Source: Nitrospirota bacterium (GTDB lineage: Bacteria; Nitrospirota; Leptospirillia; Leptospirillales; Leptospirillaceae). Taken from it: a stretch of DNA of 64,000 nt. Location: the NCBI GenBank assembly GCA_021828375.1, contig JAKARS010000004.1, positions 21,920 to 85,919 on the forward strand, given 5' to 3'. Both the position numbers and the translations under genes were made by a program. Positions 1 through 64,000 of this stretch are shown one piece after another (the stretch's first letter is position 1; the number at the start of each line of letters is the position of its first letter). The notes under the pieces were generated by a model, which worked only from the letters and a program-made list of their open reading frames with translations, had not been told where the DNA came from and did no database searches.

Positions 1-264
1 CTGTGCGCCGGGATCTCCCTGGAAAAGAACAAGGCTCTTGAAGGTACAGTTCAGCCGATCCTCATTGAAGGGCTCTCCGAGCAGTCGGACCTTGTCCTCT
101 CCGGACGGACGCGAGGAATGGCCCCGGATGGGATTGACGGAGAGGTCCTTGTCCTTTCTGGGCAAGGAAGTCCGGGAGAGATTGTTGACTGCCGGATCGT
201 CAAGGCTCGTCCCTTCGACCTTGAGGCCTGGGAGATCGGTGTCCCCGAGATCCCCGAAGCTTGA
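1..264 (+). CDS. rimO: Ribosomal protein S12 methylthiotransferase RimO, C-terminal part (5' truncated by window edge)
   Basis: Frame 1 reads LCAGISLEKNKALEGTVQPILIEGLSEQSDLVLSGRTRGMAPDGIDGEVLVLSGQGSPGEIVDCRIVKARPFDLEAWEI...PEA*, resembling the TRAM-like C-terminus (LIEG...GR...AP.IDG) of RimO/MiaB proteins. Confidence 0.7.
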   Translation: MCAGISLEKNKALEGTVQPILIEGLSEQSDLVLSGRTRGMAPDGIDGEVLVLSGQGSPGEIVDCRIVKARPFDLEAWEIGVPEIPEA

Positions 265-339
265 GGAGGGGAAAGGAAGGCCTGTGGCGCAGTCGTTCTT
301 CTCGGGCGGACCTCATCTCGTTGGAAGACAGAAAAACAG

Positions 340-1416
340 ATGAGCCGAATCCCACCAGAACCTCTTCGGGGAAGAGGGGCCCTCTCCCTTCCCGACAACC
401 GTTTCGACCGGGAAATCCGGGAGCTCGTCTCTGACGACGGAGTTCCGCCTGCACTCGACAATGTCACGCGCCTCATTCCTGAGACGGCGCGAACAATCAT
501 CACGGAAAATGACTCCCCCGACGTGGGATTCTCCCGATCCGTGAACCCCTATCGAGGGTGTGAACATGGATGCATTTACTGCTTTGCTCGTCCATCCCAC
601 GCCACGGTGGGATATTCTCCGGGGCTGGACTTCGAACGGAGGATTCTGTTCAAAAAGGACGCCCCGGCCCTTCTGGAAAAGGAACTGTCAAAAAAGGGCT
701 ATGCCGTTGAGCCTTTGGCGCTGGGCATCAACACGGATGCCTACCAGCCGGCAGAGGATGCCCTTGGTCTGACGCGAGCGATTCTGGGTGTTCTGGACAG
801 ATTCAACCATCCTGTGGTTCTCATCACGAAATCGTCCCTCATCGAGCGGGATCTGGACATTCTGTCTTCGATGGCGGGGCGGCACCTTGTCCATGTTCAT
901 CTCTCCCTCCCCACCCTCGATGAGGCTCTCTCCCGCCATCTCGAACCTCGGGCCACGACCCCGTCCCGCCGAATTGAAACGCTTCGCCGTCTCTCCTCGG
1001 CACATGTTCCCACCGGGGTTCTCGTCGCTCCCGTGATCCCAGGGTTGACCTGCCATGAGCTTGAGTCGATCCTCTCGATCTCAAGGGAGGCCGGAGGGGT
1101 CTCGGCAGAGTATATCCTTCTGCGACTCCCCCTGGAGGTTCGGGGCCTCTTTTCCGAATGGCTCGAACGGCATTACCCTGACAAGGCCCAGGCGGTTCTC
1201 TCCCGGCTCCGGGAATACCATGGAGGAAAGCTCTATGATGACCGTTTTGGGGTTCGGATGCGGGGAGAAGGAATGATGGCCGATCTCCTCTCCAAGCGGA
1301 TGGAGGTGGCCACAAGAAGGCTTGCCTTCCCGGGGCTCCCTCCTTTTGAAACGGGATTGTTCCGGCCTCCCTATCGTCCGTCTTCTTCTCGCCTGTTTCC
1401 AAACTTCATTCCCTAA
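340..1416 (+). CDS. PA0069-family radical SAM protein
   Basis: NPYRGCEHGCIYCFARPSHATVGYSPGLDFERRILFKKDAP: CxxxCxxC radical SAM motif in the PA0069/SPL-like context. Confidence 0.85.
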   Translation: MSRIPPEPLRGRGALSLPDNRFDREIRELVSDDGVPPALDNVTRLIPETARTIITENDSPDVGFSRSVNPYRGCEHGCIYCFARPSHATVGYSPGLDFERRILFKKDAPALLEKELSKKGYAVEPLALGINTDAYQPAEDALGLTRAILGVLDRFNHPVVLITKSSLIERDLDILSSMAGRHLVHVHLSLPTLDEALSRHLEPRATTPSRRIETLRRLSSAHVPTGVLVAPVIPGLTCHELESILSISREAGGVSAEYILLRLPLEVRGLFSEWLERHYPDKAQAVLSRLREYHGGKLYDDRFGVRMRGEGMMADLLSKRMEVATRRLAFPGLPPFETGLFRPPYRPSSSRLFPNFIP

Positions 1417-1431
1417 TATCTCGGAGACTCA

Positions 1432-2331
1432 TTGAAAGATCTCAAACTCTATCCGGCTCTCGCCCTTTTTTTTCTTTCCCTGATCTGGGGCTACAATTGG
1501 GTCGTCATGAAGGGGGCGCTGGCAGACTGTCCTCCGCTCCTCTTTGCCGCCCTCCGTGTCTTGGGAGGAGCGGTCGTTCTCTTTGCCATCCTGAGGGCCA
1601 TGGGGCGCCCTCTGAGGATGCCTCCATTGAGGTATGTCTTTCCGTTGGGGCTTCTTCAGTCGACAGGATTTGTCGGGTGTACCCTTTGGGCGCTGGAGTA
1701 TGGCTCCGCGGGTAAAACGGCTATTCTCGTCTATATGATGCCAATTTGGCTTGTTCTTCTCTCCTCTGTCTTTCTCGGGGAGAGAATTCGGGGACTGGAA
1801 AAGCCGGCTCTGGGCCTGTCTCTTGTGGGCCTTCTTCTCATTCTGGACCCGCTGAACATAAAGGGAGGAACAGGACTCCTTCTGGCAGTTCTTTCGGGGA
1901 TTTTCTGAGCCCTTTCAGCTGTTTGGCAAAAACGGTTCGGATCACCCGCCTTTGACATTCTTGATGTCACGGCCTGGCAAATGGTCCTGGGAGGGGTCGT
2001 CATCTTGGGATTGGCGCTCCTCGTCGATCCCTGGTCAATTCACTGGACGACCGGCCTGACCTTGGCACTCCTTTATAATGCGGTGCCGGGAAATGCGCTG
2101 GCCTGGATACTTTGGGCCTATGCCCTCCATCGCCTTCCCTCCGGCGTCGCCGGTATGGGAACTCTTCTTGCTCCGGCCGTGGGAATTCTGGCCTCATGGG
2201 GCCAATTGGGGGAACGGCCGGATTGGCTGGAGGGAAGCGGTATGACCCTGATCTTTGTCTCGATGGCTCTTGTGATTGCCGAGCACATGAGGGACCATGA
2301 GACAATCGAATTTTCTGAGGCCCAGGAGTGA
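1432..2331 (+). pseudogene. EamA/DMT-family transporter interrupted by one in-frame TGA (1906-1908)
   Basis: ORFs 1432..1908 and 1981..2331 are in the same frame. Reading through the TGA gives ...LLLAVLSGIF*ALSAVWQKRFGSPAFDILDVTAWQMVLGG..., a continuous ~299-aa 10-TM EamA-like protein. Confidence 0.75.
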
Positions 2332-2397
2332 GTTTCTGAAAGAATTCCAGAAGAAGCAGAAAGGTTGAGGTAAAGAGAACGCCATGATCAGGAAAAA

Positions 2398-2481
2398 TGG
2401 TGCGAGAGGGGGGACTTGAACCCCCACGGGTTGCCCCGCCAGATCCTAAGTCTGGTGCGTCTGCCGTTTCGCCACTCTCGC
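2398..2481 (-). tRNA. tRNA-Leu(UAG), CCA encoded
   Basis: Reverse complement gcgagagtggcgaaacggcagacgcaccagacttaggatctggcggggcaacccgtgggggttcaagtcccccctctcgcacca; 7-bp acceptor stem, anticodon loop ctTAGga, variable arm, T loop. Confidence 0.93.
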
Positions 2482-2518
2482 GGGTCGGAGTTTCTTATTT
2501 TATGAGGATTGGACCGCG

Positions 2519-3376
2519 TTGACAATCTCCGGGAGCCCAAGATTTTTGCAGGGAGTCAGGATCTATTCCCTCATCAACCTCCTTCTCTCTGCCATGATGG
2601 CGCTCGTCGCGCATCCCCGACTCTCGACTCCGCTTTTTGAGTTTCCCCTTTTGGCCATTCTCCATCTTCTTGTCCTGGGAGGAATCCTTCCCCTTCTGAT
2701 GATCCGCTGGCTTGAATTCTCCCTCCATCTGCGGCTCGGGCTGGCCTTTACGCAGGCGGGAGCCGCTGTCCTGGTCGTGGGTTTTCTTCTTCATCCACGA
2801 TCAGCCCTTCCCATGGAGGGAGGTCTCCTCGTGGCCGCAGGGATCCTTCTTGCCATGCTGTCCCTTCCTTGGACCCATCGTTCTTTTCGGTTCTGGTTTT
2901 TTCTTTGGTCGTCCGCGGTTTTCGGTGTTTACCTGGGAGGGGTTTTGGCCCGACCTGTCGTTGATCCGATTCCCTTTAGCGCGATTGCCGTTCATGCCCT
3001 GCTTGGGGGCGGACTGGGTCTCTTCTCGCTGGGATGGCTTCGCCGGGAAGGACCCCGATATCCCCTGTGGGAGGCTGCCTCTTTGCTCCTCATGATTGTG
3101 GGGGTGGGGCTGGTTTTACAGAGGACATTGTTGAATGGAACGATGGTTTTTCTGGTGGCGGGAGCCTTTGTGATTTTGCTGGAGGGAGTGAGCTTCCGGG
3201 GCCGTCTTCTCTCCATGGTTCTTTCCGGGGTGTGTGTGCTGGGCGGTGTTCGGGGATGGTTTCTTCCGGGAGAGTGGATCTCTGCGCTGGCAGGATCCTT
3301 TGTTCTCGGAGGGCTTGCGGGGCTTATTGGTGGTGCTAGGCCCCTGCCGTCACGACCGTCGGCTCTTTTTCCGTAA
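2519..3376 (+). CDS. Polytopic membrane protein (NnrS/heme-copper oxidase I-like topology, function unknown)
   Basis: 285 aa with many hydrophobic helices and HLLVLGG-type motifs; family assignment weak. Confidence 0.6.
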   Translation: MTISGSPRFLQGVRIYSLINLLLSAMMALVAHPRLSTPLFEFPLLAILHLLVLGGILPLLMIRWLEFSLHLRLGLAFTQAGAAVLVVGFLLHPRSALPMEGGLLVAAGILLAMLSLPWTHRSFRFWFFLWSSAVFGVYLGGVLARPVVDPIPFSAIAVHALLGGGLGLFSLGWLRREGPRYPLWEAASLLLMIVGVGLVLQRTLLNGTMVFLVAGAFVILLEGVSFRGRLLSMVLSGVCVLGGVRGWFLPGEWISALAGSFVLGGLAGLIGGARPLPSRPSALFP

Positions 3377-6300
3377 CGACAGGCGCTCCTTCGGTGAGCT
3401 GGATCTGATTGTCCACGATTCCGATGCGGAGGGAGCTCTCCGGCGTCAGGGTGGATGCCGCATTGTCGAGGGACTTCAGTGCGGGGAGAAGAAGGGACTG
3501 GACCTTTCTCTGAAGCTGGGGAAGGGTCACCAGAGTCGGGTCAAGTTGAAAGGCGATGAAGGCGGGGACCTCCGGGTCGATGTCGAGAACGCCTTTCATG
3601 GGGTGACCCTTGATGTAGGAGACCATGGTTTCGTAAACCGTTCTTCGGGCCATATCGATCAGGTCGGCATCGGTGTAGGTCGGGAACGGGACGATCAGGT
3701 CGAGAGTGTTCAGAAGCTCTCTCCCAAAGACGGGCAGGAAGGAGAGTCGGCCGTTCTTTTCTCCCAGTCTTTCGAGGATCATTGCCGCGCGGTTGCCGCC
3801 TTTCAATTCTTCCATTTCGTCCCCCGAAAAGAGACTTGTGGAAAGGATGAGGGTGCTTTTGGGAACTGCGAGCCGTTTCTTGCCATTGGAGATGGTCCCG
3901 TCGGTCACATATTCCATCAGGAAGTCCCAGGCCGAAGGATGAGCCTGTTCGATATTGTCCAGGAAAAGCACAGAATCGGGGCGTTCCTCGAGAACGGTAT
4001 GGATTCCCACCGGAAGCGGACTTTGGGCCGTTGACCCCAGGGGGCGCTGGAGGAGCATGCTGGCAAAGAGACGATCGGAATAGAGCCCCATATCCCGAAC
4101 CACCAGAGAGGGCTTTTCCGGGTCGAGATAGTGGGCCACCGCCCGGGCCGCCTCGAGCTTTCCTGTTCCCCGGGGCCCCGCAAAGAGAAAGGCCCCGAGA
4201 AGCCCGGAGCCGCCTTTCTTGATGCCATATTTCCCCGCCTCGAGAACCGAACGGACTTCCATCTGGATATCCTGTCTCCCCGGATAGCCCGGGAGGGCTT
4301 CAGCGAGAGGTTCAGGCATAAGAAGATGAAGGCTGCCGGCTTGCTCTTCGGCGCCTTCCGGGGCGGAGTCGCCTGAGGCGGCCTCCTCTGTGTGATCAAA
4401 CTCGGCAAAGTTGATTTTGTCGGGATCGATCCCTTCAAGGATTTTGCCCAAGGCAAACTCTTCAAGTTCAGAGAAAAGGGATCGGCCGAGCTCGGCCAAA
4501 TCGAGGACCGAGGCAAAACGTCGGGCAATAAAAGGATCAATCTTGTTGACATCATCGGCCCCGCCGATCAGCCAGATATTCTTGTCCTCATTGGCTTGTG
4601 AGATTTCCATGACCTTCTGGTTGTAGAGCTCTCCGTGATATCCATAATTCGAGAGCTGAACCTTGGGAAAAAGCTCTTCGACGGGATCAACAAAAATCGT
4701 TGACGGACGATGCTTCCTTGCCCGGAGGAGAAGGTTTCTGAATTCATTCCCGTCGAGGCGCTTCTCGTCCGAGGTCGTCATGAAGCTGTAGCTGACCAGC
4801 TCGGAGAGGCGCATGGCGATTTGGCGGCGAATGCTCCGATTGCGACCGATGATCAGGATGGATTCATGAGACTTCTTCTGGCGATTGGAGAAGAGCTCGC
4901 TGGTCCGGTGGATGATGAAGGGGGCCATCGTCTCGTCGGTGAGTCGGGCCCGGACCCTTTCCATGGGGCCCGCGGTCGGATCCTTCCAGTTTTGAGCCTT
5001 TCTTCGGATGGAAACATCGATGTCGAGCTGACGGAGAGACCGGCGAAGCTTTTGGGCATAGTCGGAGCTGTGGAGGACGACTTCCCGAATGTCCTCCGCC
5101 GTGAATCCTTCCATCAGGGCTGAAAGCTTTCCCAAGTCAAAGCCCTGAACCATCTCGACGGTGAGGAGGGGGACATTGCCCGGGAGAAGCTCATTCTTTT
5201 TGGCTTCCTCCATCAGAAATCGTCCCAAAAGAGTCTTTCTCATCTCGAAGTCCGGCATTGGAATGGGAATGATCCAGTTGATGATGGGGGGGGAGATGAA
5301 GAACTTGGGAAGGTCATCGGTCTTGTCGGCGGAGGCGATCAGAAGATGGGTCCTGTTTTTTGCCATTCTGGTCAGGAACGTCTGAACATTATGAAGACCT
5401 TGAGGATTTCCCTGAATTCCCCGGATGAAATTTCCGTAGTTCTCAATATAGATGATCAGGGGATTGAAGGGTTTGATCTTGAAAAGAAATCCCTTCCAAT
5501 GATTTTCAAAGGTCTGGGAGTCCACGGTCAGCAAGGAGTCGAGAGAGAGGTTGAAGAGGGGGCGCTTGTATTCGCCGGCCAAGGCGCGCGCCATGATCGT
5601 TCGGCCGACCGAAGAGGATCCTGTCAACAGGATGCCGTTGGGAGCGGACCCCACACCCTTTTGGGCATTGGTGACCTGATAGAGGATCTGGGCCATCTCC
5701 GATTTGATCTCGGGGTTTCCCGCAATTTGGCTAAAATCCTCCGAAGGAACAAGAAGATTGGTCTTGGTGGTCTGGTGTTCCTCGTCGGAGATGCCCATTC
5801 GAAACAGTGCGACGAGCGAGAGAATTGTTGCCCCCAGCAGCCATCCCGCCCCTGTGCCCATGCTGATGAGGGAGACCATTCCCGAGGTGTTGCTCACCGT
5901 GGCTCCGGAGATCAGAAAGAAGCCTCCATAGATAATCGCCGAGGTCCAGAAGTAGATCGCTTTGGGCGCCATCCGGACCGGATTGGGCTTGAAGATGATT
6001 TCTCCTTCGGCATTCTCCGAGTGAACCTGTGAGGGAATGAGAAGGAAGCAGAGGGAGGCAAGAAGCGTGACACCTCCAAGGATCCAGAGCGACAGGGAGA
6101 GCGACCCTGGATCAGACCGGAAGGCAAAGCCGGCCAGCATGGCCGAAAGCCCGATAAAGCTCCAGATGGCAACAAAGGAAAAGGAGGGGGGAGGAATTCC
6201 CCGGGAAGACTTTTTCTTCCCTTTTCGCGACAGATAGGGGCGTCCGAGATTGCGTCCGATCCCTCCAAGGACGATGGCGTGGAGAAGAAGGACCAGAAGG

Positions 6301-6419
6301 ATGACAAGGCTGGCCATGAGAGGCATCTGGGCATAGAGGGGATCGATCTCGTGGCGGAAGAAGAGCGCGGCGGAGACCCAGGAAAGCCCGACCAGCATGA
6401 TGATGATCGGCTGGATCAT
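3336..6419 (-). CDS. Membrane-anchored multi-module AAA+ protein (FtsH-like degenerate modules plus ClpB-like C-terminal ATPase)
   Basis: N-terminal ~6 hydrophobic helices. GILLTGSSSVGRTIMA (Walker A with K->R), LIIYIENYG; ESILIIGRNRSIRRQ...STIFVDPVEE; GAFLFAGPRGTGKLEAARAVA...SVLFLDNIEQAHPSAWDFLMEYVTDGTI (intact, ClpB-like). No HExxH. Confidence 0.8.
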   Translation of the reverse strand: MIQPIIIMLVGLSWVSAALFFRHEIDPLYAQMPLMASLVILLVLLLHAIVLGGIGRNLGRPYLSRKGKKKSSRGIPPPSFSFVAIWSFIGLSAMLAGFAFRSDPGSLSLSLWILGGVTLLASLCFLLIPSQVHSENAEGEIIFKPNPVRMAPKAIYFWTSAIIYGGFFLISGATVSNTSGMVSLISMGTGAGWLLGATILSLVALFRMGISDEEHQTTKTNLLVPSEDFSQIAGNPEIKSEMAQILYQVTNAQKGVGSAPNGILLTGSSSVGRTIMARALAGEYKRPLFNLSLDSLLTVDSQTFENHWKGFLFKIKPFNPLIIYIENYGNFIRGIQGNPQGLHNVQTFLTRMAKNRTHLLIASADKTDDLPKFFISPPIINWIIPIPMPDFEMRKTLLGRFLMEEAKKNELLPGNVPLLTVEMVQGFDLGKLSALMEGFTAEDIREVVLHSSDYAQKLRRSLRQLDIDVSIRRKAQNWKDPTAGPMERVRARLTDETMAPFIIHRTSELFSNRQKKSHESILIIGRNRSIRRQIAMRLSELVSYSFMTTSDEKRLDGNEFRNLLLRARKHRPSTIFVDPVEELFPKVQLSNYGYHGELYNQKVMEISQANEDKNIWLIGGADDVNKIDPFIARRFASVLDLAELGRSLFSELEEFALGKILEGIDPDKINFAEFDHTEEAASGDSAPEGAEEQAGSLHLLMPEPLAEALPGYPGRQDIQMEVRSVLEAGKYGIKKGGSGLLGAFLFAGPRGTGKLEAARAVAHYLDPEKPSLVVRDMGLYSDRLFASMLLQRPLGSTAQSPLPVGIHTVLEERPDSVLFLDNIEQAHPSAWDFLMEYVTDGTISNGKKRLAVPKSTLILSTSLFSGDEMEELKGGNRAAMILERLGEKNGRLSFLPVFGRELLNTLDLIVPFPTYTDADLIDMARRTVYETMVSYIKGHPMKGVLDIDPEVPAFIAFQLDPTLVTLPQLQRKVQSLLLPALKSLDNAASTLTPESSLRIGIVDNQIQLTEGAPVVTEKEPTVVTAGA

Positions 6420-8284
6420 CGGTCATCCTCCTTGGACGTTCCGGGAGACGGCCCTCCAGAAAGATGTTCGGAGATCCGCCGGGCCAGGGAGGCAGGAAGT
6501 CCCCCTTCGCGGGCGATTCTTTCGGGGCCCGCGGATTTGAGTTCTTCCACCGATCCGAAGGTCAGGAGCAGCTGTTTCTCTCGGGAGGGGCCTATGCCCG
6601 GGATATCCAGAAGTCGAGAGTGGGTCAAAGCTTCCTCCCGAAGCTTTCGGTGGTAGGTAATGGCAAACCGGTGGGCCTCGTCCCGGACCCTCATCAGCAG
6701 GTGCGTTGCCGGCCGGTGCGGGGGAAGAATCAGGGGGGAGTCGAACTCGGGAGAGACGAGTCGCTCGAGGTGACCAGTGCGGCTTCGCTCCTTGGCGATT
6801 CCCATGACCTGTTTGGGGAGTGGCGCTTTGCCGATCTGGTGGAGGGCGGCCAGTGCGGCCCTGAGCTGCGGCTCTCCGCCGTCGATGAGCAGAAGGTCGG
6901 GCAAGGGGCGCTCGTCGAAATGACGGGAGAGAACCTCGGCCAGCATCCGAAAGTCATCCTGCCCCCGGTCGTACCGGATCCGAAATCTTCGGTAGAGAGA
7001 CTTTTCAGGGAGACCATCGACAAAGACGACCAGGGAGGCGACGGGAAAGGAGTCTCCGGTATTCGAGATGTCCACGCAGCCAATGCTGGCGGGAGCTTGT
7101 TCAAGACCAAGCATCTCGCGAACCTCTTCGAGGGCCTGCCGAAGATCGGACTGGCTCTTTCCGCGTTCTTTCAGGGAGGCCCGGGCATTGTTTTGCGCGA
7201 GTTCGACCACGGTCTTCTTTTCTCCTCGCCGGGGGTGGGTAACGATGACCTTTCCACCTTTCTTTTCGGACATCCACTCGAGGTTCATGAGGGCTTCATG
7301 GGTCAGGGGATGGGAGAGAAGGATCTCCTCCGGAAGTGCCGTTGTCTCCTGGGAGTAATGCTGTTCGAGAAAGGCCATGAGAAGGTCGTCAGGGCTGTCC
7401 TGGTCGAAGTTTCTGATATGGACCTCCCGTCGCCCGGCGATACGTCCGTTTCGGACAGAGAGGAGTTCGATCTGCGCGGAGCCTTCGTCTGTCTCGACAG
7501 CGACGGCATCCACCGCGGAAGAAATCCGAAATTCGACGGTTTGACGCTCAAGGATGGTCCGAATGCTCTCGAGTCGGTGCTTGGCCTTGGCCGCTTTTTC
7601 GAACTCTAGATTTTTGGCATGGCGAACCATTTCATTGTGGAGAAGGGTCTCGAGGTCGCTGTTCTTGCCTTCAAGAAAGAGTCGGACGCCATCGGCCATC
7701 CTGCGGTATTCCTCCCGGGTGACAAGTCCGGCGCAGGGTCCCATGCAACGGCCGATCTGGTATTCAATGCAGGGGCGATCGATCGTTTTTCCCAGGTCGA
7801 GGCTGCATGTGGCCAGCGGAAAGATCCGGGAGATGGATCCGAGGGTTTCCCGGAGGGCGCCGGGATTGGCGTAGGGGCCAAAGGTCAGATCGGGGCTTCG
7901 GGACACCCTGCGTGTGACCGAGAGCCTCGGGAAGTCTTCAGACCAGGAAAAGCGGAGATAAGGGTAGGTCTTGTCATCGCGAAAGAGCACGTTGAAACGT
8001 GGCCGGTATTTCTTGATGAGGGTATTTTCGAGAATAAGGGCGTCGAGCTCGCTTCGGGTCACCAGTGTTTCAATGTTTGCAACCCGTTCGGTCATTTTCC
8101 GGATGCGTGGGGAGGTGGGGCGGGTCTTCTGGAAGTAGGAGCGTACCCGATCCTTGAGGCATTTGGATTTTCCGACATAGAGAACCTCTCCCTTGTCGTC
8201 CTTCATGAGGTAGACTCCCGGCGAGTCGGGCAAAAGCCGAAGCTTTTCCTCTAGCCGAAGAGGTGTCTGTTTGCCCTCGTCCAT
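6416..8284 (-). CDS. uvrC: Excinuclease ABC subunit UvrC
   Basis: GIY-YIG N-terminus LPDSPGVYLMKDDKGEVLYVGKSKCLKDRVRSYF; UvrBC and HhH regions. Confidence 0.97.
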   Translation of the reverse strand: MDEGKQTPLRLEEKLRLLPDSPGVYLMKDDKGEVLYVGKSKCLKDRVRSYFQKTRPTSPRIRKMTERVANIETLVTRSELDALILENTLIKKYRPRFNVLFRDDKTYPYLRFSWSEDFPRLSVTRRVSRSPDLTFGPYANPGALRETLGSISRIFPLATCSLDLGKTIDRPCIEYQIGRCMGPCAGLVTREEYRRMADGVRLFLEGKNSDLETLLHNEMVRHAKNLEFEKAAKAKHRLESIRTILERQTVEFRISSAVDAVAVETDEGSAQIELLSVRNGRIAGRREVHIRNFDQDSPDDLLMAFLEQHYSQETTALPEEILLSHPLTHEALMNLEWMSEKKGGKVIVTHPRRGEKKTVVELAQNNARASLKERGKSQSDLRQALEEVREMLGLEQAPASIGCVDISNTGDSFPVASLVVFVDGLPEKSLYRRFRIRYDRGQDDFRMLAEVLSRHFDERPLPDLLLIDGGEPQLRAALAALHQIGKAPLPKQVMGIAKERSRTGHLERLVSPEFDSPLILPPHRPATHLLMRVRDEAHRFAITYHRKLREEALTHSRLLDIPGIGPSREKQLLLTFGSVEELKSAGPERIAREGGLPASLARRISEHLSGGPSPGTSKEDDR

Positions 8285-8306
8285 GAAGGAACCCCCAAGT
8301 GAGCGG

Positions 8307-8336
8307 TTGTCGGATGATTGTCGCCTCTCCTATAAT
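8307..8336 (+). promoter_or_regulatory. Putative sigma70-type promoter for the 8454..8723 gene
   Basis: TTGTCG-18 nt-TATAAT upstream of SD taaggagg and ATG. Confidence 0.45.
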
Positions 8337-8453
8337 CAAAGAGAAGAAGACCCCAATCCTTTCCGGAGGAAACGGAAGAGACATTCATTCTTTGTCTCCA
8401 CCTGCTTTCTCATTGTATCATGGCATTTTTACAGGGTAAGGAGGCAACACACC

Positions 8454-8723
8454 ATGGCTTCCAATCAGGAGGATCCGCCACGGGAGACACACTCCGACGC
8501 GAATCATGAGGAGGACGATCCGGCCCCGCTTCTCTCTGAGCCCATCACCTCCAAGGAGTGGTGGGGGCTCGTCCGATACTTCTTGGGGGGGCTGGCCGTT
8601 GCCCTGTTCTTTTTCTTTATGATGGCCAACGGTCCCAAGGGAGTTCTCGCGGGAGGAACAGCTCTTCTGGCGGGTTTGCTGGTCTGGCTCGTCTACCGGT
8701 TCGTTTTTCGATCGGATGAGTGA
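8454..8723 (+). CDS. Small two-TM membrane protein of unknown function
   Basis: ATG at 8454 preceded by taaggagg; MASNQEDPPRETHSDANHEEDDPAPLL...WWGLVRYFLGGLAVALFFFFMMANGPKGVLAGGTALLAGLLVWLVYRF. Confidence 0.65.
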   Translation: MASNQEDPPRETHSDANHEEDDPAPLLSEPITSKEWWGLVRYFLGGLAVALFFFFMMANGPKGVLAGGTALLAGLLVWLVYRFVFRSDE

Positions 8724-8740
8724 CGGGGAAGAGAAGGCTT

Positions 8741-9655
8741 TCAGCTGGTTCGAAGGATCGACCGAACAAAGGTTGACGGGTCGAAGGGGAGAAGATCATC
8801 GGTCTTTTCTCCCACGCCAATGAATCGGACGGGGATCTGGTGGCGGCGCGCCAGCGCGATGACCACCCCGCCTCGGGACGTGCCGTCGAGCTTGGTGAGG
8901 ATGAGTCCTGAAACCGGCGCGATCTTGACGAATTCGTCAAGTTGGGAAAGGGCATTCTGGCCGATGGTTGCATCGAGGACGAGCCAGACCTCGACGGGAG
9001 AGTCCGGGGCCTCCCGGCTGATGATCGCCCCAATTTTCCTGAGCTCATTCATCAGGTTTTGCTTGTTCTGGAGCCTTCCCGCCGTGTCGATGATGGCCAT
9101 ATCGATCCCCCGGGCCCGGGCGGCCCTGACGGTATCGAAGGCGACGGAGGCCGGATCGGCTCCGGGTTTCTGATGGACAACGGGGACATCGAGGCGCTCT
9201 CCCCATTTTCGAAGCTGCTCGATCGCCGCCGCACGGAAGGTGTCGGCGGCCCCGAGGATGACGGAATTTCCTGCATCCCTGAATCGGGCGGCAAGCTTGC
9301 CGGCGGTTGTCGTCTTTCCGACGCCGTTGACTCCCACAAGGAGAACCACCATGGGGGATTTGCGGGGAGAGAACTCCTCCCAAGGGGTGGGGGAGGGGAA
9401 AATTTCTGTCAGGGACCGCTCAAGGTGGGCCAGGCTCTCTTCGGAGGTGGCTCCGGGATTCTTTTTTTCCCAGGCCTTCAGTTCCTCGACGATTTCCTTC
9501 GAGACTACGGGACCAACATCGGCAGTGATCAGGATTTCTTCGAGCTCCTGATAAAATCCGGGATCTCGCCGGTTGAAGACCGATTCGATCGACCGTGCGA
9601 CCTTGTCCCGGGTTTTTTGAAGCCCCTCCCTGATTTTGTCAAAAAATCCCATCAA
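8741..9655 (-). CDS. ftsY: Signal recognition particle receptor FtsY
   Basis: GVNGVGKTTTAGKLAARF, DTFRAAAIEQL, DTAGRLQNKQNLM, LTKLDGTSRGG. Confidence 0.97.
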   Translation of the reverse strand: MMGFFDKIREGLQKTRDKVARSIESVFNRRDPGFYQELEEILITADVGPVVSKEIVEELKAWEKKNPGATSEESLAHLERSLTEIFPSPTPWEEFSPRKSPMVVLLVGVNGVGKTTTAGKLAARFRDAGNSVILGAADTFRAAAIEQLRKWGERLDVPVVHQKPGADPASVAFDTVRAARARGIDMAIIDTAGRLQNKQNLMNELRKIGAIISREAPDSPVEVWLVLDATIGQNALSQLDEFVKIAPVSGLILTKLDGTSRGGVVIALARRHQIPVRFIGVGEKTDDLLPFDPSTFVRSILRTS

Positions 9656-10194
9656 GACATCCCCTTGCGGCCTTGTGCCACTCTTTTCCTGTCAGATGGA
9701 TCAATGTCCCCTGTCCCTTCCGGGATCTTTCCGGTGATTCCCTCGCCCCCTTGTCCTTCTTTTCGCCGGATGTGACGGGCGATCTTTTCTTCTTCGGCCT
9801 TCATGATCCGCTGATCTTCTTCCCCTCTCTCATGGTCAAATCCCAGAAGATGGCAGACTCCGTGGATCAGGAGATTTGAGAGCTCGTCCTCAGGAGAGAG
9901 ACCGGCTGTCATGGCCTGGCGATGGGCCCGAGGGACGGAGATCACGATCTCTCCGAGAAAACGAGGCATTCGAGGGGGAGAACCCGGGGGACCTTCAAAG
10001 GAGAGAACATCGGTGGTGGAAGCCTTTCCCCGATAGGTGCGGTTCAGTTCGCGCATCCTTTTGTCATTGACCAGGACAAGGGAGAGGTCACAGTGGTCTT
10101 GGCCCACGGCTTCCAGGGCGAGTCGGGCGTGTCGATGAAGTCGTTCGGTGTCCACGGGAAGGGCTCGTTGCAACGAGAGGATCTCAATCGACAT
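9652..10194 (-). CDS. ybeY: Endoribonuclease YbeY (rRNA maturation factor)
   Basis: HGVCHLLGFDHERGEE (HxxxHxxxxxH); LNRTYRGKASTTDVLSF; start chosen at MSIEIL rather than the ORF end at 10341. Confidence 0.93.
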   Translation of the reverse strand: MSIEILSLQRALPVDTERLHRHARLALEAVGQDHCDLSLVLVNDKRMRELNRTYRGKASTTDVLSFEGPPGSPPRMPRFLGEIVISVPRAHRQAMTAGLSPEDELSNLLIHGVCHLLGFDHERGEEDQRIMKAEEEKIARHIRRKEGQGGEGITGKIPEGTGDIDPSDRKRVAQGRKGMS

Positions 10195-10201
10195 GGGGGC
10201 C

Positions 10202-11227
10202 TCAGGATGTCTTGCGGGGAGGTCGTGACCGCTTTTCTGAGGCATTCTGGGTCCGGGGGGCGGGGGAGGGCTTGGAGGCTTCATAGCGTTCGTAGGCCTT
10301 GACGATTTCCATGACAAGGCGATGGCGAACAACATCGACATCGGAAAAGAAGGTGAAGGAGATGCCTTCGATTCCCTTCAGCACCTCCTGGGCTTCGAGC
10401 AATCCGCTGTAGCGATCCTGGGGGAGGTCGATCTGGGTTGTGTCCCCTGTGATGATGGCCTTGGAGTTGAAGCCGATGCGCGTGAGGAACATTTTCATCT
10501 GCTCGACGGTGGCATTCTGGGCCTCGTCCAAAATGACAAAGGAGTCGTTGAGGGTTCTCCCCCGCATGAAGGCCAACGGAGCGATCTCGATTTCCCGGCG
10601 CTCCATCATCCGGTTGACCTTTTCCACATCGATCATATCGAAGAGGGCGTCATAGAGGGGGCGCAGATAGGGGTTGATCTTTTCGGCAATGTCTCCCGGA
10701 AGGAATCCCAGCCGTTCTCCTGCCTCGACAGCCGGACGAACCAAGATAATCCGGCGGAACGAGCCCTTCAGGAGATGGTGGACGGCCAGGGCGACGGCCA
10801 AGTAGGTTTTGCCTGTTCCGGCCGGCCCGATTCCAAAGACAATATCCTTGGTCTTCATGGCACGGATGTACTCCAGCTGGTGGAGGGATTTGGGAAAGAT
10901 CACCCGCTTTTTGCTGTTGATCGGCACATACTCCGAAAGCAGATCCTTGAGAGAGATGTGGGGAGAGTTTCGGGAGACCGAGATGGCCTGTCGGATCTCT
11001 TCTTCGCGGATGGAGTAGCCTGCCGCCATCAGGGACGTCAGGTCATCGATGACGCGGGATCCCTGGCGAACGGCCTCTTCCTCTCCTACCATCGTCAACA
11101 CCGGTCCATTCACGGAAATCCGGAGCCCGAAAGCCTCTTCAAAGAGATGAATGTGCCGGTTCATCTCTCCAAGAAAGCTGGCGGTATCGAGATTCGGAGG
11201 GAGGTCGAGGTTCTGTCGGATGGCCAT
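10202..11227 (-). CDS. phoH: PhoH family ATPase
   Basis: FGIGPAGTGKTYLAVALAV, RPAVEAGERLGFLPGD, ILDEAQNAT, TRIGFNSKAIITGD. Confidence 0.93.
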   Translation of the reverse strand: MAIRQNLDLPPNLDTASFLGEMNRHIHLFEEAFGLRISVNGPVLTMVGEEEAVRQGSRVIDDLTSLMAAGYSIREEEIRQAISVSRNSPHISLKDLLSEYVPINSKKRVIFPKSLHQLEYIRAMKTKDIVFGIGPAGTGKTYLAVALAVHHLLKGSFRRIILVRPAVEAGERLGFLPGDIAEKINPYLRPLYDALFDMIDVEKVNRMMERREIEIAPLAFMRGRTLNDSFVILDEAQNATVEQMKMFLTRIGFNSKAIITGDTTQIDLPQDRYSGLLEAQEVLKGIEGISFTFFSDVDVVRHRLVMEIVKAYERYEASKPSPAPRTQNASEKRSRPPRKTS

Positions 11228-11769
11228 TATTTGTCTGTCACTCCGTTAGATTGTGCCAGAGGTTTCAGGATCTCCGCGGGAAGATGGGCCAGAAGGGTTC
11301 GGGAGAGTTCGTCGCTCCGGGTTTGATCCTTGATGACAAGAACCGGGACGGGGGAAATGTGGACAAGGGATCCGGGAAGAGAGCCGGTCATCAAACGGCT
11401 GATCAGGGGTCTCCCGTGAGAGACGACAAGAATCAGGTCGAATCTCAGGACCGCTGCCAGGGAGGCCAGGATTTTGTCGGCCTTTCCATGGTAGACCCCC
11501 GTTGAAATTCTGGTAGGCATGGATCCGAGGTCCCGGGCGATCTGGTTCAACCGCCTCAGGGCTTCCTCGGCCACAGGCAAGAGGTTGAGGCCGGCCATAG
11601 GAAGGTCGATGGGAATATCCTGGAGTGCTTCGAGAACAAAGGCCAGATGAATTTCTTCAGGAAAGATCGAATCCCCATGGGCTGCCAGCTTCCGGATTTC
11701 CTCGATGACATCGGCAGGAAAGGGCGAGAGATCTGATCCTATGAGAATGCGGCGATAGCCTGTGGGCAT
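11227..11769 (-). CDS. Universal stress protein (UspA)-like
   Basis: YRRILIGSDLSPF...DLILVVSHGRPLISRLMTGSLPGSLVHISPVPVLVIK. Confidence 0.7.
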   Translation of the reverse strand: MPTGYRRILIGSDLSPFPADVIEEIRKLAAHGDSIFPEEIHLAFVLEALQDIPIDLPMAGLNLLPVAEEALRRLNQIARDLGSMPTRISTGVYHGKADKILASLAAVLRFDLILVVSHGRPLISRLMTGSLPGSLVHISPVPVLVIKDQTRSDELSRTLLAHLPAEILKPLAQSNGVTDK

Positions 11770-11934
11770 AAAGAATTCAATCCTCAGAGATTTTTTGCAG
11801 TGAAAATCGAAGAAGACATGAACAAGGTATCACATGGAATTCAAGGTGAAACTTCAAGAGAAAGTCTCAAGCCTAACCTAATTTTAATCCTACCACAGGG
11901 TCCCGTTGAAAACATCTTGACGAGCGATCAGCTC

Positions 11935-12822
11935 TTAACGCTTTTCATCGAGCCCGGCCCGCTCGTAGTGAGAAAGAACGATGGCTGACCAGTCGAGAGG
12001 CTGACGTCCTCGGGCCAGGCCGGCCAAAAGGGAGTCCCGGGCGATGGAGGCCAACGGGAGCGGCACGCGAAGAGACTCGGCCGCCTCAAGAATGAGGTGC
12101 AGATCCTTGAGCCCCAGATCCATCGTAAACCCCGCCTTGTCATAACGTTTCTCTGCCATGATCTTTCCATAGTTTTCATAGAGAGGAGAGCGAAAAAGGG
12201 AGTCATTGAGAATTTCGAGAAAGAGGGCAGGGTCAACGCCAGCTCGGCGAACGAGGGCAAAGGACTCGCCAAGAGCCTCGAGTGCCGCAGCAATCATGAA
12301 ATTTCCCGAGAGCTTCACGAGATTGGCCACGGAAGGGGAGTCTCCCAATCGGAAAACTTTGGCCCCCAAGGTTTCAAGAATGGGCATGACCGAGGCGACA
12401 GAGTCCGGATCTCCGGCACAAAGAACGCGAAGCCGACCTTCGACAACGGCGTCGGGGCGCCCGAAGACGGGGGCCGAAACAAAACCTTGTCCCCTTTTTC
12501 TGTGTTCAGCGTCAATCTTTCTGGAAAGCTCGACGCTGATGGTTGACAGCGATAAATGAACCGAGCCTTCCGGTAGGGCATCCAGAACCCCCGCCCCGTA
12601 TAGAAGAGACTCGAGGGCCTCGTCATTTGAAAGGATGGTGGCAAAGATGCTGGCTTCTTTTGCCGCCTCTGCCGGAGAGGCGGCCCACAGGGCTCCTTTT
12701 TCAAGAAGGGGGAGCGCTTTTTCTTTTGTCCGATTTGTCACCGTCAAAGGGTACGGCCTGGCAAGGAGTCTTTCTGCCATGGGAAATCCCATATTTCCAA
12801 GGCCTGCAAGGGCAATTTTCAT
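11935..12822 (-). CDS. NAD(P)-dependent oxidoreductase, 3-hydroxyisobutyrate dehydrogenase / 6PGDH-like
   Basis: KIALAGLGNMGFPMAERLL; KLSGNFMIAAALEALGESFAL. Confidence 0.85.
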   Translation of the reverse strand: MKIALAGLGNMGFPMAERLLARPYPLTVTNRTKEKALPLLEKGALWAASPAEAAKEASIFATILSNDEALESLLYGAGVLDALPEGSVHLSLSTISVELSRKIDAEHRKRGQGFVSAPVFGRPDAVVEGRLRVLCAGDPDSVASVMPILETLGAKVFRLGDSPSVANLVKLSGNFMIAAALEALGESFALVRRAGVDPALFLEILNDSLFRSPLYENYGKIMAEKRYDKAGFTMDLGLKDLHLILEAAESLRVPLPLASIARDSLLAGLARGRQPLDWSAIVLSHYERAGLDEKR

Positions 12823-13610
12823 GACAGTGTCTCCAGAAGCGTTGCGTTAAAGAGGTGAGAAATTCCGGGAATCATCAGAGTGAGAATCCCTCCGAGAGAG
12901 AGAAAGGGGCCAAAGGGCATCGCCAGGGAAAAAAGGGAGAGGCCAGAATTCCGATGCTTCGTCAGATAGACGACAAGTGTGGCGACGATTCCCGTTGACG
13001 AAGCGACAAGGAGAACAAGCGTCAGGGCTCCGGGTCCTGTAAATGACCCAATGGCCGAGAGCCAGAATGCGTCTCCCATCCCGATTCCCCGGGGGTAGGC
13101 AGTGGCAATGAGTGCAACGGGAATGAATCCTGCCAGAGCGCCAAAGAGGGCTTCGAGCAGTCCGTGAGAGCCGTGGACCATTCCCCCCAGAAGGATTCCG
13201 GATGCCATGCAGGGAATTGTCAGGATATGGGGAAGCCTCTTGTACCGACTGTCAATGAGGGTCAAGGGAAGGGCAAAGGAGAAAAAAATCAAATCGCGCA
13301 TCCCCGAGAGAGGGGAGGGGGAAAACTCGAGGAGCAAAAGAAAAAAAAGAGCGGTGGCGACTTCAGCAAAAGGAATGTCCATCAAGATTCTGTGGTGGCA
13401 GGCTCGACAGCGTCCCTGGAGGTAAATCCAGGAAAGGAAAGGAATGAGCTCGGATACGGAAAGAGGATGGCCGCAGTGGTCACACCGCGACCCTGGCCAG
13501 AAAATGGAGATCTTCTGGGGGATGCGAATGGCCAGGACTCCAAGAAAGCTGCCCCAGATTCCTCCCCCCAGAATCGCCAGGGGAATTGTCAGGAGATGAG
13601 ACAACCACAC
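12819..13610 (-). CDS. pilD: Prepilin peptidase (A24 family)
   Basis: GSFLGVLAIRIPQ; CDHCGHPLSVSELIPFLSWIYLQGRCRACHHRI; LTLIDSRYKRLP; GMGDAFWLSAIGSF. Confidence 0.92.
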   Translation of the reverse strand: MWLSHLLTIPLAILGGGIWGSFLGVLAIRIPQKISIFWPGSRCDHCGHPLSVSELIPFLSWIYLQGRCRACHHRILMDIPFAEVATALFFLLLLEFSPSPLSGMRDLIFFSFALPLTLIDSRYKRLPHILTIPCMASGILLGGMVHGSHGLLEALFGALAGFIPVALIATAYPRGIGMGDAFWLSAIGSFTGPGALTLVLLVASSTGIVATLVVYLTKHRNSGLSLFSLAMPFGPFLSLGGILTLMIPGISHLFNATLLETLS

Positions 13611-13637
13611 TCCGGTGCATTATAGGCGGTTTCGGCG

Positions 13638-13937
13638 TTAGCCCTTGGCTTCGACTTCTTCCGTGGGAGCTCCGGACTGGGCCATGGCAGGGTCTTTAAG
13701 GCGTATCTGAAATCCCAGCCGAAGCAAAATGTTGATCCGCTCTTTTGTGATACGGTCACGATCTTCCTTTGTGGCTTTCTTCTTCTCCAGGAAGGTAAGG
13801 GAGTTCTTGATGGTGGAAATGGCGTCCTTGACTGCATCCTTGTTGAGGTCGTTTGAAATCGTGCCTGACTGCTCAACGATATAGTCAAGGTCGATATCGG
13901 TCCAGCGATCGATGTCGGTCCAGGTTCGAAATCCCAC
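13638..13937 (-). CDS. Small hypothetical protein
   Basis: 99-aa charged ORF MGFRTWTDIDRWTDIDLDYIVEQSGTISNDLNKDAVKDAI... Confidence 0.5.
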   Translation of the reverse strand: MGFRTWTDIDRWTDIDLDYIVEQSGTISNDLNKDAVKDAISTIKNSLTFLEKKKATKEDRDRITKERINILLRLGFQIRLKDPAMAQSGAPTEEVEAKG

Positions 13938-14095
13938 GTTGGCTCCACTCCTTTAAAGTGAGTTATACGGGAAGAGGGTCTTCTCCAATGCCGGCAGACG
14001 CTGAGTTCAGACGATTGGCCAAACCAAACGAAAGATGAGATCTGTCCGTTTTCTGTTTCGTTACCGGATCATTTTATCCTTCAGCGATCTTGGAC

Positions 14096-15133
14096 TCAAG
14101 GATTCGCTGTGGCAACAGGAGTCTTAGGCATAGACATGGCTTGCTTGATCTGGGCGTAGGTCATATACCCTTCCTTGACCTGACCATCGATAAGGAAGAT
14201 GGGGGGGGAGGGGACACCGATCTTGGCCCCGAGCTCATTGCCTGCCTTTGAAATGGCTTCAAGGGGACGGCTTTCATCCATGCACTTCTTTACCTTTGCC
14301 GTCGGCACCCCGGCCTGGATCATGAACCCTGAAAAGATCGGCGTCAGGCCGGCCTTGTCAATGTTTTTCATCTCAACCCGACGATCAATCTGATCGTGGA
14401 TTGTCCAAAAGGAGGAGGGTTTCTCCTGAAAGGCACACATTTCAAAAATGGCGGCAGTCAGGGCATTCTTGTGGATTGTGACTTGCGGGTAGGGAATATA
14501 AACAAAGCGGATCGATGGATCCTTCCTGACTGACTCTTCTTCCTGCCGGTTCCATCGACGGCAGGCTCCACACTGTTCATCGCCAAACATGATGAGAATG
14601 TGTGGGGCATCCTTCTTTCCGGTGGAGGGAAAGCTGTCAATGTCAAAGTCCGTTGACGGGAGCGCCAAGGCAATGGGCTGGGGAGGGGGGATGCTGGGAA
14701 CGACCGAATAGTGTCTCGTAATGTCGAGAAGGGGAGTTGTGACGAGGTAGCGGTGGTTGATGACATAGACCGGCAGAACGATCTTCTGGGCTCCCACATC
14801 CACCGAGAATGGAAGGGCAAGAATGGCATTGTCAACGGCTTTTGGGGTCAGCCAGACAAAATTCTTGTAAGGAATTCTCTGTCGGGAGAGGGAGTCGAGA
14901 ATGACTTTCTTGAGTCTGGCCTGCAGGGAAGCCGGATCGGTTCCCACCTCTTGGGTTGGATCCTTGGCCGGTGCAGCCTGGTTGGCTTTGGGTGTTTCTG
15001 CGGCATTCACGACATTCGCATCGGAAGGAAAGATTGCAGAAGATATCATGGATCCAGCCTGAAAGAAGACAAGAGCCGCTGTGGCTGTTCCGATGAAGTG
15101 CTTTGAAAATTGTCGACTGGGTGGGAAGATCAT
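14096..15133 (-). CDS. Exported thioredoxin-fold (DsbA/DsbC-like) protein
   Basis: N-terminal hydrophobic segment; HILIMFGDEQCGACRRWNRQ (CGAC) ... VPSPPIFLIDGQVKEGYM. Confidence 0.75.
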   Translation of the reverse strand: MIFPPSRQFSKHFIGTATAALVFFQAGSMISSAIFPSDANVVNAAETPKANQAAPAKDPTQEVGTDPASLQARLKKVILDSLSRQRIPYKNFVWLTPKAVDNAILALPFSVDVGAQKIVLPVYVINHRYLVTTPLLDITRHYSVVPSIPPPQPIALALPSTDFDIDSFPSTGKKDAPHILIMFGDEQCGACRRWNRQEEESVRKDPSIRFVYIPYPQVTIHKNALTAAIFEMCAFQEKPSSFWTIHDQIDRRVEMKNIDKAGLTPIFSGFMIQAGVPTAKVKKCMDESRPLEAISKAGNELGAKIGVPSPPIFLIDGQVKEGYMTYAQIKQAMSMPKTPVATANP

Positions 15134-15419
15134 GCGATTTTGTCTTTCTCTGGGTTAGAGGGCACTTGACCAATGGCAAGGAGATCCATCTTCGTCCGGC
15201 ACTCTAAGCGGCTGAGGAGATCAAGGGTTTCATTCGCCAAAAATACAATCTAGCTAAAGGAAAGGAACGGTGTTCCACCTCTGATGGATTCAAAAGGAAG
15301 TCATTACTTTATAATCCATCAGAAAGGAAAAGACAAGCGGGAGAAAGGCTTCCCGAGGTGTGTTGAAATTTATCCTGTCAATGGGTTAGCCTCTATATCC
15401 TGCACCAAGTTGTCACGAT

Positions 15420-15495
15420 GCTCCTGTAGCTCAATTGGCAGAGCACCCGCCTTGTAAGCGGAAGGTTATCGGTTCAATTCCGATCAGGAGCTCCA
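15420..15495 (+). tRNA. tRNA-Thr(UGU), CCA encoded
   Basis: gctcctgtagctcaattggcagagcacccgccttgtaagcggaaggttatcggttcaattccgatcaggagctcca; 7-bp acceptor stem, anticodon TGT. Confidence 0.95.
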
Positions 15496-15647
15496 CCCCT
15501 AATTTTCGCCTCATGTAAACCTCCTTGTCTGCCTCTTTATTTCTGTGAGTCGCCCAACTCGCTTCAATCTGGTAAAATTTAAATTCAGGATATATTGAGT
15601 CAGCATTCTGTTTTGACGATCGATGATCGACAGGAAAGGACTGTAAG

Positions 15648-16253
15648 GTGAGTCAGGAATCTCTTGAAGCCCATGAGTTGATGGAGTCGCTAAGCGAATC
15701 CATCGAAAAGCGGGAAGAGAAGCGGGATCAATGGAATATCCGGGTTGCTCTTACCACGTCGATCCTCGCCGTTTTTGCCGCTCTGTCGAACTTGGAGTCA
15801 GAGCAAAAAACCTCCGAGGCGATCATGTTGAAAAACTCGGCAATCTTTTACCAGGCAAAGGCGTCCGATCAGTGGTCGTTCTACCAGGCGAAGAAAATAA
15901 AGCTCCACATGTCCTCGAACCAGGCACACCTTGTGGAATTCTTTAAATCGTCACCCAAAGAAAAGGCTCGCCTTGCCTCCCTCGTGGAAAAGTACAAGGG
16001 GCAGGTTGGGAAGATCAAGGCAAAGGCTCTCGAGTTCGAAAAAGAGCGTGATAAGATGAATCTTCTCTCTGACAAGGCATTGGAGCATCACCACGCATTC
16101 GCCCTTAGCGTGGTCTGCTTTCAGATAAGCATCGTCCTCTCCTCCATGGCAGTGATGCTCAGGAGAAACTCCCTCTGGTATGTCAGTATGTCCTTGGGAG
16201 GGGTCGGTGCTCTCGCGTTTCTTAATGGTTTTCTCATGTTCTTTCATTTTTGA
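15648..16253 (+). CDS. DUF4337-like membrane protein
   Basis: EKREEKRDQWNIRVALTTSILAVFAALSNLESEQKTSEAIMLKNSAIFYQAKASDQWSFYQAKKIK; C-terminal TMs; GTG start. Confidence 0.75.
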   Translation: MSQESLEAHELMESLSESIEKREEKRDQWNIRVALTTSILAVFAALSNLESEQKTSEAIMLKNSAIFYQAKASDQWSFYQAKKIKLHMSSNQAHLVEFFKSSPKEKARLASLVEKYKGQVGKIKAKALEFEKERDKMNLLSDKALEHHHAFALSVVCFQISIVLSSMAVMLRRNSLWYVSMSLGGVGALAFLNGFLMFFHF

Positions 16254-16271
16254 CAGGCAGGAGCTGCGGTG

Positions 16272-16487
16272 ATGGAATCACATTATGTTCGAGCCTCCGG
16301 TGTTCTTGTGGTCGCCCTTTTGGCGCTGACGGGATGTCATTCAACTCCCAAAGAGTCATCCCAAAGTGGAAAGCCTGCAACACCTCCGGTGAAGCTCGCC
16401 TCCCCGACCCCGATCGATGGGGGAGCCCACTCCTTTATTCCCTATGCGGACAAGCCACCCCTGGGGACTCCAGTGGAGACCCACTAA
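16272..16487 (+). CDS. Small putative lipoprotein
   Basis: ESHYVRASGVLVVALLALTGCHSTPK: lipobox LTGC. Confidence 0.55.
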   Translation: MESHYVRASGVLVVALLALTGCHSTPKESSQSGKPATPPVKLASPTPIDGGAHSFIPYADKPPLGTPVETH

Positions 16488-16558
16488 AGAGATTCGTCGG
16501 TCGTCAGGTATGAATTGGGTCGATCGCTTCTTGATTTTTTATTGGAGAGTAGTAGAAT

Positions 16559-17074
16559 ATGTCTGATAACCCCGCAACACCCCCCTCCGAGCGTTTGACT
16601 GAAGAGATCACTCTTCTCCTTGATTCAATGGGACTGACACTTTACGATCTTGTCCTCCCCAAGAAAAGCGGTGGGGTTCTGCGGGTTTTTGTCGACGGCC
16701 CCGAGGGTGTGACGATCGATCAGATCGAAAGCGTCAGTCGTCGTGTCAGCGTCTTGCTCGACGTTCTTGACCCGTTTCCGGGACGCTACCATCTCGAGGT
16801 AAGTTCGCCTGGTCTCGACCGACTCCTCAAAATTCCAGAGGATCTTCGGAAGAACGAGGGAAAGTGGGTGAGTCTGAAGCTCGTTGATGCCATTGAAGGA
16901 CAGAAAGTCCTCAAGGGGCGGATCGGTTCCGTCGGGGATGCGGGATTTTTCCTCCATGTGGATGCTGGAAAGAAATCCCGCATCCTTGAAGTTCCATTTC
17001 TTCAGCTTCGGAGCGTTCAGGCAGAGTTCTGGCGCCCTGTTCCGGTAGCTCAAGAAAAAGTGGACAAAAAGTAG
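16559..17074 (+). CDS. rimP: Ribosome maturation factor RimP
   Basis: LRVFVDGPEGVTIDQIESVSRRVSVLLD...YHLEVSSPGLDRLLK, directly upstream of nusA. Confidence 0.95.
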   Translation: MSDNPATPPSERLTEEITLLLDSMGLTLYDLVLPKKSGGVLRVFVDGPEGVTIDQIESVSRRVSVLLDVLDPFPGRYHLEVSSPGLDRLLKIPEDLRKNEGKWVSLKLVDAIEGQKVLKGRIGSVGDAGFFLHVDAGKKSRILEVPFLQLRSVQAEFWRPVPVAQEKVDKK

Positions 17075-17190
17075 CTCAATGGGTAAGGACTTGGCGGCTG
17101 AGGATTGAGAAGAGCCAATGGGACGATTAAGGACATTTCCGGGGATTCTGCCGGTTTTAGGAAGCATCTCTACCTGTTTGGGAGACATGA

Positions 17191-18522
17191 ATGGTTAATC
17201 AGGAGCTTTTAAGTGTTATCGACCAGCTTCACCGGGAAAAGGGAATCCCTCAGGAGACCCTGATCGAGGCGCTGCAATCTGCGATTCTGACCGCTGCAAA
17301 GAAACGTTATGGCGGCGGGGATAACTTTCAGGTGGAGATCGATCCTCGAACAGGGGAGATACAGGTTCTGCACCTGAGGCGGATTGTCGAGGATGTTGTC
17401 TCCCCCATGGAAGAGGTCTCTCTCGCCGAGGCAAAAGAGTCGGATCCCGAGGCCGAGGTGGGGGATGAGATTGGTGCCTATCTCGAGATTGATGACTTTG
17501 GCCGAGTGGCAGCTCAGGCGGCCAAACAGGTGATTTTCCAGAAGGTTCGAGAAGCTGAATGGTCAGTTGTGGCCAAGGAGTTTGGTGGCCGTAAGGGCAA
17601 TGTTGTTGCCGGTGTCTATATTGGCCAAGAAAAGCGAAACTTCATCATCGATCTGGGGAAGACCGAAGCGGTGCTTCCTTTCAAAGAGCAGATTCCCCGC
17701 GAGTCATTTCATCGGGGGGATCGGGTCAAGGCCCTTCTTCTGGATATCCGAACCACCACGCGAGGTCCTCAACTGATTCTGAGTCGGACTCATCCGGATT
17801 TCCTGGCGCGACTTTTTGAGAAGGAGGTTCCGGAAATCAGTGAGGGCTTGATCGAAATCAAGGGGGTTGTGAGGGACCCGGGGGAGCGTGCCAAAGTGGC
17901 GGTTCTGTCTCGGGATCCTAACATCGATCCTGTCGGATCTTGTGTCGGAGTGAAGGGATCCCGTGTGCAGGCCATTGTTCGGGAAATCCATGGGGAAAAG
18001 ATTGATATAATCGACTGGAGCCCCGATCCAGGAACATTCATTGCCCGGGCACTCTCTCCGGCAAAGGTTCTTCGGGTGGCCACACGAGACTCTGAATTTG
18101 ACAAGGTGGCGACGGTGGTTGTTGCCAACCAGCAACTCTCGCTCTCGATTGGTCGACGTGGACAGAATGTTCGTCTCGCGGCGAAGCTGACAGGATGGAA
18201 GATCGACATCTTTAGTGAGCAGCAGTATGAGGCTGATCGTCAGGCTCGTGCCGGTGGCGACGGGGCCGAAGAGGAACATTCGGATGCGGCTCCCTTGCTT
18301 CTGGGAATCGAAGACCTTCCCGGCATGGGGGGAAATGTGGCCGATGCCCTCAAGGCGGCAGGTTACGATACAGTGGAAAAGATTGCCGAAGCCAATATTG
18401 ACGACATTGCCATTTTGCCTCGCTTGGGTCCAAAGACCGCCGCAAAACTCGTGGAAACGGCGCGGGATTTTCTGGGATATCCCAAGCCGGCGGGAGTTTC
18501 TTCTGAGGAACCTGCCTCCTGA
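17191..18522 (+). CDS. nusA: Transcription termination/antitermination protein NusA
   Basis: DRVKALLLDI; DPVGSCVGVKGSRVQAIVREIHGEKIDIIDW; C-terminal HhH. Confidence 0.97.
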   Translation: MVNQELLSVIDQLHREKGIPQETLIEALQSAILTAAKKRYGGGDNFQVEIDPRTGEIQVLHLRRIVEDVVSPMEEVSLAEAKESDPEAEVGDEIGAYLEIDDFGRVAAQAAKQVIFQKVREAEWSVVAKEFGGRKGNVVAGVYIGQEKRNFIIDLGKTEAVLPFKEQIPRESFHRGDRVKALLLDIRTTTRGPQLILSRTHPDFLARLFEKEVPEISEGLIEIKGVVRDPGERAKVAVLSRDPNIDPVGSCVGVKGSRVQAIVREIHGEKIDIIDWSPDPGTFIARALSPAKVLRVATRDSEFDKVATVVVANQQLSLSIGRRGQNVRLAAKLTGWKIDIFSEQQYEADRQARAGGDGAEEEHSDAAPLLLGIEDLPGMGGNVADALKAAGYDTVEKIAEANIDDIAILPRLGPKTAAKLVETARDFLGYPKPAGVSSEEPAS

Positions 18523-18595
18523 GAGGAAAACAGAAGATCCTTCGGGCAAGCATTTTTGATAATGAGATGTTTTGGATAGATGAGGGGGAGTTTCA

Positions 18596-21214
18596 TTGAA
18601 AGTCTATGAACTGGCGCGCGAGCTCAAAATGGAAAGCAAGGCACTCCTGGCCAAGCTCAATCTCTGGGGGATCCATGCGCCTTCGCACATGGCCACTCTG
18701 GATGAACGGGCAGTCGCGACTGTTCGACAAAAAATGAAAAAAGGGAGCGAGTCTCCCGAACCCCCAAAGAAGCCGATTCTTATTAAAAAGAAATCATCAT
18801 CGGCTCCTGCAGAGGAGCCTGTGGCAACTCCTCAGACTCAAGAGACTGCCGTTGAGGAATCTCCCGCCTCTTCCCTCCCCGTGGAGGAGGAGAGCGATGA
18901 AGAAAAGATTGTAGCGAAGCCTTCGGTTCCCAAGGAGACGCCGTCACAGGAAGAGCCGATTAAGGTGCAGACTCCTCCGGCTTCGACCGTGCCGCCCGAC
19001 CTCCTTCCCAGAATTCCTGTGGAGACATGGACGGAGCCACTCGAGGTAGAAAAGTCGGCACGTCCCTCCGGGGCACCCCTTACCGCTGCAGAAAAAGAAA
19101 AAGCCTTGAAGGAGCGTGCTGGGGCTTCTGAGAAAAAAGGGAAGCCTGTTAAAGGGGCCAAGGAAAAAAATCAGAAGCTGGATCGCCTCCACCTTCTCAG
19201 GGAAGAGGATTTTGTCGACCTTGACGAGACGGGTGAAAGGGATGTCGCCACTCGGCAGGCTTCTCCTGCAGCTCCTGCCATCAAAACGGTAGCGCCAGGA
19301 CTTCCCCCTGAGGTGCCGCCAACTTCCCGTCCCTCGTTTCCTCGACCGGCCTTCAAAAAAGCAACACCTTTCAAGAAGAAAGGGAAGGGGGGGGCTGATT
19401 CTCGCAAGGGAGGGGCCGCCGCTCTCGACGGAACAAAGGCTCGCAAGAAGTCCATTCGTATCGATGCCGGCATCAGTGTCAAAGAGTTTGCCGATCGCAT
19501 GGGTGTCAAGGTTCAGGATGTCATCATGCGATTGATGTCCATGGGAGTGATGACCACGATTACGGAACCGGTCGATCCCGATGCGGCTCTTCTTGTGGCC
19601 GAACAAATGGGGATTGCCGTCGAGATACAGCAGGAAGAACCCGAGGATGCCATCCTTGGAGAAACTGAAGACTCCGAAGAGGACCTCGTGCCACGTCCGC
19701 CTGTGGTGACCATCATGGGCCATACCGACCACGGAAAAACTTCGCTTCTTGATGCCATCAGAAAAAGTAAGGTGGCGGAAGGTGAAGCGGGGGGAATCAC
19801 TCAGCATATCGGAGCCTACACGGTCTCCATTAATGGGCGGGACATCACCTTTCTTGACACTCCTGGCCATGAGGCCTTTACGGCGATGCGTGCTCGCGGG
19901 GCGAAGGCCACCGATGTGGTGGTTCTTGTGGTCGCAGCCGATGACGGGGTGATGCCGCAGACTCTCGAGGCTATCAATCATGCCAAGGCGGCAGACGTTC
20001 CGATCGTGGTGGCGCTTAACAAGATCGACAAGCCCGAAGCCAATCCGGATCGGGTGAAGCAGGCATTGGCTGAGCATGGCTTGTCTCCAGAAGAGTGGGG
20101 CGGCTCGACGATCTATTGCCCTGTATCGGCAAAAAAACGGACGGGCTTGGATCACCTTCTCGAAATGATTCTTCTGCAGGCCGATGTTCTTGATCTCAAG
20201 GCCAATCCGAACCGTCGGGCCCGCGGACTTGTCATTGAGTCCCGACTTGATCGCGGGAGGGGAATTGTGGCGTCGGTTCTGGTTCAGAAGGGGACACTGA
20301 GGGTGGGAAACTTTCTCGTTCTCGGAGCTCAGGTTGGCCGGGTGAGAAGTCTGAACGATGCCTATGGCCACAAGGTCAATGAAGTGACTCCTTCGCACTC
20401 CGCCGAGGTTGTAGGTCTCGATGGGATGCCGCAGCCGGGCGATGTTTTTGTGGCCGTTGAAGACGAAAAGCTTGGTCGGCAGGTTGCCATGGCCCGTCAG
20501 GCACGCCACAGGGCTGCCCAGCTCCTCCAGACAAAGAAGGTGACGCTCGAAGATCTCTACAATCAGATTGAAGAGGGAGTCATCAAGGACCTGAACCTTA
20601 TCCTCAAGGTGGACGTTCAGGGTTCGATCGAGCCGATCCGTCAGGCCATTGGCAAGCTAGAAAATTCGAAGGTCCGGGTTCGCTTCATCCATGAAGGCGT
20701 GGGGGGAATCCGGGAGACGGATGTTCTCCTCGCTCAAGCCTCCAACGCCGTCATATTTGGCTTCAATGTTCGTCCGGAACCGAAGGCCTTGGCCCTTGCG
20801 GAAAGGGAGAAGGTCGAGATGAAGTTCTACTCGGTCATCTACGATGCCGTTGAGGATGTGCGGAAGGCAATGGAAGGGATGCTCTCTCCCATTATCCGCG
20901 AGAAATTCCTGGGACGTGCCGAAGTTCGTCAGGTTTACAACATCAGCCGCGTTGGGACAGTGGCCGGATGTTATGTCTCCGAGGGGATGATCCAGCGTGC
21001 CGGGACCATTGTGAAACTGATCCGGGACGGGGTTGTCATCTACGAAGGGAAGATCGAGGCCCTCAAAAGATTCAAGGATGATGTGAAGGAAGTGGCCGCC
21101 GGGTACGAATGCGGAATCTCCATTGAGAATTATCGGGATATCAAGACAGGTGACATGATCGAGTGCTTTGTCCAGGAAAAAGTGGCCGGAAAGCTTGAAA
21201 CGATATCCTCATGA
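18596..21214 (+). CDS. infB: Translation initiation factor IF-2
   Basis: [66 protein letters not shown]. Confidence 0.98.
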
Positions 21215-21515
21215 CAGGAATCCTGAGAAGCGCTCGGCCATCGGACACCTTATCCTCGTTCTCTTCATCCCTGATGCCCGTTCGCTGAAAGACAAGCGGC
21301 AGGTTCTCCAGAGCCTGCTCTCCCGTGTCAGGGAACGGTTTCCCGTTTCTGTGGCAGAAACGGGCTATCAGGATCTATGGCAACGGTCGGTTGTCGAGGC
21401 CGTCATGATCAGTGCGGATTCTGATCTTCATGCCAGGATCTTCGAAAAGGTCATCGACCTTTTTCGCTCCGATCCCTTTGTTGAACTTCAGGATGTTCAT
21501 CAGGAGGTCCTGTGA
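21168..21515 (+). CDS. DUF503 (YlxP-like) protein; start uncertain
   Basis: [56 protein letters not shown] between infB and rbfA; only TTG 21168 or non-canonical starts available. Confidence 0.75.
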
Positions 21516-21874
21516 GAAAGGACTACGGCTTTCGCCGGGCCGACAGGGTGGCCTCCGAAATCCGGGAAATTATGGCGACCGTCGTGGCCCGCTACTTCCG
21601 GGAGCCCCGTATTGCCAGCGTGACCATTACAAGGGTGCGCCTCTCTGATGATCTTCGGAATGCCACGGTGTTTTTTGCCGTCTTTCCCGGAGAAGATCCT
21701 CAGTCCATGGGAGAGATTTTGGAGCGCCATTCTCCGATCCTTCGGAAGGAGATGGCCCGTCAGCTCCGGATTAAATATATCCCCCGTCTTTCCTTCGTCC
21801 ATGATAATGGAAACGACGAGGAAGGAAGAATAGAGTCTCTGTTTGATCAAATCTCCGGGGAAGATGTTCCGTGA
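21512..21874 (+). CDS. rbfA: Ribosome-binding factor A
   Basis: YGFRRADRVASEIREIMATVV...LRNATVFFAVF...ARQLRIKYIPRLSFVHD. Confidence 0.94.
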   Translation: MRKDYGFRRADRVASEIREIMATVVARYFREPRIASVTITRVRLSDDLRNATVFFAVFPGEDPQSMGEILERHSPILRKEMARQLRIKYIPRLSFVHDNGNDEEGRIESLFDQISGEDVP

Positions 21875-22833
21875 GTTTTTTTGATCCGGAGAATCCGGTG
21901 AAGGTTTCGGGGATGCTCCTCGTTGACAAACCGGCTGGGCCAACCTCCCACGACATCGTTCATCGGGTCAGAAAGCTTTCTGGCATTGATAAGGTCGGAC
22001 ACGGTGGAACTCTGGATCCGATGGCATCGGGGCTCCTTCCCCTTCTCGTGGGAGAGGCGACGAAAATGTCGTCGTTTATTCTGGCCGATGACAAGTCCTA
22101 CGAGTTTGATCTGACCCTCGGGGCCACAACCGATACGGATGACAGTACGGGAGTGGTCGTCTCAACCTCTTCTGTTCCGGAGGATCTTTCCTCTTCGCGA
22201 TTGAGGGCGATCACGAGAGATTTCGAGGGAGAGAGGTTGCAACAGCCTCCCATGTACTCGGCTGTAAAACAACAAGGAGTTCCTCTCTACAAGCTCGCCA
22301 GAAAAGGCGTCACGGTTCCCAGGGAATCCCGAAGGATTGAAATCTATTCGCTGGAACTCCTTGCAGTGGAGCCTCCGGTCCTGACCTTTCGGGTTCATTG
22401 TTCGAAAGGAACATATATTCGGGTTCTGGCGCGAGAGATAGGTGAGGCACTGTCCACGGGTGCCCATCTTAGCCGGCTTCGGCGACTGTCAGTGGGAACC
22501 TTTTCGCTGGGCGAGGCGACGGCTCTTGCTGTCATGGAAAAAGAGTGGAAGGCCCCTGACTTCACCAGGAACCTGCTGGGGCCGGATCGGGTTTTTGATG
22601 CTTTGCCGGGAGTGCGTCTTCTCGGAGAAGCCTCCACACGCCTTCTGAAGGGCGCTCTTTTGCCGGCGACGGCAATTTTTCGCCGAGAAGGATTGTTTCA
22701 CATGAAGGATATGATTAGAATACTCGGACAGGATGGAAAAATCCGGGCGATTGCAGAAGCCCTGCGCGAGGGTGAGAGCTTGGGAGATTTTCCATTGGGA
22801 ATCCCCTTTGCGAGGGTCTCGCTCGTATTCTAG
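21871..22833 (+). CDS. truB: tRNA pseudouridine(55) synthase TruB
   Basis: GMLLVDKPAGPTSHDIVHRVRKLSGIDKVGHGGTLDPMASGLLPLLVGEATK. Confidence 0.96.
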   Translation: MSFFDPENPVKVSGMLLVDKPAGPTSHDIVHRVRKLSGIDKVGHGGTLDPMASGLLPLLVGEATKMSSFILADDKSYEFDLTLGATTDTDDSTGVVVSTSSVPEDLSSSRLRAITRDFEGERLQQPPMYSAVKQQGVPLYKLARKGVTVPRESRRIEIYSLELLAVEPPVLTFRVHCSKGTYIRVLAREIGEALSTGAHLSRLRRLSVGTFSLGEATALAVMEKEWKAPDFTRNLLGPDRVFDALPGVRLLGEASTRLLKGALLPATAIFRREGLFHMKDMIRILGQDGKIRAIAEALREGESLGDFPLGIPFARVSLVF

Positions 22834-22861
22834 GGAGCAGGGTTCCGGAGAGGGATTTACT

Positions 22862-22920
22862 GGCCCGGACGTGTGTCGCGGGGTGCCGGGACCATGACAA
22901 ATCACGGGCTCATTCGGGCC
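22862..22920 (+). promoter_or_regulatory. Candidate structured leader (S15 autoregulatory-type) upstream of rpsO
   Basis: Outer stem GGCCCG (22862-22867)/CGGGCC (22915-22920) with alternative inner CCCGG/CCGGG pairing, just 5' of the rpsO RBS. Confidence 0.35.
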
Positions 22921-22952
22921 AAAAGTTCGTTTTTAACTAGGGAGTTTTTCTC

Positions 22953-23222
22953 ATGGCATTAAGCAAGGAAAAAAAGCAGGAAGTTATCGAATCTTTTAAA
23001 ATTTCTGGCAATGACACCGGATCTGTTGAGGTTCAGGTTGCCATACTGACGGAGCGTATCAACCAGCTGGGAGAGCACTTCAAGAAGTTCCCTAAGGATG
23101 TCCATTCCCGAAGGGGTCTCCTTTTGATGGTGAGCCGCAGGAGACGCCATCTCAAATACCTTCAGTCAAATAACCCGGCCAAGTACCAGGAAATCATCAG
23201 CCGCTTGGGTCTCCGCCGCTAG
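22953..23222 (+). CDS. rpsO: 30S ribosomal protein S15
   Basis: [47 protein letters not shown]. Confidence 0.98.
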
Positions 23223-23388
23223 GCGCTAGGCCAGACAGTATTCCCGAATGGACAATCTGTAAAGCCTCCCTCAACGACCTCAGGGTTCATTGAGGGCCTG
23301 CCCGGGGACTCCCTGAAGCAGTCGGCTCAAACGTCTTTCAATCAATGATGTCTCGTGACACAAGAACACGGAAAGGATCCCCCCCAGA

Positions 23389-25518
23389 ATGAAGCCAGTT
23401 ACAGTTGAAGTTGCCGTCGGAGGAAAGACGGTCAGGATCGAGACAGGACGTATGGCTCGCCAGGCCGACGGAGCCGCGGTTCTCTGGGTCGAGGGGACAG
23501 TGATTATCGCCACAGCTGTTGCGGCAAAGACCGTCAAGCCGGGAACCGATTTTCTTCCTCTGACAGTGGACTACCAGGAGCGGGCCTATGCCGCGGGAAA
23601 AATCCCGGGAGGATTCTTCAAGAGAGAAGGAAAGCCGTCTGAGCGAGAGATATTGAACAGCCGCCTCGTCGACCGTCCTCTGCGTCCGCTCTTTCCTGAA
23701 GGGTTCTACTACGACACCCAAGTGATCGCCTCCGTGGTCTCCGCAGACCGGAGCGGGGTCACTGATGTGATGGCCGTTGTGGCGGCATCCACTGCGTTGA
23801 CCATTTCCGACATTCCTTTTAATGATCCTCTTGGCGCTGTTCGTGTGGGCTATGTGAATGGCCAGTTTGTGATCAACCCCGACATTGAGGCCCAGGAGCA
23901 ATCCAGCCTCGATCTCGTGGTGGCAGGAACGGCTGATGCCATCATGATGGTGGAAGGCAAGGCGGACGAGGTTTCCGAAGAGCTCTTCCTCGAGGCGATC
24001 CGGACAGCCCACGCTGCCTGCCAGCCGATCATTGCCGCCCAGCGCGAACTTCAGCAGAAAATTGGAAAGGCCAAGCGGGCTCTTCCCAAAGTTCCCGTGC
24101 GTCCCGAGCTCATGGAGAAAATCCGATCAGGGGGGCGTGATGCCCTTTCGGGAATCCTTGTTGTTTCGGACAAGAAGGTTCGGGAGGAGAAAACTGCCGA
24201 GATTCGGAGCTCTCTTGCCAAGGAGCTATTTCCCGAAGGATTTGCCGACCCCATGCAGGAAAAGGAGTTCTCCAACGGATTCCATGAGCTCGAGCGAGAG
24301 CTCCTGCGTGCCATGGTTCTCGATCGCGGGATCCGTGCCGATGGTCGCTCCACGACGGAGATCCGTCCCATCACAATCGAGGTAGGAATCCTTCCCCGAA
24401 CCCATGGATCGGCCCTCTTTACCCGAGGAGAGACCCAGAGCCTTTCCGTGGCGACTCTCGGAACTTCCGATGACGAACAACGGATCGACTCCCTGGAGGG
24501 AGAATCCCACAAGCGGTTCATGCTTCACTATAACTTTCCGGCCTTCTCGGTTGGGGAAGTCAAGCCGATGCGGGGGCCGGGGCGTCGGGAGATTGGCCAT
24601 GGAAATCTTGCAGAGAGAGCCCTCATCCCGGTTCTGCCGTCGAAGGACGACTTTCCCTATTCGATCCGGCTTGTGTCCGACATTCTGGAATCGAATGGTT
24701 CGACCTCCATGGCCACCGTCTGTGGCGGAACTCTGGCCATGATGGATGCCGGCATTCCCATCAAGGCCCCCGTCGCCGGAATCGCCATGGGTCTGATCAA
24801 GGAAGGAGACAGAATCGCAATTCTGTCAGATATTCTGGGGATCGAGGATCATCTTGGTGATATGGATTTCAAGGTGACCGGAACGGATGTCGGTGTCACT
24901 GCGGTTCAGATGGACATCAAGATCAAGGGCATTACCCTTGAGATCATGAAGAAATCTCTCGAACAGGCCCGTGTCGGTCGGATTCACATCATGGGAAAGA
25001 TGAAGGAGGCCTTGCCGTCCGTTCGCTCCCAGATGTCTCCCTATGCGCCTCGCATCATGACCATCCAGATCAAGCAAGACAAAATCAGGGAGGTCATTGG
25101 GCCCGGCGGAAAGATGATTCGCAGTATCACCGAACGGACGGGTGCCAAGATCGAAATCGAGGATTCTGGTGTGATCCATGTGGCCTCCGCCGATGAGGAA
25201 GCCGCAAAGAAGGCCATCGAAATCATTCATCAGATCGTTGCCGAGGCGGAAGTGGGCAAGATCTATCTTGGCAAGGTCAAGACCGTTGCCGAATATGGGG
25301 CTTTTGTGGAAATCATGCCTGGCACCACCGGTCTTTGCCATGTATCCCAACTTGAACCCCGTCGCGTCGAGAAGGTGACCGATGTGGTCAACGAGGGGGA
25401 CGAGATTGTCGTGAAGGTTCTGGAAGTGGACCGTCAGGGAAAAATTCGCCTTTCCCGGAAGGAAGCCATCGCCGAGGAAGGGGAGGGACGCGAAACGCGG
25501 GCCTCTGCCACCCACTAG
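23389..25518 (+). CDS. pnp: Polyribonucleotide nucleotidyltransferase
   Basis: RPLRPLFPEGFYYDTQVIASVVS; KH domain IREVIGPGGKMIRSITERTGAKIEIED; S1 domain. Confidence 0.98.
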   Translation: MKPVTVEVAVGGKTVRIETGRMARQADGAAVLWVEGTVIIATAVAAKTVKPGTDFLPLTVDYQERAYAAGKIPGGFFKREGKPSEREILNSRLVDRPLRPLFPEGFYYDTQVIASVVSADRSGVTDVMAVVAASTALTISDIPFNDPLGAVRVGYVNGQFVINPDIEAQEQSSLDLVVAGTADAIMMVEGKADEVSEELFLEAIRTAHAACQPIIAAQRELQQKIGKAKRALPKVPVRPELMEKIRSGGRDALSGILVVSDKKVREEKTAEIRSSLAKELFPEGFADPMQEKEFSNGFHELERELLRAMVLDRGIRADGRSTTEIRPITIEVGILPRTHGSALFTRGETQSLSVATLGTSDDEQRIDSLEGESHKRFMLHYNFPAFSVGEVKPMRGPGRREIGHGNLAERALIPVLPSKDDFPYSIRLVSDILESNGSTSMATVCGGTLAMMDAGIPIKAPVAGIAMGLIKEGDRIAILSDILGIEDHLGDMDFKVTGTDVGVTAVQMDIKIKGITLEIMKKSLEQARVGRIHIMGKMKEALPSVRSQMSPYAPRIMTIQIKQDKIREVIGPGGKMIRSITERTGAKIEIEDSGVIHVASADEEAAKKAIEIIHQIVAEAEVGKIYLGKVKTVAEYGAFVEIMPGTTGLCHVSQLEPRRVEKVTDVVNEGDEIVVKVLEVDRQGKIRLSRKEAIAEEGEGRETRASATH

Positions 25519-25537
25519 ATCGTTCTCGGGTCCGTTC

Positions 25538-25566
25538 TTGTTTTTTTGAATGGGGTTTGCCATAAT
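25538..25566 (+). promoter_or_regulatory. Putative sigma70-type promoter of the micro-gene 25726..25848
   Basis: TTGTTT (25538-25543)-17 nt-CATAAT (25561-25566). Confidence 0.4.
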
Positions 25567-25592
25567 GCTTCCTGTCTTATCAGTCTGGTGAT

Positions 25593-25694
25593 TTGGCAGG
25601 GGATGTGGATCCGCAAGGATCTTTAGCCAAGGCCTGCCCCCCAAAGGGAAAGGGCAGGAGTCATTCGCATTCGTCCCAGATTTTTTCTGGGACG
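25593..25694 (+). promoter_or_regulatory. Structured 5' leader with mutually exclusive helices
   Basis: GGCAGG (25595-25600)/CCTGCC (25633-25638) enclosing GGATCC-GCAA-GGATCT (25607-25622), competing with CCTGCCC (25633-25639)/GGGCAGG (25652-25658); then CGTCCCAGA-ttttt-TCTGGGACG (25672-25694). Confidence 0.5.
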
Positions 25695-25725
25695 GGCGCG
25701 AGACAATCATCGAGGAGGTCTGTCA

Positions 25726-25848
25726 ATGGATGTGAACAAAGGTGCTACAGGGCTTGTGGTCGTGGCCATCATCATGGCGGTTGTCTGGGGCGGACTCTCT
25801 ATGTATGTCGGGGTGAATCCCTTCTTCCTTCCGACCGGAGTTCATTAA
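25726..25848 (+). CDS. 40-aa single-TM micro-protein (possible cytochrome oxidase subunit IIa-like)
   Basis: AGGAGG (25713-25718) 7 nt before ATG; MDVNKGATGLVVVAIIMAVVWGGLSMYVGVNPFFLPTGVH; followed by a strong terminator. Confidence 0.65.
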   Translation: MDVNKGATGLVVVAIIMAVVWGGLSMYVGVNPFFLPTGVH

Positions 25849-25926
25849 TCCCCGAGACGTTTGCTTTGTCTTCCGGAGTTCCCTCCGGATATCTTTTTCG
25901 GCCTTTATTCTTATCTTCCTTTGCAG

Positions 25927-25957
25927 GGTGCCTGCCTTCGGGTGGGCACCTTTTTTT
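25927..25957 (+). terminator. Rho-independent terminator with UUCG tetraloop
   Basis: GGTGCCTGCC-TTCG-GGTGGGCACC (10 bp including two G-U pairs) followed by TTTTTTT. Confidence 0.92.
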
Positions 25958-26092
25958 GCATGGATGTCTCTGTCGGGAGTCTTGCGCATCCCCTTTCCCC
26001 TAACGGCATAAACACGTTCTTCTCCCTGTCCGAGGATTCGGACCCGGGACTCTCCGACTCTTGGGTCGAGGGACTATCAAGAAAGAGCCGCG

Positions 26093-27328
26093 ATGCCCTA
26101 CATAAAGCACACTCTCTCAAATGGGCTTGCCGTTTACAGCGATCCCGTCACCTCCTCCCGCTCAGCCGCCATTGGTGTCTGGGTGCGGGCCGGCTCCCGT
26201 TACGAGTCTCCCAAGGAGGCCGGTATGACCCATTTTCTGGAGCACATGTGCTTTAAGGGGACCCCCTCCCGCAATGCCCAGGAGATTGCCAACGAGATGG
26301 ACTTCCTGGGAGGGGAGATGAACGCCTTTACCTCCCAGGAGATGACCTGCTTCTATGCCCATCTTCTGACAGAAAATGTCTCCCGGGCCGCCCTTCTCCT
26401 GGGGGATCTCCTCACCCGATCAACCTTTGATGGAGAGGAGCTCGATCGGGAGAGGGGGGTTGTGATCGAGGAGATTGCAGAGTCCCGCGACGACCCGGAC
26501 GATCTTGTGACCCAGAACCTCTATGAGGCCCACTTTGGGGCCCATCCCCTGTCCCGCCCGATTCTGGGAACGGAAGAGTCCCTCTCCTCTTTCTCCCGCG
26601 AGGATGTTCAGAGTTACTTCCGGCGGAACTACCATTCCGGTTCGATGTTTGTGACCGTTTCCGGTCGATTTTCCTGGCCCTCCCTCCGGGAGTCCCTCGA
26701 GCAGGCCTTCTCCGATCTTCCCTTGGCACCTAGCCAAAGGACGGAAGACGGATCCGCGTTTCTCCCGGCCTATGGAAAGACGCAAAAGGAGAAAAAGCTG
26801 GAGCAGGTCCATGTGGCCATCGGGATGCCGGGCCTTCCTGTGGCCCACCCGGATCAGACGCTCCTTCGTCTTTTGAATGTCCATCTTGGGGGAGGAATGA
26901 GCTCGCGTCTTTTCCAGGAGGTTCGGGAGAAGAGAGGGCTCGCCTATTCGGTCTATTCCACCGGGCAATCCTTTGCCGATGGGGGGCTGGTCAGGATTTC
27001 GGCCTCGACGCGTCCCTCCAAGAAGCGGGAGCTTTTGGAGATTCTCGGAGAGGAAATTGCCCGCCTTGAATCGGTTCCCTTGACGGACGAGGAGCTCTCC
27101 CGAGCGAAGAATCAGGTGAAATCCTCACTTCTTTTGGGGCTTGAGTCCATTGGAACCCGGATGAACAAGATGGGCCGGGATATCCTTTATTGGGGGGAAG
27201 AGGTTCCGGTGGAAACCATTGAGGCGAGGATCGATTCCGCCACCCCGGAGGATATCCTTCGTCTGGCGCGGGCGCAGGGCTTTTCCGCGTCCCGTTCCCT
27301 TTCCGTTCTGGGTCCGGAGAAGGAATAA
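26093..27328 (+). CDS. M16 family zinc metallopeptidase
   Basis: HFLEHMCFKGT (HxxEH), GGEMNAFTSQEMTCFYAHLL, GMSSRLFQEVREKRGLAYSVYS. Confidence 0.95.
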   Translation: MPYIKHTLSNGLAVYSDPVTSSRSAAIGVWVRAGSRYESPKEAGMTHFLEHMCFKGTPSRNAQEIANEMDFLGGEMNAFTSQEMTCFYAHLLTENVSRAALLLGDLLTRSTFDGEELDRERGVVIEEIAESRDDPDDLVTQNLYEAHFGAHPLSRPILGTEESLSSFSREDVQSYFRRNYHSGSMFVTVSGRFSWPSLRESLEQAFSDLPLAPSQRTEDGSAFLPAYGKTQKEKKLEQVHVAIGMPGLPVAHPDQTLLRLLNVHLGGGMSSRLFQEVREKRGLAYSVYSTGQSFADGGLVRISASTRPSKKRELLEILGEEIARLESVPLTDEELSRAKNQVKSSLLLGLESIGTRMNKMGRDILYWGEEVPVETIEARIDSATPEDILRLARAQGFSASRSLSVLGPEKE

Positions 27329-28089
27329 TGCTCGGAAAGCCTGCCCTTCCCATTCGCCTGGGTGTCAACATTGACCATGTTGCCACCTTGCGTCAGGCTC
27401 GGGGCGAGTTTGATCCGGACCCCCTCTTTGCGGCTCATCTTGCCCGTCTGGCAGGCGCCGATCAAATCGTTCTTCATGTTCGTGAAGATCGTCGGCATGC
27501 CAATGAGAGCGATCTTCGCCGCCTTCGGGAAACATCCTCCCTTCCCCTCAATCTCGAGATGGCGCTCTCCCCCGAGATGGAGCTTATGGCCATTTCCCAT
27601 CGCCCTGAACGGGTGACTCTCGTGCCAGAAAAACGCCAGGAGCGGACCACCGAAGGAGGCCTTGTTTTGGACGAGAGTTTTCTCGGCCGATTGCGTCCCT
27701 TTGTTGCCCGCTGTCGGGACGCAGGGATCCGGGTCTCCCTTTTCATGGACCCTGATCCTGAGATGGTTGCCCGTGCGGAGGGAACCGGAGTGGATCAGGT
27801 GGAGATCCATACGGGTCCCTATGCCCGGGCCTTCGGCGGAGCGGGGGAGGGAGGGGCCCTGCAGGATCTTGTCCGCACCGCTGAGGTCCTCCATCGTATG
27901 GGGCTTCTGGTGGCGGCGGGACACGGCCTCACCGTCCACAATCTTCCGGCTGTTCTAGCTCTTCCCCATCTTTCGGAAGTGAACATTGGCCACAGTATCG
28001 TGGCCCGGGCCGTTCTTCTGGGAATGCCGGAGGCCGTGGGAGAAGTCAGAAGACTGCTCCTTCCCTCCTGGCAAGGAGAGAGGCCATGA
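27328..28089 (+). CDS. pdxJ: Pyridoxine 5'-phosphate synthase PdxJ
   Basis: LGVNIDHVATLRQARG; HVREDRRHANESD; VTLVPEKRQERTTEGGL; GHGLTVHN. Confidence 0.97.
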   Translation: MLGKPALPIRLGVNIDHVATLRQARGEFDPDPLFAAHLARLAGADQIVLHVREDRRHANESDLRRLRETSSLPLNLEMALSPEMELMAISHRPERVTLVPEKRQERTTEGGLVLDESFLGRLRPFVARCRDAGIRVSLFMDPDPEMVARAEGTGVDQVEIHTGPYARAFGGAGEGGALQDLVRTAEVLHRMGLLVAAGHGLTVHNLPAVLALPHLSEVNIGHSIVARAVLLGMPEAVGEVRRLLLPSWQGERP

Positions 28090-28472
28090 TTGTGGGCGTG
28101 GGGGTCGATCTTGTGCGCATTGACCGGATTGGCCGCCTTCTTGATCGCTACGGATCACGCTTTGCCAGGAAGGTCTTCACGCCCACAGAGTGGACGGAGT
28201 CAGGGGGAAGGGCGTCTCACCTGGCGGGACGATTTGCCGTCAAGGAGGCCGTTCTCAAGGCCTTGGGGACCGGCCTCTCCGGAGGGATCGCCTGGCATGA
28301 TGTGGAGACTCTCTCCCGAGAATCCGGGGCTCCCGAGGTGCGGACCTCCGGCGTCGTCCGATCACTCCTGGAAAGAAAGGGACCCGTTTGCATCTGGGCC
28401 TCCATTAGCCATGAGCGGGAGAATGCGGTCGCAATGGTCATACTCGAAGGAGGGGACCGGTGCGTGTCGTAA
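28086..28472 (+). CDS. acpS: Holo-[acyl-carrier-protein] synthase AcpS
   Basis: VGVDLVRIDRI...LAGRFAVKEAVLKALGTGLSGGIAWHDVE. Confidence 0.94.
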   Translation: MIVGVGVDLVRIDRIGRLLDRYGSRFARKVFTPTEWTESGGRASHLAGRFAVKEAVLKALGTGLSGGIAWHDVETLSRESGAPEVRTSGVVRSLLERKGPVCIWASISHERENAVAMVILEGGDRCVS

Positions 28473-30091
28473 CGCCCGAGGAGATGCGTGAGCTTGACGG
28501 GCGAGCCACCCGGGAGTTTGGGATTCCGGAAGAGATCCTGATGGAACGGGCGGGTATGGCCGTGGCAATTGCCTGCCGGGAGATTCTGGGGGCTCCGGCG
28601 GAGGTCTCCCGCCACATCGTTGCGGTGGTGGGCGGGGGCCACAATGGAGGAGATGCCCTTGTGGCCCTTCGTGATCTGGTTTCTCGGGGATACCCCGCCG
28701 CCATCGTCCTGATGGGATCCGAAAAGCCTCCATCCCAGGCGGTCAGCCGGGAGCTGGACCGTCTGGCCCGAATGGGGGTTGTTCCCACCCAGGGTGTCGA
28801 CTCCTCCTTCCGTCACCGGATCTCTCACGCCGCTCTCCTAGTCGACGGCCTCTTCGGAACGGGATTTCGGGGGGGATCGCTGAGCCGGGAGGCTCGGGAG
28901 CTGATCGTTGCCATGAATCGGGCGGCGGACAGCGGGATTCCCGTCGTCTGCGTCGATATCCCGTCGGGTGTCAATGGGACGACCGGCGCCGTCTCGGATG
29001 TGGCGGTCCGAGGAAGAAGGACGGTGACCTTCGGCGCTCCGAAATGGGGTCTGCTGTGCGATCCGGGCACCCGGTATGCCGGCGACATCTATCTCTCTCC
29101 CATTGGCTTTCCCCGAAATCTTCGGGACGGAGGTCAGCTTTCCTGTCTCCTTCCCCATGAAGCCAACGAGCTCCTTCCTGTCCGTCCTCCCGCAGTCCAC
29201 AAGGGAGAGGCCGGCCACGTTCTCGTTGCCGGAGGGTCTCCCGGAAAATCGGGATCGGTTCTGCTGGCCGCCCGAGGAGCCCTTCGCTCGGGGGCGGGGC
29301 TTGTCACGGTCCTCTGGGACCGCTCCTTTGGGGAGGCCGCCGCCTCTCTTCCCGAAATCATGACGTTTCCGGTCGATTTCGCCACCCTCTCTCCCCGGGA
29401 GGTTTTTCGCTTCCTCCCCCGGATGGATGCCGTGGCCTGTGGACCCGGCGTGGAGGAAGCCTTTGGGGGACGGGCCCTCGTGGAATCCCTGCTTACTGAC
29501 TATCCGGGACCTCTGGTGGGCGATGCCGGAGTCTTCGATCTCTTTGCCGGGAATCCCGAAAAGATGGCCTCATCAAGACGTGGTCCCCTGGTCTTGACTC
29601 CCCATCCGGGAGAGATGGGGCGGCTTCTTGGCCGGGACACGGCCACCATTGTCTCCGATCCTCTTGGATCTGTCCGGGAGGCGGCCGCGCGAACCGGGGC
29701 CGTGGTTCTTCTTAAGGGAGCCCGGACGCATGTTGCCCATCCCGACGGCAGGGTCTCGATCAACCTGACAGGGGATCCTGTGATGGCCGGGGCCGGGATG
29801 GGCGATGTCCTGACCGGGATCATTGCCACATTCCTGGGGCAGGGGCTCGCTCCTTTCGACGCTGCCCGCCTTGGCGCCTTTTTCCATGGACGGGCCGGAG
29901 AGCTTCTGGGGACCACGTCGACCCGAGGAAGGCTGGCTTCGGAGCTGGCAGATCTTCTTCCCGTGATCCTCTCCCCGGTCGGCGGAACAGCCCATCAGAC
30001 CCCCGGGTTCAATCGATCCCAGGATCCTGCGCTTTTCTGGCCCTTTCCCGCACCCTGTCCGCCCTCGGCCTCTTTCGGAGGGCGGCAGTGA
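28460..30091 (+). CDS. nnr: Bifunctional NAD(P)H-hydrate epimerase / ADP-dependent NAD(P)H-hydrate dehydratase
   Basis: MRELDGRATREFGIPEEILMERAG; VVGGGHNGGDALVALRDL; TPHPGEMGRLLG; GDPVMAGAGMGDVLTGIIA. Confidence 0.95.
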   Translation: MRVVTPEEMRELDGRATREFGIPEEILMERAGMAVAIACREILGAPAEVSRHIVAVVGGGHNGGDALVALRDLVSRGYPAAIVLMGSEKPPSQAVSRELDRLARMGVVPTQGVDSSFRHRISHAALLVDGLFGTGFRGGSLSREARELIVAMNRAADSGIPVVCVDIPSGVNGTTGAVSDVAVRGRRTVTFGAPKWGLLCDPGTRYAGDIYLSPIGFPRNLRDGGQLSCLLPHEANELLPVRPPAVHKGEAGHVLVAGGSPGKSGSVLLAARGALRSGAGLVTVLWDRSFGEAAASLPEIMTFPVDFATLSPREVFRFLPRMDAVACGPGVEEAFGGRALVESLLTDYPGPLVGDAGVFDLFAGNPEKMASSRRGPLVLTPHPGEMGRLLGRDTATIVSDPLGSVREAAARTGAVVLLKGARTHVAHPDGRVSINLTGDPVMAGAGMGDVLTGIIATFLGQGLAPFDAARLGAFFHGRAGELLGTTSTRGRLASELADLLPVILSPVGGTAHQTPGFNRSQDPALFWPFPAPCPPSASFGGRQ

Positions 30092-30843
30092 AAGAGGGGC
30101 ATCCCCTTGATGGACCGGAAGGTCTGGCCGTTTATCTCCGCTACCTCCAGGAAACGGTGCCGGACCTGGCATTGCTGCGCCCTTCCGCTGAAACGGGCGA
30201 AATCCGAATGGCCGGTGGACCGAGGCCCGGAATCCCTCCTTCCTCATCCTTGTCGGGGGGATCTCCTCTGGGGGAGTCCGGGTCGTTGGAGTCCCTTGCC
30301 AAGGTAGTTTCGGAGTGTCGCCTCTGTGTTCTCTCCTCCACCCGAACCTTCGCTGTGTTTGGCGAAGGGAACCCCGATGCCCGTCTCATGTTCGTGGGGG
30401 AGGGTCCGGGAGCTGACGAAGATGCTTCAGGACGCCCCTTCGTCGGACGGGCGGGAGAGCTTCTGACTCGGATGATTGCGGCCATGGGGTATCGGCGAGA
30501 GGATGTATATATTGCCAATGTGGTGAAATGCCGTCCTCCGGGAAACCGGGTTCCGGAGGAGAGTGAACGCGCCTCCTGTCTCCCGTATCTCAAGCGCCAG
30601 ATCGGACTGATTTCGCCCAAGGCCATGGTTCTGCTCGGTCAGACGGCCGCCGTCTCCCTTCTCTCCCGAAATGAAGGCATCTCTCGCTTGAGGGGGCGGG
30701 AGACGAGCCTTCCGGAGTTCCCGGGGATTCGGGTGATGCCGACCTATCATCCGGCCTATCTTCTTCGCAATCCGGCGGCCAAGGCACAGGTATGGGAGGA
30801 CTTGCAGCAGGTCATGGGGTGGCTGGGGAAGGAGAGGGGATGA
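30088..30843 (+). CDS. Family 4-type (FeS) uracil-DNA glycosylase
   Basis: CRLCVLSSTRTFAVFGEGNPDARLMFVGEGPGADEDASGRPFVGRAGELLTRMI; YIANVVKCRPPGNR; TYHPAYLLRN. Confidence 0.93.
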   Translation: MKEGHPLDGPEGLAVYLRYLQETVPDLALLRPSAETGEIRMAGGPRPGIPPSSSLSGGSPLGESGSLESLAKVVSECRLCVLSSTRTFAVFGEGNPDARLMFVGEGPGADEDASGRPFVGRAGELLTRMIAAMGYRREDVYIANVVKCRPPGNRVPEESERASCLPYLKRQIGLISPKAMVLLGQTAAVSLLSRNEGISRLRGRETSLPEFPGIRVMPTYHPAYLLRNPAAKAQVWEDLQQVMGWLGKERG

Positions 30844-31112
30844 ATCTGGCATTCTTGATCATAGTGGGTGTGTTGGGCTGGATTTTCATGATGGAAAACG
30901 ACCAGCAGCACATCATGATCGTGCTCCCTGGCTCGGGGCAGGTCGGCCCCTTTTCTGTGGGTGTCGTGATTCTGGGGGCATTTTTGGCAGGGGTTCTCCT
31001 GTGCTATCTGGGGGGAGGACTTTCGCGCCTCCTCTCCCGCGCCAAGGCCAAAAAGCCGCCTTCTGCGGGTCGAGGCGGGGGGCACTCCGATGGTGGCCAT
31101 GACGGCCACTGA
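30840..31112 (+). CDS. LapA-like small membrane protein with His/Gly-rich tail
   Basis: MNLAFLIIVGVLGWIFMMENDQQHIMIVLPG..., two TMs, GGGHSDGGHDGH C-terminus. Confidence 0.6.
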   Translation: MNLAFLIIVGVLGWIFMMENDQQHIMIVLPGSGQVGPFSVGVVILGAFLAGVLLCYLGGGLSRLLSRAKAKKPPSAGRGGGHSDGGHDGH

Positions 31113-33669
31113 CGGAGGAACCGAGGCCGCTCCCTCGGCCTTTACCTATCCCGATACCCCGCTCTTCCGGCAGTATCTGGGACTTCGGAAGGAAGCCGGG
31201 GAGGCGATTCTTTTTTTTCGGCTGGGCGATTTCTTCGAGCTCTTCGGAGAGCAGGCCGAACTCGCCTCCCGATTGTTGGGGGTGACCCTCACAAGCCGTG
31301 ACAAGAGCCGTCCGGATCCTCTGCCCATGTGCGGCATCCCGGCCAAGAGCCTCGACATGTACCTCCCGAAGCTCATTCATGCCGGCTATTCCGTGGCCAT
31401 CGCCGAGCAGGCGACCCAGGAATCGGACCCCTCCGGTCTTTTCCCTCGAAAGATTGTCAGAACAGTGACCCGCTTTACCCTTCTCGAGGACCCCTCCCGG
31501 GAGGAGGGGGCTCCTCAGAATGGTGTGGCCGTTGTTCGGCGAGGAGAGGCCTGGGGAGCGGCGGTCCTCGACCTCACAAGTGGCCGGATTGCGGTCTGGG
31601 CCTCTGAAAACCCCTCCGACCGGGACCTTCTTCTGGATTTTCTGGGACGCAAGGAGGCGCGACAGCTGGTTGTCGAATCCAGTGAAATCGCCGCAGAGTT
31701 TCCGGGAATTCCCTCACTGGTTCACTCAAGGCTGGCCCCTTTCGACCTCTCCGGATCCCTTCCCCCCTCCTACCGTCTTCCCGAGCTTCCCGAGGTCTCC
31801 CGGGATGCCGTCAGACTTCTCTTCGGTTTTCTGTCCGACTACGAAAAAACTGTCCTGGGCCACCTTCGGGGGGTTGTCCTTGAAGGGGCCGGCAATTCTC
31901 TGGCCCTCGATCGCTGGACGATCCGCCACCTCGACATCCTTCCCCGGGAGGGGATGGGGCAGGAAAGAGGAAGGGCAGCGAGCCTCGTCTCCCTCCTCGA
32001 TCGCTGCCGGACTCCTCCGGGGAGCCGGATGCTCCGCTCCTGGCTCCTCGCCCCTGAGGCCGATGTTAACGAGGTCCTTTCGCGGCACCGGGTAATCCGG
32101 GGCTTTGACGAAAGACCTCGCCTTTCGGATCGGGTGGATAAGGTCCTGGGAGGGGTGGGAGACCTTGAGCGCATTCTCGCCCGGATTGCCATGGGCAACC
32201 GTCTTCACCGGGATCTCCCCGAGTTTCGCCAATCCTTTTTCTCGGCCCTTGATCTTCTCGATGTGGAGGGGCTCGAAGAGCTCTTTCCCGGCTATGGGCG
32301 GGAGTTCGGACTGAGGCTCCACACCGCCCCCCTTCGGGATCTCCTGGCCCGGGCCATCGTCGACGATCCTCCCCCCGTGCTGGGGGAGGGGCCCATCATC
32401 CGGGACGAGTTCGACGAGGCTCTCTCAGGTTACCGCCGGATCGAATCCGAAGGAGACCGCTTCATCTCCTCCCTCGAGGAGCGGGAGCGTTCCCGGACAG
32501 GGGTGGAGACTCTCCGGATCCGCTACAACCAGGTGGCCGGATACTATATCGAGGTGTCGAAGGCTCAGGCCCAGAAGATGCCGGCCGACTACCTTCGAAA
32601 GCAGACCCTGACAAATTCCGAGCGGTTCACTCTCCCCGAACTGGTCTCCTTCGAAGGCAGCCTCCGGGAGGCCCGATCCAGAGTCCTGGCACGGGAGGCC
32701 GAAATCCTTGGGGAGCTTGGGCGGGAGGTCCTCGCCCAGAGAGAGGGCATCCATCTTCTCTCCGACTTCGTCGCCCGGGTTGATGTCCTGCTCTCCTTTT
32801 TCGAAATTGGCCGAAAGATGCGCTATGCCCTTCCCGATTTCGTTCCGGAGGGAGAGCCTCTGGTGATCAGGAATGGCCGCCATCCCGTCCTTGAGGCTCG
32901 CATGGCCCCCGAGCCGTTCATGCCCAACGATACCGATCTGATGGCGGGTGAATTCATCGTCCTGACCGGTCCAAACATGGCCGGAAAATCCACCTACATG
33001 CGGCAGGTGGCCCTCATTGTTCTCATGGCCCATGCCGGCGCTCCTGTGCCGGCAGACGAGGCACGGATCCCTCGCACCGACCGGATCATCGCCCGGGTGG
33101 GAGCCCAGGACAACATTCTTGAGGGTGCCTCAACCTTCATGGTCGAAATGCAGGAAGTCGCCAGAATCCTGAGCTCGGCGACCCCCCAAAGCCTCGTTCT
33201 TCTTGATGAGGTGGGACGAGGAACCGCCACCTTCGACGGAATGGCCATTGCCTGGGCGGTAAGCGAGTTCATTCATGACAGGATCCAGAGCCGGACTTTC
33301 TTTGCCACCCATTATCACGAGCTCTCCGAGCTGGCAAGGCGCCGGGAAAGGGTCAGAAACCAGACTGTTCGCGTCTCCATCCGACAGGGGAGGCCCCTCT
33401 TTGAGCATCGCATCGTCGATGGGCGCGCGGAGCAGTCTTACGGGATCGAGGTGGCGAGGCTCGCGGGGCTCCCGGAAGAGGTGGTGGGACGGGCCTCCGA
33501 GATCCTCGGTTTTTGGGAGGGAGGGCCCAAGAAGACGGTCCTCCCGAAGGAGAGGACCCTTCCTCCCGATCGGGATTTTTCCATGCCGCTCTTTTCCTGG
33601 AAGCGGCGACTGGAACAAAAAAAAGGGGAGGAAATGACCGAAGTGAATGAGAGGGAGGGGGAAGAGTGA
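31090..33669 (+). CDS. mutS: DNA mismatch repair protein MutS
   Basis: TPLFRQYLGLRKEAGEAILFFRLGDFFELF; LTGPNMAGKSTYMRQVALIVLMA; LLDEVGRGTATFDGMAIAWA; FFATHYHEL. Confidence 0.98.
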   Translation: MVAMTATDGGTEAAPSAFTYPDTPLFRQYLGLRKEAGEAILFFRLGDFFELFGEQAELASRLLGVTLTSRDKSRPDPLPMCGIPAKSLDMYLPKLIHAGYSVAIAEQATQESDPSGLFPRKIVRTVTRFTLLEDPSREEGAPQNGVAVVRRGEAWGAAVLDLTSGRIAVWASENPSDRDLLLDFLGRKEARQLVVESSEIAAEFPGIPSLVHSRLAPFDLSGSLPPSYRLPELPEVSRDAVRLLFGFLSDYEKTVLGHLRGVVLEGAGNSLALDRWTIRHLDILPREGMGQERGRAASLVSLLDRCRTPPGSRMLRSWLLAPEADVNEVLSRHRVIRGFDERPRLSDRVDKVLGGVGDLERILARIAMGNRLHRDLPEFRQSFFSALDLLDVEGLEELFPGYGREFGLRLHTAPLRDLLARAIVDDPPPVLGEGPIIRDEFDEALSGYRRIESEGDRFISSLEERERSRTGVETLRIRYNQVAGYYIEVSKAQAQKMPADYLRKQTLTNSERFTLPELVSFEGSLREARSRVLAREAEILGELGREVLAQREGIHLLSDFVARVDVLLSFFEIGRKMRYALPDFVPEGEPLVIRNGRHPVLEARMAPEPFMPNDTDLMAGEFIVLTGPNMAGKSTYMRQVALIVLMAHAGAPVPADEARIPRTDRIIARVGAQDNILEGASTFMVEMQEVARILSSATPQSLVLLDEVGRGTATFDGMAIAWAVSEFIHDRIQSRTFFATHYHELSELARRRERVRNQTVRVSIRQGRPLFEHRIVDGRAEQSYGIEVARLAGLPEEVVGRASEILGFWEGGPKKTVLPKERTLPPDRDFSMPLFSWKRRLEQKKGEEMTEVNEREGEE

Positions 33670-34844
33670 TCCAAGAGGAACCAAGCATGAGCGAAGGGGG
33701 AGCCGATCCTCTGGAGAGCCTCGAGGCGATTCTCCGATCGGGGACTCCCGATCAGGTTCTTGCCGAAGGGATGAAGATCAATCAGCTTCCCGACATTCTC
33801 GACTTTCTTGCCGAAGAGGGCGAGCTTTCCTCTTTGGCGGATCTTCCGGCCATGACCCCCGCCTGGTCCCTTTTTATTCGGAACTATCTGGAGATGTCCC
33901 ACGACCGGTTCGATCTGGAGAGTGAGGGGGAGGATCCTTCCCAGGAGAAGGCTGTCTTTGGCTTGGGAATCATTCTTGATCTCGACCGCCCTCTTCCGCC
34001 CCGCATGACCCTCGAGGCGTTGGCGCCGCTGGCCCGGCTGGTGGAGACGATCCTCTCCCCTGAGGGTTCGGGAGCGGAGGTCTTTCTCCACCCCCGGATA
34101 CTGTCGTTTGCAGATCTTTATACTTTTTCGTATGATTCAAGGCGCGGGTTTGTGGACGAACGCATGACCTTCGGCTTCTCCATGGATTCCTCCGGATCTC
34201 TTGACCGAGTTCCCCTGATGAACGGGGATGCGCCCTTCGGGGACTGGGACGAGCCGGCAGAGAGTCTCCTGGCTCCGAATGATCCGATCCGACGCGCCTT
34301 CGGGAAGACTCTCGACAATGGACGGGGGGCGATTGTGGGGCTGGTCCGGATGACTCCTCCCGAAGAAGAGGAGTGGGGCGATTTCATTGATCGTCGTTTT
34401 TCCTCGGAAATTGGAGAGGCGATGGGAACCCTTGTGGCTCAGATCTTCGACCTCTCCGCGCCGTTTGCCGGGGAGGATGAGGGGGGGGAGGGGGGCCAGG
34501 TCTCCCTTGTTCCCTGGTCGATCCTTCTTCCGATGGGGGTGACCATCGAGATGGGCGCCTTCCTTTCGGAGGTTGTTGAAAATCAGAAAGATTCCGGGAA
34601 AAAGGGCAAGGATGTCCGGAAGAGCCTGGATATTACCCCGGTTTGGCGTGACGGGACGCTCATGGCCGAGCTGGATGTCTCTGTCCCGGGCAAGGGACCG
34701 GCAAAGTTTCCTGTGGTTGATGACTATGTGGCTGGCTTCATGGAAAACTACGTTCCGGAAATTGTGCAGTCGATGATGGGGCTGACGGTTCGATGGAACA
34801 AGAAAAAAGGCGGGGGGAGATTCCTCTCGCTGGGAGTGCTCTGA
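33666..34844 (+). CDS. Hypothetical protein (392 aa), no family recognised
   Basis: Long ORF overlapping the mutS stop by 4 nt; no motif I recognise. Confidence 0.65.
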   Translation: MIQEEPSMSEGGADPLESLEAILRSGTPDQVLAEGMKINQLPDILDFLAEEGELSSLADLPAMTPAWSLFIRNYLEMSHDRFDLESEGEDPSQEKAVFGLGIILDLDRPLPPRMTLEALAPLARLVETILSPEGSGAEVFLHPRILSFADLYTFSYDSRRGFVDERMTFGFSMDSSGSLDRVPLMNGDAPFGDWDEPAESLLAPNDPIRRAFGKTLDNGRGAIVGLVRMTPPEEEEWGDFIDRRFSSEIGEAMGTLVAQIFDLSAPFAGEDEGGEGGQVSLVPWSILLPMGVTIEMGAFLSEVVENQKDSGKKGKDVRKSLDITPVWRDGTLMAELDVSVPGKGPAKFPVVDDYVAGFMENYVPEIVQSMMGLTVRWNKKKGGGRFLSLGVL

Positions 34845-35953
34845 TCTTTTCCCTTCGTTCCTTTTGCTCCCTACGTTCAGTTGTCTTCTCTGCCCTGGGG
34901 GGCCTCCTTTTTTTCTCGGGTCCCCCTTCGGCGGAGCCCGCCAATCTTCCTGCTCCCCTTTTTGTCCTTTCTTATCCCCATGGGCGCCTGACATTGGCCA
35001 GTGGAGGGGATCCTCCTCTGCTCTTTGTTCTCTCCAAGCCTTCCGGCTCGCTCTTTCGCCTCAATATGGAAAATGGGCAGGAGTCCCTTCGGCTGGGCGG
35101 GATTCCCCGCCCTGAGGACCTGGCTGTCGACGCCGGGGGCCGCAGGGTCCTGGTCTCTCTTGACTCAAGTCGGAGTCTCTGGGTTCTTCCTGTCTCTTCG
35201 GGGCCTCCTGTCAGCATGACGGTGGGGCTCAATCCAGGACAGATCATTCGAACCCCCACCGGAGATCTCTATCTTGCCGCTCGGGCCGTCCATATCATCT
35301 ACCACTTGAATCCCGTGACGGACCGACCGGATGGCTGGAGTGCGATGGGTGACGTCTTTCCCCTGATCGCTTCCGACGGCAAGGGGGATCTTTGGCTTCC
35401 CCTGTCCCGGGGTGAGCAGGTGGCCGACCTGTCTCCCCGAACCCTTGAAACTCGCAAGCTCTTCGATATCGACTCCTGCCGGGAGCCTTCCCGGGTGATT
35501 CCCCTGCCCTCGGGAGGCTTTGTTGTGGGGTGCCGTAATGCCCTTCTTCTGGAAGGGCCGAACGGGGAGGAGACCGCCCGCCTCCGTCTCCGGGGACCGC
35601 TTTCCCGGGGAGTCCAGGACATGGTTCTTCTTCCGGGAGACACTCGTCTTCTCGTCTCCTTTCGAAAATGCAAAACTCTGAATCTTTATCATCTTCCTGA
35701 TCTTTCAAGGATTTCCTCGTTTCGTCTCCCCTATCTCCCTGTGCGCTTGTATTATTTTGAAAAATGGCCTACTCTTTTTATTGTGATGGACGACCCGGGA
35801 AATGACAGGACAAGGCTTTCTGACTATCCCCTCTCCGCTTTCGGAACTCCTCCCCTGTCGACTCAGACTGTCCGGAAATCCCCTGCTCTTTTGCCGACAA
35901 AGCCTTTGCCTCCTGCTGTTCCCTCACCCTCCAGCCCAAGGACCCATTCATGA
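34793..35953 (+). CDS. Exported beta-propeller-like (YncE-type) protein
   Basis: Hydrophobic N-terminus then repeats such as GGIPRPEDLAVDAGGRRVLVSLDSSRSLWVLPVSSG. Confidence 0.6.
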   Translation: MEQEKRRGEIPLAGSALIFSLRSFCSLRSVVFSALGGLLFFSGPPSAEPANLPAPLFVLSYPHGRLTLASGGDPPLLFVLSKPSGSLFRLNMENGQESLRLGGIPRPEDLAVDAGGRRVLVSLDSSRSLWVLPVSSGPPVSMTVGLNPGQIIRTPTGDLYLAARAVHIIYHLNPVTDRPDGWSAMGDVFPLIASDGKGDLWLPLSRGEQVADLSPRTLETRKLFDIDSCREPSRVIPLPSGGFVVGCRNALLLEGPNGEETARLRLRGPLSRGVQDMVLLPGDTRLLVSFRKCKTLNLYHLPDLSRISSFRLPYLPVRLYYFEKWPTLFIVMDDPGNDRTRLSDYPLSAFGTPPLSTQTVRKSPALLPTKPLPPAVPSPSSPRTHS

Positions 35954-36759
35954 CCGATACTCCTTCCCCGGCCTCCTCATTGCTTGCCTCCCGGCATATT
36001 CTTGTGACGGGGGTCGCCAACCGGTGGTCCATTGCCTGGGCTGTGGCCCAGTCCATTGTCAAGGCGGGAGGACGCGTCACCTTCACCTATCAGGGCGAGT
36101 CGCAGCGGTCCACCCTGGAAAAGCTCCTCTCCGAGCTTCCCTCCGTGGGGCCGGCGCCCCTTCTCCTTTCCCTCGATGTGAAAAATGATGAGGAGATCGC
36201 CGCCGTGGCCGATCGCCTGGCGAAGGAGAATCTGCGGCTCGATGGCCTTGTTCACAGCATCGCCTTTGCAAAACGGGAGGAGCTCGACGGTGCCTTTGTC
36301 GATACCAGCCGCGAAGGATTCATCCTGGCCCAGGAGATCAGTGCCTTTTCCCTTGTGGCGCTTTGCCGGGCCTTTCTCCCTCTCCTGAATCCCCAGGCCT
36401 CCATCGTTGCCATGACTTATCTGGGGTCGGAGCGGATCGTTCCCCACTACAACGTGATGGGGGCGGCCAAGGCCTCTCTTGAGGCGTCGGTCCGATACCT
36501 TGCCCATGACCTCGGGGGGAGGGGAATACGGGTCAACGCCCTCAGTGCCGGTCCCATCAAGACGGCCTCGGGACGGGCCATCAAGGGCTTTGTCGACATG
36601 CAGAAGGCCGTCGCCGATCGGGCTCCCCTCAAGGGCCAGGAGCTCACGTCGGATGAGGTGGCGGATGCCACGGTGGCTCTGCTTTCCCCCCTGATGAGGG
36701 CGGTGACGGGCGAGGTTCTCTTCGTCGACCTGGGCTATCGCCAGATGGGGATGTTCTGA
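35950..36759 (+). CDS. fabI: Enoyl-[acyl-carrier-protein] reductase FabI
   Basis: ILVTGVANRWSIAWAVAQSIVKAGGRVTFTYQGES; MTYLGSERIVPHYNVMGAAKASLEASVRYLAHDLGGRGIRVNALSAGPIKT. Confidence 0.96.
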   Translation: MTDTPSPASSLLASRHILVTGVANRWSIAWAVAQSIVKAGGRVTFTYQGESQRSTLEKLLSELPSVGPAPLLLSLDVKNDEEIAAVADRLAKENLRLDGLVHSIAFAKREELDGAFVDTSREGFILAQEISAFSLVALCRAFLPLLNPQASIVAMTYLGSERIVPHYNVMGAAKASLEASVRYLAHDLGGRGIRVNALSAGPIKTASGRAIKGFVDMQKAVADRAPLKGQELTSDEVADATVALLSPLMRAVTGEVLFVDLGYRQMGMF

Positions 36760-36823
36760 GAAGTTCGGGAATGGGAGAAGTCTTTCTCTCATCCCGTCCA
36801 ACCTTCCTTTGAAGGAGAGTTCC

Positions 36824-37756
36824 ATGGACAAAGAGGTCACCTACCGTGTCGGAATTCCCGTGATGGGAGTCCGGGGAGAATCGCTCGGTCGGCTGGAAAA
36901 GGTTCTCTTGATGGAGTCGCGCCATCAGGTGACGGCGCTGGTTGTCCGCTCGCTCGACTCCATGCATATCCTTCCCCTCGACCGGGTTACAGAGCTCACT
37001 GCCGCGGAGATTCGGACAAATGTCTCTCCCGAGGAGCTTCATGGCTTTCCCGTCTTCGACCCCACCCAGTATGAGGAGGTTCCCCCCTGGTTTTTTCCTC
37101 CGGGCCACCACATCGAGCTGGGAGCCCTGGTGACAATCAAGCCGCTTGACGTTCGGGAGCAGGGCGAGGAAGATGCCATGACCCGACGTGCCTTCATGGG
37201 ACGCTCAGTGGCCATTCTTGCGGCGGCGATCGGAGTTTCCCTTTTGGTTCCCATCGGGGGGTATATCATGGCCGCGGCCACCACCCCCGTGAAGGACTCC
37301 TGGCGTGAGTTGGGGGTCAAGCTGCAGGACCTTCCGATGGACGAACCCGTCTCTCACTCCTTCCGGGCCTTCTCCGTCAGCGGGTGGATGCGTGTTCCCG
37401 AAGAGCGGTCGGTCTGGCTCATTCGCCATTCGGGAGCTTCCGATCCCCAGTCGGAGCCCGAGGACAAGATTCTGGGCCTCGATTCTCCCCTTGAACTGGC
37501 CGACTCGGATCCTCGTCTGACCGTTCTCTCCCCCATCTGTCCCCATCTGGGATGCGAGCCCCAGTGGCACAAGGGCCAGAAGCTTTTCATCTGCCCCTGC
37601 CATCACTCCATCTACCAGTTGAACGGGAAACGCATAGGGGGGCCGGCTCCCCGTCCGATGGACCAGCTTCCGGTCCGCATTGCTTCCGATGGTTCCATCT
37701 CGGTCATCTACGAGCAGTTTGCCATCGGTATCGCTGCCAAAAAACGTCTGGCCTGA
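36824..37756 (+). CDS. PRC-barrel-like domain fused to TAT-anchored Rieske [2Fe-2S] protein
   Basis: N-terminal TYRVGIPVMGVRGESLGRLEKVLL...VTALVVRSLDSMHILPLDRV; MTRRAFMGRS + TM; CPHLGCEPQWHKGQKLFICPCHHSIY Rieske centre. Confidence 0.85.
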   Translation: MDKEVTYRVGIPVMGVRGESLGRLEKVLLMESRHQVTALVVRSLDSMHILPLDRVTELTAAEIRTNVSPEELHGFPVFDPTQYEEVPPWFFPPGHHIELGALVTIKPLDVREQGEEDAMTRRAFMGRSVAILAAAIGVSLLVPIGGYIMAAATTPVKDSWRELGVKLQDLPMDEPVSHSFRAFSVSGWMRVPEERSVWLIRHSGASDPQSEPEDKILGLDSPLELADSDPRLTVLSPICPHLGCEPQWHKGQKLFICPCHHSIYQLNGKRIGGPAPRPMDQLPVRIASDGSISVIYEQFAIGIAAKKRLA

Positions 37757-37772
37757 CAGGAAGGGATAAAAG

Positions 37773-39140
37773 ATGGGACACAAAATTTATGCCTATCTCG
37801 ACGAGCGCATCAGAATCTCGAGTCTGATGGGCTTTCTCCTAAACGAGCCGATGCCTGGCGGATCCCGGTGGGCCTACATTCCGGGCTCCATGGTGTTCTT
37901 TGTCCTGATCCTCCAGTTTGTCACGGGGATGATGCTCGCCTTTTACTACGGCGGGACTCCCGATCACGCCTGGGACAGCGTCAACTATATCGACCACCTC
38001 ACCTATAATGGCGTGGGCGTCGGACGGCTGATCCGGGGAATCCATTACTGGGGGTCCTCGATCATGGTGATTGCCGTGGGGATCCATCTCCTTCAGGTCT
38101 TTCTCTGGGGAGCCTACAAGCGGCCTCGGGAGATCATGTGGCTCGTCGGCGTGGTGCTTCTCGGCCTGACCATGACGGCCTCCTTCTCAGGATACCTCCT
38201 GCCTTGGGATGAGCGGGCCTATTGGGGGACGATCGTCGGAACCAACATGATCGGTCTTGTTCCTTTTGTGGGTGAGGCCATCAAGGATGCCATCCGGGGC
38301 GGGGTGGGGCTGGGGGCCTTGACCCTTTCGCACTTCTTCACCCTGCATACGATGATCCTTCCCACCCTCTTCATTCTCTTTGTCATGCTGCACATGGTGA
38401 TCTTTCGCCGGGTGGGGCCGGCCGGTCCCTTTTCCGGCTCTCCGGAAAAGCTCGAGGCGACGAAGGATACCTTTTACCCGCGCCAGGTGTTGATGGATGC
38501 CTTTGGGATGCTGGGGATCTTCATTTTTATCCTGGCGCTCGCCATCCTTCATCCTCCCGGACTCGAATCCGTTGCCAACCCGTCCAATGCAGCCTACAAT
38601 CCGACCCCTGCATGGTACTTCGACTGGATCTTCGAGCTTCTCAAGCTCATTCGTCCGGAGATCGTGGGGGTCGTGGGGCTCCCTGTCCTGATTGCCGTCG
38701 TCCTGGTCTTCTTGCCGTTCATCGACAAAAAGCCGGTGCGCTCCCCATTCCGGAGACCGTTTGCGGTCTTGTCCACCCTCTTTGTCCTGACCTCCATGCT
38801 GGTTCTCTCCCTCATGGCCGAAAACGGGTATAAAAAACTTGTCGATGTCGACAGGGCGGCCATGCTCAGGGGCCAGACGGTCTTCAACACCGCCGGATGC
38901 ATGGGATGCCATACGCTCTTTGGGAAGGGCGGCAAGATTGGCCCCGATCTCTCCGAAGAGGGGCTTGTGGGCCATTCGGAGCATTGGCTGACAGTGCAGT
39001 TTGTCAACTCCAAGGCCCACTTTCCGGACTCCATCATGCCGGATTTCACCTATCTCACGCCGCAGCAGCAGCACGATCTTGCCATGTACATCTCCTCGCT
39101 GGGGCGCATGAACTGGCCTGACCCCACAAAGACCCCCTGA
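37773..39140 (+). CDS. Cytochrome b (b6/subunit IV-type) with C-terminal cytochrome c domain
   Basis: Cyt b features (GSSIMVIAVGIHLLQVFLWGAYKRPREIMW; SGYLLPWDERAYWGT; HFFTLHTMILPTLFILFVMLHMVIFR; NPTPAWYFDWIFELLK) then AGCMGCHTLFGKGGKIGPDLSEEG (CxxCH). Confidence 0.93.
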   Translation: MGHKIYAYLDERIRISSLMGFLLNEPMPGGSRWAYIPGSMVFFVLILQFVTGMMLAFYYGGTPDHAWDSVNYIDHLTYNGVGVGRLIRGIHYWGSSIMVIAVGIHLLQVFLWGAYKRPREIMWLVGVVLLGLTMTASFSGYLLPWDERAYWGTIVGTNMIGLVPFVGEAIKDAIRGGVGLGALTLSHFFTLHTMILPTLFILFVMLHMVIFRRVGPAGPFSGSPEKLEATKDTFYPRQVLMDAFGMLGIFIFILALAILHPPGLESVANPSNAAYNPTPAWYFDWIFELLKLIRPEIVGVVGLPVLIAVVLVFLPFIDKKPVRSPFRRPFAVLSTLFVLTSMLVLSLMAENGYKKLVDVDRAAMLRGQTVFNTAGCMGCHTLFGKGGKIGPDLSEEGLVGHSEHWLTVQFVNSKAHFPDSIMPDFTYLTPQQQHDLAMYISSLGRMNWPDPTKTP

Positions 39141-39187
39141 GGAGAACTACCGGCGGGGCGGCGTGTCAAAAAAGAGCCTGAAACGAG

Positions 39188-39213
39188 AAAGGCCCCTTTT
39201 CGGGGCCTTTTTT
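39188..39213 (+). terminator. Rho-independent terminator after the Rieske/cyt b operon
   Basis: AAAGGCCCC-ttttc-GGGGCCTTT followed by TTT. Confidence 0.85.
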
Positions 39214-39275
39214 GTTGGGGAAGAAGGGAGTCTCCTTCCCCTCTGGGCGAGTGGTGAAAGTTTTGGAGGAGGAAG

Positions 39276-39527
39276 TTATCGGGCCGACTTGAGAAGCGAA
39301 ATCGCCCGCTGCCTGTCGGGAACGCCGACAAAATAGGGCCGATCCCCAACCAGTGTCGTGGGAACGGAGCGAATGCCGAACCTCTCCGCCAGCTCCTTTC
39401 CTCGGGGGGTATCGATATCGATCTCTTCGTAGCTGAAAGGGATTTCTTGTCGAAGGCGGGTCCAGAAACTCTTGGCGGCAGGGCAACTGGGACACCAGCT
39501 GGCATAGACGAGCCGAACCTTGGCCAT
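39276..39527 (-). CDS. Glutaredoxin-like protein
   Basis: MAKVRLVYASWCPSCPAAKSFWTRLRQE...IDTPRGKELAERFGIRSVPTTLVGDR. Confidence 0.85.
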   Translation of the reverse strand: MAKVRLVYASWCPSCPAAKSFWTRLRQEIPFSYEEIDIDTPRGKELAERFGIRSVPTTLVGDRPYFVGVPDRQRAISLLKSAR

Positions 39528-39643
39528 GGATCTTTTCTCCTGGAAAATGGTGACAAGAAAGGCTGTTGTCAGCCCCTCTCTCTTGTTTCTATAATAATTA
39601 TAGCACCTGTGGACTGGCTCCGGGAGAGTGAGTTCCCGGAAAA

Positions 39644-39859
39644 ATGGCTTGGTTTGGCAGAAGGAAGAACGCGATGGATTATAAGGCAATGGTGGTCGGG
39701 GGGGTGGCGGGAGGTCTCTTCGGCTTTCTGGTGAGCGCCATCCTGACGCGAAACGGATGCGGGACGGTGGCCTGCCGAATCAACCGGAGCCCTCGGATTG
39801 CAACTCTCTATTATGCCTTTATCGGGGCCTCGTTGGGGCTGACTCTTCATGCCTTCTGA
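39644..39859 (+). CDS. Small two-TM protein, DUF6132-like
   Basis: YKAMVVGGVAGGLFGFLVSAILTRNGCGTVACRINRSPRIATLYYAFIGASLGL. Confidence 0.55.
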   Translation: MAWFGRRKNAMDYKAMVVGGVAGGLFGFLVSAILTRNGCGTVACRINRSPRIATLYYAFIGASLGLTLHAF

Positions 39860-40274
39860 CCGGCCGCCCCTTCCTCCCCCCACATTGACACCCCTGGGCG
39901 CCCCCGCAGGGTCCCCTCCTCCGGTCGGACCCTATAGCCCCGGCATTCTGGCCGGAGGCTGGCTGTACCTCTCCGGTCAGATTGCCCTTCTTGAGGACGG
40001 GACGATTGTGTCGGGGGGGGTGAGGGAGGAGGCCCGACTCATTTTCTCCCGTCTGAGAGAGATGCTCTCCCAAGCCCGGGCCACTCCGTCCCATGTGGTG
40101 AAGCTGACACTCTACCTGACGGACATGGAAGGGTTTCAGGGTGTGAACGAGGCCTGTGCCGCCTTCTTTTCTCCGCCCTATCCCGCGCGTGTCACGGTTG
40201 GAGTGAAAGAGCTTCCCCGGGGGGCGAGCCTTGAGGTCGATGTGGTGGCCTATCTGGGGGAGACTTCTTCCTGA
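39849..40274 (+). CDS. RidA family protein
   Basis: APAGSPPPVGPYSPGILAGGWLYLSGQIAL...HVVKLTLYLTDMEGFQGVNEACAAFFSPPYPARVTVGVKELPRGASLEVDVVA. Confidence 0.93.
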   Translation: MPSDRPPLPPPTLTPLGAPAGSPPPVGPYSPGILAGGWLYLSGQIALLEDGTIVSGGVREEARLIFSRLREMLSQARATPSHVVKLTLYLTDMEGFQGVNEACAAFFSPPYPARVTVGVKELPRGASLEVDVVAYLGETSS

Positions 40275-40339
40275 GGGACGGCCGCATGTCGGAGGAGGCC
40301 ACGCAGAGATGAGCGGGCGAGAGAGGGAGGAAGACCCTT

Positions 40340-40385
40340 AAAAAAAAAGTCCGATCGCCTTGGAGTGCTCCTTGGCCATCGGACT
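40340..40385 (-). terminator. Rho-independent terminator of rpmB
   Basis: Minus strand AGTCCGAT...ATCGGACT followed by TTTTTTT; arms at 40348-40355 and 40378-40385. Confidence 0.85.
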
Positions 40386-40434
40386 ATCGTTGCCTTGTCT
40401 CTTCCCTGATCCTTGAGGGATCAGGGGAAGGGGA

Positions 40435-40626
40435 TCAGATCGCTTTCTGGACCTTCCCGCTCCGGATGCACCGGGTGCAGACGCGGATGCGGCGGGGCTG
40501 TCCCTCCACAAGAGCGTGAACTGACTGAAGATTGGGCTTGAAGACCCGCTTGGTGACGCGGTGAGAGTGGCTGATCTGATTTCCGACCACCTTGGTCTTC
40601 CCGCAGACGAAACAGTTGGCTGCCAT
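40435..40626 (-). CDS. rpmB: 50S ribosomal protein L28 (four-cysteine form)
   Basis: MAANCFVCGKTKVVGNQISHSHRVTKRVFKPNLQSVHALVEGQPRRIRVCTRCIRSGKVQKAI. Confidence 0.96.
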   Translation of the reverse strand: MAANCFVCGKTKVVGNQISHSHRVTKRVFKPNLQSVHALVEGQPRRIRVCTRCIRSGKVQKAI

Positions 40627-40667
40627 GATAAGCTCCCGTGTAAGTCGTTCGATCGAAAATTCCTCAT

Positions 40668-40697
40668 AGTCTAATCCATTTTGTGGGGAGGTTGCAA
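40668..40697 (-). promoter_or_regulatory. Putative promoter of rpmB
   Basis: Minus strand TTGCAA-18 nt-TAGACT. Confidence 0.4.
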
Positions 40698-40967
40698 TCC
40701 CCCTCCCGCTCTCCGAAGACTCGTTCCTCGGTCTCTTCCGGAAACAGATGATCCTTTCCTGACACCCTCTTCCGAAGAATGGGGGGGCCGGGGAGGGGCC
40801 TTTGGGGTGGAGCTTGGGGTGCCAATTTCTCGGGTTCTTGCGTATGATGGATGTCTGCATGACACACTCCGGCGGGGATTGTCACATACTCCCTGACCCG
40901 GAAGGGCTCCGGATCGACCAATGGGCTCCATAGCCAGGGAGGGGCGTCCCTCCCCGGAAGGAAGGTT

Positions 40968-43103
40968 GTGGCTTCTCCCCCTTTTCCCCGACTGAAACTG
41001 ACCGCTCCCCTCTCGAGCTTCCCCTCGATCGGTCCCCGGCGACAGGCCCGCCTGGAGAGGCGCGGGCTTTCCACGGTTCTCGACCTTCTTTATTGTTTTC
41101 CCTATCGCTATGAAGACCGAAGGATCCGTCTGGTCGTCTCGGAGCTGACGGAAGGAGCCGAGCAGGGATTTGTGGCGACGGTCCGGTCGATCCGGAAAAA
41201 GGTCGTTCCCAAGCTCAAGGCTCCGCTCATCGAGGCGACGGTCTATGATCGCTCGGGGGAGATCCCCGTCGTCTGGTTTGGCCAGGAATATCTTCTTAAA
41301 CACCTGCCGGAGGGCTCCCAGGCCTTTTTTTTCGGGAAGGTGGAGTATTCCTCCTACTCCCGGGGTCTGGTTCTCCGCTCTCCGGTGGTCGAGCCCATCG
41401 ATCCCGAGCAGGGCCTCAGGCGCTCCTACCATATCGGTCGGATCGTTCCGGTCTACCGGGAGGAGGCCGGTCTCTCCACGGGAGTGTTTCGCCGCATTGT
41501 GGGCGATGTTCTGCGGGCCCTTTGGGGGGAGGCCTTTGATCCCCTCCCCGAATCCGTTCGCCGGGAGGCCCATCTGATGGGCTGGTTTCCTGCCATTGTG
41601 GAGATGCATTTCCCCCGGGAGACCGAACGCCCGATGGAGGAGCTTCTTCTTCCGGGGTATCCGCCCCGGGACCGGATTGTCTTTGAAGAGTTCTTCCTGC
41701 TCGAGTATCTCATGATGCTCCGGCGACAGGGGGTTCATCATTCGGGTCGCATGTGGGTTCCTGCGGACGCAGGGGATGATCCTGTTTCTTCCTTTGAGCG
41801 GCAGGCCCCTTTTGCCCTGACGGGGGCCCAGCAGCGGGCCTGCCGGGAGATTGCCAAGGACCTCGCCCAACCCCATCCGATGAATCGCTTTCTCCTGGGA
41901 GATGTCGGCTCGGGCAAGACCCTGGTGGCGGCCTTTGCCATGCTCCAGGCCCTTCGGGCAGGCTGCCAGACGGCCTTTCTCGCTCCGACGGAGATCTTGG
42001 CCCAGCAGCACTGCCGGACGCTCGCCGCCCTTCTCAAGGAAGAGCCGCCTGTCCTTCTCTCCCATTCGGTCAAGGGGGCCGATCGGCGTCGACTTCTTTC
42101 CGGCATCGCGGAGGGGCGCCACAGGGTCATCGTCGGAACCCATGCCATCCTTGAGGAGGGTGTCGTCTTTGAGAAGCTGGGGCTCGTGGTGATCGATGAA
42201 CAGCACAAGTTTGGCGTGGCGCAGCGCAAGGCCCTGTGGTCAAAAGGCCCCAATCCGGATATTCTTGTGATGACAGCCACGCCCATTCCCCGCTCGCTGG
42301 CACTCTCCTATTACGGCGATCTCGAGATCTCCCTTCTCGACGAGCTCCCTCCGGGCCGTCAGCCGGTGGAGACGCGCATCGTCCCCAAGGCCGACGAGAG
42401 CTTCTGGAAAAAGAAAGTGGCTCCGGTGCTGGCCCGCTCCGAGCAGGTCTTTGTGGTCTTGCCCCTGGTGGAGGAGTCGGAGAAGGTCGATGCCAAAAAT
42501 GCCCAGGATGTCCACGGCTATCTTTCGTCGATCTTTCCCCATGTCCGGGTGGGGCTGTTGACCGGACGAATGGCGGGAGAAGAGAAGGAATCGGTCATGG
42601 AAGCCTTTCGAACGGGGGAGATCTCCATTCTCGTCGCCACGACGGTCATTGAAGTGGGAGTCGACATTCCCCGGGCATCCGTCATGGTGGTCGAGAATGC
42701 GGAACGTTTCGGCCTGGCTCAGCTGCACCAGCTTCGGGGACGGATCGGCCGGGGGGGGCTTCCCGGGATCTTTTATCTGGTTCCGGGCGAGGGGATGGGA
42801 GAGGAAGGGCGAAAACGGCTCAGGATTCTTGAGGAGTACTCCGACGGATTCCATGTGGCCGAAGAGGATCTTCGGATGAGGGGGCCGGGAGAGTTCATGG
42901 GGGTGCGGCAGTCGGGCCTTCCGATGTTTGTGGTGGCTGACCTTGTCAGGGACGCGGAGGTTCTTTTTCGTGCGCGCGAGCTCGCCTCTTCCTATGTCGA
43001 GGGGGCGGCAGGACGGATGGAGGCGGCCTGGGAACAGTCGGGCCTCGAGGAGTTTCTGCGGCTTCGCTACCGGGAGGTGGACGTATGGCTCTCGATCCGA
43101 TAG
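40968..43103 (+). CDS. recG: ATP-dependent DNA helicase RecG
   Basis: RFLLGDVGSGKTLVAAFAMLQ; VVIDEQHKFGVAQR; MTATPIPRSLALSYYGDLEISLLDELPPGRQPVETR; LRGRIGRGG. Confidence 0.96.
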   Translation: MASPPFPRLKLTAPLSSFPSIGPRRQARLERRGLSTVLDLLYCFPYRYEDRRIRLVVSELTEGAEQGFVATVRSIRKKVVPKLKAPLIEATVYDRSGEIPVVWFGQEYLLKHLPEGSQAFFFGKVEYSSYSRGLVLRSPVVEPIDPEQGLRRSYHIGRIVPVYREEAGLSTGVFRRIVGDVLRALWGEAFDPLPESVRREAHLMGWFPAIVEMHFPRETERPMEELLLPGYPPRDRIVFEEFFLLEYLMMLRRQGVHHSGRMWVPADAGDDPVSSFERQAPFALTGAQQRACREIAKDLAQPHPMNRFLLGDVGSGKTLVAAFAMLQALRAGCQTAFLAPTEILAQQHCRTLAALLKEEPPVLLSHSVKGADRRRLLSGIAEGRHRVIVGTHAILEEGVVFEKLGLVVIDEQHKFGVAQRKALWSKGPNPDILVMTATPIPRSLALSYYGDLEISLLDELPPGRQPVETRIVPKADESFWKKKVAPVLARSEQVFVVLPLVEESEKVDAKNAQDVHGYLSSIFPHVRVGLLTGRMAGEEKESVMEAFRTGEISILVATTVIEVGVDIPRASVMVVENAERFGLAQLHQLRGRIGRGGLPGIFYLVPGEGMGEEGRKRLRILEEYSDGFHVAEEDLRMRGPGEFMGVRQSGLPMFVVADLVRDAEVLFRARELASSYVEGAAGRMEAAWEQSGLEEFLRLRYREVDVWLSIR

Positions 43104-43444
43104 AGGGACGAAAGGGCCGACAATATTCCCGAGGGCTCTCTCGGGGGCTCCGGCGGGCGAGTCTTGCCCTTCTTCGCTCCGGAGCCGACTTCTTTCGTCT
43201 CGACCACCGCCTTCGGGGGGGAATCAGAATGCGTCTTCTCGACCTCGAGATCGAGAAGGCCTACCGGGATTTGGGGGAGTTTCTCTATGCCCGTCTCCAG
43301 CCGGAACCGCTCGACGAGGGAGACCTGGTCTTGCTTGATCTTTTGCGCAACGAAATCTGGCGCCTCGAGGAGGAGCGGCGTCTGGCCGAATCCAAGGCCC
43401 GGGGAGAGGAAAAACGGAGTCTCAAGGGTAAGGGGGAGGTGTGA
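43085..43444 (+). CDS. Hypothetical protein between recG and ppx
   Basis: 119-aa ORF overlapping the recG stop by 19 nt and the ppx start by 4 nt. Confidence 0.55.
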   Translation: MALDPIEGRKGRQYSRGLSRGLRRASLALLRSGADFFRLDHRLRGGIRMRLLDLEIEKAYRDLGEFLYARLQPEPLDEGDLVLLDLLRNEIWRLEEERRLAESKARGEEKRSLKGKGEV

Positions 43445-44409
43445 AGTCAACGCAAAGGGTTGCCGTCGTCGACATCGGAACCAACTCGGTCCGGCTCATG
43501 GTGGCCGAGGCGACGGGCCGAGGAATCGAGACAGTGCTGTATCAGGATGGCCGCATTACCCGTCTGGGAGAGGGAATTGCCGCCACACGGACGATTGCCC
43601 GGGCGGCCGTTGACCGGACCGCGGCGGTTTTGAGCGAGTTCGCGGAGAGAATTCGTTCCTACTCCCCCGATGCGGTGTCGTACATCGGAACCTCGGCACT
43701 GCGACAGGCCAGTAACCGGGAGGAGGTTCTTGAGCGCTTCTTCCGGGAGGCGGGGGTTCGTGTCCGGGTCATCTCTGGCGAGGAGGAGGCCGCGTTGACC
43801 TACCGGGGGGCGCTTTTTGGCCTTTCGATGGTCCGGGGTCCCTTTCTGGTGGTGGATATCGGGGGCGGTTCCAGCGAGCTGATCGTGGGCGAGAGCGCCG
43901 TGGATTTCTGGAAGGCCTTTTCCGTTGAGGTGGGAGTGGTGACCTTGACGGAGGGCTGGTTTCGGAATGATCCTCCATCGGAGGCCGAGTTTTCTCAAGT
44001 GCGGCGGTATCTTGAGGAGCGCTTCCGGGACCCGGTGGGGGTGATCGCTCCCTACCTCGCCTCCGGGGCCCGGCTGGTGGGAACGGCCGGATCGGTCACC
44101 ACGATTCTGGCACTGATCCGGGAAATGGCCCGATACGATCCGTCGAAGGTCCATGGTCAGACCCTGTCCCGCAAGGAAATCGAGGGACTATTTGAACGGC
44201 TGAGGGCTGTGCCGGCGCGGGAGAGACTGTCCTTCCCCGGCCTTGAGCGGGGAAGGGAGGACATCATTCTTGCCGGAACACTGATTCTCCTCTCCCTTCT
44301 GGACTTTCTCCGGCAGTCGGATCTGGTCGTGTCGGCCTACGGTCTTCGGGAGGGGGTCGTCATGGACCTTGCCGGAGGGGGCGAGCCCCTCGAGCGGATC
44401 AGGCCATGA
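43441..44409 (+). CDS. Ppx/GppA exopolyphosphatase family protein
   Basis: VAVVDIGTNSVRLMVAEATGRGI; ISGEEEAALTYRGALFGL; FLVVDIGGGSSELIVGE. Confidence 0.94.
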   Translation: MKSTQRVAVVDIGTNSVRLMVAEATGRGIETVLYQDGRITRLGEGIAATRTIARAAVDRTAAVLSEFAERIRSYSPDAVSYIGTSALRQASNREEVLERFFREAGVRVRVISGEEEAALTYRGALFGLSMVRGPFLVVDIGGGSSELIVGESAVDFWKAFSVEVGVVTLTEGWFRNDPPSEAEFSQVRRYLEERFRDPVGVIAPYLASGARLVGTAGSVTTILALIREMARYDPSKVHGQTLSRKEIEGLFERLRAVPARERLSFPGLERGREDIILAGTLILLSLLDFLRQSDLVVSAYGLREGVVMDLAGGGEPLERIRP

Positions 44410-46066
44410 GGCGCCGCCAGCGATCGGGCTCCAACGTGCGGTAGAGAAAGAAGAGGGAGGGGTCCCGGGGATGATCCTTCATTCCTGATTCGAGGATCGC
44501 CCGGGCCATCGCCTTGTCGGAGGAGCGGTTGGCCACCTCGAAGAGGACCCTGTAAAAGCCTGGCCGTGGTCCATAGATCTCTGAAAACCGTTCGGCCAGG
44601 GGCAGAATGTCCGCCGAAGGGTCGAGGTTGTGCCGGTTCTCCGCGATCCTGTGAAGAAGCGTGACGGGCTCGCGCGAGGCAGAAAGGATCCTGTCATACC
44701 ACCGGAGGGCCCCACGATAGTCGTTGCGGTCCTCGTCGATCATGGCCAGCACCCAGTAGGGGACCTCGCTCAAGGGGTCGACCGTCACCGCCTGCTCCAG
44801 AAGGGCATAGGCCTCCATCCGGTCTTCTCGGGGAAGAAAGGCCCGGGCCAGCCCCAAGGTGGCCAGGCGGTGGGCATCGTCGGAGGGAGGCCCCTCGCTC
44901 TCGATCCGTTCGGCAACCTGTCGAAGAAGTCGTCCTGGAATCGGTGTCTCGGGGAAGAGGATCCGGGTCAAGGCCAGCGTCTCGAGAAAGGTGAAGGTAT
45001 CCTCAAATCGGGCAAGGAGTTTGAGAAGCTCGGGGATGTAGTACGGGTCGGGGCGGATGCCGAAGCCGCGGAGAAGGGCGATGGCGGCCTTCTCGGGACG
45101 CTTCTTCCTGAGCCAGAGATCTCCCAGCTGGTAGTGTCCTGGGGCCGAGTCGATCCCGGCAAGGGCCTCTTCGGCCTTTTCCGGGTCGCCGATGTCGACC
45201 TGGAGGAGCCCCAGAAGAAGTTGTGCCTCCCGGCTTTCAGGGGCGAGGGCCAGGGCCCGACGGACAAAGGGAAGGGCGGCAAGCGGCTTGCCCGCCATCT
45301 TGTGCGTTTCGGCCATGAGAAGGCAAAGTTCGGCCGTTTCACCTTCCTCCTCAAGGAGCAGCCGATAGGTGTCCAGGGCCCGGCCAAACTCGTTGACGTT
45401 CGCCGCAAGTCGGGCGACATGTCTGAGCAGCCGAAGGTTCCGGGGGGATTTTCGGAGAAGTTTCCGAAAGAACTTGAGGGCTTGGGAGGATTTTTCGATC
45501 CGCTCGAGGCTGCGTCCGTACCAGTCCTGAATGTCGGGGTTCTCGGGGTTGGCCGCCAGAAGATTTTCAAGACTTCTCGCCATGGGGGCAAAGAGGTCGA
45601 TGAGCTCGAGGGTGTCGACGGTGGAGGCCATGGCCAGGATGTTCTCGGGGGAGGAGGGCATCCGGCGGTGGGCTTCAAGGATCATGGGAAGCGCCAGCGG
45701 CCATCGTCCTTCAAGGCCGTTGAGGATGCCCGCCTCCCTCAGAAGATCGGGGTCGTCAGGAAAGAGCCGGAGGCCTTCTTCGAGGACCCAGAGGGCCTTC
45801 TGTCGTTCATCGGTCCGATCCTTGAGGAGGCCGAGAAGGAGAAAGGGAAGGGCGCTTCGATTCTTTTCGATCGCGACGGCCTTCCAGTAGGATTCTTCGG
45901 CCTGGGAGAGAAGCCCCAGTCCTTCCAGGGCCATTCCCCTGAGGGTCTCGACGGAGCTGTCCCTGTTTCGCTCCGGAGCGTTCCGATCGAGAAGGTCGAG
46001 GGCCTCCGAATAACGTCTCTTTCGTATCAGATCTCCGATGGCGACTGTGTCGGGGAGAGTGGGCAT
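44399..46066 (-). CDS. TPR-repeat protein
   Basis: Multiple TPR-like helices (RYSEALDLLDRNAPERN; ALDTYRLLLEEEGETAELCLLMAETHKMAGKPLAALPFVRRALALAPES). Confidence 0.8.
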   Translation of the reverse strand: MPTLPDTVAIGDLIRKRRYSEALDLLDRNAPERNRDSSVETLRGMALEGLGLLSQAEESYWKAVAIEKNRSALPFLLLGLLKDRTDERQKALWVLEEGLRLFPDDPDLLREAGILNGLEGRWPLALPMILEAHRRMPSSPENILAMASTVDTLELIDLFAPMARSLENLLAANPENPDIQDWYGRSLERIEKSSQALKFFRKLLRKSPRNLRLLRHVARLAANVNEFGRALDTYRLLLEEEGETAELCLLMAETHKMAGKPLAALPFVRRALALAPESREAQLLLGLLQVDIGDPEKAEEALAGIDSAPGHYQLGDLWLRKKRPEKAAIALLRGFGIRPDPYYIPELLKLLARFEDTFTFLETLALTRILFPETPIPGRLLRQVAERIESEGPPSDDAHRLATLGLARAFLPREDRMEAYALLEQAVTVDPLSEVPYWVLAMIDEDRNDYRGALRWYDRILSASREPVTLLHRIAENRHNLDPSADILPLAERFSEIYGPRPGFYRVLFEVANRSSDKAMARAILESGMKDHPRDPSLFFLYRTLEPDRWRRLMA

Positions 46067-46175
46067 GGGGTCCTTCCTGAATCGGTCGTCGTGAGAGCTC
46101 TCCGGGCAGCGTCCGGATGACATTTTGGCCCTATGGTAGCATAACCGGCCCGGTGACGGGGTGTGAGGAGTCGGG

Positions 46176-47534
46176 ATGAACGGGGGACGGCCCGTCAATG
46201 TCGTTGCAGGACCATGTTGGCAGAAGATTCTCGAGCGGATCCCTCCGCCCGAAGGTGGCCGGTTCTATGCCGTGGGGGGATGGAGCCGGGACCGGATTCT
46301 GGCCTCCCTTGAAGGGAAGACCCCTTCCGGCTGGGAGCAAGAGATCGACCTTGTGGCCGATCGGGGATTCTTTCCCTGGGTAGAGGCGGTCTTTCGGGCC
46401 TTTTCCGGTTTGATCGTGGGGACTCCCCATGTGGAGCGGGATTTTCTGACGGCCCGGGTGGATATCCAGGAGGAGGGACGCTTCTTTCGGATCGATCTTG
46501 CAGGATTTCGGCGCGAGTCCTATCCTCGTCCGGGAGTCCTGCCGCGCACCCGTCCCGGGAGCTTCCTCGAGGATTCCCGGAGGCGGGACTTTCCCATGAA
46601 TGCCCTGTATCTCGAATGGGATCCGACACGGAAAGGATTCCGGCGCCTTTTTGACCCCTTTGGGGGAGAGCGCGATCTGGCCCTCCGGAGGGTTTCCCTC
46701 ATTCGTCCGGAGGCTTTCACGGAGGATCCCACCCGGATTTTTCGATGGGCGCGGTTGGCCAGCCGCCTCCGGCTTACATCCTCTTCCGACCTTCTCCTCG
46801 CCCTGAAAACTGCCCTTGAGGAGCCGGCCCTTTGGCAGGGGGTCGGGGGGGCGAGAGTCTCGGCCGAAATGGAACGCCTGCAACGGGAGACAGATCCGCT
46901 GGCCGCCCTTGCCCTCCTCTTTTCTTCGAAGGCCGTCGCCTCCCTGACCGGAGGGGATCTCTCCCGTCTCTCTCATCAGCGGAAACGTCGTCTGGAGCGA
47001 TGGGTCTCCTTGAGAGACAGCCTCGAGAGGGGCGCGGAGAAGGATCCCTTCCTGACCGGGGCAAGCCGGGAGATGTTTTATCTGGCACTTCTGTCGGGTC
47101 TTCGGCGCAGGATCTTTGACCGGGTCGCCTTGGCGTGGGGGATTGGAGCCCGGCTCTCAGAGGGGCTCGCGGAGACCCTTTTTCGGCCATCGGGCTGGCC
47201 GGGGGGGCATTCCTATGCAGGTCTGCTCAAAGAGTCCGGCGGAGATCGGGGACATCTGTGGGGGTTGGCGGACCGGATGGACAGAGGAAAGCTCCTCGAC
47301 AGTCTTCTTCGATGCGGGGAGGAAGAGCTGCCCCTCTGGAAGGAATATCTTTTTGTGGGCCGCCGTCTCCCCCCCCTGATCACTGGAAAGGTCCTTCTGG
47401 ACCATCCGGCGATCGCGCCAGAAGAGAGGCGTCATATTCTGGCGGAGATTCGCTTCTGTCAGAGGACCGGAGAGCTGAAGACTCCGGAGGATGTCCGCCA
47501 CTGGTTGGAGAAGAGAGCCTCCCGTCTTTCGTGA
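46176..47534 (+). CDS. Class II CCA/poly(A) tRNA nucleotidyltransferase family protein
   Basis: YAVGGWSRDRILASLEG...EIDLVADRGF; RRRDFPMNALYLEWD; LFDPFGGERDLALRRVSLIRPEAFTEDPTRIFRWARLASRL. Confidence 0.85.
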   Translation: MNGGRPVNVVAGPCWQKILERIPPPEGGRFYAVGGWSRDRILASLEGKTPSGWEQEIDLVADRGFFPWVEAVFRAFSGLIVGTPHVERDFLTARVDIQEEGRFFRIDLAGFRRESYPRPGVLPRTRPGSFLEDSRRRDFPMNALYLEWDPTRKGFRRLFDPFGGERDLALRRVSLIRPEAFTEDPTRIFRWARLASRLRLTSSSDLLLALKTALEEPALWQGVGGARVSAEMERLQRETDPLAALALLFSSKAVASLTGGDLSRLSHQRKRRLERWVSLRDSLERGAEKDPFLTGASREMFYLALLSGLRRRIFDRVALAWGIGARLSEGLAETLFRPSGWPGGHSYAGLLKESGGDRGHLWGLADRMDRGKLLDSLLRCGEEELPLWKEYLFVGRRLPPLITGKVLLDHPAIAPEERRHILAEIRFCQRTGELKTPEDVRHWLEKRASRLS

Positions 47535-47562
47535 GACCGGACGGATCGGGCCGGTCTCACGA
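47529..47562. repeat. Perfect 12-bp inverted repeat between convergent genes
   Basis: TCGTGAGACCGG-acggatcggg-CCGGTCTCACGA. Confidence 0.85.
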
Positions 47563-47564
47563 TG

Positions 47565-48122
47565 TTAGTGGAGGATTTCCTTGACCATTTTGTTGAGGGA
47601 GTAGTAGTTGGCATCCCCAGGAATGACATGCCGGATGACCCCTTCCCCGTCAATGACCGCGACCCAAGGCTCTCCGTGGACTCGCCATTGCCGGACCGTA
47701 GCCTGCTCCGAGTCTTCATAGTCGTCAATGTGGATGAAGGCCATGTCCTGGTGGTAGGTTCCCTGAAGCCCCTGCACGATCCGGTCTTCATGGACGCAGG
47801 GAGTGCAGTGAATCGGGGCTCCGAAGAAGACAAGAATGGGGCGGTGGTGGTAGATGGCATGGGAGAAGCTTTCCCTGTGGAGATGATCGGGCACATTCAT
47901 CGTGCAGATGTCGCCGAATCGTTCCCCCACCGCCAGGACCGGGTTATGGCTGATCGGCGCCCGGGTTCCCTCCTTCGGGAAGGAAAGAAACCAGTCGCAC
48001 CCGGAGAGTGTCGTCAAGGAGCCCATGGCCAAAAGAAAAAGGATCATGGAAAAGAGGGGCCGGCTTACCCGGCGGGCATGGCGTTGCGACGCGGGAGGGT
48101 GTGGGGGAAAGAATGTCTCCAT
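47565..48122 (-). CDS. Thioredoxin-fold putative lipoprotein (CTPC)
   Basis: ILFLLAMGSLTTLSGCDWF lipobox; PILVFFGAPIHCTPCVHEDRIVQG; EPWVAVIDGEGVIRHVIPGD. Confidence 0.75.
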   Translation of the reverse strand: METFFPPHPPASQRHARRVSRPLFSMILFLLAMGSLTTLSGCDWFLSFPKEGTRAPISHNPVLAVGERFGDICTMNVPDHLHRESFSHAIYHHRPILVFFGAPIHCTPCVHEDRIVQGLQGTYHQDMAFIHIDDYEDSEQATVRQWRVHGEPWVAVIDGEGVIRHVIPGDANYYSLNKMVKEILH

Positions 48123-48332
48123 GGTCTCTCCAGATTGGAAAACTTCAGTGGTCAGCCATTGCGCAAGGGAGAGTCGGTCTCCCCTGATGGTTTTATCATA
48201 GGACGGTGGGCGGCCCCTTGTCATCTCTCGGGGATTTCAGGTAGTCTCAATCATTTCTTATCCCACAAAATTGGGTCGCAGACATCACTGTTTGGCGCAT
48301 GTGACGCTCTTTCTAACTTTTGGGGACCCTGA

Positions 48333-51300
48333 TTGCCCGACAAGAAAAAGTCTTTTTCCCTCACGGATCTTGCCCTCTCCCACCCCTTGCCGACACTGCT
48401 GTTGCTTTTGGGGGGGATCACGATCGGGCTGCTCTCCTATCTGAAGATGGGAGTGGACCTCTTTCCCCGCGTCAGATTCCCATTGGTCAGCGTCACGGTC
48501 ATCGATCCGGGCGACTCTCCCGGAGGGATGACACGAGAGATTGTCCGCCCCCTCGAAGAGAAAATTTCTTCCCTTTCGGGAATTCTGCATGTCCACTCAA
48601 CGGTGGTCCCGGGGGCTGCGATCCTGACGGCTGTTTTCAAGGATAGCGAACTTGAATCGGATACGAGGTCGCGGGTGAAGAGGGCGGTCGAGGAAGTCCG
48701 TGCCCGTTTCCCGGCGTCCGTTCTTTCTGTCCGGGTGAAGAGGGTCAACCCCACGCGACAGCCTCTGTTGTGGATTCTCTTTCCGGAGGCTTCCGACGGG
48801 GGAGGGGGCTCAGCGGACGCCTCCTTGAGACATTTTGTGAGCGATACCGTGGTTCCCGGCCTGTCCCGGATGACAGGGGTGGAGAGGGTGGAGCTCCTGC
48901 TTCCTCCCCCCTTGGAAATGCACCTGACCCTCTCGCCTCAGTCACTGGAGTCGGAAGGAGGCTCCCTCACCGCTCTTGCGGACTGGCTTCGGGACCGGTC
49001 CCGGGAGTACCCCGCGGGAGCCGTGTCGTCGGATGGACACGAAACGGCCTTGAGCGTTCGGGGAGAGCCCCTGAAGGAGTCCGATCTCTCCCGGCTTCAG
49101 GTGCCGCTTCCTTCGGGCAGGACCGTCCTGCTCTCCTCGCTGGGTGCCCTCTCGAAGAGCTCCCGGAAGAAGGGAATCCTGTTTCGATTTGACGGGCATC
49201 CCGCCGTGGCGCTGAAGGTCTTTGCCCGGCCGGGAGCCAATCTTGTGACCCTTTCCTCGCGCATCCGGGCGCGCCTTGTCACATTTGCCCCGTCCCCGGG
49301 GGATTCTTCGCCGGCTCCCCGCTTTACCGTTCTCATGGATCGCTCTGTCGAAATCGGGAAAAACAACCGGGAGCTCCTGGAAACGCTCACCCTGGGGGGG
49401 TGCCTTGCCGTCTTGTCCATCCTTTTCTTCCTCGGGAATGTCCGGGAGACGGTCGTTGCGGCGGTGGCCATCCCTGCCTCGATCCTGGCGGTTTTCCCCG
49501 CATTGCATCTTTTTGGCTTTACCCTGAACACCCTGACGATGCTGGCCCTTTCCCTGGTTGTGGGGATTCTCATCGATGACGCCATCGTTGTGGTGGAAAG
49601 CATCAACCGCCATCGGGCCTTGGGAGAATCCCTGGGGGAGGCCGCCAGGAGAGGGGTCGGAGAGATTGCCAGGGCCGTTGTGGCCACCACCTTTTCCATT
49701 GTGGCGGTCTTTGCCCCCATGGCCATGATGCATGGGGTGCTGGGGGAGTTCTTCCGGGAGTTCGGCTGGACAGTGTCCCTCGCCGTTGTCGCCTCTCTGA
49801 TCGTCTCCCTGACGGTCACGCCGGTCCTGGCCGGGCGAGGAGCCCTGCCGGGACAGGAAAGCCCCTCCCGGCTCTTTCCTGCGATAGGACGGCTGGGAGT
49901 TGTCCTTGGGGACTGGTATGAACGGGGGCTGCTGGTGGCCATGGAGCGCCCGATTCTTCTCACCCTTTTTTCCCTCATCCTTCTGGGCGCCACACTTCTC
50001 CTGGCCACGCATCTCCCCTCCAACCTCATTCCGGAAGAGGACCGCGGAGTCTTTCTCGTTCATGTTCGGGTCAAGGGATCTCCGAGCCTTGAGAGAACCG
50101 ATCTCCGGCTCGAGGTTCTCGCCGACAGTCTCCGAAAGCTTCCGGCGGTGCAATCCGTTCTCTCCCAGGCGGGAGGAAGACAGGGAGCCCTTCCGTCCGA
50201 AGGGTTCCTTTATGTTTCCCTTGTGGACTCCTCGCGCCGGACAATGACCGACACTCAGATGATGGATCAGGCACGAAAAGTCCTCGCCGGATTTTCGGAC
50301 ATGACGGGGACGGTGAGCCGTCCCGGTCCCCTGGGCGGAACAGGCGAAACCCCCGCCTTCCAGTGCTTTCTTCTTGGACCCGATCCCAGTCGTCTCGACA
50401 GGCTGGGCCGCGACCTTGCGGCGTTCCTCTCCTCCCATGCCGGCATTCGCGATGCCCGGAGTTCGTCGGGAGGGGCAGAGGAACGTGTGGTCCTCCACCC
50501 CACGCCGGAGGCCATGTCTCGATTCGGTCTGACCCCGGGACGTCTGGCGGGATGGCTCTCGGACCTGAGTAACGGCAAGTCCGCCGGGAATGTCGAGACG
50601 TCCTCCGGAGAGATCCCCTTTCGGGTGGCTCTTGTCCCGTCGGCGCTTGATACCGTGGCAAGGCTTGGTGCGCTGCCCTTTTTTGTGGCTCCGGGAAGAT
50701 CCCTTCCCCTGTCTTCGCTGTCAACGATCGGGACCGAGTCCTCGGGGGAGCGTCAGAACCGGGACGACCAAAGCCCTTCTGTGACTGTTTCTGCAGAAAT
50801 TCTTCCTCCGCTCTCCTTGGGGGAGACCATGGACAAGGTCAATGGCTGGGCAAGGACGGCTCTCCCTCCGTCCTATCATCTTCGATATGCAGGCAATGCC
50901 GATGTGCTCCGGGATGCCAAGGGGCAGATCCTGGTGGCCATTCTTGTTTCCATTGGCGGGGTTTTCCTGATCCTCTCCCTTCTTTTCGGGAGCATGCTTC
51001 TTCCCCTGGTGATCATGGTGTCCATTCCCTTTGGGGTCATCGGTTCCGTCGTGGCTCTCTGGATTTCCGGCATCTCAGTCAATATGATGGGGGCCATCGG
51101 ACTCATCATTCTGTTTGGATTGGTGACAAAGAATGCTATTCTTCTAGTGGACTGCGCGAATCGTGAGCGGCGTCTTGGAAGGGGCCCGAAAGAGGCGGCC
51201 ATCATTTCGGCGCGGACGCGTCTTCGTCCCATTTCCATGACGACCTTTGCCATGGTTTTCGGGATGATGCCCATGGCTGCGGGTCTTGGAGCCGGAGGAC

Positions 51301-51470
51301 GGATCAGGGAATCAATGGCCCTCGTTGTGATCGGAGGCCTGTTGTCATCGATGGTGTTCACCTTATTTCTTGTTCCCGTTGTCTATGCCAGGGTGGAGGG
51401 TCTCTCTGCTCGATGGACCCCGGGGAATTCTTCGCGACTGCACCGAGAGGAGGAGACTCATGGAACATGA
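48333..51470 (+). CDS. RND superfamily efflux permease (AcrB/HAE1-like)
   Basis: 1045 aa; DLALSHPLPTLLLLLGGITIGLLSYLKMGVDLFPRVRFPLVSV; LSLVVGILIDDAIVVVESI; GLVTKNAILLVDCANRERRLGRGPKEAAI; TTG start. Confidence 0.93.
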   Translation: MPDKKKSFSLTDLALSHPLPTLLLLLGGITIGLLSYLKMGVDLFPRVRFPLVSVTVIDPGDSPGGMTREIVRPLEEKISSLSGILHVHSTVVPGAAILTAVFKDSELESDTRSRVKRAVEEVRARFPASVLSVRVKRVNPTRQPLLWILFPEASDGGGGSADASLRHFVSDTVVPGLSRMTGVERVELLLPPPLEMHLTLSPQSLESEGGSLTALADWLRDRSREYPAGAVSSDGHETALSVRGEPLKESDLSRLQVPLPSGRTVLLSSLGALSKSSRKKGILFRFDGHPAVALKVFARPGANLVTLSSRIRARLVTFAPSPGDSSPAPRFTVLMDRSVEIGKNNRELLETLTLGGCLAVLSILFFLGNVRETVVAAVAIPASILAVFPALHLFGFTLNTLTMLALSLVVGILIDDAIVVVESINRHRALGESLGEAARRGVGEIARAVVATTFSIVAVFAPMAMMHGVLGEFFREFGWTVSLAVVASLIVSLTVTPVLAGRGALPGQESPSRLFPAIGRLGVVLGDWYERGLLVAMERPILLTLFSLILLGATLLLATHLPSNLIPEEDRGVFLVHVRVKGSPSLERTDLRLEVLADSLRKLPAVQSVLSQAGGRQGALPSEGFLYVSLVDSSRRTMTDTQMMDQARKVLAGFSDMTGTVSRPGPLGGTGETPAFQCFLLGPDPSRLDRLGRDLAAFLSSHAGIRDARSSSGGAEERVVLHPTPEAMSRFGLTPGRLAGWLSDLSNGKSAGNVETSSGEIPFRVALVPSALDTVARLGALPFFVAPGRSLPLSSLSTIGTESSGERQNRDDQSPSVTVSAEILPPLSLGETMDKVNGWARTALPPSYHLRYAGNADVLRDAKGQILVAILVSIGGVFLILSLLFGSMLLPLVIMVSIPFGVIGSVVALWISGISVNMMGAIGLIILFGLVTKNAILLVDCANRERRLGRGPKEAAIISARTRLRPISMTTFAMVFGMMPMAAGLGAGGRIRESMALVVIGGLLSSMVFTLFLVPVVYARVEGLSARWTPGNSSRLHREEETHGT

Positions 51471-52095
51471 TCAACGGGTTCGCCGGCCGACCCTTGTCGG
51501 TGGGATTTCCCGGGCCTTTCTTTTTGCCGGAATTCTGGGGGGATGTGCCTTCAATCATCCTCACCCCACCCTTCACGCGGCGGGTCTCACTCCGGATGCC
51601 AGCCCCAACGGGATCATCGTGCGGGCGATCAACCCGTTTTACAACCGGAAGGCGCTTCCCTACGAGCTTCCGTATACGATCCGCCTCGATGCCGACCATC
51701 CTTATGTGATTCATTGCGAGCATAACCGGGTTGTGAAGATTCCCTCACGCTACCGCGATGTCATCGTTCGGTTCATTGGACGGGAAAACGGGTATGTGCA
51801 GTCGGTGGAGGTGAAGGGAACGGACTGGAACAACAGGATTGATCGCCGGTTTTACTTTCACCCGGATCTCGACCGCTTCCTGCGGACACTTTCGCCGGTG
51901 GCCGTGGATAGCCAGAAGGGTATCGGAATCGGCAATTACGTCAACGGATGTACCGATCCGCTCCTGATTCTTTCGGTGGCTCCCGGCACCTCAAAGGTCG
52001 TCAATGAATTCACCTTTCTCGGGGACTTTATCCAGAAGCTTCTGGATCCTCAGAGCCCGCTCAAGGTCTTCTCGTTTCTCCTCGTCGACCAGTGA
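51460..52095 (+). CDS. Putative lipoprotein of unknown function
   Basis: FLFAGILGGCAFNHPHPT lipobox; SD gagagga upstream of the ATG. Confidence 0.6.
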   Translation: MEHDQRVRRPTLVGGISRAFLFAGILGGCAFNHPHPTLHAAGLTPDASPNGIIVRAINPFYNRKALPYELPYTIRLDADHPYVIHCEHNRVVKIPSRYRDVIVRFIGRENGYVQSVEVKGTDWNNRIDRRFYFHPDLDRFLRTLSPVAVDSQKGIGIGNYVNGCTDPLLILSVAPGTSKVVNEFTFLGDFIQKLLDPQSPLKVFSFLLVDQ

Positions 52096-52137
52096 AAAAA
52101 AGACCCGTTATCCTATCGGAGGCGCAGGAGGAGATTC

Positions 52138-52635
52138 GTGTATACGGTTGAAGAGATGCGACGGACGATTGCCCATCATGGGGTCAGGCTGACCCCTCAG
52201 CGTTCTGCCATTGTGGAGGAGCTCATCCACTTTCCCGGCATCTTTTCCGTGGCCGATCTGCAAAAAAGGATGGAGGACCGACATCCCGACCTGGGACGGG
52301 CGACCCTTTTTCGCACGATCGACCTCTTTGTCCGGCTCGGTGTCCTCGAGCGGATGCATCGGGAAGAGGGAGAGGATGGGTATATCGTGGGGATGGCCGG
52401 ACACCATCACCACCTCGTCTGTCGCGTCTGCGGAGAGGTTCGTCACATCGACTTCTGTCCGATCGCCCCGGCCATTGACGAGAGGGTTCGTCGGGAAGGA
52501 TATGCGGAGACGGTTCACCGGTTCGATATTGAAGGCATTTGTCTCAGTTGTCAGCAAAAGCGGGACAGCAAACAGAAGAAGGGATCTCAGGGTCCCAAAG
52601 GCTTGAAGGCGGGAAGCTCGCTGGAGGCAATATAG
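52138..52635 (+). CDS. Fur family transcriptional regulator
   Basis: VRLTPQRSAIVEELIHFPGIFSVADLQKRM; GHHHHLVCRVCGEVRHIDFCP; ICLSCQ. Confidence 0.92.
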   Translation: MYTVEEMRRTIAHHGVRLTPQRSAIVEELIHFPGIFSVADLQKRMEDRHPDLGRATLFRTIDLFVRLGVLERMHREEGEDGYIVGMAGHHHHLVCRVCGEVRHIDFCPIAPAIDERVRREGYAETVHRFDIEGICLSCQQKRDSKQKKGSQGPKGLKAGSSLEAI

Positions 52636-52704
52636 AGCCCGGCCCCGAGAAGAATCAGCAGGGCAATGATGAGAAGAACAGGCTTCAGATAGGAAGGAGG
52701 ATGT

Positions 52705-53112
52705 GTGGACACGAGCAAAATTTTAGGCGGGTTGAAGACGGGAGTCAAGGGATCGGCCCTTGCTCTTGCCCTTGCCGGTTCTTTGCTGGCAACGACCGGA
52801 TGCACGTCGGACAATGGCTCCGGATCGGCGATTTCGGTGGATGACCAGCCGACTCCGATCCGATTTGAAGGACAGTCCACTCCGGTTCTTCTGCCACGGA
52901 CCAATCTTTACATCTTCCTGACCTCGAGCCGCCCTCTGTATATGCGGGATGGGGTCTATTATCAGTACTATCAGGATCACTGGTACCGCTCGGAAGATCT
53001 AAAGGGACCGTGGGAGGCGATCGACGGAGACCAGATTCCCGATCTTCTGCAGAATCTCCCGCCCGACTATTACTACGACAATTTTCCTTACAAGCTGCGA
53101 AAAGACCACTAA
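52705..53112 (+). CDS. Small putative lipoprotein
   Basis: ALALALAGSLLATTGCTSDNGSG lipobox; YYQYYQDHWYRSEDLKGPWEAI. Confidence 0.65.
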   Translation: MDTSKILGGLKTGVKGSALALALAGSLLATTGCTSDNGSGSAISVDDQPTPIRFEGQSTPVLLPRTNLYIFLTSSRPLYMRDGVYYQYYQDHWYRSEDLKGPWEAIDGDQIPDLLQNLPPDYYYDNFPYKLRKDH

Positions 53113-53113
53113 T

Positions 53114-53932
53114 TCAGGCAGGTGGTTTCAGTCCTGTCGACAGCAGCCGGCGACCGGATCCCCCCTCGATCCTTGCCGCGATGAGGTGGCCGATTCCCAT
53201 TCCGGTTTTTTTCGAGGCATTTCCTTCCCGACAGAAGATTTCCAGCCATCCCGAGCTATTGACAAGACAGCCCAGCGATCCTTTCGGGACCTCCTGATAT
53301 CTCCTGACATAGGGAATGGCCGTTCCGGCATGTGACATGTCCACTTTTTCTGGGAGGAGAAGGGCATAGTAGTCGAGAAGAATGTTGCCGAAATGGTCGA
53401 CGTTCCAGGCCAGAAGGCGACCGTCGGACGACTCGGACGGATCGGCCCAGGAGGTCAGGGAATCCGTCTCAACCCGGGGGCCCATATCCCTTGGCGCCAT
53501 CTTCCCTGCGGCAAGGGCGACGACGGCCGGGGCAAACAGATCCCTCCCCTGAAATGTCGCGGTGGCCTCTCCCCCAAAAATCTCGGGAGAGTTCATCTGG
53601 TAGAAGACCAGGCCTTCAACCCACTCGGTCAGAAGTAACGGCAATCCGTTGTCGGGAAGAATGAAGAAAGCGTTCTGTCCTTCCCCGGCCAGTGCCCGCC
53701 TGGTGCTCCCCACTCCCGGATCCACCACACAGAGATGGATGGTTCCCGGGGGAGAGACTCGCATGATGTCGACTAGGGAGGGGAGGGCCAACGCCGGTGA
53801 AAAGGACGGAATCTCATGGGTGACATCGATCACCTCACAATGGGGGGCTCCGGACAGAATCCTGAGTTTGACGCCGGCCACATAGGAGTCTCTTGTGCCG
53901 AAATCCGAGGTGAAGGTGACGAAACGTTTCAT
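53114..53932 (-). CDS. SAM hydroxide adenosyltransferase (DUF62 / chlorinase-fluorinase superfamily)
   Basis: FVTFTSDFGTRDSYVAGVKLRILSGAPHCEVIDVTHEIPSFSP; VVDPGVGSTRRAL; PDNGLP. Confidence 0.92.
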   Translation of the reverse strand: MKRFVTFTSDFGTRDSYVAGVKLRILSGAPHCEVIDVTHEIPSFSPALALPSLVDIMRVSPPGTIHLCVVDPGVGSTRRALAGEGQNAFFILPDNGLPLLLTEWVEGLVFYQMNSPEIFGGEATATFQGRDLFAPAVVALAAGKMAPRDMGPRVETDSLTSWADPSESSDGRLLAWNVDHFGNILLDYYALLLPEKVDMSHAGTAIPYVRRYQEVPKGSLGCLVNSSGWLEIFCREGNASKKTGMGIGHLIAARIEGGSGRRLLSTGLKPPA

Positions 53933-54732
53933 GGATCAGTTCCTCCGGAGGTTTTCCACCAGACGGGAGCCGAAAGTGCCCCCAGAAGGCCGAAAAGCGC
54001 CCCTCCCCAGAAAAAGTGAAGGTTCGGGGTGGCCCAAAACGCAATGAATCCACCCAAAAGTGCCACGTTAAGGGCTTCAGCCCGGAGCGCCTGCCCATGA
54101 TTTTGGTACAGAGCCTTCCATAAGACAATAAGGGTTCCGGGGGGAATGGGGAGGCGAGGAAGAAATCCGGGCACCCGTTCGCGATAGTCCCCATACTCAG
54201 GGTGGAAGGCCATGACCTCTCTCTCTTCGATCAGGGAAAAGAAGAAAAGGAGGGGAATGTCGATGCCCAGAAGAAGCAGGGCCCCTTGAGGTGAGGAGAC
54301 GAGAGAAAGGGCGAGAACCATTGCGGCCGACCCGAGGTAGATGGGGTGGCGGACGACCCCATAAAGCCCCTCGACATGAAGTTCCGGGGCTTCTGGTGCC
54401 CGGCTCCAGACGGATCGTGTTCCGAGGATGGACGAAGCCGAGAGGCGCAGGAAAAGTCCTCCGGCATAGAGACACAGTGGCGGGAGCATGAGCAGCTTTC
54501 GTTCCAAGGGAAAGATGGGTCTCCCGGCCCCCCAAAGGTCATGGAAAAATGACCACAACGGGAAGGGGTGGCGGGCGTTTTCCACCATGGCAAGGACAAA
54601 GGGAATGGCCAGCAGGAGGATGCGGAGACGGTAGGCTCCTTGAGCCAGAGGTTCCCAGGGGCGTGTGTTGCGTGGGCCGGTGACGGGGGGCATGATGATC
54701 AATCCTCGGGATGGGGTCATGAATGAAAACAT
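53929..54732 (-). CDS. Isoprenylcysteine carboxyl methyltransferase-like (ICMT/PEMT) membrane protein
   Basis: ELHVEGLYGVVRHPIYLGSAAMVLALSLVSSPQGALLLLGIDIPLLFFFSLIEEREVMAFHPEYGDYRERVPGFLP. Confidence 0.85.
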   Translation of the reverse strand: MFSFMTPSRGLIIMPPVTGPRNTRPWEPLAQGAYRLRILLLAIPFVLAMVENARHPFPLWSFFHDLWGAGRPIFPLERKLLMLPPLCLYAGGLFLRLSASSILGTRSVWSRAPEAPELHVEGLYGVVRHPIYLGSAAMVLALSLVSSPQGALLLLGIDIPLLFFFSLIEEREVMAFHPEYGDYRERVPGFLPRLPIPPGTLIVLWKALYQNHGQALRAEALNVALLGGFIAFWATPNLHFFWGGALFGLLGALSAPVWWKTSGGTDP

Positions 54733-54754
54733 CGTAGCAGGAAGGGGTGTTTTG

Positions 54755-55477
54755 GTGAAAGTCCTGAAACTGGCAAGGATTTCTGGGGCATGTTTTTTGC
54801 CGGGACTCCTTGTGGCCTCCTGTGCCGGGACATCCGGAGCTCCCTCTTCCCGGCTCCTGTCCGCGGAGGCCCATCAAGCCCTCCTCTCCGGAGACGTGGC
54901 AAAGGCCGTTCGCCTGGATCGAGAAGCGCTCGTCCGCTCTCCCGACGATGTGGCGCTTATGAACAACCTGGCGGTGGCTCTGGGAAGAAGCGGGAAGAAA
55001 AGGGAGGCGGAGGCACTTCTTCGGCAAGCCCTTATCAAAAGCCCCGACAATCCCCGCATCCTTTTGAATCTCGCAAGAATCGACCTCACCTTGGGAGAAA
55101 TCGGGTCTGCCTATGGCTACGCCTCGAGGATCGTTTCTCGGGATCATTGGCCTGGGGGGTTCCGAACCCTCATGGGAAAGCTCGATATTGACCGGGGAGA
55201 CTACCAGGAGGCCCACATCTATCTTCACGAGGCACAGGAACGTCACCCGGAGAATCCGCTCATCTTGACCTACTTGGGGATCGTCCACTACCGGATTGGA
55301 GAATTGGCCGATTCCAGAAAAAACTTTCTGTCGGCACTGGCCCTCCATCCTTCCCCGGCACTGGCCCGCACCCTTCGATCCTTGCTGGCTCACCCCGAAA
55401 GGGTCCTGGGTGGGGGAGCTCATGGGACCAGCTCCACGTCAAAGAGGCAAAAGCTCCCGTTGACAGGTCCTCATTGA
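54755..55477 (+). CDS. TPR-repeat putative lipoprotein
   Basis: GTG start VKVLKLARISGACFLPGLLVASCAG; NNLAVALGRSGKKREAEALLRQALIKSPDNPRILLNLARI. Confidence 0.75.
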   Translation: MKVLKLARISGACFLPGLLVASCAGTSGAPSSRLLSAEAHQALLSGDVAKAVRLDREALVRSPDDVALMNNLAVALGRSGKKREAEALLRQALIKSPDNPRILLNLARIDLTLGEIGSAYGYASRIVSRDHWPGGFRTLMGKLDIDRGDYQEAHIYLHEAQERHPENPLILTYLGIVHYRIGELADSRKNFLSALALHPSPALARTLRSLLAHPERVLGGGAHGTSSTSKRQKLPLTGPH

Positions 55478-55611
55478 GATTTCCGGGAGAGGGCTCCCCT
55501 GGGAAGATTGATGTCGGAGGGAAAAGACTTTTCTTTCGGTCGGGTTCGCGTTAGAATAGAAAGATTCCATACCGTAGGAAAGCGGTGTTGGCAACAGGAG
55601 GATCTACTCGC

Positions 55612-57246
55612 ATGTCACTTTCAAACCAAAACAATCTTAAAGAAGAAGCTGTCGTGGACCAGGATGAGAATCTCGGTCGCGACGAGATGGACCGCCTCTA
55701 CTCGGAAACCCTTCAGAATTTTGAGGAAGGGGCCGTTGTGGATGGGACGGTCATCGCCGTGCTCCCCACCGAAGTTGTCGTCGATATCGGCTACAAGTCG
55801 GAGGGCCACATTGCCAAGTCCGAATTTTCTGATGAGGAAGCGGCGAGCCTGAAACCGGGAGATCGCATCAGCGTCTATCTCGAAGAGAGAGAGGATGCCA
55901 TGGGCAACCTCGTTCTCTCCAAGGAAAAGGCTGACAGGATGAAGGTATGGGATTCCCTCGAAGCCCTGTCGGAAAAGGGTGAGGTCCTCGAAGGAAAGGT
56001 TATCAGCCGGATCAAGGGCGGCATGACGGTCGACATCGGCCTCAAAGCCTTCCTCCCCGGCTCCCAGATCGACCTTCGTCCGGTTCGGGACATGGATCGC
56101 CTTGTGGGGCAGCCCATCCAGGTCCGCATTATCAAGATGAACAAGAAGCGGGGAAACATCATTGTCTCTCGGCGTGTTCTTCTTGAAGAGTGGCGCGACC
56201 GGCGGAAGAAGCTGACCATGGAATCCCTGAAGGAGGGCGAAGTTCTTGAAGGAATTGTCAAGAACATTACCGACTACGGGGCCTTCATCGATCTCGGCGG
56301 TGTTGACGGGCTTCTTCATATCACCGATATGTCATGGGGGCGGGTCTCGAGCCCTCAGAACCTGATGGCCGTTGGTGACAAGATCAATGTGATGGTGTTG
56401 AAGCATGACAAGGAGACAGGTCGCGTTTCCCTTGGTCTCAAGCAGCTCAAGAGTGATCCGTGGAGCACGGTGGCCTCCCGTTATCCCGAAGGTTCGAAGG
56501 TTCCGGCGAAGGTGGTGTCGATCACGGATTACGGTGCCTTCCTGGAAATTGAGCCGGGAGTCGAAGGCCTCATGCACATCACGGAGATGAGCTGGAACCA
56601 TGAGGTCAAGCATCCGAGCAAGATCATGGCCGTCGGGGATACCGTCGAAGCAAAGGTTCTGAAGATCGACGAAAAGAACCGGAAGATTTCCCTCGGTCTC
56701 AAGCAGCTTGGCCCCAATCCCTGGGATCTCGTTGAGGATCGCTACCCGATCGGGACGATCGTCTCCGGAAAGGTCAAGAGCCTTACCGACTTTGGCGTCT
56801 TTGTCGGTCTGGACGAAGGAATTGACGGATTGATTCATATTTCGGATCTTTCCTGGACCCGTCATGTTCGCCACCCCTCCGAAATGTTCAAGAAGGGACA
56901 GAAGGTTGAGGCCATTGTCCTGAAGATTGAAAAGGAGCGTCAGCGCCTTTCCCTGGGGTACAAGCAGATGGCGTCCGATCCTTGGGAGACAGATATTCCC
57001 GAGCGCTTCCAGGTCGGTCAGTCCATGAAGGGCAAGGTAACAAAGGTCATGGATTTTGGCTTCTTCGTGGAAATCGCCGAGGGGGTTGAGGGCCTTGTTC
57101 ATGTCAGCGAGGTCGACTTGCCCAACGGAGAGCGGCTAGACCAGCTCTTCCCGGTCGGAACCGAACTTCAGGTCCGTATCGTCAAGGTCGACAAGGGCGA
57201 GCGAAAGATTGGCCTGTCGGTCAAAGGAGCGGATGAGGGGGCTTAA
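55612..57246 (+). CDS. rpsA: 30S ribosomal protein S1
   Basis: Tandem S1 domains: GEVLEGIVKNITDYGAFIDLGGVDGLLHITDMSWGRV; GSKVPAKVVSITDYGAFLEIEPGVEGLMHITEMSW, etc. Confidence 0.96.
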   Translation: MSLSNQNNLKEEAVVDQDENLGRDEMDRLYSETLQNFEEGAVVDGTVIAVLPTEVVVDIGYKSEGHIAKSEFSDEEAASLKPGDRISVYLEEREDAMGNLVLSKEKADRMKVWDSLEALSEKGEVLEGKVISRIKGGMTVDIGLKAFLPGSQIDLRPVRDMDRLVGQPIQVRIIKMNKKRGNIIVSRRVLLEEWRDRRKKLTMESLKEGEVLEGIVKNITDYGAFIDLGGVDGLLHITDMSWGRVSSPQNLMAVGDKINVMVLKHDKETGRVSLGLKQLKSDPWSTVASRYPEGSKVPAKVVSITDYGAFLEIEPGVEGLMHITEMSWNHEVKHPSKIMAVGDTVEAKVLKIDEKNRKISLGLKQLGPNPWDLVEDRYPIGTIVSGKVKSLTDFGVFVGLDEGIDGLIHISDLSWTRHVRHPSEMFKKGQKVEAIVLKIEKERQRLSLGYKQMASDPWETDIPERFQVGQSMKGKVTKVMDFGFFVEIAEGVEGLVHVSEVDLPNGERLDQLFPVGTELQVRIVKVDKGERKIGLSVKGADEGA

Positions 57247-57382
57247 CCCCCTGAGATCCTGATCGTCCTGGCCTGCAGCCCGAACTTCCGGTTTCATTCT
57301 ACGGAAGGGAAACGGGTTGCGAGCGAGTTGTCCGGAGAGGGAAGGAGACTTCCCTCTCTCTCTTTTTTCCTTGGGATATGGG

Positions 57383-58273
57383 ATGCTCTTCAAGAAGATT
57401 TTTAGGGCTTTTTTTGTTATTGTGGTTGTCTTGGGTGTCCTTTTCGTTTTGGGAAGAGGTGCGGCCTTTTTTAGCCGTTCCGTTCCCCTCGTGGGAGGGG
57501 CCGAGATTGGAGTTGTTCGCATCTCGGGCGTCATTCTTTCCTCACGAAAGCCCATCCGACAGATCCGCGCCTTGGCGCGCGATCCGAGGGTCAAGGCCAT
57601 TCTTCTCCGGATTGACAGTCCAGGAGGAGCCGTCGTGCCCTCTCAGGATATTTATGAAGAAGTGATGAAGGCGAGGAAGTCAGGAAAGCCCGTCATTGCA
57701 TCGATCGGAACGGTGGGTGCGTCCGGTGCCTATTATATCGCTTCTGCCTGTGATCGTATTATTGCCTCTCCCGGCTCTTTGACGGGAAGTATCGGGGTCA
57801 TTATGGAATTGGCCCAGTTTGAAGATCTGATGAAAAAGATTGGTGTCCAAAGCGAGGTCATGAAGAGTGGCTCCCTCAAGGATGCCGGCTCTCCCTTTCG
57901 TCCGATGACGCCGGAAGAGAAGGCCTATCTTCAATCTGTTCTGGATGAAATGCATCGCCAGTTCATTCGGGACGTCGCCAAGGGCCGCCATCTTCAGGTC
58001 TCGGCGATTGAACCATTGGCGGATGGCCGTGTCTTTACCGGTGCCTCAGCCATTGGAAACCATCTCGTCGATTCTTTGGGTGACTACAACGATGCTCTTG
58101 ATGAGGCCGCCAAAATGGCCCATATCTCTGGGAAGCCGGTGGTTCGGCGCTTTCCGGAAAAAAGCTTTTTAGACAAGATGGTGTCTTCCCAGGTCGGACA
58201 TCTCTGGGAAACACTCGGGAAGGAATCCTTCGGATTTTGGTCTGTCATGCCGGAGTTTTCCGGGGTCCGATAG
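57383..58273 (+). CDS. sppA: Signal peptide peptidase SppA
   Basis: LLRIDSPGGAVVPSQDIYEEV; TVGASGAYYIASACDRIIASPGSLTGSIGVI. Confidence 0.95.
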   Translation: MLFKKIFRAFFVIVVVLGVLFVLGRGAAFFSRSVPLVGGAEIGVVRISGVILSSRKPIRQIRALARDPRVKAILLRIDSPGGAVVPSQDIYEEVMKARKSGKPVIASIGTVGASGAYYIASACDRIIASPGSLTGSIGVIMELAQFEDLMKKIGVQSEVMKSGSLKDAGSPFRPMTPEEKAYLQSVLDEMHRQFIRDVAKGRHLQVSAIEPLADGRVFTGASAIGNHLVDSLGDYNDALDEAAKMAHISGKPVVRRFPEKSFLDKMVSSQVGHLWETLGKESFGFWSVMPEFSGVR

Positions 58274-58317
58274 CATTTATCCATTCTCAAGCGGTAGGGA
58301 AGGAGTGTTGGGAATCC

Positions 58318-58608
58318 ATGACCAAAGGTGAGCTTGTGCAAAAACTGGCCAGACAGTTTCCCGGAATTCGTCGGGAAGATGCACGCATCATGATTGATCT
58401 CTTCCTCGAGTCGATGAAGGAAGGATTGCGCGAAGGGGATACGGTTGAGCTTCGCGACTTCGGTGTTCTTCGTGTGAGGACACGGTCGGAGCGGAAGGCG
58501 CGGAACCCCCGGACCGGAACCTCGGTGGTTGTCGGCTCGAAGAAGGTTCCCTACTTCAAGCAGAGCCGCATTCTGAAGGCAATGCTCAAATCCAAGCCGA
58601 CTGAGTAA
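58318..58608 (+). CDS. HU/IHF family DNA-binding protein
   Basis: TKGELVQKLARQFPGIRREDARIMIDLFLESMKEGLREGDTVELRDFGVLRVRTRSERKARNPRTG. Confidence 0.94.
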   Translation: MTKGELVQKLARQFPGIRREDARIMIDLFLESMKEGLREGDTVELRDFGVLRVRTRSERKARNPRTGTSVVVGSKKVPYFKQSRILKAMLKSKPTE

Positions 58609-58614
58609 TGCCCC

Positions 58615-59949
58615 ATGTTTGAAAGTCTGACAGGCCGTCTTGAAGGAATCTTCAAGAAGCTTACCGGGCGTGGCGGGCTGACAGAGCAGCTTGTGGGGGA
58701 GACCCTCGAAGAAATTCGGGTGGCACTCCTCGAGGCGGATGTGAGCCTCGATGTCGTCAAGTCTTTTACGGAGGCCCTTTCCTCAAGGCTTGTGGGACAG
58801 GCTCAGAAGTCAGGACTGACGGGAGCCCAGCAGGTCATTGCCGAGGTCTACCAGGAGATGGTTCATATTCTGGGGGACCACCGTGCGACCATCGCCCTTG
58901 CCTCAAAGCCGCCGACAATCATCTTCATGATGGGACTTCAGGGGTCCGGAAAGACGACCACCGCGGCAAAGCTGGCCTTGCACTTTAAGGGACAGAACCG
59001 GCGTGTTCTTCTTGTGGCGAGCGACCTGGCCCGTCTGGCGGCCATCGATCAGCTCAAGGTTCTGGGCGAACAGATTGGCGTTCCCGTTTTGCTTCCTCCT
59101 GACGGGACCACCCGCCCTTCCGATCTCTACCCCCTCGTGAAGCGTCGTGTGATTGAGGGAATGTATGAAGTCGTGATTGTGGATACCGCAGGGCGTCTCA
59201 CTGTTGACTCGGCCCTGATGGGAGAGCTCAAGGAACTTCGTCGCCTCTATTCTCCCAAGGAATGCCTCTTGGTGGTGGATGCCATGCAAGGGCAGGAGGC
59301 GGTGGGCGTTGCCAAGACCTTCGATGAGGAAATCGGGGTCGATGGTGTGGTCTTCACCAAGCTTGATGGCGATACCCGTGGCGGTGCGGTTCTCTCGATC
59401 CGACAGGTCCTCAAGAAACCGATCAAGTTTGTCGGGATGGGAGAGAAGCTCGATCGCCTTGAGGCCTTTTTCCCTGACCGCATGGCCTCTCGGATCATCG
59501 GAATGGGGGATATCCAGACCCTCCTTGAGAAGGCCAAGAATGTTGTCTCCCAGGACGAGGCCGAAGCGCTTGCCCGCAAGATGGGCAAGAGCAAGATGGA
59601 TCTAGATGACTTCCTGCAGCAAATCCAGAGCATGAAGAAGATCGGTTCCATCGACGACCTGATGGGGATGATCCCCGGCGCCGCATCGCTAAAAGCGAAA
59701 ATCGACATGAGCGTCATGGAGACAGAGCTTAAGCGTGTCGAGGCGATGATCTTTTCGATGACGAAGAAGGAACGTGCCAATCCGGATCTCATTGATGGAA
59801 ATCGCAGAAAAAGAATTGCGCAAGGGTCAGGAACAAGTGTGCAGCAGGTCAACCAGCTTCTGCGCCAGTTCGACCAGGCCCGTCGAATGATGAAGACGGC
59901 CCTCAAGACAAAAGGAAGCCGATCACTAAGGTCGATGTTTCCGTTTTGA
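58615..59949 (+). CDS. ffh: Signal recognition particle protein Ffh
   Basis: MGLQGSGKTTTAAKLALHFKGQ; DTAGRLTVDSALMGEL; M domain FLQQIQSMKKIGSIDDLMGMIPGA. Confidence 0.97.
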   Translation: MFESLTGRLEGIFKKLTGRGGLTEQLVGETLEEIRVALLEADVSLDVVKSFTEALSSRLVGQAQKSGLTGAQQVIAEVYQEMVHILGDHRATIALASKPPTIIFMMGLQGSGKTTTAAKLALHFKGQNRRVLLVASDLARLAAIDQLKVLGEQIGVPVLLPPDGTTRPSDLYPLVKRRVIEGMYEVVIVDTAGRLTVDSALMGELKELRRLYSPKECLLVVDAMQGQEAVGVAKTFDEEIGVDGVVFTKLDGDTRGGAVLSIRQVLKKPIKFVGMGEKLDRLEAFFPDRMASRIIGMGDIQTLLEKAKNVVSQDEAEALARKMGKSKMDLDDFLQQIQSMKKIGSIDDLMGMIPGAASLKAKIDMSVMETELKRVEAMIFSMTKKERANPDLIDGNRRKRIAQGSGTSVQQVNQLLRQFDQARRMMKTALKTKGSRSLRSMFPF

Positions 59950-60001
59950 CAATCACAACAGGCTCCTGATTCCAGGATCGGGAGAAATGTAAGGAGAAAT
60001 C

Positions 60002-60247
60002 ATGGCTGTTCATATCAGACTCGCCCGGCATGGTCGCAGGAAGATGCCGGTTTACAGGATTGTCGTTGCCGATTCCCGTATGCCTCGGGATGGACGGTTT
60101 ATCGAGGTGGTGGGAACCTACGCTCCCCAACAGTCCGAAGGCGAGCTACGCATTAATCAGGAAAAGGTCGACAGCTGGGTTTCCAAGGGAGCCGTTCCCA
60201 CGGATACCGTGGCCCGTCTGATCAAGAGAGCCGCGTCCAAATCCTAG
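60002..60247 (+). CDS. rpsP: 30S ribosomal protein S16
   Basis: MAVHIRLARHGRRKMPVYRIVVADSRMPRDGRFIEVVGTYAP. Confidence 0.97.
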   Translation: MAVHIRLARHGRRKMPVYRIVVADSRMPRDGRFIEVVGTYAPQQSEGELRINQEKVDSWVSKGAVPTDTVARLIKRAASKS

Positions 60248-60299
60248 GGGAGACACAACGATTCTGAGAGAGGAACACTCCAAGGGGGCTCCCCTTCTT

Positions 60300-60827
60300 G
60301 TGGGTCGGATGGGTCGATCCTTTGGGGTTGTCGGCTATGGACGCGTTCATCTTCTCTCGGACAACCCCGATCGGTTCTATGGGGATGTCGGTCAGACCTT
60401 TCTCTTGAGAACTCCTGCCAGAGGTGGGGCCCAAACCTTCCGGAGTCGCTCGCTTCTTCTTGAAGACGCGGTGGACAAGTCGGGATCTCTTCTGGTCAAA
60501 TGGAAAGGTTTCGACTCTCCGGAGTCTCTTCGCGAAATCGTAGGGTGGGAGATCTTCTGGGAGGGAGAGGACGACTGGGTCCCTGATGATCCAGAGACCG
60601 AAAGACTCGACGATCTTATTGGATTTATCGTTCGGGATTGCGACAGCGAGCAGACGGTCGGTCTCATCAGCGGCTACTATGACAGGCCAGGACAGGATCT
60701 TCTCGCGATAGAAACAGCAACAGGTCAGGAAGTGCTCTGTCCCTTTGTCCTGGAGCTCGTTCCCAAAGTCGACAGGGGGAACAGGGAGGTCTTCGTCCGT
60801 TGGAGCATTGTCGGCACATCGGGGTGA
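60300..60827 (+). CDS. rimM: Ribosome maturation factor RimM
   Basis: MGRSFGVVGYGRVHLLSDNPDRFY; position between rpsP and trmD; start uncertain. Confidence 0.85.
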   Translation: MGRMGRSFGVVGYGRVHLLSDNPDRFYGDVGQTFLLRTPARGGAQTFRSRSLLLEDAVDKSGSLLVKWKGFDSPESLREIVGWEIFWEGEDDWVPDDPETERLDDLIGFIVRDCDSEQTVGLISGYYDRPGQDLLAIETATGQEVLCPFVLELVPKVDRGNREVFVRWSIVGTSG

Positions 60828-61528
60828 TCACCCTTTTTCCCGAGATGCTGAAGAGCGTGCTCGGCACCAGCATCCCTGACAGGGCTCGACAAAAAGGTCT
60901 TGTAGAGTATCATGTTTGGGATCTGCGCTCATTTGGCATCGGATCCTACCATTCCGTTGATGACTATCCATTCGGGGGCGGCGGCGGCATGGTCCTGAAG
61001 CCCGAGCCGATTTCAGCCGCGCTGGATGTGGCGATATCCGAACTGGAAACCCTTTCGGACGGGAAGCTTCCGCGCCTTATTTATCCCTCCCCGCAGGGAC
61101 GGGTCTTTGTCCAGCCGGTGGCAAAGATTTGGGCGGAAGATCCTCGGCCGATGATTTTTCTTTGCGGTCATTATGAAGGGGTTGACCAAAGGATTCTCGA
61201 CAGTTATCCCTTTGAAGAATGGTCATGTGGCGACTATGTCCTCTCGGGGGGGGAGTTGCCCTTCTCCCTCATGGTCGATGCGGTGGTGCGGCTCATTCCG
61301 GGAGTCCTGTCCAATGCAGACTCTCCGCAGAACGAGACATTTTCTAACGGATCGTTCGACTTTCCACAATATACCCGCCCCCGGGTCTTTCGGGGACGGG
61401 AGGTTCCTCCCGTACTTCTGTCGGGAAACCATGAGGCCATCAAATCATTCCGGGAGGCTCTCGCCCGGAAAAAACAACAGGAAGTTCGTCCCGACCTCGG
61501 AGAGGCCCAGTCGGGGATTTCCGTTTAA
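60800..61528 (+). CDS. trmD: tRNA (guanine-N1)-methyltransferase TrmD
   Basis: GVITLFPEML; VDDYPFGGGGGMVLKPEP; LCGHYEGVDQRI; SCGDYVLSGGELP; TTG start. Confidence 0.97.
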   Translation: MEHCRHIGVITLFPEMLKSVLGTSIPDRARQKGLVEYHVWDLRSFGIGSYHSVDDYPFGGGGGMVLKPEPISAALDVAISELETLSDGKLPRLIYPSPQGRVFVQPVAKIWAEDPRPMIFLCGHYEGVDQRILDSYPFEEWSCGDYVLSGGELPFSLMVDAVVRLIPGVLSNADSPQNETFSNGSFDFPQYTRPRVFRGREVPPVLLSGNHEAIKSFREALARKKQQEVRPDLGEAQSGISV

Positions 61529-61560
61529 CCACGTCATCTTGGATGGCGAAAACGAGGTGT

Positions 61561-61914
61561 ATGATGCAGGTTCTTGACCAGATCGAACAACTATTCATGA
61601 AGGAAACCACCCCTCAGGTCAGTGTTGGCGACACTGTTAAGGTGCACAGCAAGGTCGTTGAAGGGGAAAAGGAGCGCATTCAGGTTTTTGAGGGTGTAGT
61701 GATTGGACTTCGTGGGGGCGGGACCCGCTCCATGATGACCGTGCGCAAGATTTCCTTTGGTGTGGGAGTGGAGAGAACCTTCCCCCTGCACTCTCCCCAG
61801 GTGATCAAGGTTGACCGTGTTCGTTCGGGTCGTGTTCGCCGCGCCAAGCTCTATTTCCTTCGGGACAAGAAGGGAAAGGCTGCACGCCTCAAAGAGGTCA
61901 AGAACGAGGAATAG
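61561..61914 (+). CDS. rplS: 50S ribosomal protein L19
   Basis: VSVGDTVKVHSKVVEGEKERIQVFEGVVIGLRGGGTRSMMTVRKISFGVGVERTFPLHSP. Confidence 0.96.
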   Translation: MMQVLDQIEQLFMKETTPQVSVGDTVKVHSKVVEGEKERIQVFEGVVIGLRGGGTRSMMTVRKISFGVGVERTFPLHSPQVIKVDRVRSGRVRRAKLYFLRDKKGKAARLKEVKNEE

Positions 61915-62581
61915 CTCTCTCCATTCTCCTCCCTTTCCCGATGGCTCCTGGGAGGATTCTCTCCTGTCTCCTGGGGGGACGCGGGCTCTTGTTGTGGGAG
62001 TGGATGAAGTGGGGCGAGGCCCTCTTGCGGGCCCCGTTGTGGCAGCATGTGTGGTTTTCTTTCCACCGGTTTCCCGTCTCTCTTCGTGGGGGATTGCCGA
62101 TTCAAAGAGCCTCTCTCCAGACAGACGTGATGAGCTTTCCCGTCTGATCCATCTCGAGGCCGCTCATGTGACGCTCGGATGGTCCAGTGTTGATGAGGTC
62201 AATGAACTGAATGTTCGCCAGGCAACATTTTTGGCCATGAATCGGGCATTGCGGCAACTCCCGCCTTCCTTGATGAAAGACCCCCGGCTTTGCGTGGCCG
62301 TTGATGGGCGGGACAAAATTCCGGGTGTGGAGAGCCAGCAGCGGACCGTTGTGGGCGGTGACCGAACCGTTCTCTCCGTTGCAGCCGCATCGATTGTGGC
62401 CAAGGTTGCCCGGGATTCCTACATGGAAAAGCTTGATGCGCTCTTTCCGGGATACGGCTTTGCAAAGCATAAGGGATACGGCACGGAGGAGCACCGAAAT
62501 GCCATTCTCCGCCTTGGACTCTCTCCCCACCACCGGCCCCTCTTTTGCCGGAAGTTACTGACACAGGCAAAATCCCTATGA
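61811..62581 (+). CDS. rnhB: Ribonuclease HII (ORF extent; true start probably near 61900)
   Basis: ALVVGVDEVGRGPLAGPVVAACVVF; GIADSKSLSPDRRDEL; AKVARDSYM. Confidence 0.92.
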   Translation: MTVFVRVVFAAPSSISFGTRRERLHASKRSRTRNSSLHSPPFPDGSWEDSLLSPGGTRALVVGVDEVGRGPLAGPVVAACVVFFPPVSRLSSWGIADSKSLSPDRRDELSRLIHLEAAHVTLGWSSVDEVNELNVRQATFLAMNRALRQLPPSLMKDPRLCVAVDGRDKIPGVESQQRTVVGGDRTVLSVAAASIVAKVARDSYMEKLDALFPGYGFAKHKGYGTEEHRNAILRLGLSPHHRPLFCRKLLTQAKSL

Positions 62582-63591
62582 ATTCTGATCCATCCCATAA
62601 GATGTCCAGCGTTGAGGGGGAGGCCGACTCCTTCTCAGTCGGTCTCCCGGAGAGTGTCTCCGATCCGACCCCTTTTCGATCCCTTTCTTTCGTCCTTGCC
62701 CATCTCCTTTTTTCCTCGTTTCTCCTTCTGTCGATTTTTTGGACATTTTCGACCTATACGATTCTTGACGCCATGCGAATCCGGGACGCATCCTCGGCCC
62801 ATCTCCTGATTGTCTTTGATCGGCCTCCTCCGAAGAAGGAGGCATCGGGACTTCAAGTGACCCTTGAAAAGATTGTGGGCGCGGGAAATGTCTCTCCCAT
62901 GCCGATTCAATCCGGTCAAGGACCGACAGAACGTCGGACGCGACAACGCGTACTCTCTGTCTTGCTAGTCCCAGGAAAAGCCCCTGACGGGACTCCCGTG
63001 AGTCTCTCCGAAATGGTGCGCTCCATCTCCCAGGTTGTCCATAATGACGCCAGGATTCAGGACATTGTCTACAGTCCGGACTGGATCTCACGGGTGGACT
63101 CCCTCATGTCTCTTTCTTTCCAGCTTCGAAAAGGATTGCTTCTTGTCCTTTTCTTGGCGGCCTTCTCCCTCTCCCTCTATTGGGGTGTGCTGGGAGCCCC
63201 CCTTGTCGCCCGTCTTGGCCATCTCTCCCGTTCGGGAGAGGGGGCAGAAGCCTTCCCTCGGACCGGGACCTTTCGGTCGGACCCTTCGCGTCCTGAGATC
63301 GAATCGACTCCTCGACGTCGGACGCCACCGTCCTTTTTCCAGAGAGTCTTTTCTTCTGTCCTTATGGGAGGCACCTCCTCCCTCATCGTTCTTTTGTTCG
63401 CCTGGTCCCTCAAAAATGTTCTTTTTCCCGAACCCTTCTCTCCCTTAACGGCTCTTCCGCTTCCAATCCCTTTCGGGGGACGATTGTGGCTCCTGCTCAT
63501 TATGGGCTCGCTGCTCGGAGGCTTGGGGGGGGGAGTCATCGCTGCACCCTTCTCTTCTAGGCCGCAAAGCCACGGAGACTCTTCTCGGTGA
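62545..63591 (+). CDS. FtsX-like membrane protein
   Basis: N-terminal TM, extracytoplasmic domain, C-terminal TMs ending in LWLLLIMGSLLGGLGGGVIA; followed by an EnvC-like gene. Confidence 0.6.
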   Translation: MPEVTDTGKIPMNSDPSHKMSSVEGEADSFSVGLPESVSDPTPFRSLSFVLAHLLFSSFLLLSIFWTFSTYTILDAMRIRDASSAHLLIVFDRPPPKKEASGLQVTLEKIVGAGNVSPMPIQSGQGPTERRTRQRVLSVLLVPGKAPDGTPVSLSEMVRSISQVVHNDARIQDIVYSPDWISRVDSLMSLSFQLRKGLLLVLFLAAFSLSLYWGVLGAPLVARLGHLSRSGEGAEAFPRTGTFRSDPSRPEIESTPRRRTPPSFFQRVFSSVLMGGTSSLIVLLFAWSLKNVLFPEPFSPLTALPLPIPFGGRLWLLLIMGSLLGGLGGGVIAAPFSSRPQSHGDSSR

Positions 63592-63635
63592 AGACGGGAT
63601 CTCCCGGTGAATCTTCTTTGTCTCCCCGTCAATGG

Positions 63636-64000
63636 ATGGATTCAAGCCGAACGTTGAGGGTGCTCATCTTTTTTCTTTTTTGCTCTCTCACGTTTTTTCA
63701 CTCGACATCTTTGTCCCTCGCGGATGAAACCTCCATTGATCGCCAGCTTGAAAAACGACAAAAAGAGATGAACGCGCTCAAAAAACGCCTCCTTGAAAAC
63801 AAGCACCGGATCATCTTGGTCCGGGGACGTCGTCATAAACTCAAAAAAAAGATTCTCTCCCTCAAGGTTCGGGCCGAAGAGTTTCACCTGAAGATCGAAC
63901 GTCTCCAGATACGGGAGATTCGCGACAAGCAGGCCATTCGGAGGGTCCAGCATGCCATTGACAGGCTTGACACAATTGTCGATGCGGATCTCCGGGAGAA
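63636..64000 (+). CDS. EnvC-like murein hydrolase activator, N-terminal part (truncated by window end)
   Basis: MDSSRTLRVLIFFLFCSLTFFHSTSLSLADETSIDRQLEKRQKEMNALKKRLLENKHRIILVRGRRHKLKKK...: signal peptide plus coiled coil; open to window end, absent from the ORF track. Confidence 0.65.
   Translation, partial: MDSSRTLRVLIFFLFCSLTFFHSTSLSLADETSIDRQLEKRQKEMNALKKRLLENKHRIILVRGRRHKLKKKILSLKVRAEEFHLKIERLQIREIRDKQAIRRVQHAIDRLDTIVDADLRE

Follow-up and report, generated by a model that had tools for sequence, protein, structure and literature searches.

A conserved 40-residue single-helix membrane protein encoded behind pnp in Leptospirillum-type Nitrospirota

Tiny proteins with a single transmembrane (TM) segment have precedents among oxidase subunits. 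The cbb3 oxidase of Pseudomonas stutzeri contains CcoM, a subunit of 36 aa (PMC10433244). CydX is the small subunit of cytochrome bd; rare homologues are encoded apart from cydAB, and homologues were reported in L. ferrooxidans C2-3 and L. ferriphilum ML-04 (PMC4325964). CoxIIa (PF08113) is subunit IIa of the ba3 oxidase, e.g. chain C of the Thermus thermophilus structure 1xme. Only cbb3 and bd oxidases are reported for Leptospirillum, with no recognised low-affinity oxidase (PMC6695575).

The window analysed here is the whole stretch of 64,000 nucleotides from a Leptospirillaceae genome. A first-pass annotation of this stretch placed between pnp and an M16 peptidase gene a complete small gene, missed by the ORF track, whose product was likened to CoxIIa and proposed to be either an orphan subunit or a new small membrane protein. 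The papers searched, which concerned CcoM, subunit IIa and, for Leptospirillum, its oxidases, polynucleotide phosphorylase and small membrane proteins, contained no account of this protein.

Conservation and distribution of the small gene

The gene occupies positions 25726-25848 (coordinates of the window, + strand throughout), from the ATG at 25726 to the TAA at 25846-25848, and encodes the 40-aa sequence MDVNKGATGLVVVAIIMAVVWGGLSMYVGVNPFFLPTGVH. Using tblastn and profile searches we identified one clear orthologue per genome in all 21 genomes of the family, which belong to five genera. The gene is single copy and found at one locus, directly 3' of pnp (polynucleotide phosphorylase, 23389-25518), and is vertically stable there. 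The next gene encodes an M16 peptidase (26093-27328), identified by tblastn at this place in 18 of the 21 genomes; in two of the three exceptions the small gene is near a contig end, and in G015 another sequence occupies the place. Within the window's genus the in-frame pS is 0.56 and pN 0.063, i.e. a pN/pS of 0.11, compared to 1.6 and 2.5 in the two alternative frames, and variable sites concern 33 of 39 third positions versus 7 of 39 second positions. All five genera preserve the ATG together with a G-rich Shine-Dalgarno (SD) sequence. On these sequence comparisons the small ORF is under strong purifying selection, and a genuine protein-coding gene is confirmed, with conservation far above chance.

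Outside the family the region has a simpler structure. In 20 of 22 outgroup Nitrospirota genomes pnp is followed directly by the M16 gene, its ancestral neighbour, which starts 0-192 nt further on without an intervening ORF of 28-70 aa (in the remaining two, pnp was outside the flank taken). The small gene is thus a newcomer to an old operon: in the ancestor of the family it either arose between pnp and the M16 gene or was inserted there, and every member has retained it. Profile searches covered 396 genomes of the phylum and detected no orthologue in the roughly 375 other Nitrospirota. A scan of 85,462 species (one genome each) returned 19 loci, all corresponding to this small gene and none outside the family, with the restriction that it relies on short peptide patterns, which a diverged relative could escape. 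Beyond the family, the profile gave weak matches (E 0.001-0.5) over short stretches, the strongest of which fall within long ORFs; we attribute them to chance. Among the genomes searched, the gene is therefore restricted, as judged by sequence similarity, to one family of Leptospirillum-type Nitrospirota.

Expression signals around the gene

The putative promoter (25538-25566) is composed of a -35 element TTGTTT (25538-25543), a 17-nt spacer and an extended -10 element TGC-CATAAT (25558-25566), in which CATAAT lies at 25561-25566 with TGC just 5' of it; the two hexamers and their spacing are as the first-pass annotation described them, and the TGC is an addition to it. Across the window's genus the -10 is found in 14 of 14 species and the -35 in 13, the spacer is constantly 17 nt, and the hexamers are preserved though the flanking bases are scrambled and the leader length varies. 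A generic sigma-70 consensus scan leaves it unflagged; the evidence that points to a promoter of the small gene is this conservation. Since the motif is present only once in its own genome, even with up to 3 mismatches allowed, a promoter regulon was rejected.

The 5' leader (25567-25712) measures about 145-160 nt in the genus comparison and is variable in both sequence and length. Just upstream of the SD it contains a hairpin (25660-25704) of -28 kcal/mol in the window species, which also folds in close relatives (L002, L003 and L010); folding differs in other species. The leader has no Rfam match, and among genus members its consensus fold is weakly supported and covariation not established, so that a known structured RNA was rejected; of the structured leader initially described, the hairpin stands, and a conserved structure is not established. 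The SD, AGGAGG at 25713-25718, is perfect and located 7 nt before the ATG, as previously noted, and is invariant in 14 of 14 genus members.

In the four other genera such a promoter is absent, and the small ORF starts about 35 nt past the pnp stop. As this gap leaves no room for a promoter of this kind, the small gene is likely read from the pnp transcript there, and is probably co-transcribed with pnp; the self-contained transcription unit first proposed is thus a property of the window's genus. This organization bears on another explanation, in which the small protein is a membrane tether or regulator tied to pnp, anchoring for example PNPase or an RNA-decay complex. Such a role would fit the probable co-transcription and the position directly behind pnp in all 21 genomes, including G015, in which the M16 gene has ceased to be the following one. 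However, the separate promoter in the window's genus loosens the link, a gene order kept by chance across one family is ordinary, and a protein inserted N-in would offer only about 7 cytoplasmic residues for PNPase binding. We regard this tether as distinctly improbable.

Terminators are found 3' of the small ORF in all five genera. In the window a first terminator-like element (25872-25898), consisting of a hairpin at 25872-25889 and a T-rich tail, is the nearer to the stop codon and had been overlooked; most genus members have it in the equivalent position, and some of the changes in its stem are two-sided. The second terminator (25927-25957) is strong and corresponds to the annotated 10-bp UUCG hairpin followed by T7, with a different stem in other species. 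Between them lies a pyrimidine-rich tract (25899-25924) whose sequence is conserved across the genus, and a comparable tract precedes the terminator in two loci of other genera (L047 and L049). One genome (G008, locus L008) has about 240 extra nt between the first and second terminators, the ORF being intact. An element of about 120 nt at 1190-1310 of L008 is 79% identical to 7353-7472 of L057 (G015): in one species it lies upstream of the small gene, in the other downstream and inverted, and neither locus has an Rfam match.

A short hydrophobic product behind a long leader also recalls type I toxins, and one orthologue gave a sub-threshold match to Hok (E 0.3, 11.2 bits for a cut-off of 89). 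A toxin-like peptide is nevertheless very improbable, given that every genome of the family has a single copy, vertically fixed at the same locus, and that in-frame purifying selection is strong. No patchy, multicopy or mobile distribution was seen in the 21 genomes. The protein had no match in the plasmids and phages searched and none in PADLOC; with nothing of note in PHROGs either and Hok below cut-off, a toxin, phage or defence origin was rejected.

The protein compared with known small subunits

Alignment of the 21 orthologues gave 19 invariant residues out of 40, clustered in a short N-terminus (MDxNKGA), in the TM helix (about residues 8-28) and in the tail (YVGx(D/N)PF(F/Y)LPxG). AlphaFold2 predicts one helix, residues 3-28, with a mean pLDDT of 81 and a less certain tail. 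Alignment and model together describe a protein made of one predicted TM helix and a short, highly conserved tail, in support of the single-TM product first annotated. The lysine at position 5 suggests that insertion is probably N-in/C-out. Pfam and NCBIfam yielded nothing above the cut-off, and PHROGs, PADLOC and PDB nothing noteworthy; no PDB chain matches the family profile, and a PDB fold search was negative, as expected for a lone helix. Of the two proposals of the first-pass annotation, the second, a new small membrane protein, is the one borne out.

The likeness to CoxIIa did not hold. The two proteins share a length of 34-40 aa, one helix, KGA near the N-terminus and aromatics at the C-terminal end of the helix, where a late W is followed by Y and FF. 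Unlike CoxIIa, the small protein has a C-terminal motif of its own and matches no profile: PF08113 recognized none of the 21 orthologues and nothing in the window's own genome, whereas it recovers the Thermus IIa at 4e-21. BLASTP against the Thermus IIa gave 13.5 bits (27% over 26 aa), and 3-16% of segment-preserving shuffles attained the observed alignment score (P 0.03-0.16); on these measures the similarity is at chance level. One full-length COX1, that of the own genome and not that of G015, was compared with solved structures; it came out nearest to cbb3 CcoN and is not ba3-type. The COX1 search, for an own genome 72% complete, yielded cbb3-type full-length proteins and COX1 fragments. 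Together with the cbb3 and bd oxidases reported for Leptospirillum (PMC6695575), these results largely refute an orphan CoxIIa, a subunit IIa of a ba3-type oxidase, which we now find hardly credible. As had been observed initially, no oxidase genes are adjacent in the window; nor are other respiratory genes.

CydX is similar in size and in its single TM. The small gene differs from it in not being beside cydAB, its neighbours being pnp upstream (21 of 21) and M16 downstream, and the genus has a reported CydX of its own (PMC4325964). No orthologue among the 21 matched the CydX Pfam family, and CydX identity was rejected on this result and on the published CydX. With CcoM the likeness is one of description: a tiny protein in a lineage using cbb3-type oxidases.

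Proposed function and family oxidases

The small protein lacks catalytic residues and close to half of its positions are invariant, which makes docking on a larger integral membrane complex the most likely role. In the reading that we favour, though at somewhat less than even confidence, the helix and tail would dock against such a complex, and the protein would act as an accessory subunit or as an assembly/stability factor, as CydX, CcoM or CoxIIa do. Favouring this model are the frame conserved in all 21 genomes under strong purifying selection, the conserved promoter and SD, the single helix with its conserved tail, and a single copy stable beside pnp, unlike a mobile toxin. Against it are the absence of homology to any known subunit family in Pfam, NCBIfam, PDB, PHROGs and PADLOC searches and the lack of adjacent respiratory genes. 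The likeliest partner may be a respiratory-chain complex of this iron-oxidising lineage, a tentative choice made because CydX, CcoM and CoxIIa are the best-known proteins of this shape. Size and topology would also fit an MgtS/AcrZ/KdpF-like regulator of a membrane transporter or protease, perhaps under acid or metal stress, and restriction to one clade is frequent among stress regulators. Here again there is no family match and no transporter is adjacent, and the conservation is above what we would expect of such regulators; we consider a regulator of this type rather unlikely.

Concerning the accessory-subunit reading, one specific form would make the small protein an unlinked, lineage-specific subunit of the family's unusual terminal oxidase in which two COX1 fragments replace a full COX1; this is a long shot. 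The corresponding oxidase-like cluster was observed in L092 (G015, about 5970-12470), L093 (G012), L056 (G000 contig C42) and contig C69 of G002. It contains two tandem proteins that both match only about positions 306-434 of the COX1 profile, with a sulfatase-modifying-factor domain protein between them, along with CcoO-like, FixP_N-like, cytochrome c and 4Fe-4S (FixG/CcoG-like) genes. Relatives of the cluster are present in family f2 (G021, G030, G038 and G046), where the small ORF was not found, and a phyletic link between the small gene and the cluster was rejected for that reason. Two separate full-length CcoN-like genes were also observed in G000, in L055 (contig C15) and L054 (contig C12); next after the C15 gene comes a CbbQ/NorQ-type AAA gene, and no CcoO gene was seen beside either.

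Universal, single copy and strongly conserved in one family, and not found in the rest of the phylum, the small protein is a clear example of a small membrane protein that defines a clade. Leptospirillum, a genus noted for its life on iron under acidic conditions, matters for bioleaching and acid mine drainage, and its respiratory chain has been resolved only in part. If the small protein is an unrecognised respiratory subunit, this would be directly testable; and if the reading based on the COX1-fragment oxidase were true, it would be part of the respiratory adaptation of Leptospirillum-type iron oxidisers.

Follow-up and report, generated by a model that had tools for sequence, protein, structure and literature searches.

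A lineage-specific structured leader between pnp and a small membrane-protein gene, with a last hairpin apparently selected for pairing rather than sequence

The window analysed here (the whole 64,000-nt stretch of the Nitrospirota contig JAKARS010000004.1) carries, between pnp and a gene of 40 codons, a leader of about 150 nt that is probably transcribed and in which overlapping complementary segments can form alternative helices. This raises the question of whether the leader is a regulatory switch, as a first-pass annotation of the DNA had suggested, or whether its folding has another role or none. The features of the locus are collected in Table 1. The upstream open reading frame (ORF) is named pnp from its own sequence and from the rpsO-pnp order (an rpsO-like ORF lies at 22953-23222), and the C-terminus of pnp is common to the upstream ORF in most relatives. 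For four genomes of the genus the long-ORF scan chose an out-of-frame ORF; in these, the upstream DNA can be seen to encode the pnp C-terminus or to adjoin it. The related contigs belong to uncultured Nitrospirae bacteria, with two more distant ones labelled Leptospirillum sp., and such Leptospirillum-like organisms presumably have an acidophile lifestyle. A literature search found no publication on this pnp/small-gene locus.

Table 1. Features of the pnp/small-gene locus (window positions; decimals are predicted pairing probabilities).
Feature	Coordinates	Strand	Description
pnp (polynucleotide phosphorylase)	23389-25518	+	709-aa ORF, 5' neighbour of the small gene
Predicted promoter	25538-25566	+	-35 TTGTTT (25538-25543), 17-nt spacer, -10 CATAAT (25561-25566)
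P0	25571-25600	+	CCTGTC (25571-25576) with GGCAGG (25595-25600), plus ATCA/TGAT
Possible long-range helix	25587-25711	+	GGTGAT (25587-25592) with ATCATC (25706-25711), adjoining the Shine-Dalgarno
P1 (upstream helix of the first-pass annotation)	25595-25638	+	GGCAGG (25595-25600) with CCTGCC (25633-25638)
P2	25607-25622	+	GGATCC-GCAA-GGATCT hairpin; predicted 0.9-0.99
P3 (downstream helix of the first-pass annotation)	25633-25658	+	CCTGCC (25633-25638) with GGCAGG (25653-25658)
P4	25660-25704	+	GTC/GAC plus 16-nt arms (25665-25680 and 25686-25701); predicted 0.997
Shine-Dalgarno GAGGAGG	25712-25718	+	AGGAGG conserved in 14/14 leaders
Small membrane-protein gene	25726-25848	+	40 codons, same strand as pnp
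Terminator-like hairpins, two	25872-25889 and 25925-25952	+	3' of the small gene; pattern scan

The sequence elements on which the idea of a switch was built are all present. GGCAGG (25595-25600), CCTGCC (25633-25638) and GGGCAGG (25652-25658) were found where the annotation had placed them, as were the GNRA-capped hairpin now called P2, the complementarity of TTGGC and GCCAA (25593-25597/25626-25630), and a perfect 9-bp hairpin, CGTCCCAGA/TCTGGGACG (25672-25680/25686-25694). The annotation had overlooked the outward extension of this last hairpin, the CCTGTC at 25571-25576 as a further partner for GGCAGG, and the promoter just upstream. Among dinucleotide shuffles of the leader, 2.4% contain a 6-nt stretch that finds an exact partner on each side of it, and so do 84 of 1597 158-nt segments slid along the window; the double complementarity around 25633-25638 is uncommon, not rare. 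A perfect 9-bp hairpin appears in about 0.5% of shuffles, and the region as a whole folds better than shuffles (z = -3.9). From +1 to the ATG, only the window and its nearest relative show a marked folding excess (z = -3.6 and -2.2), the remaining 12 homologous leaders giving z values from -2.0 to +0.9. The strong fold is a property of the window sequence, less so of the nearest relative, and not of the leader family. The view that the leader belongs to no known class was borne out by a cmscan-type check against Rfam 15, which gave no match in the leader: at the gathering threshold only two tRNAs were found in the whole window, and in a permissive search the matches in the leader region with the best E-values fell far below gathering. 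A possible upstream reading frame within the leader (ATG at 25603, MWIRKDL) was considered and rejected: the nearest relative has an extra base inside the frame, and in the next two the ATG is gone.

The case for transcription of the leader comes from the promoter. The block CTTGTTTTTTTGAA...TTTGCCATAATG is conserved in an alignment of the 14 leaders of the genus, its -35 part missing in one, and occurs at a single site in its own genome when up to 3 mismatches are allowed. The predicted promoter scores below the threshold of the sigma-70 scan; its spacing suggests a start near 25574. The annotation had named a start downstream of 25658 as a point against its own reading, and the promoter conserved across the genus places the predicted start upstream of that position. 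In L023 (G008:C29), the relative with the missing -35 block, pnp and the small gene are about 480 nt apart, and the -10 block and the leader itself are retained.

Our comparison of related genomes shows P4 to be a real RNA structure, fast-evolving yet still paired, in which pairing is selected and the letters are not, and this is the best evidence that the locus offers. P4 extends the 9-bp hairpin outward through TCGC/GCGA and GTC/GAC, with arms of 16 nt each in the window and two relatives, and ends 8 nt upstream of the Shine-Dalgarno (SD). Between the window and the nearest relative, 13 of the 32 positions in the arms differ, as against 8 differences over 133 positions elsewhere; each of the two sequences nevertheless keeps 15 of the 16 pairs, three of them changed on both sides (G-C to A-U, U-A to C-G and A-U to G-C). 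Among the four genomes on which the covariation in clade A rests, 6 of 18 pairs of P4 are changed on both sides and 92.9% of cells are paired. For the four-helix structure 96.8% of cells are paired, against 39-48% when the partners are slid, a control that with four sequences is suggestive and does not give a probability. P4 is, in clade A, a stable leader hairpin retained as structure and not as sequence. In L022 and L024 it is weaker and is not the predicted fold.

The last-hairpin slot is also occupied elsewhere in the genus: each of the 14 leaders allows a local hairpin of about -9 to -26 kcal/mol 5' of the SD. Clade-B leaders are not clearly better folded than shuffles, so that hairpins there could be due to chance in GC-rich sequence. 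One could extend this to the whole leader and regard it as a neutral GC-rich spacer with functionless hairpins. Most clade-B leaders folding no better than shuffles would fit that idea, as would the fact that the leaders of the two clades cannot be recognised as one family. We nevertheless consider it highly improbable, given the compensatory changes of P4 in clade A, the strictly conserved blocks described below and a leader length that is maintained at about 120-155 nt.

The account that we favour, with moderate confidence and from comparative sequence evidence, is that of a lineage-specific structured 5' untranslated region whose sequence-indifferent hairpin probably makes the mRNA more stable or insulates the ribosome site. 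The small gene would have, in this genus, its own promoter and a folded leader of about 150 nt. P4, held paired by selection while its sequence drifts, would have a mechanical role: selection for pairing only fits stabilising or insulating, and it is this that leads us to infer such a role. Most likely P4 would shield the mRNA from RNases, and it may also, or instead, keep the GC-rich leader and read-through from pnp from folding onto the ribosome site.

A switch makes different demands on the leader. In this alternative, 25633-25638 is contested by 25595-25600 and 25653-25658; which pairing persists, and hence whether the ribosome site is open, would depend on a ligand, a protein or the speed of transcription. 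All three segments are retained in four relatives, and folding of the nascent RNA predicts a change from P1 to P3 as transcription passes 25658. P1 is predicted at 0.98 in RNA ending at 25638 and at 0 by 25662, dominating only between 25638 and about 25654 and disappearing once 25658 is transcribed. In the complete leader P3 is predicted at 0.97-0.99, while thermodynamic folding of the full-length leader leaves P1 at about 0.01 or less for any assumed start from 25568 to 25575. Many GC-rich leaders would be expected to refold step by step in this way, with no ligand required. In our preferred account, too, P1 would form first during transcription and then yield to P3, with no ligand or sensing implied.

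Comparison between relatives gives no support to P1. No compensatory change was found in it in alignments of four and of six relatives, and a 9-nt deletion in two relatives (L042 and L045) removes 4 of the 6 positions of its 5' partner. In P3, five pairs are invariant and one shows a C-G/U-G change among four sequences. Neither competing helix (25595/25633 or 25633/25658) has a double change, which with so few sequences is a lack of support and not a disproof. Covarying pairs, to which the annotation had looked for a decision, are absent from the competing helices and present in the last hairpin. P2 is invariant in four relatives, and in an automatic alignment of two further ones a single pair is double-changed and three other pairs are mismatched; P0 is invariant in four sequences and hence gives no evidence of covariation. 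Both strands of P0 are complete only with a transcription start at 25571 or earlier; the helix is predicted at 0.98 or more with an RNA 5' end at 25568 or 25571 and far lower with one at 25574.

The 6-nt arrangement of P1 and P3 is missing from most of the other leaders, recurring once among the other eight of the genus, in the most divergent one, where the arrangement may not be homologous. No second copy of the leader, as a repeat or regulon, was found in its own genome, and neither state is coupled to a terminator or predicted to be strongly coupled to the SD. P3 and P4 were also considered as an intrinsic terminator or attenuator and rejected, there being no T-run after either and no terminator inside the leader in the scan. 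What stands of the original reading is a leader that is structured and probably transcribed, precedes a tiny membrane-protein gene and belongs to no Rfam family; its mutually exclusive helices do not hold up as a switch. A genus-specific switch, if real, would add a new lineage-specific regulatory RNA, but the balance of the evidence is against it and we regard it as unlikely.

A further helix may involve the ribosome site itself, and its presence next to the SD counts in favour of a switch. GGTGAT and ATCATC are invariant in 6 of 6 clade-A leaders and show no covariation there, and their pairing is predicted with a probability from 0 to 0.9 depending on the RNA ends. In clade A the blocks GTCTTATCA, GGTGAT and GCGAGACAATCATCGAGGAGG show strict or almost strict conservation, for which a mechanical role alone gives no reason; GGTGAT and GCGAGACAATCATCGAGGAGG can pair through GGTGAT/ATCATC. 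It is mainly because the conservation of these two blocks lacks an explanation that we keep a small probability for regulation. In its specific form, the 5' strand at 25587-25600 would move between self-pairing, 25633-25638 and the SD-adjacent ATCATC and so gate translation of the small protein, a proposal that we hold to be very unlikely. Most predictions do not sequester the SD strongly (mean unpaired probability 0.17-0.83). Its sequestration by CTTCCT (25568-25573) pairing with AGGAGG was rejected, as it presupposes transcription from upstream of the predicted start and has a predicted probability of no more than 0.014.

The leader is restricted to one lineage. Some 190-235 nt separate pnp from the small gene in 14 genomes of one genus (about 480 nt in one of them); in the other four genera of the family the gap is 34-38 nt and the leader is absent. 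The leader is therefore either a gain in this genus or a loss elsewhere, and the locus presents a gene that some genera keep immediately after pnp and that in another is preceded by a promoter of its own and a structured leader. Two covariance models (R1 and R2) gave significant matches at the orthologous locus only: over 21 genomes that of the clade-A leader recovered the six orthologous leaders alone, and that of clade B recovered its own set and one outlying leader of the genus. At significant E-values the clade-A model recovered no clade-B leader, nor the reverse. It thus seems that the leaders of the two main clades are linked by position, promoter, SD and last-hairpin slot, with no common core. 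No aptamer-like core conserved across the leaders of the genus was found. In a metabolite-binding riboswitch the aptamer should be the conserved part, so that this result speaks against one. In clade B, leaders L043, L040, L039, L041, L047, L048 and L046 share an invariant CGCCTTTTT near the 5' end, which in several of them is complementary to AAAAAGG at the SD. A pairing of CCTTTTT with AAAAAGG beside the SD in clade B, complementary by eye, was rejected, since the SD side varies without compensation.

The position behind pnp suggests another alternative, in which the hairpins serve the pnp mRNA as an intercistronic element for processing or 3' protection, either blocking 3'-5' decay after read-through or being cut by RNase III, and the promoter is secondary. 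In the interval from pnp to the small gene the pattern scan listed no terminator-like site, so that read-through from pnp is likely, and the small gene lies directly behind pnp in other genera. However, the leaderless genera have no such element in their 34-38 nt gap, and in the genus itself the promoter is better conserved than the hairpins; this explanation appears improbable to us. Downstream of the small gene, a CCGG-type hairpin followed by a T-rich stretch is retained in most relatives. The sequence TTATTCTTATCTTCCTTTGCAGGG at 25906-25927, 5' of the second terminator, is retained with minor differences in 13 of the 14 genomes in this genus, including clades whose leaders have diverged.

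The gene behind the leader is itself of interest. Its product, MDVNKGATGLVVVAIIMAVVWGGLSMYVGVNPFFLPTGVH, resembles a single-pass membrane protein, and it occurs once per genome, behind pnp, in 21 of the 21 genomes of the order examined: it is an unannotated core gene of the order. In a sample of the phylum outside the order only weak matches inside frames of more than 800 codons were found, which we take as chance. Pfam, NCBIfam and PDB contained no relative of the small protein, and roles as an oxidase subunit or a toxin were accordingly rejected; no known toxin family matched significantly, HokA reaching E = 0.3 in only one of six homologues. This 40-residue protein is perhaps a better lead than the leader itself.

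These properties bear on a last alternative, a ribosome-standby or translation-limiting leader of the tisB kind, in which strong hairpins next to the SD slow translation and the 5' part loads ribosomes. A long structured leader ahead of a tiny membrane protein is what such an arrangement would look like, and P4 ends close to the SD. Type I toxins, on the other hand, are sporadic in distribution, unlike this single-copy core gene of a whole order. Moreover, in most predictions the SD is not strongly sequestered, and no sigma-70-like site, hence no antisense promoter, was found on either strand of the locus at the scan threshold, a threshold that also misses the predicted forward promoter. We rate the standby explanation as doubtful.

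Compared with riboswitches and attenuators, the leader is alike in having overlapping alternative helices that are predicted to succeed one another during transcription; it differs in having no aptamer-like core across the genus, no covariation in P1, no terminator, a single locus and no match in Rfam. With the standby leaders of the tisB type (PMC7708055) it has in common its length and structure and its place ahead of a very small membrane protein, whereas here the gene is a single-copy core gene after pnp and no antisense RNA or SOS link was seen. Stem-loops in 5' untranslated regions can stabilise mRNAs, including vacA under acid stress (PMC7509114). The relatives here are Leptospirillum-like and presumably acidophilic. 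In contrast to the ompA, vacA and recA types, the hairpin selected here lies near the SD and not at the extreme 5' end, and its role is a predicted one. As in those mRNAs (PMC7509114), it is a stable leader hairpin near the ribosome site that is retained as structure and, apparently selected for pairing only, it makes a small, clean case.
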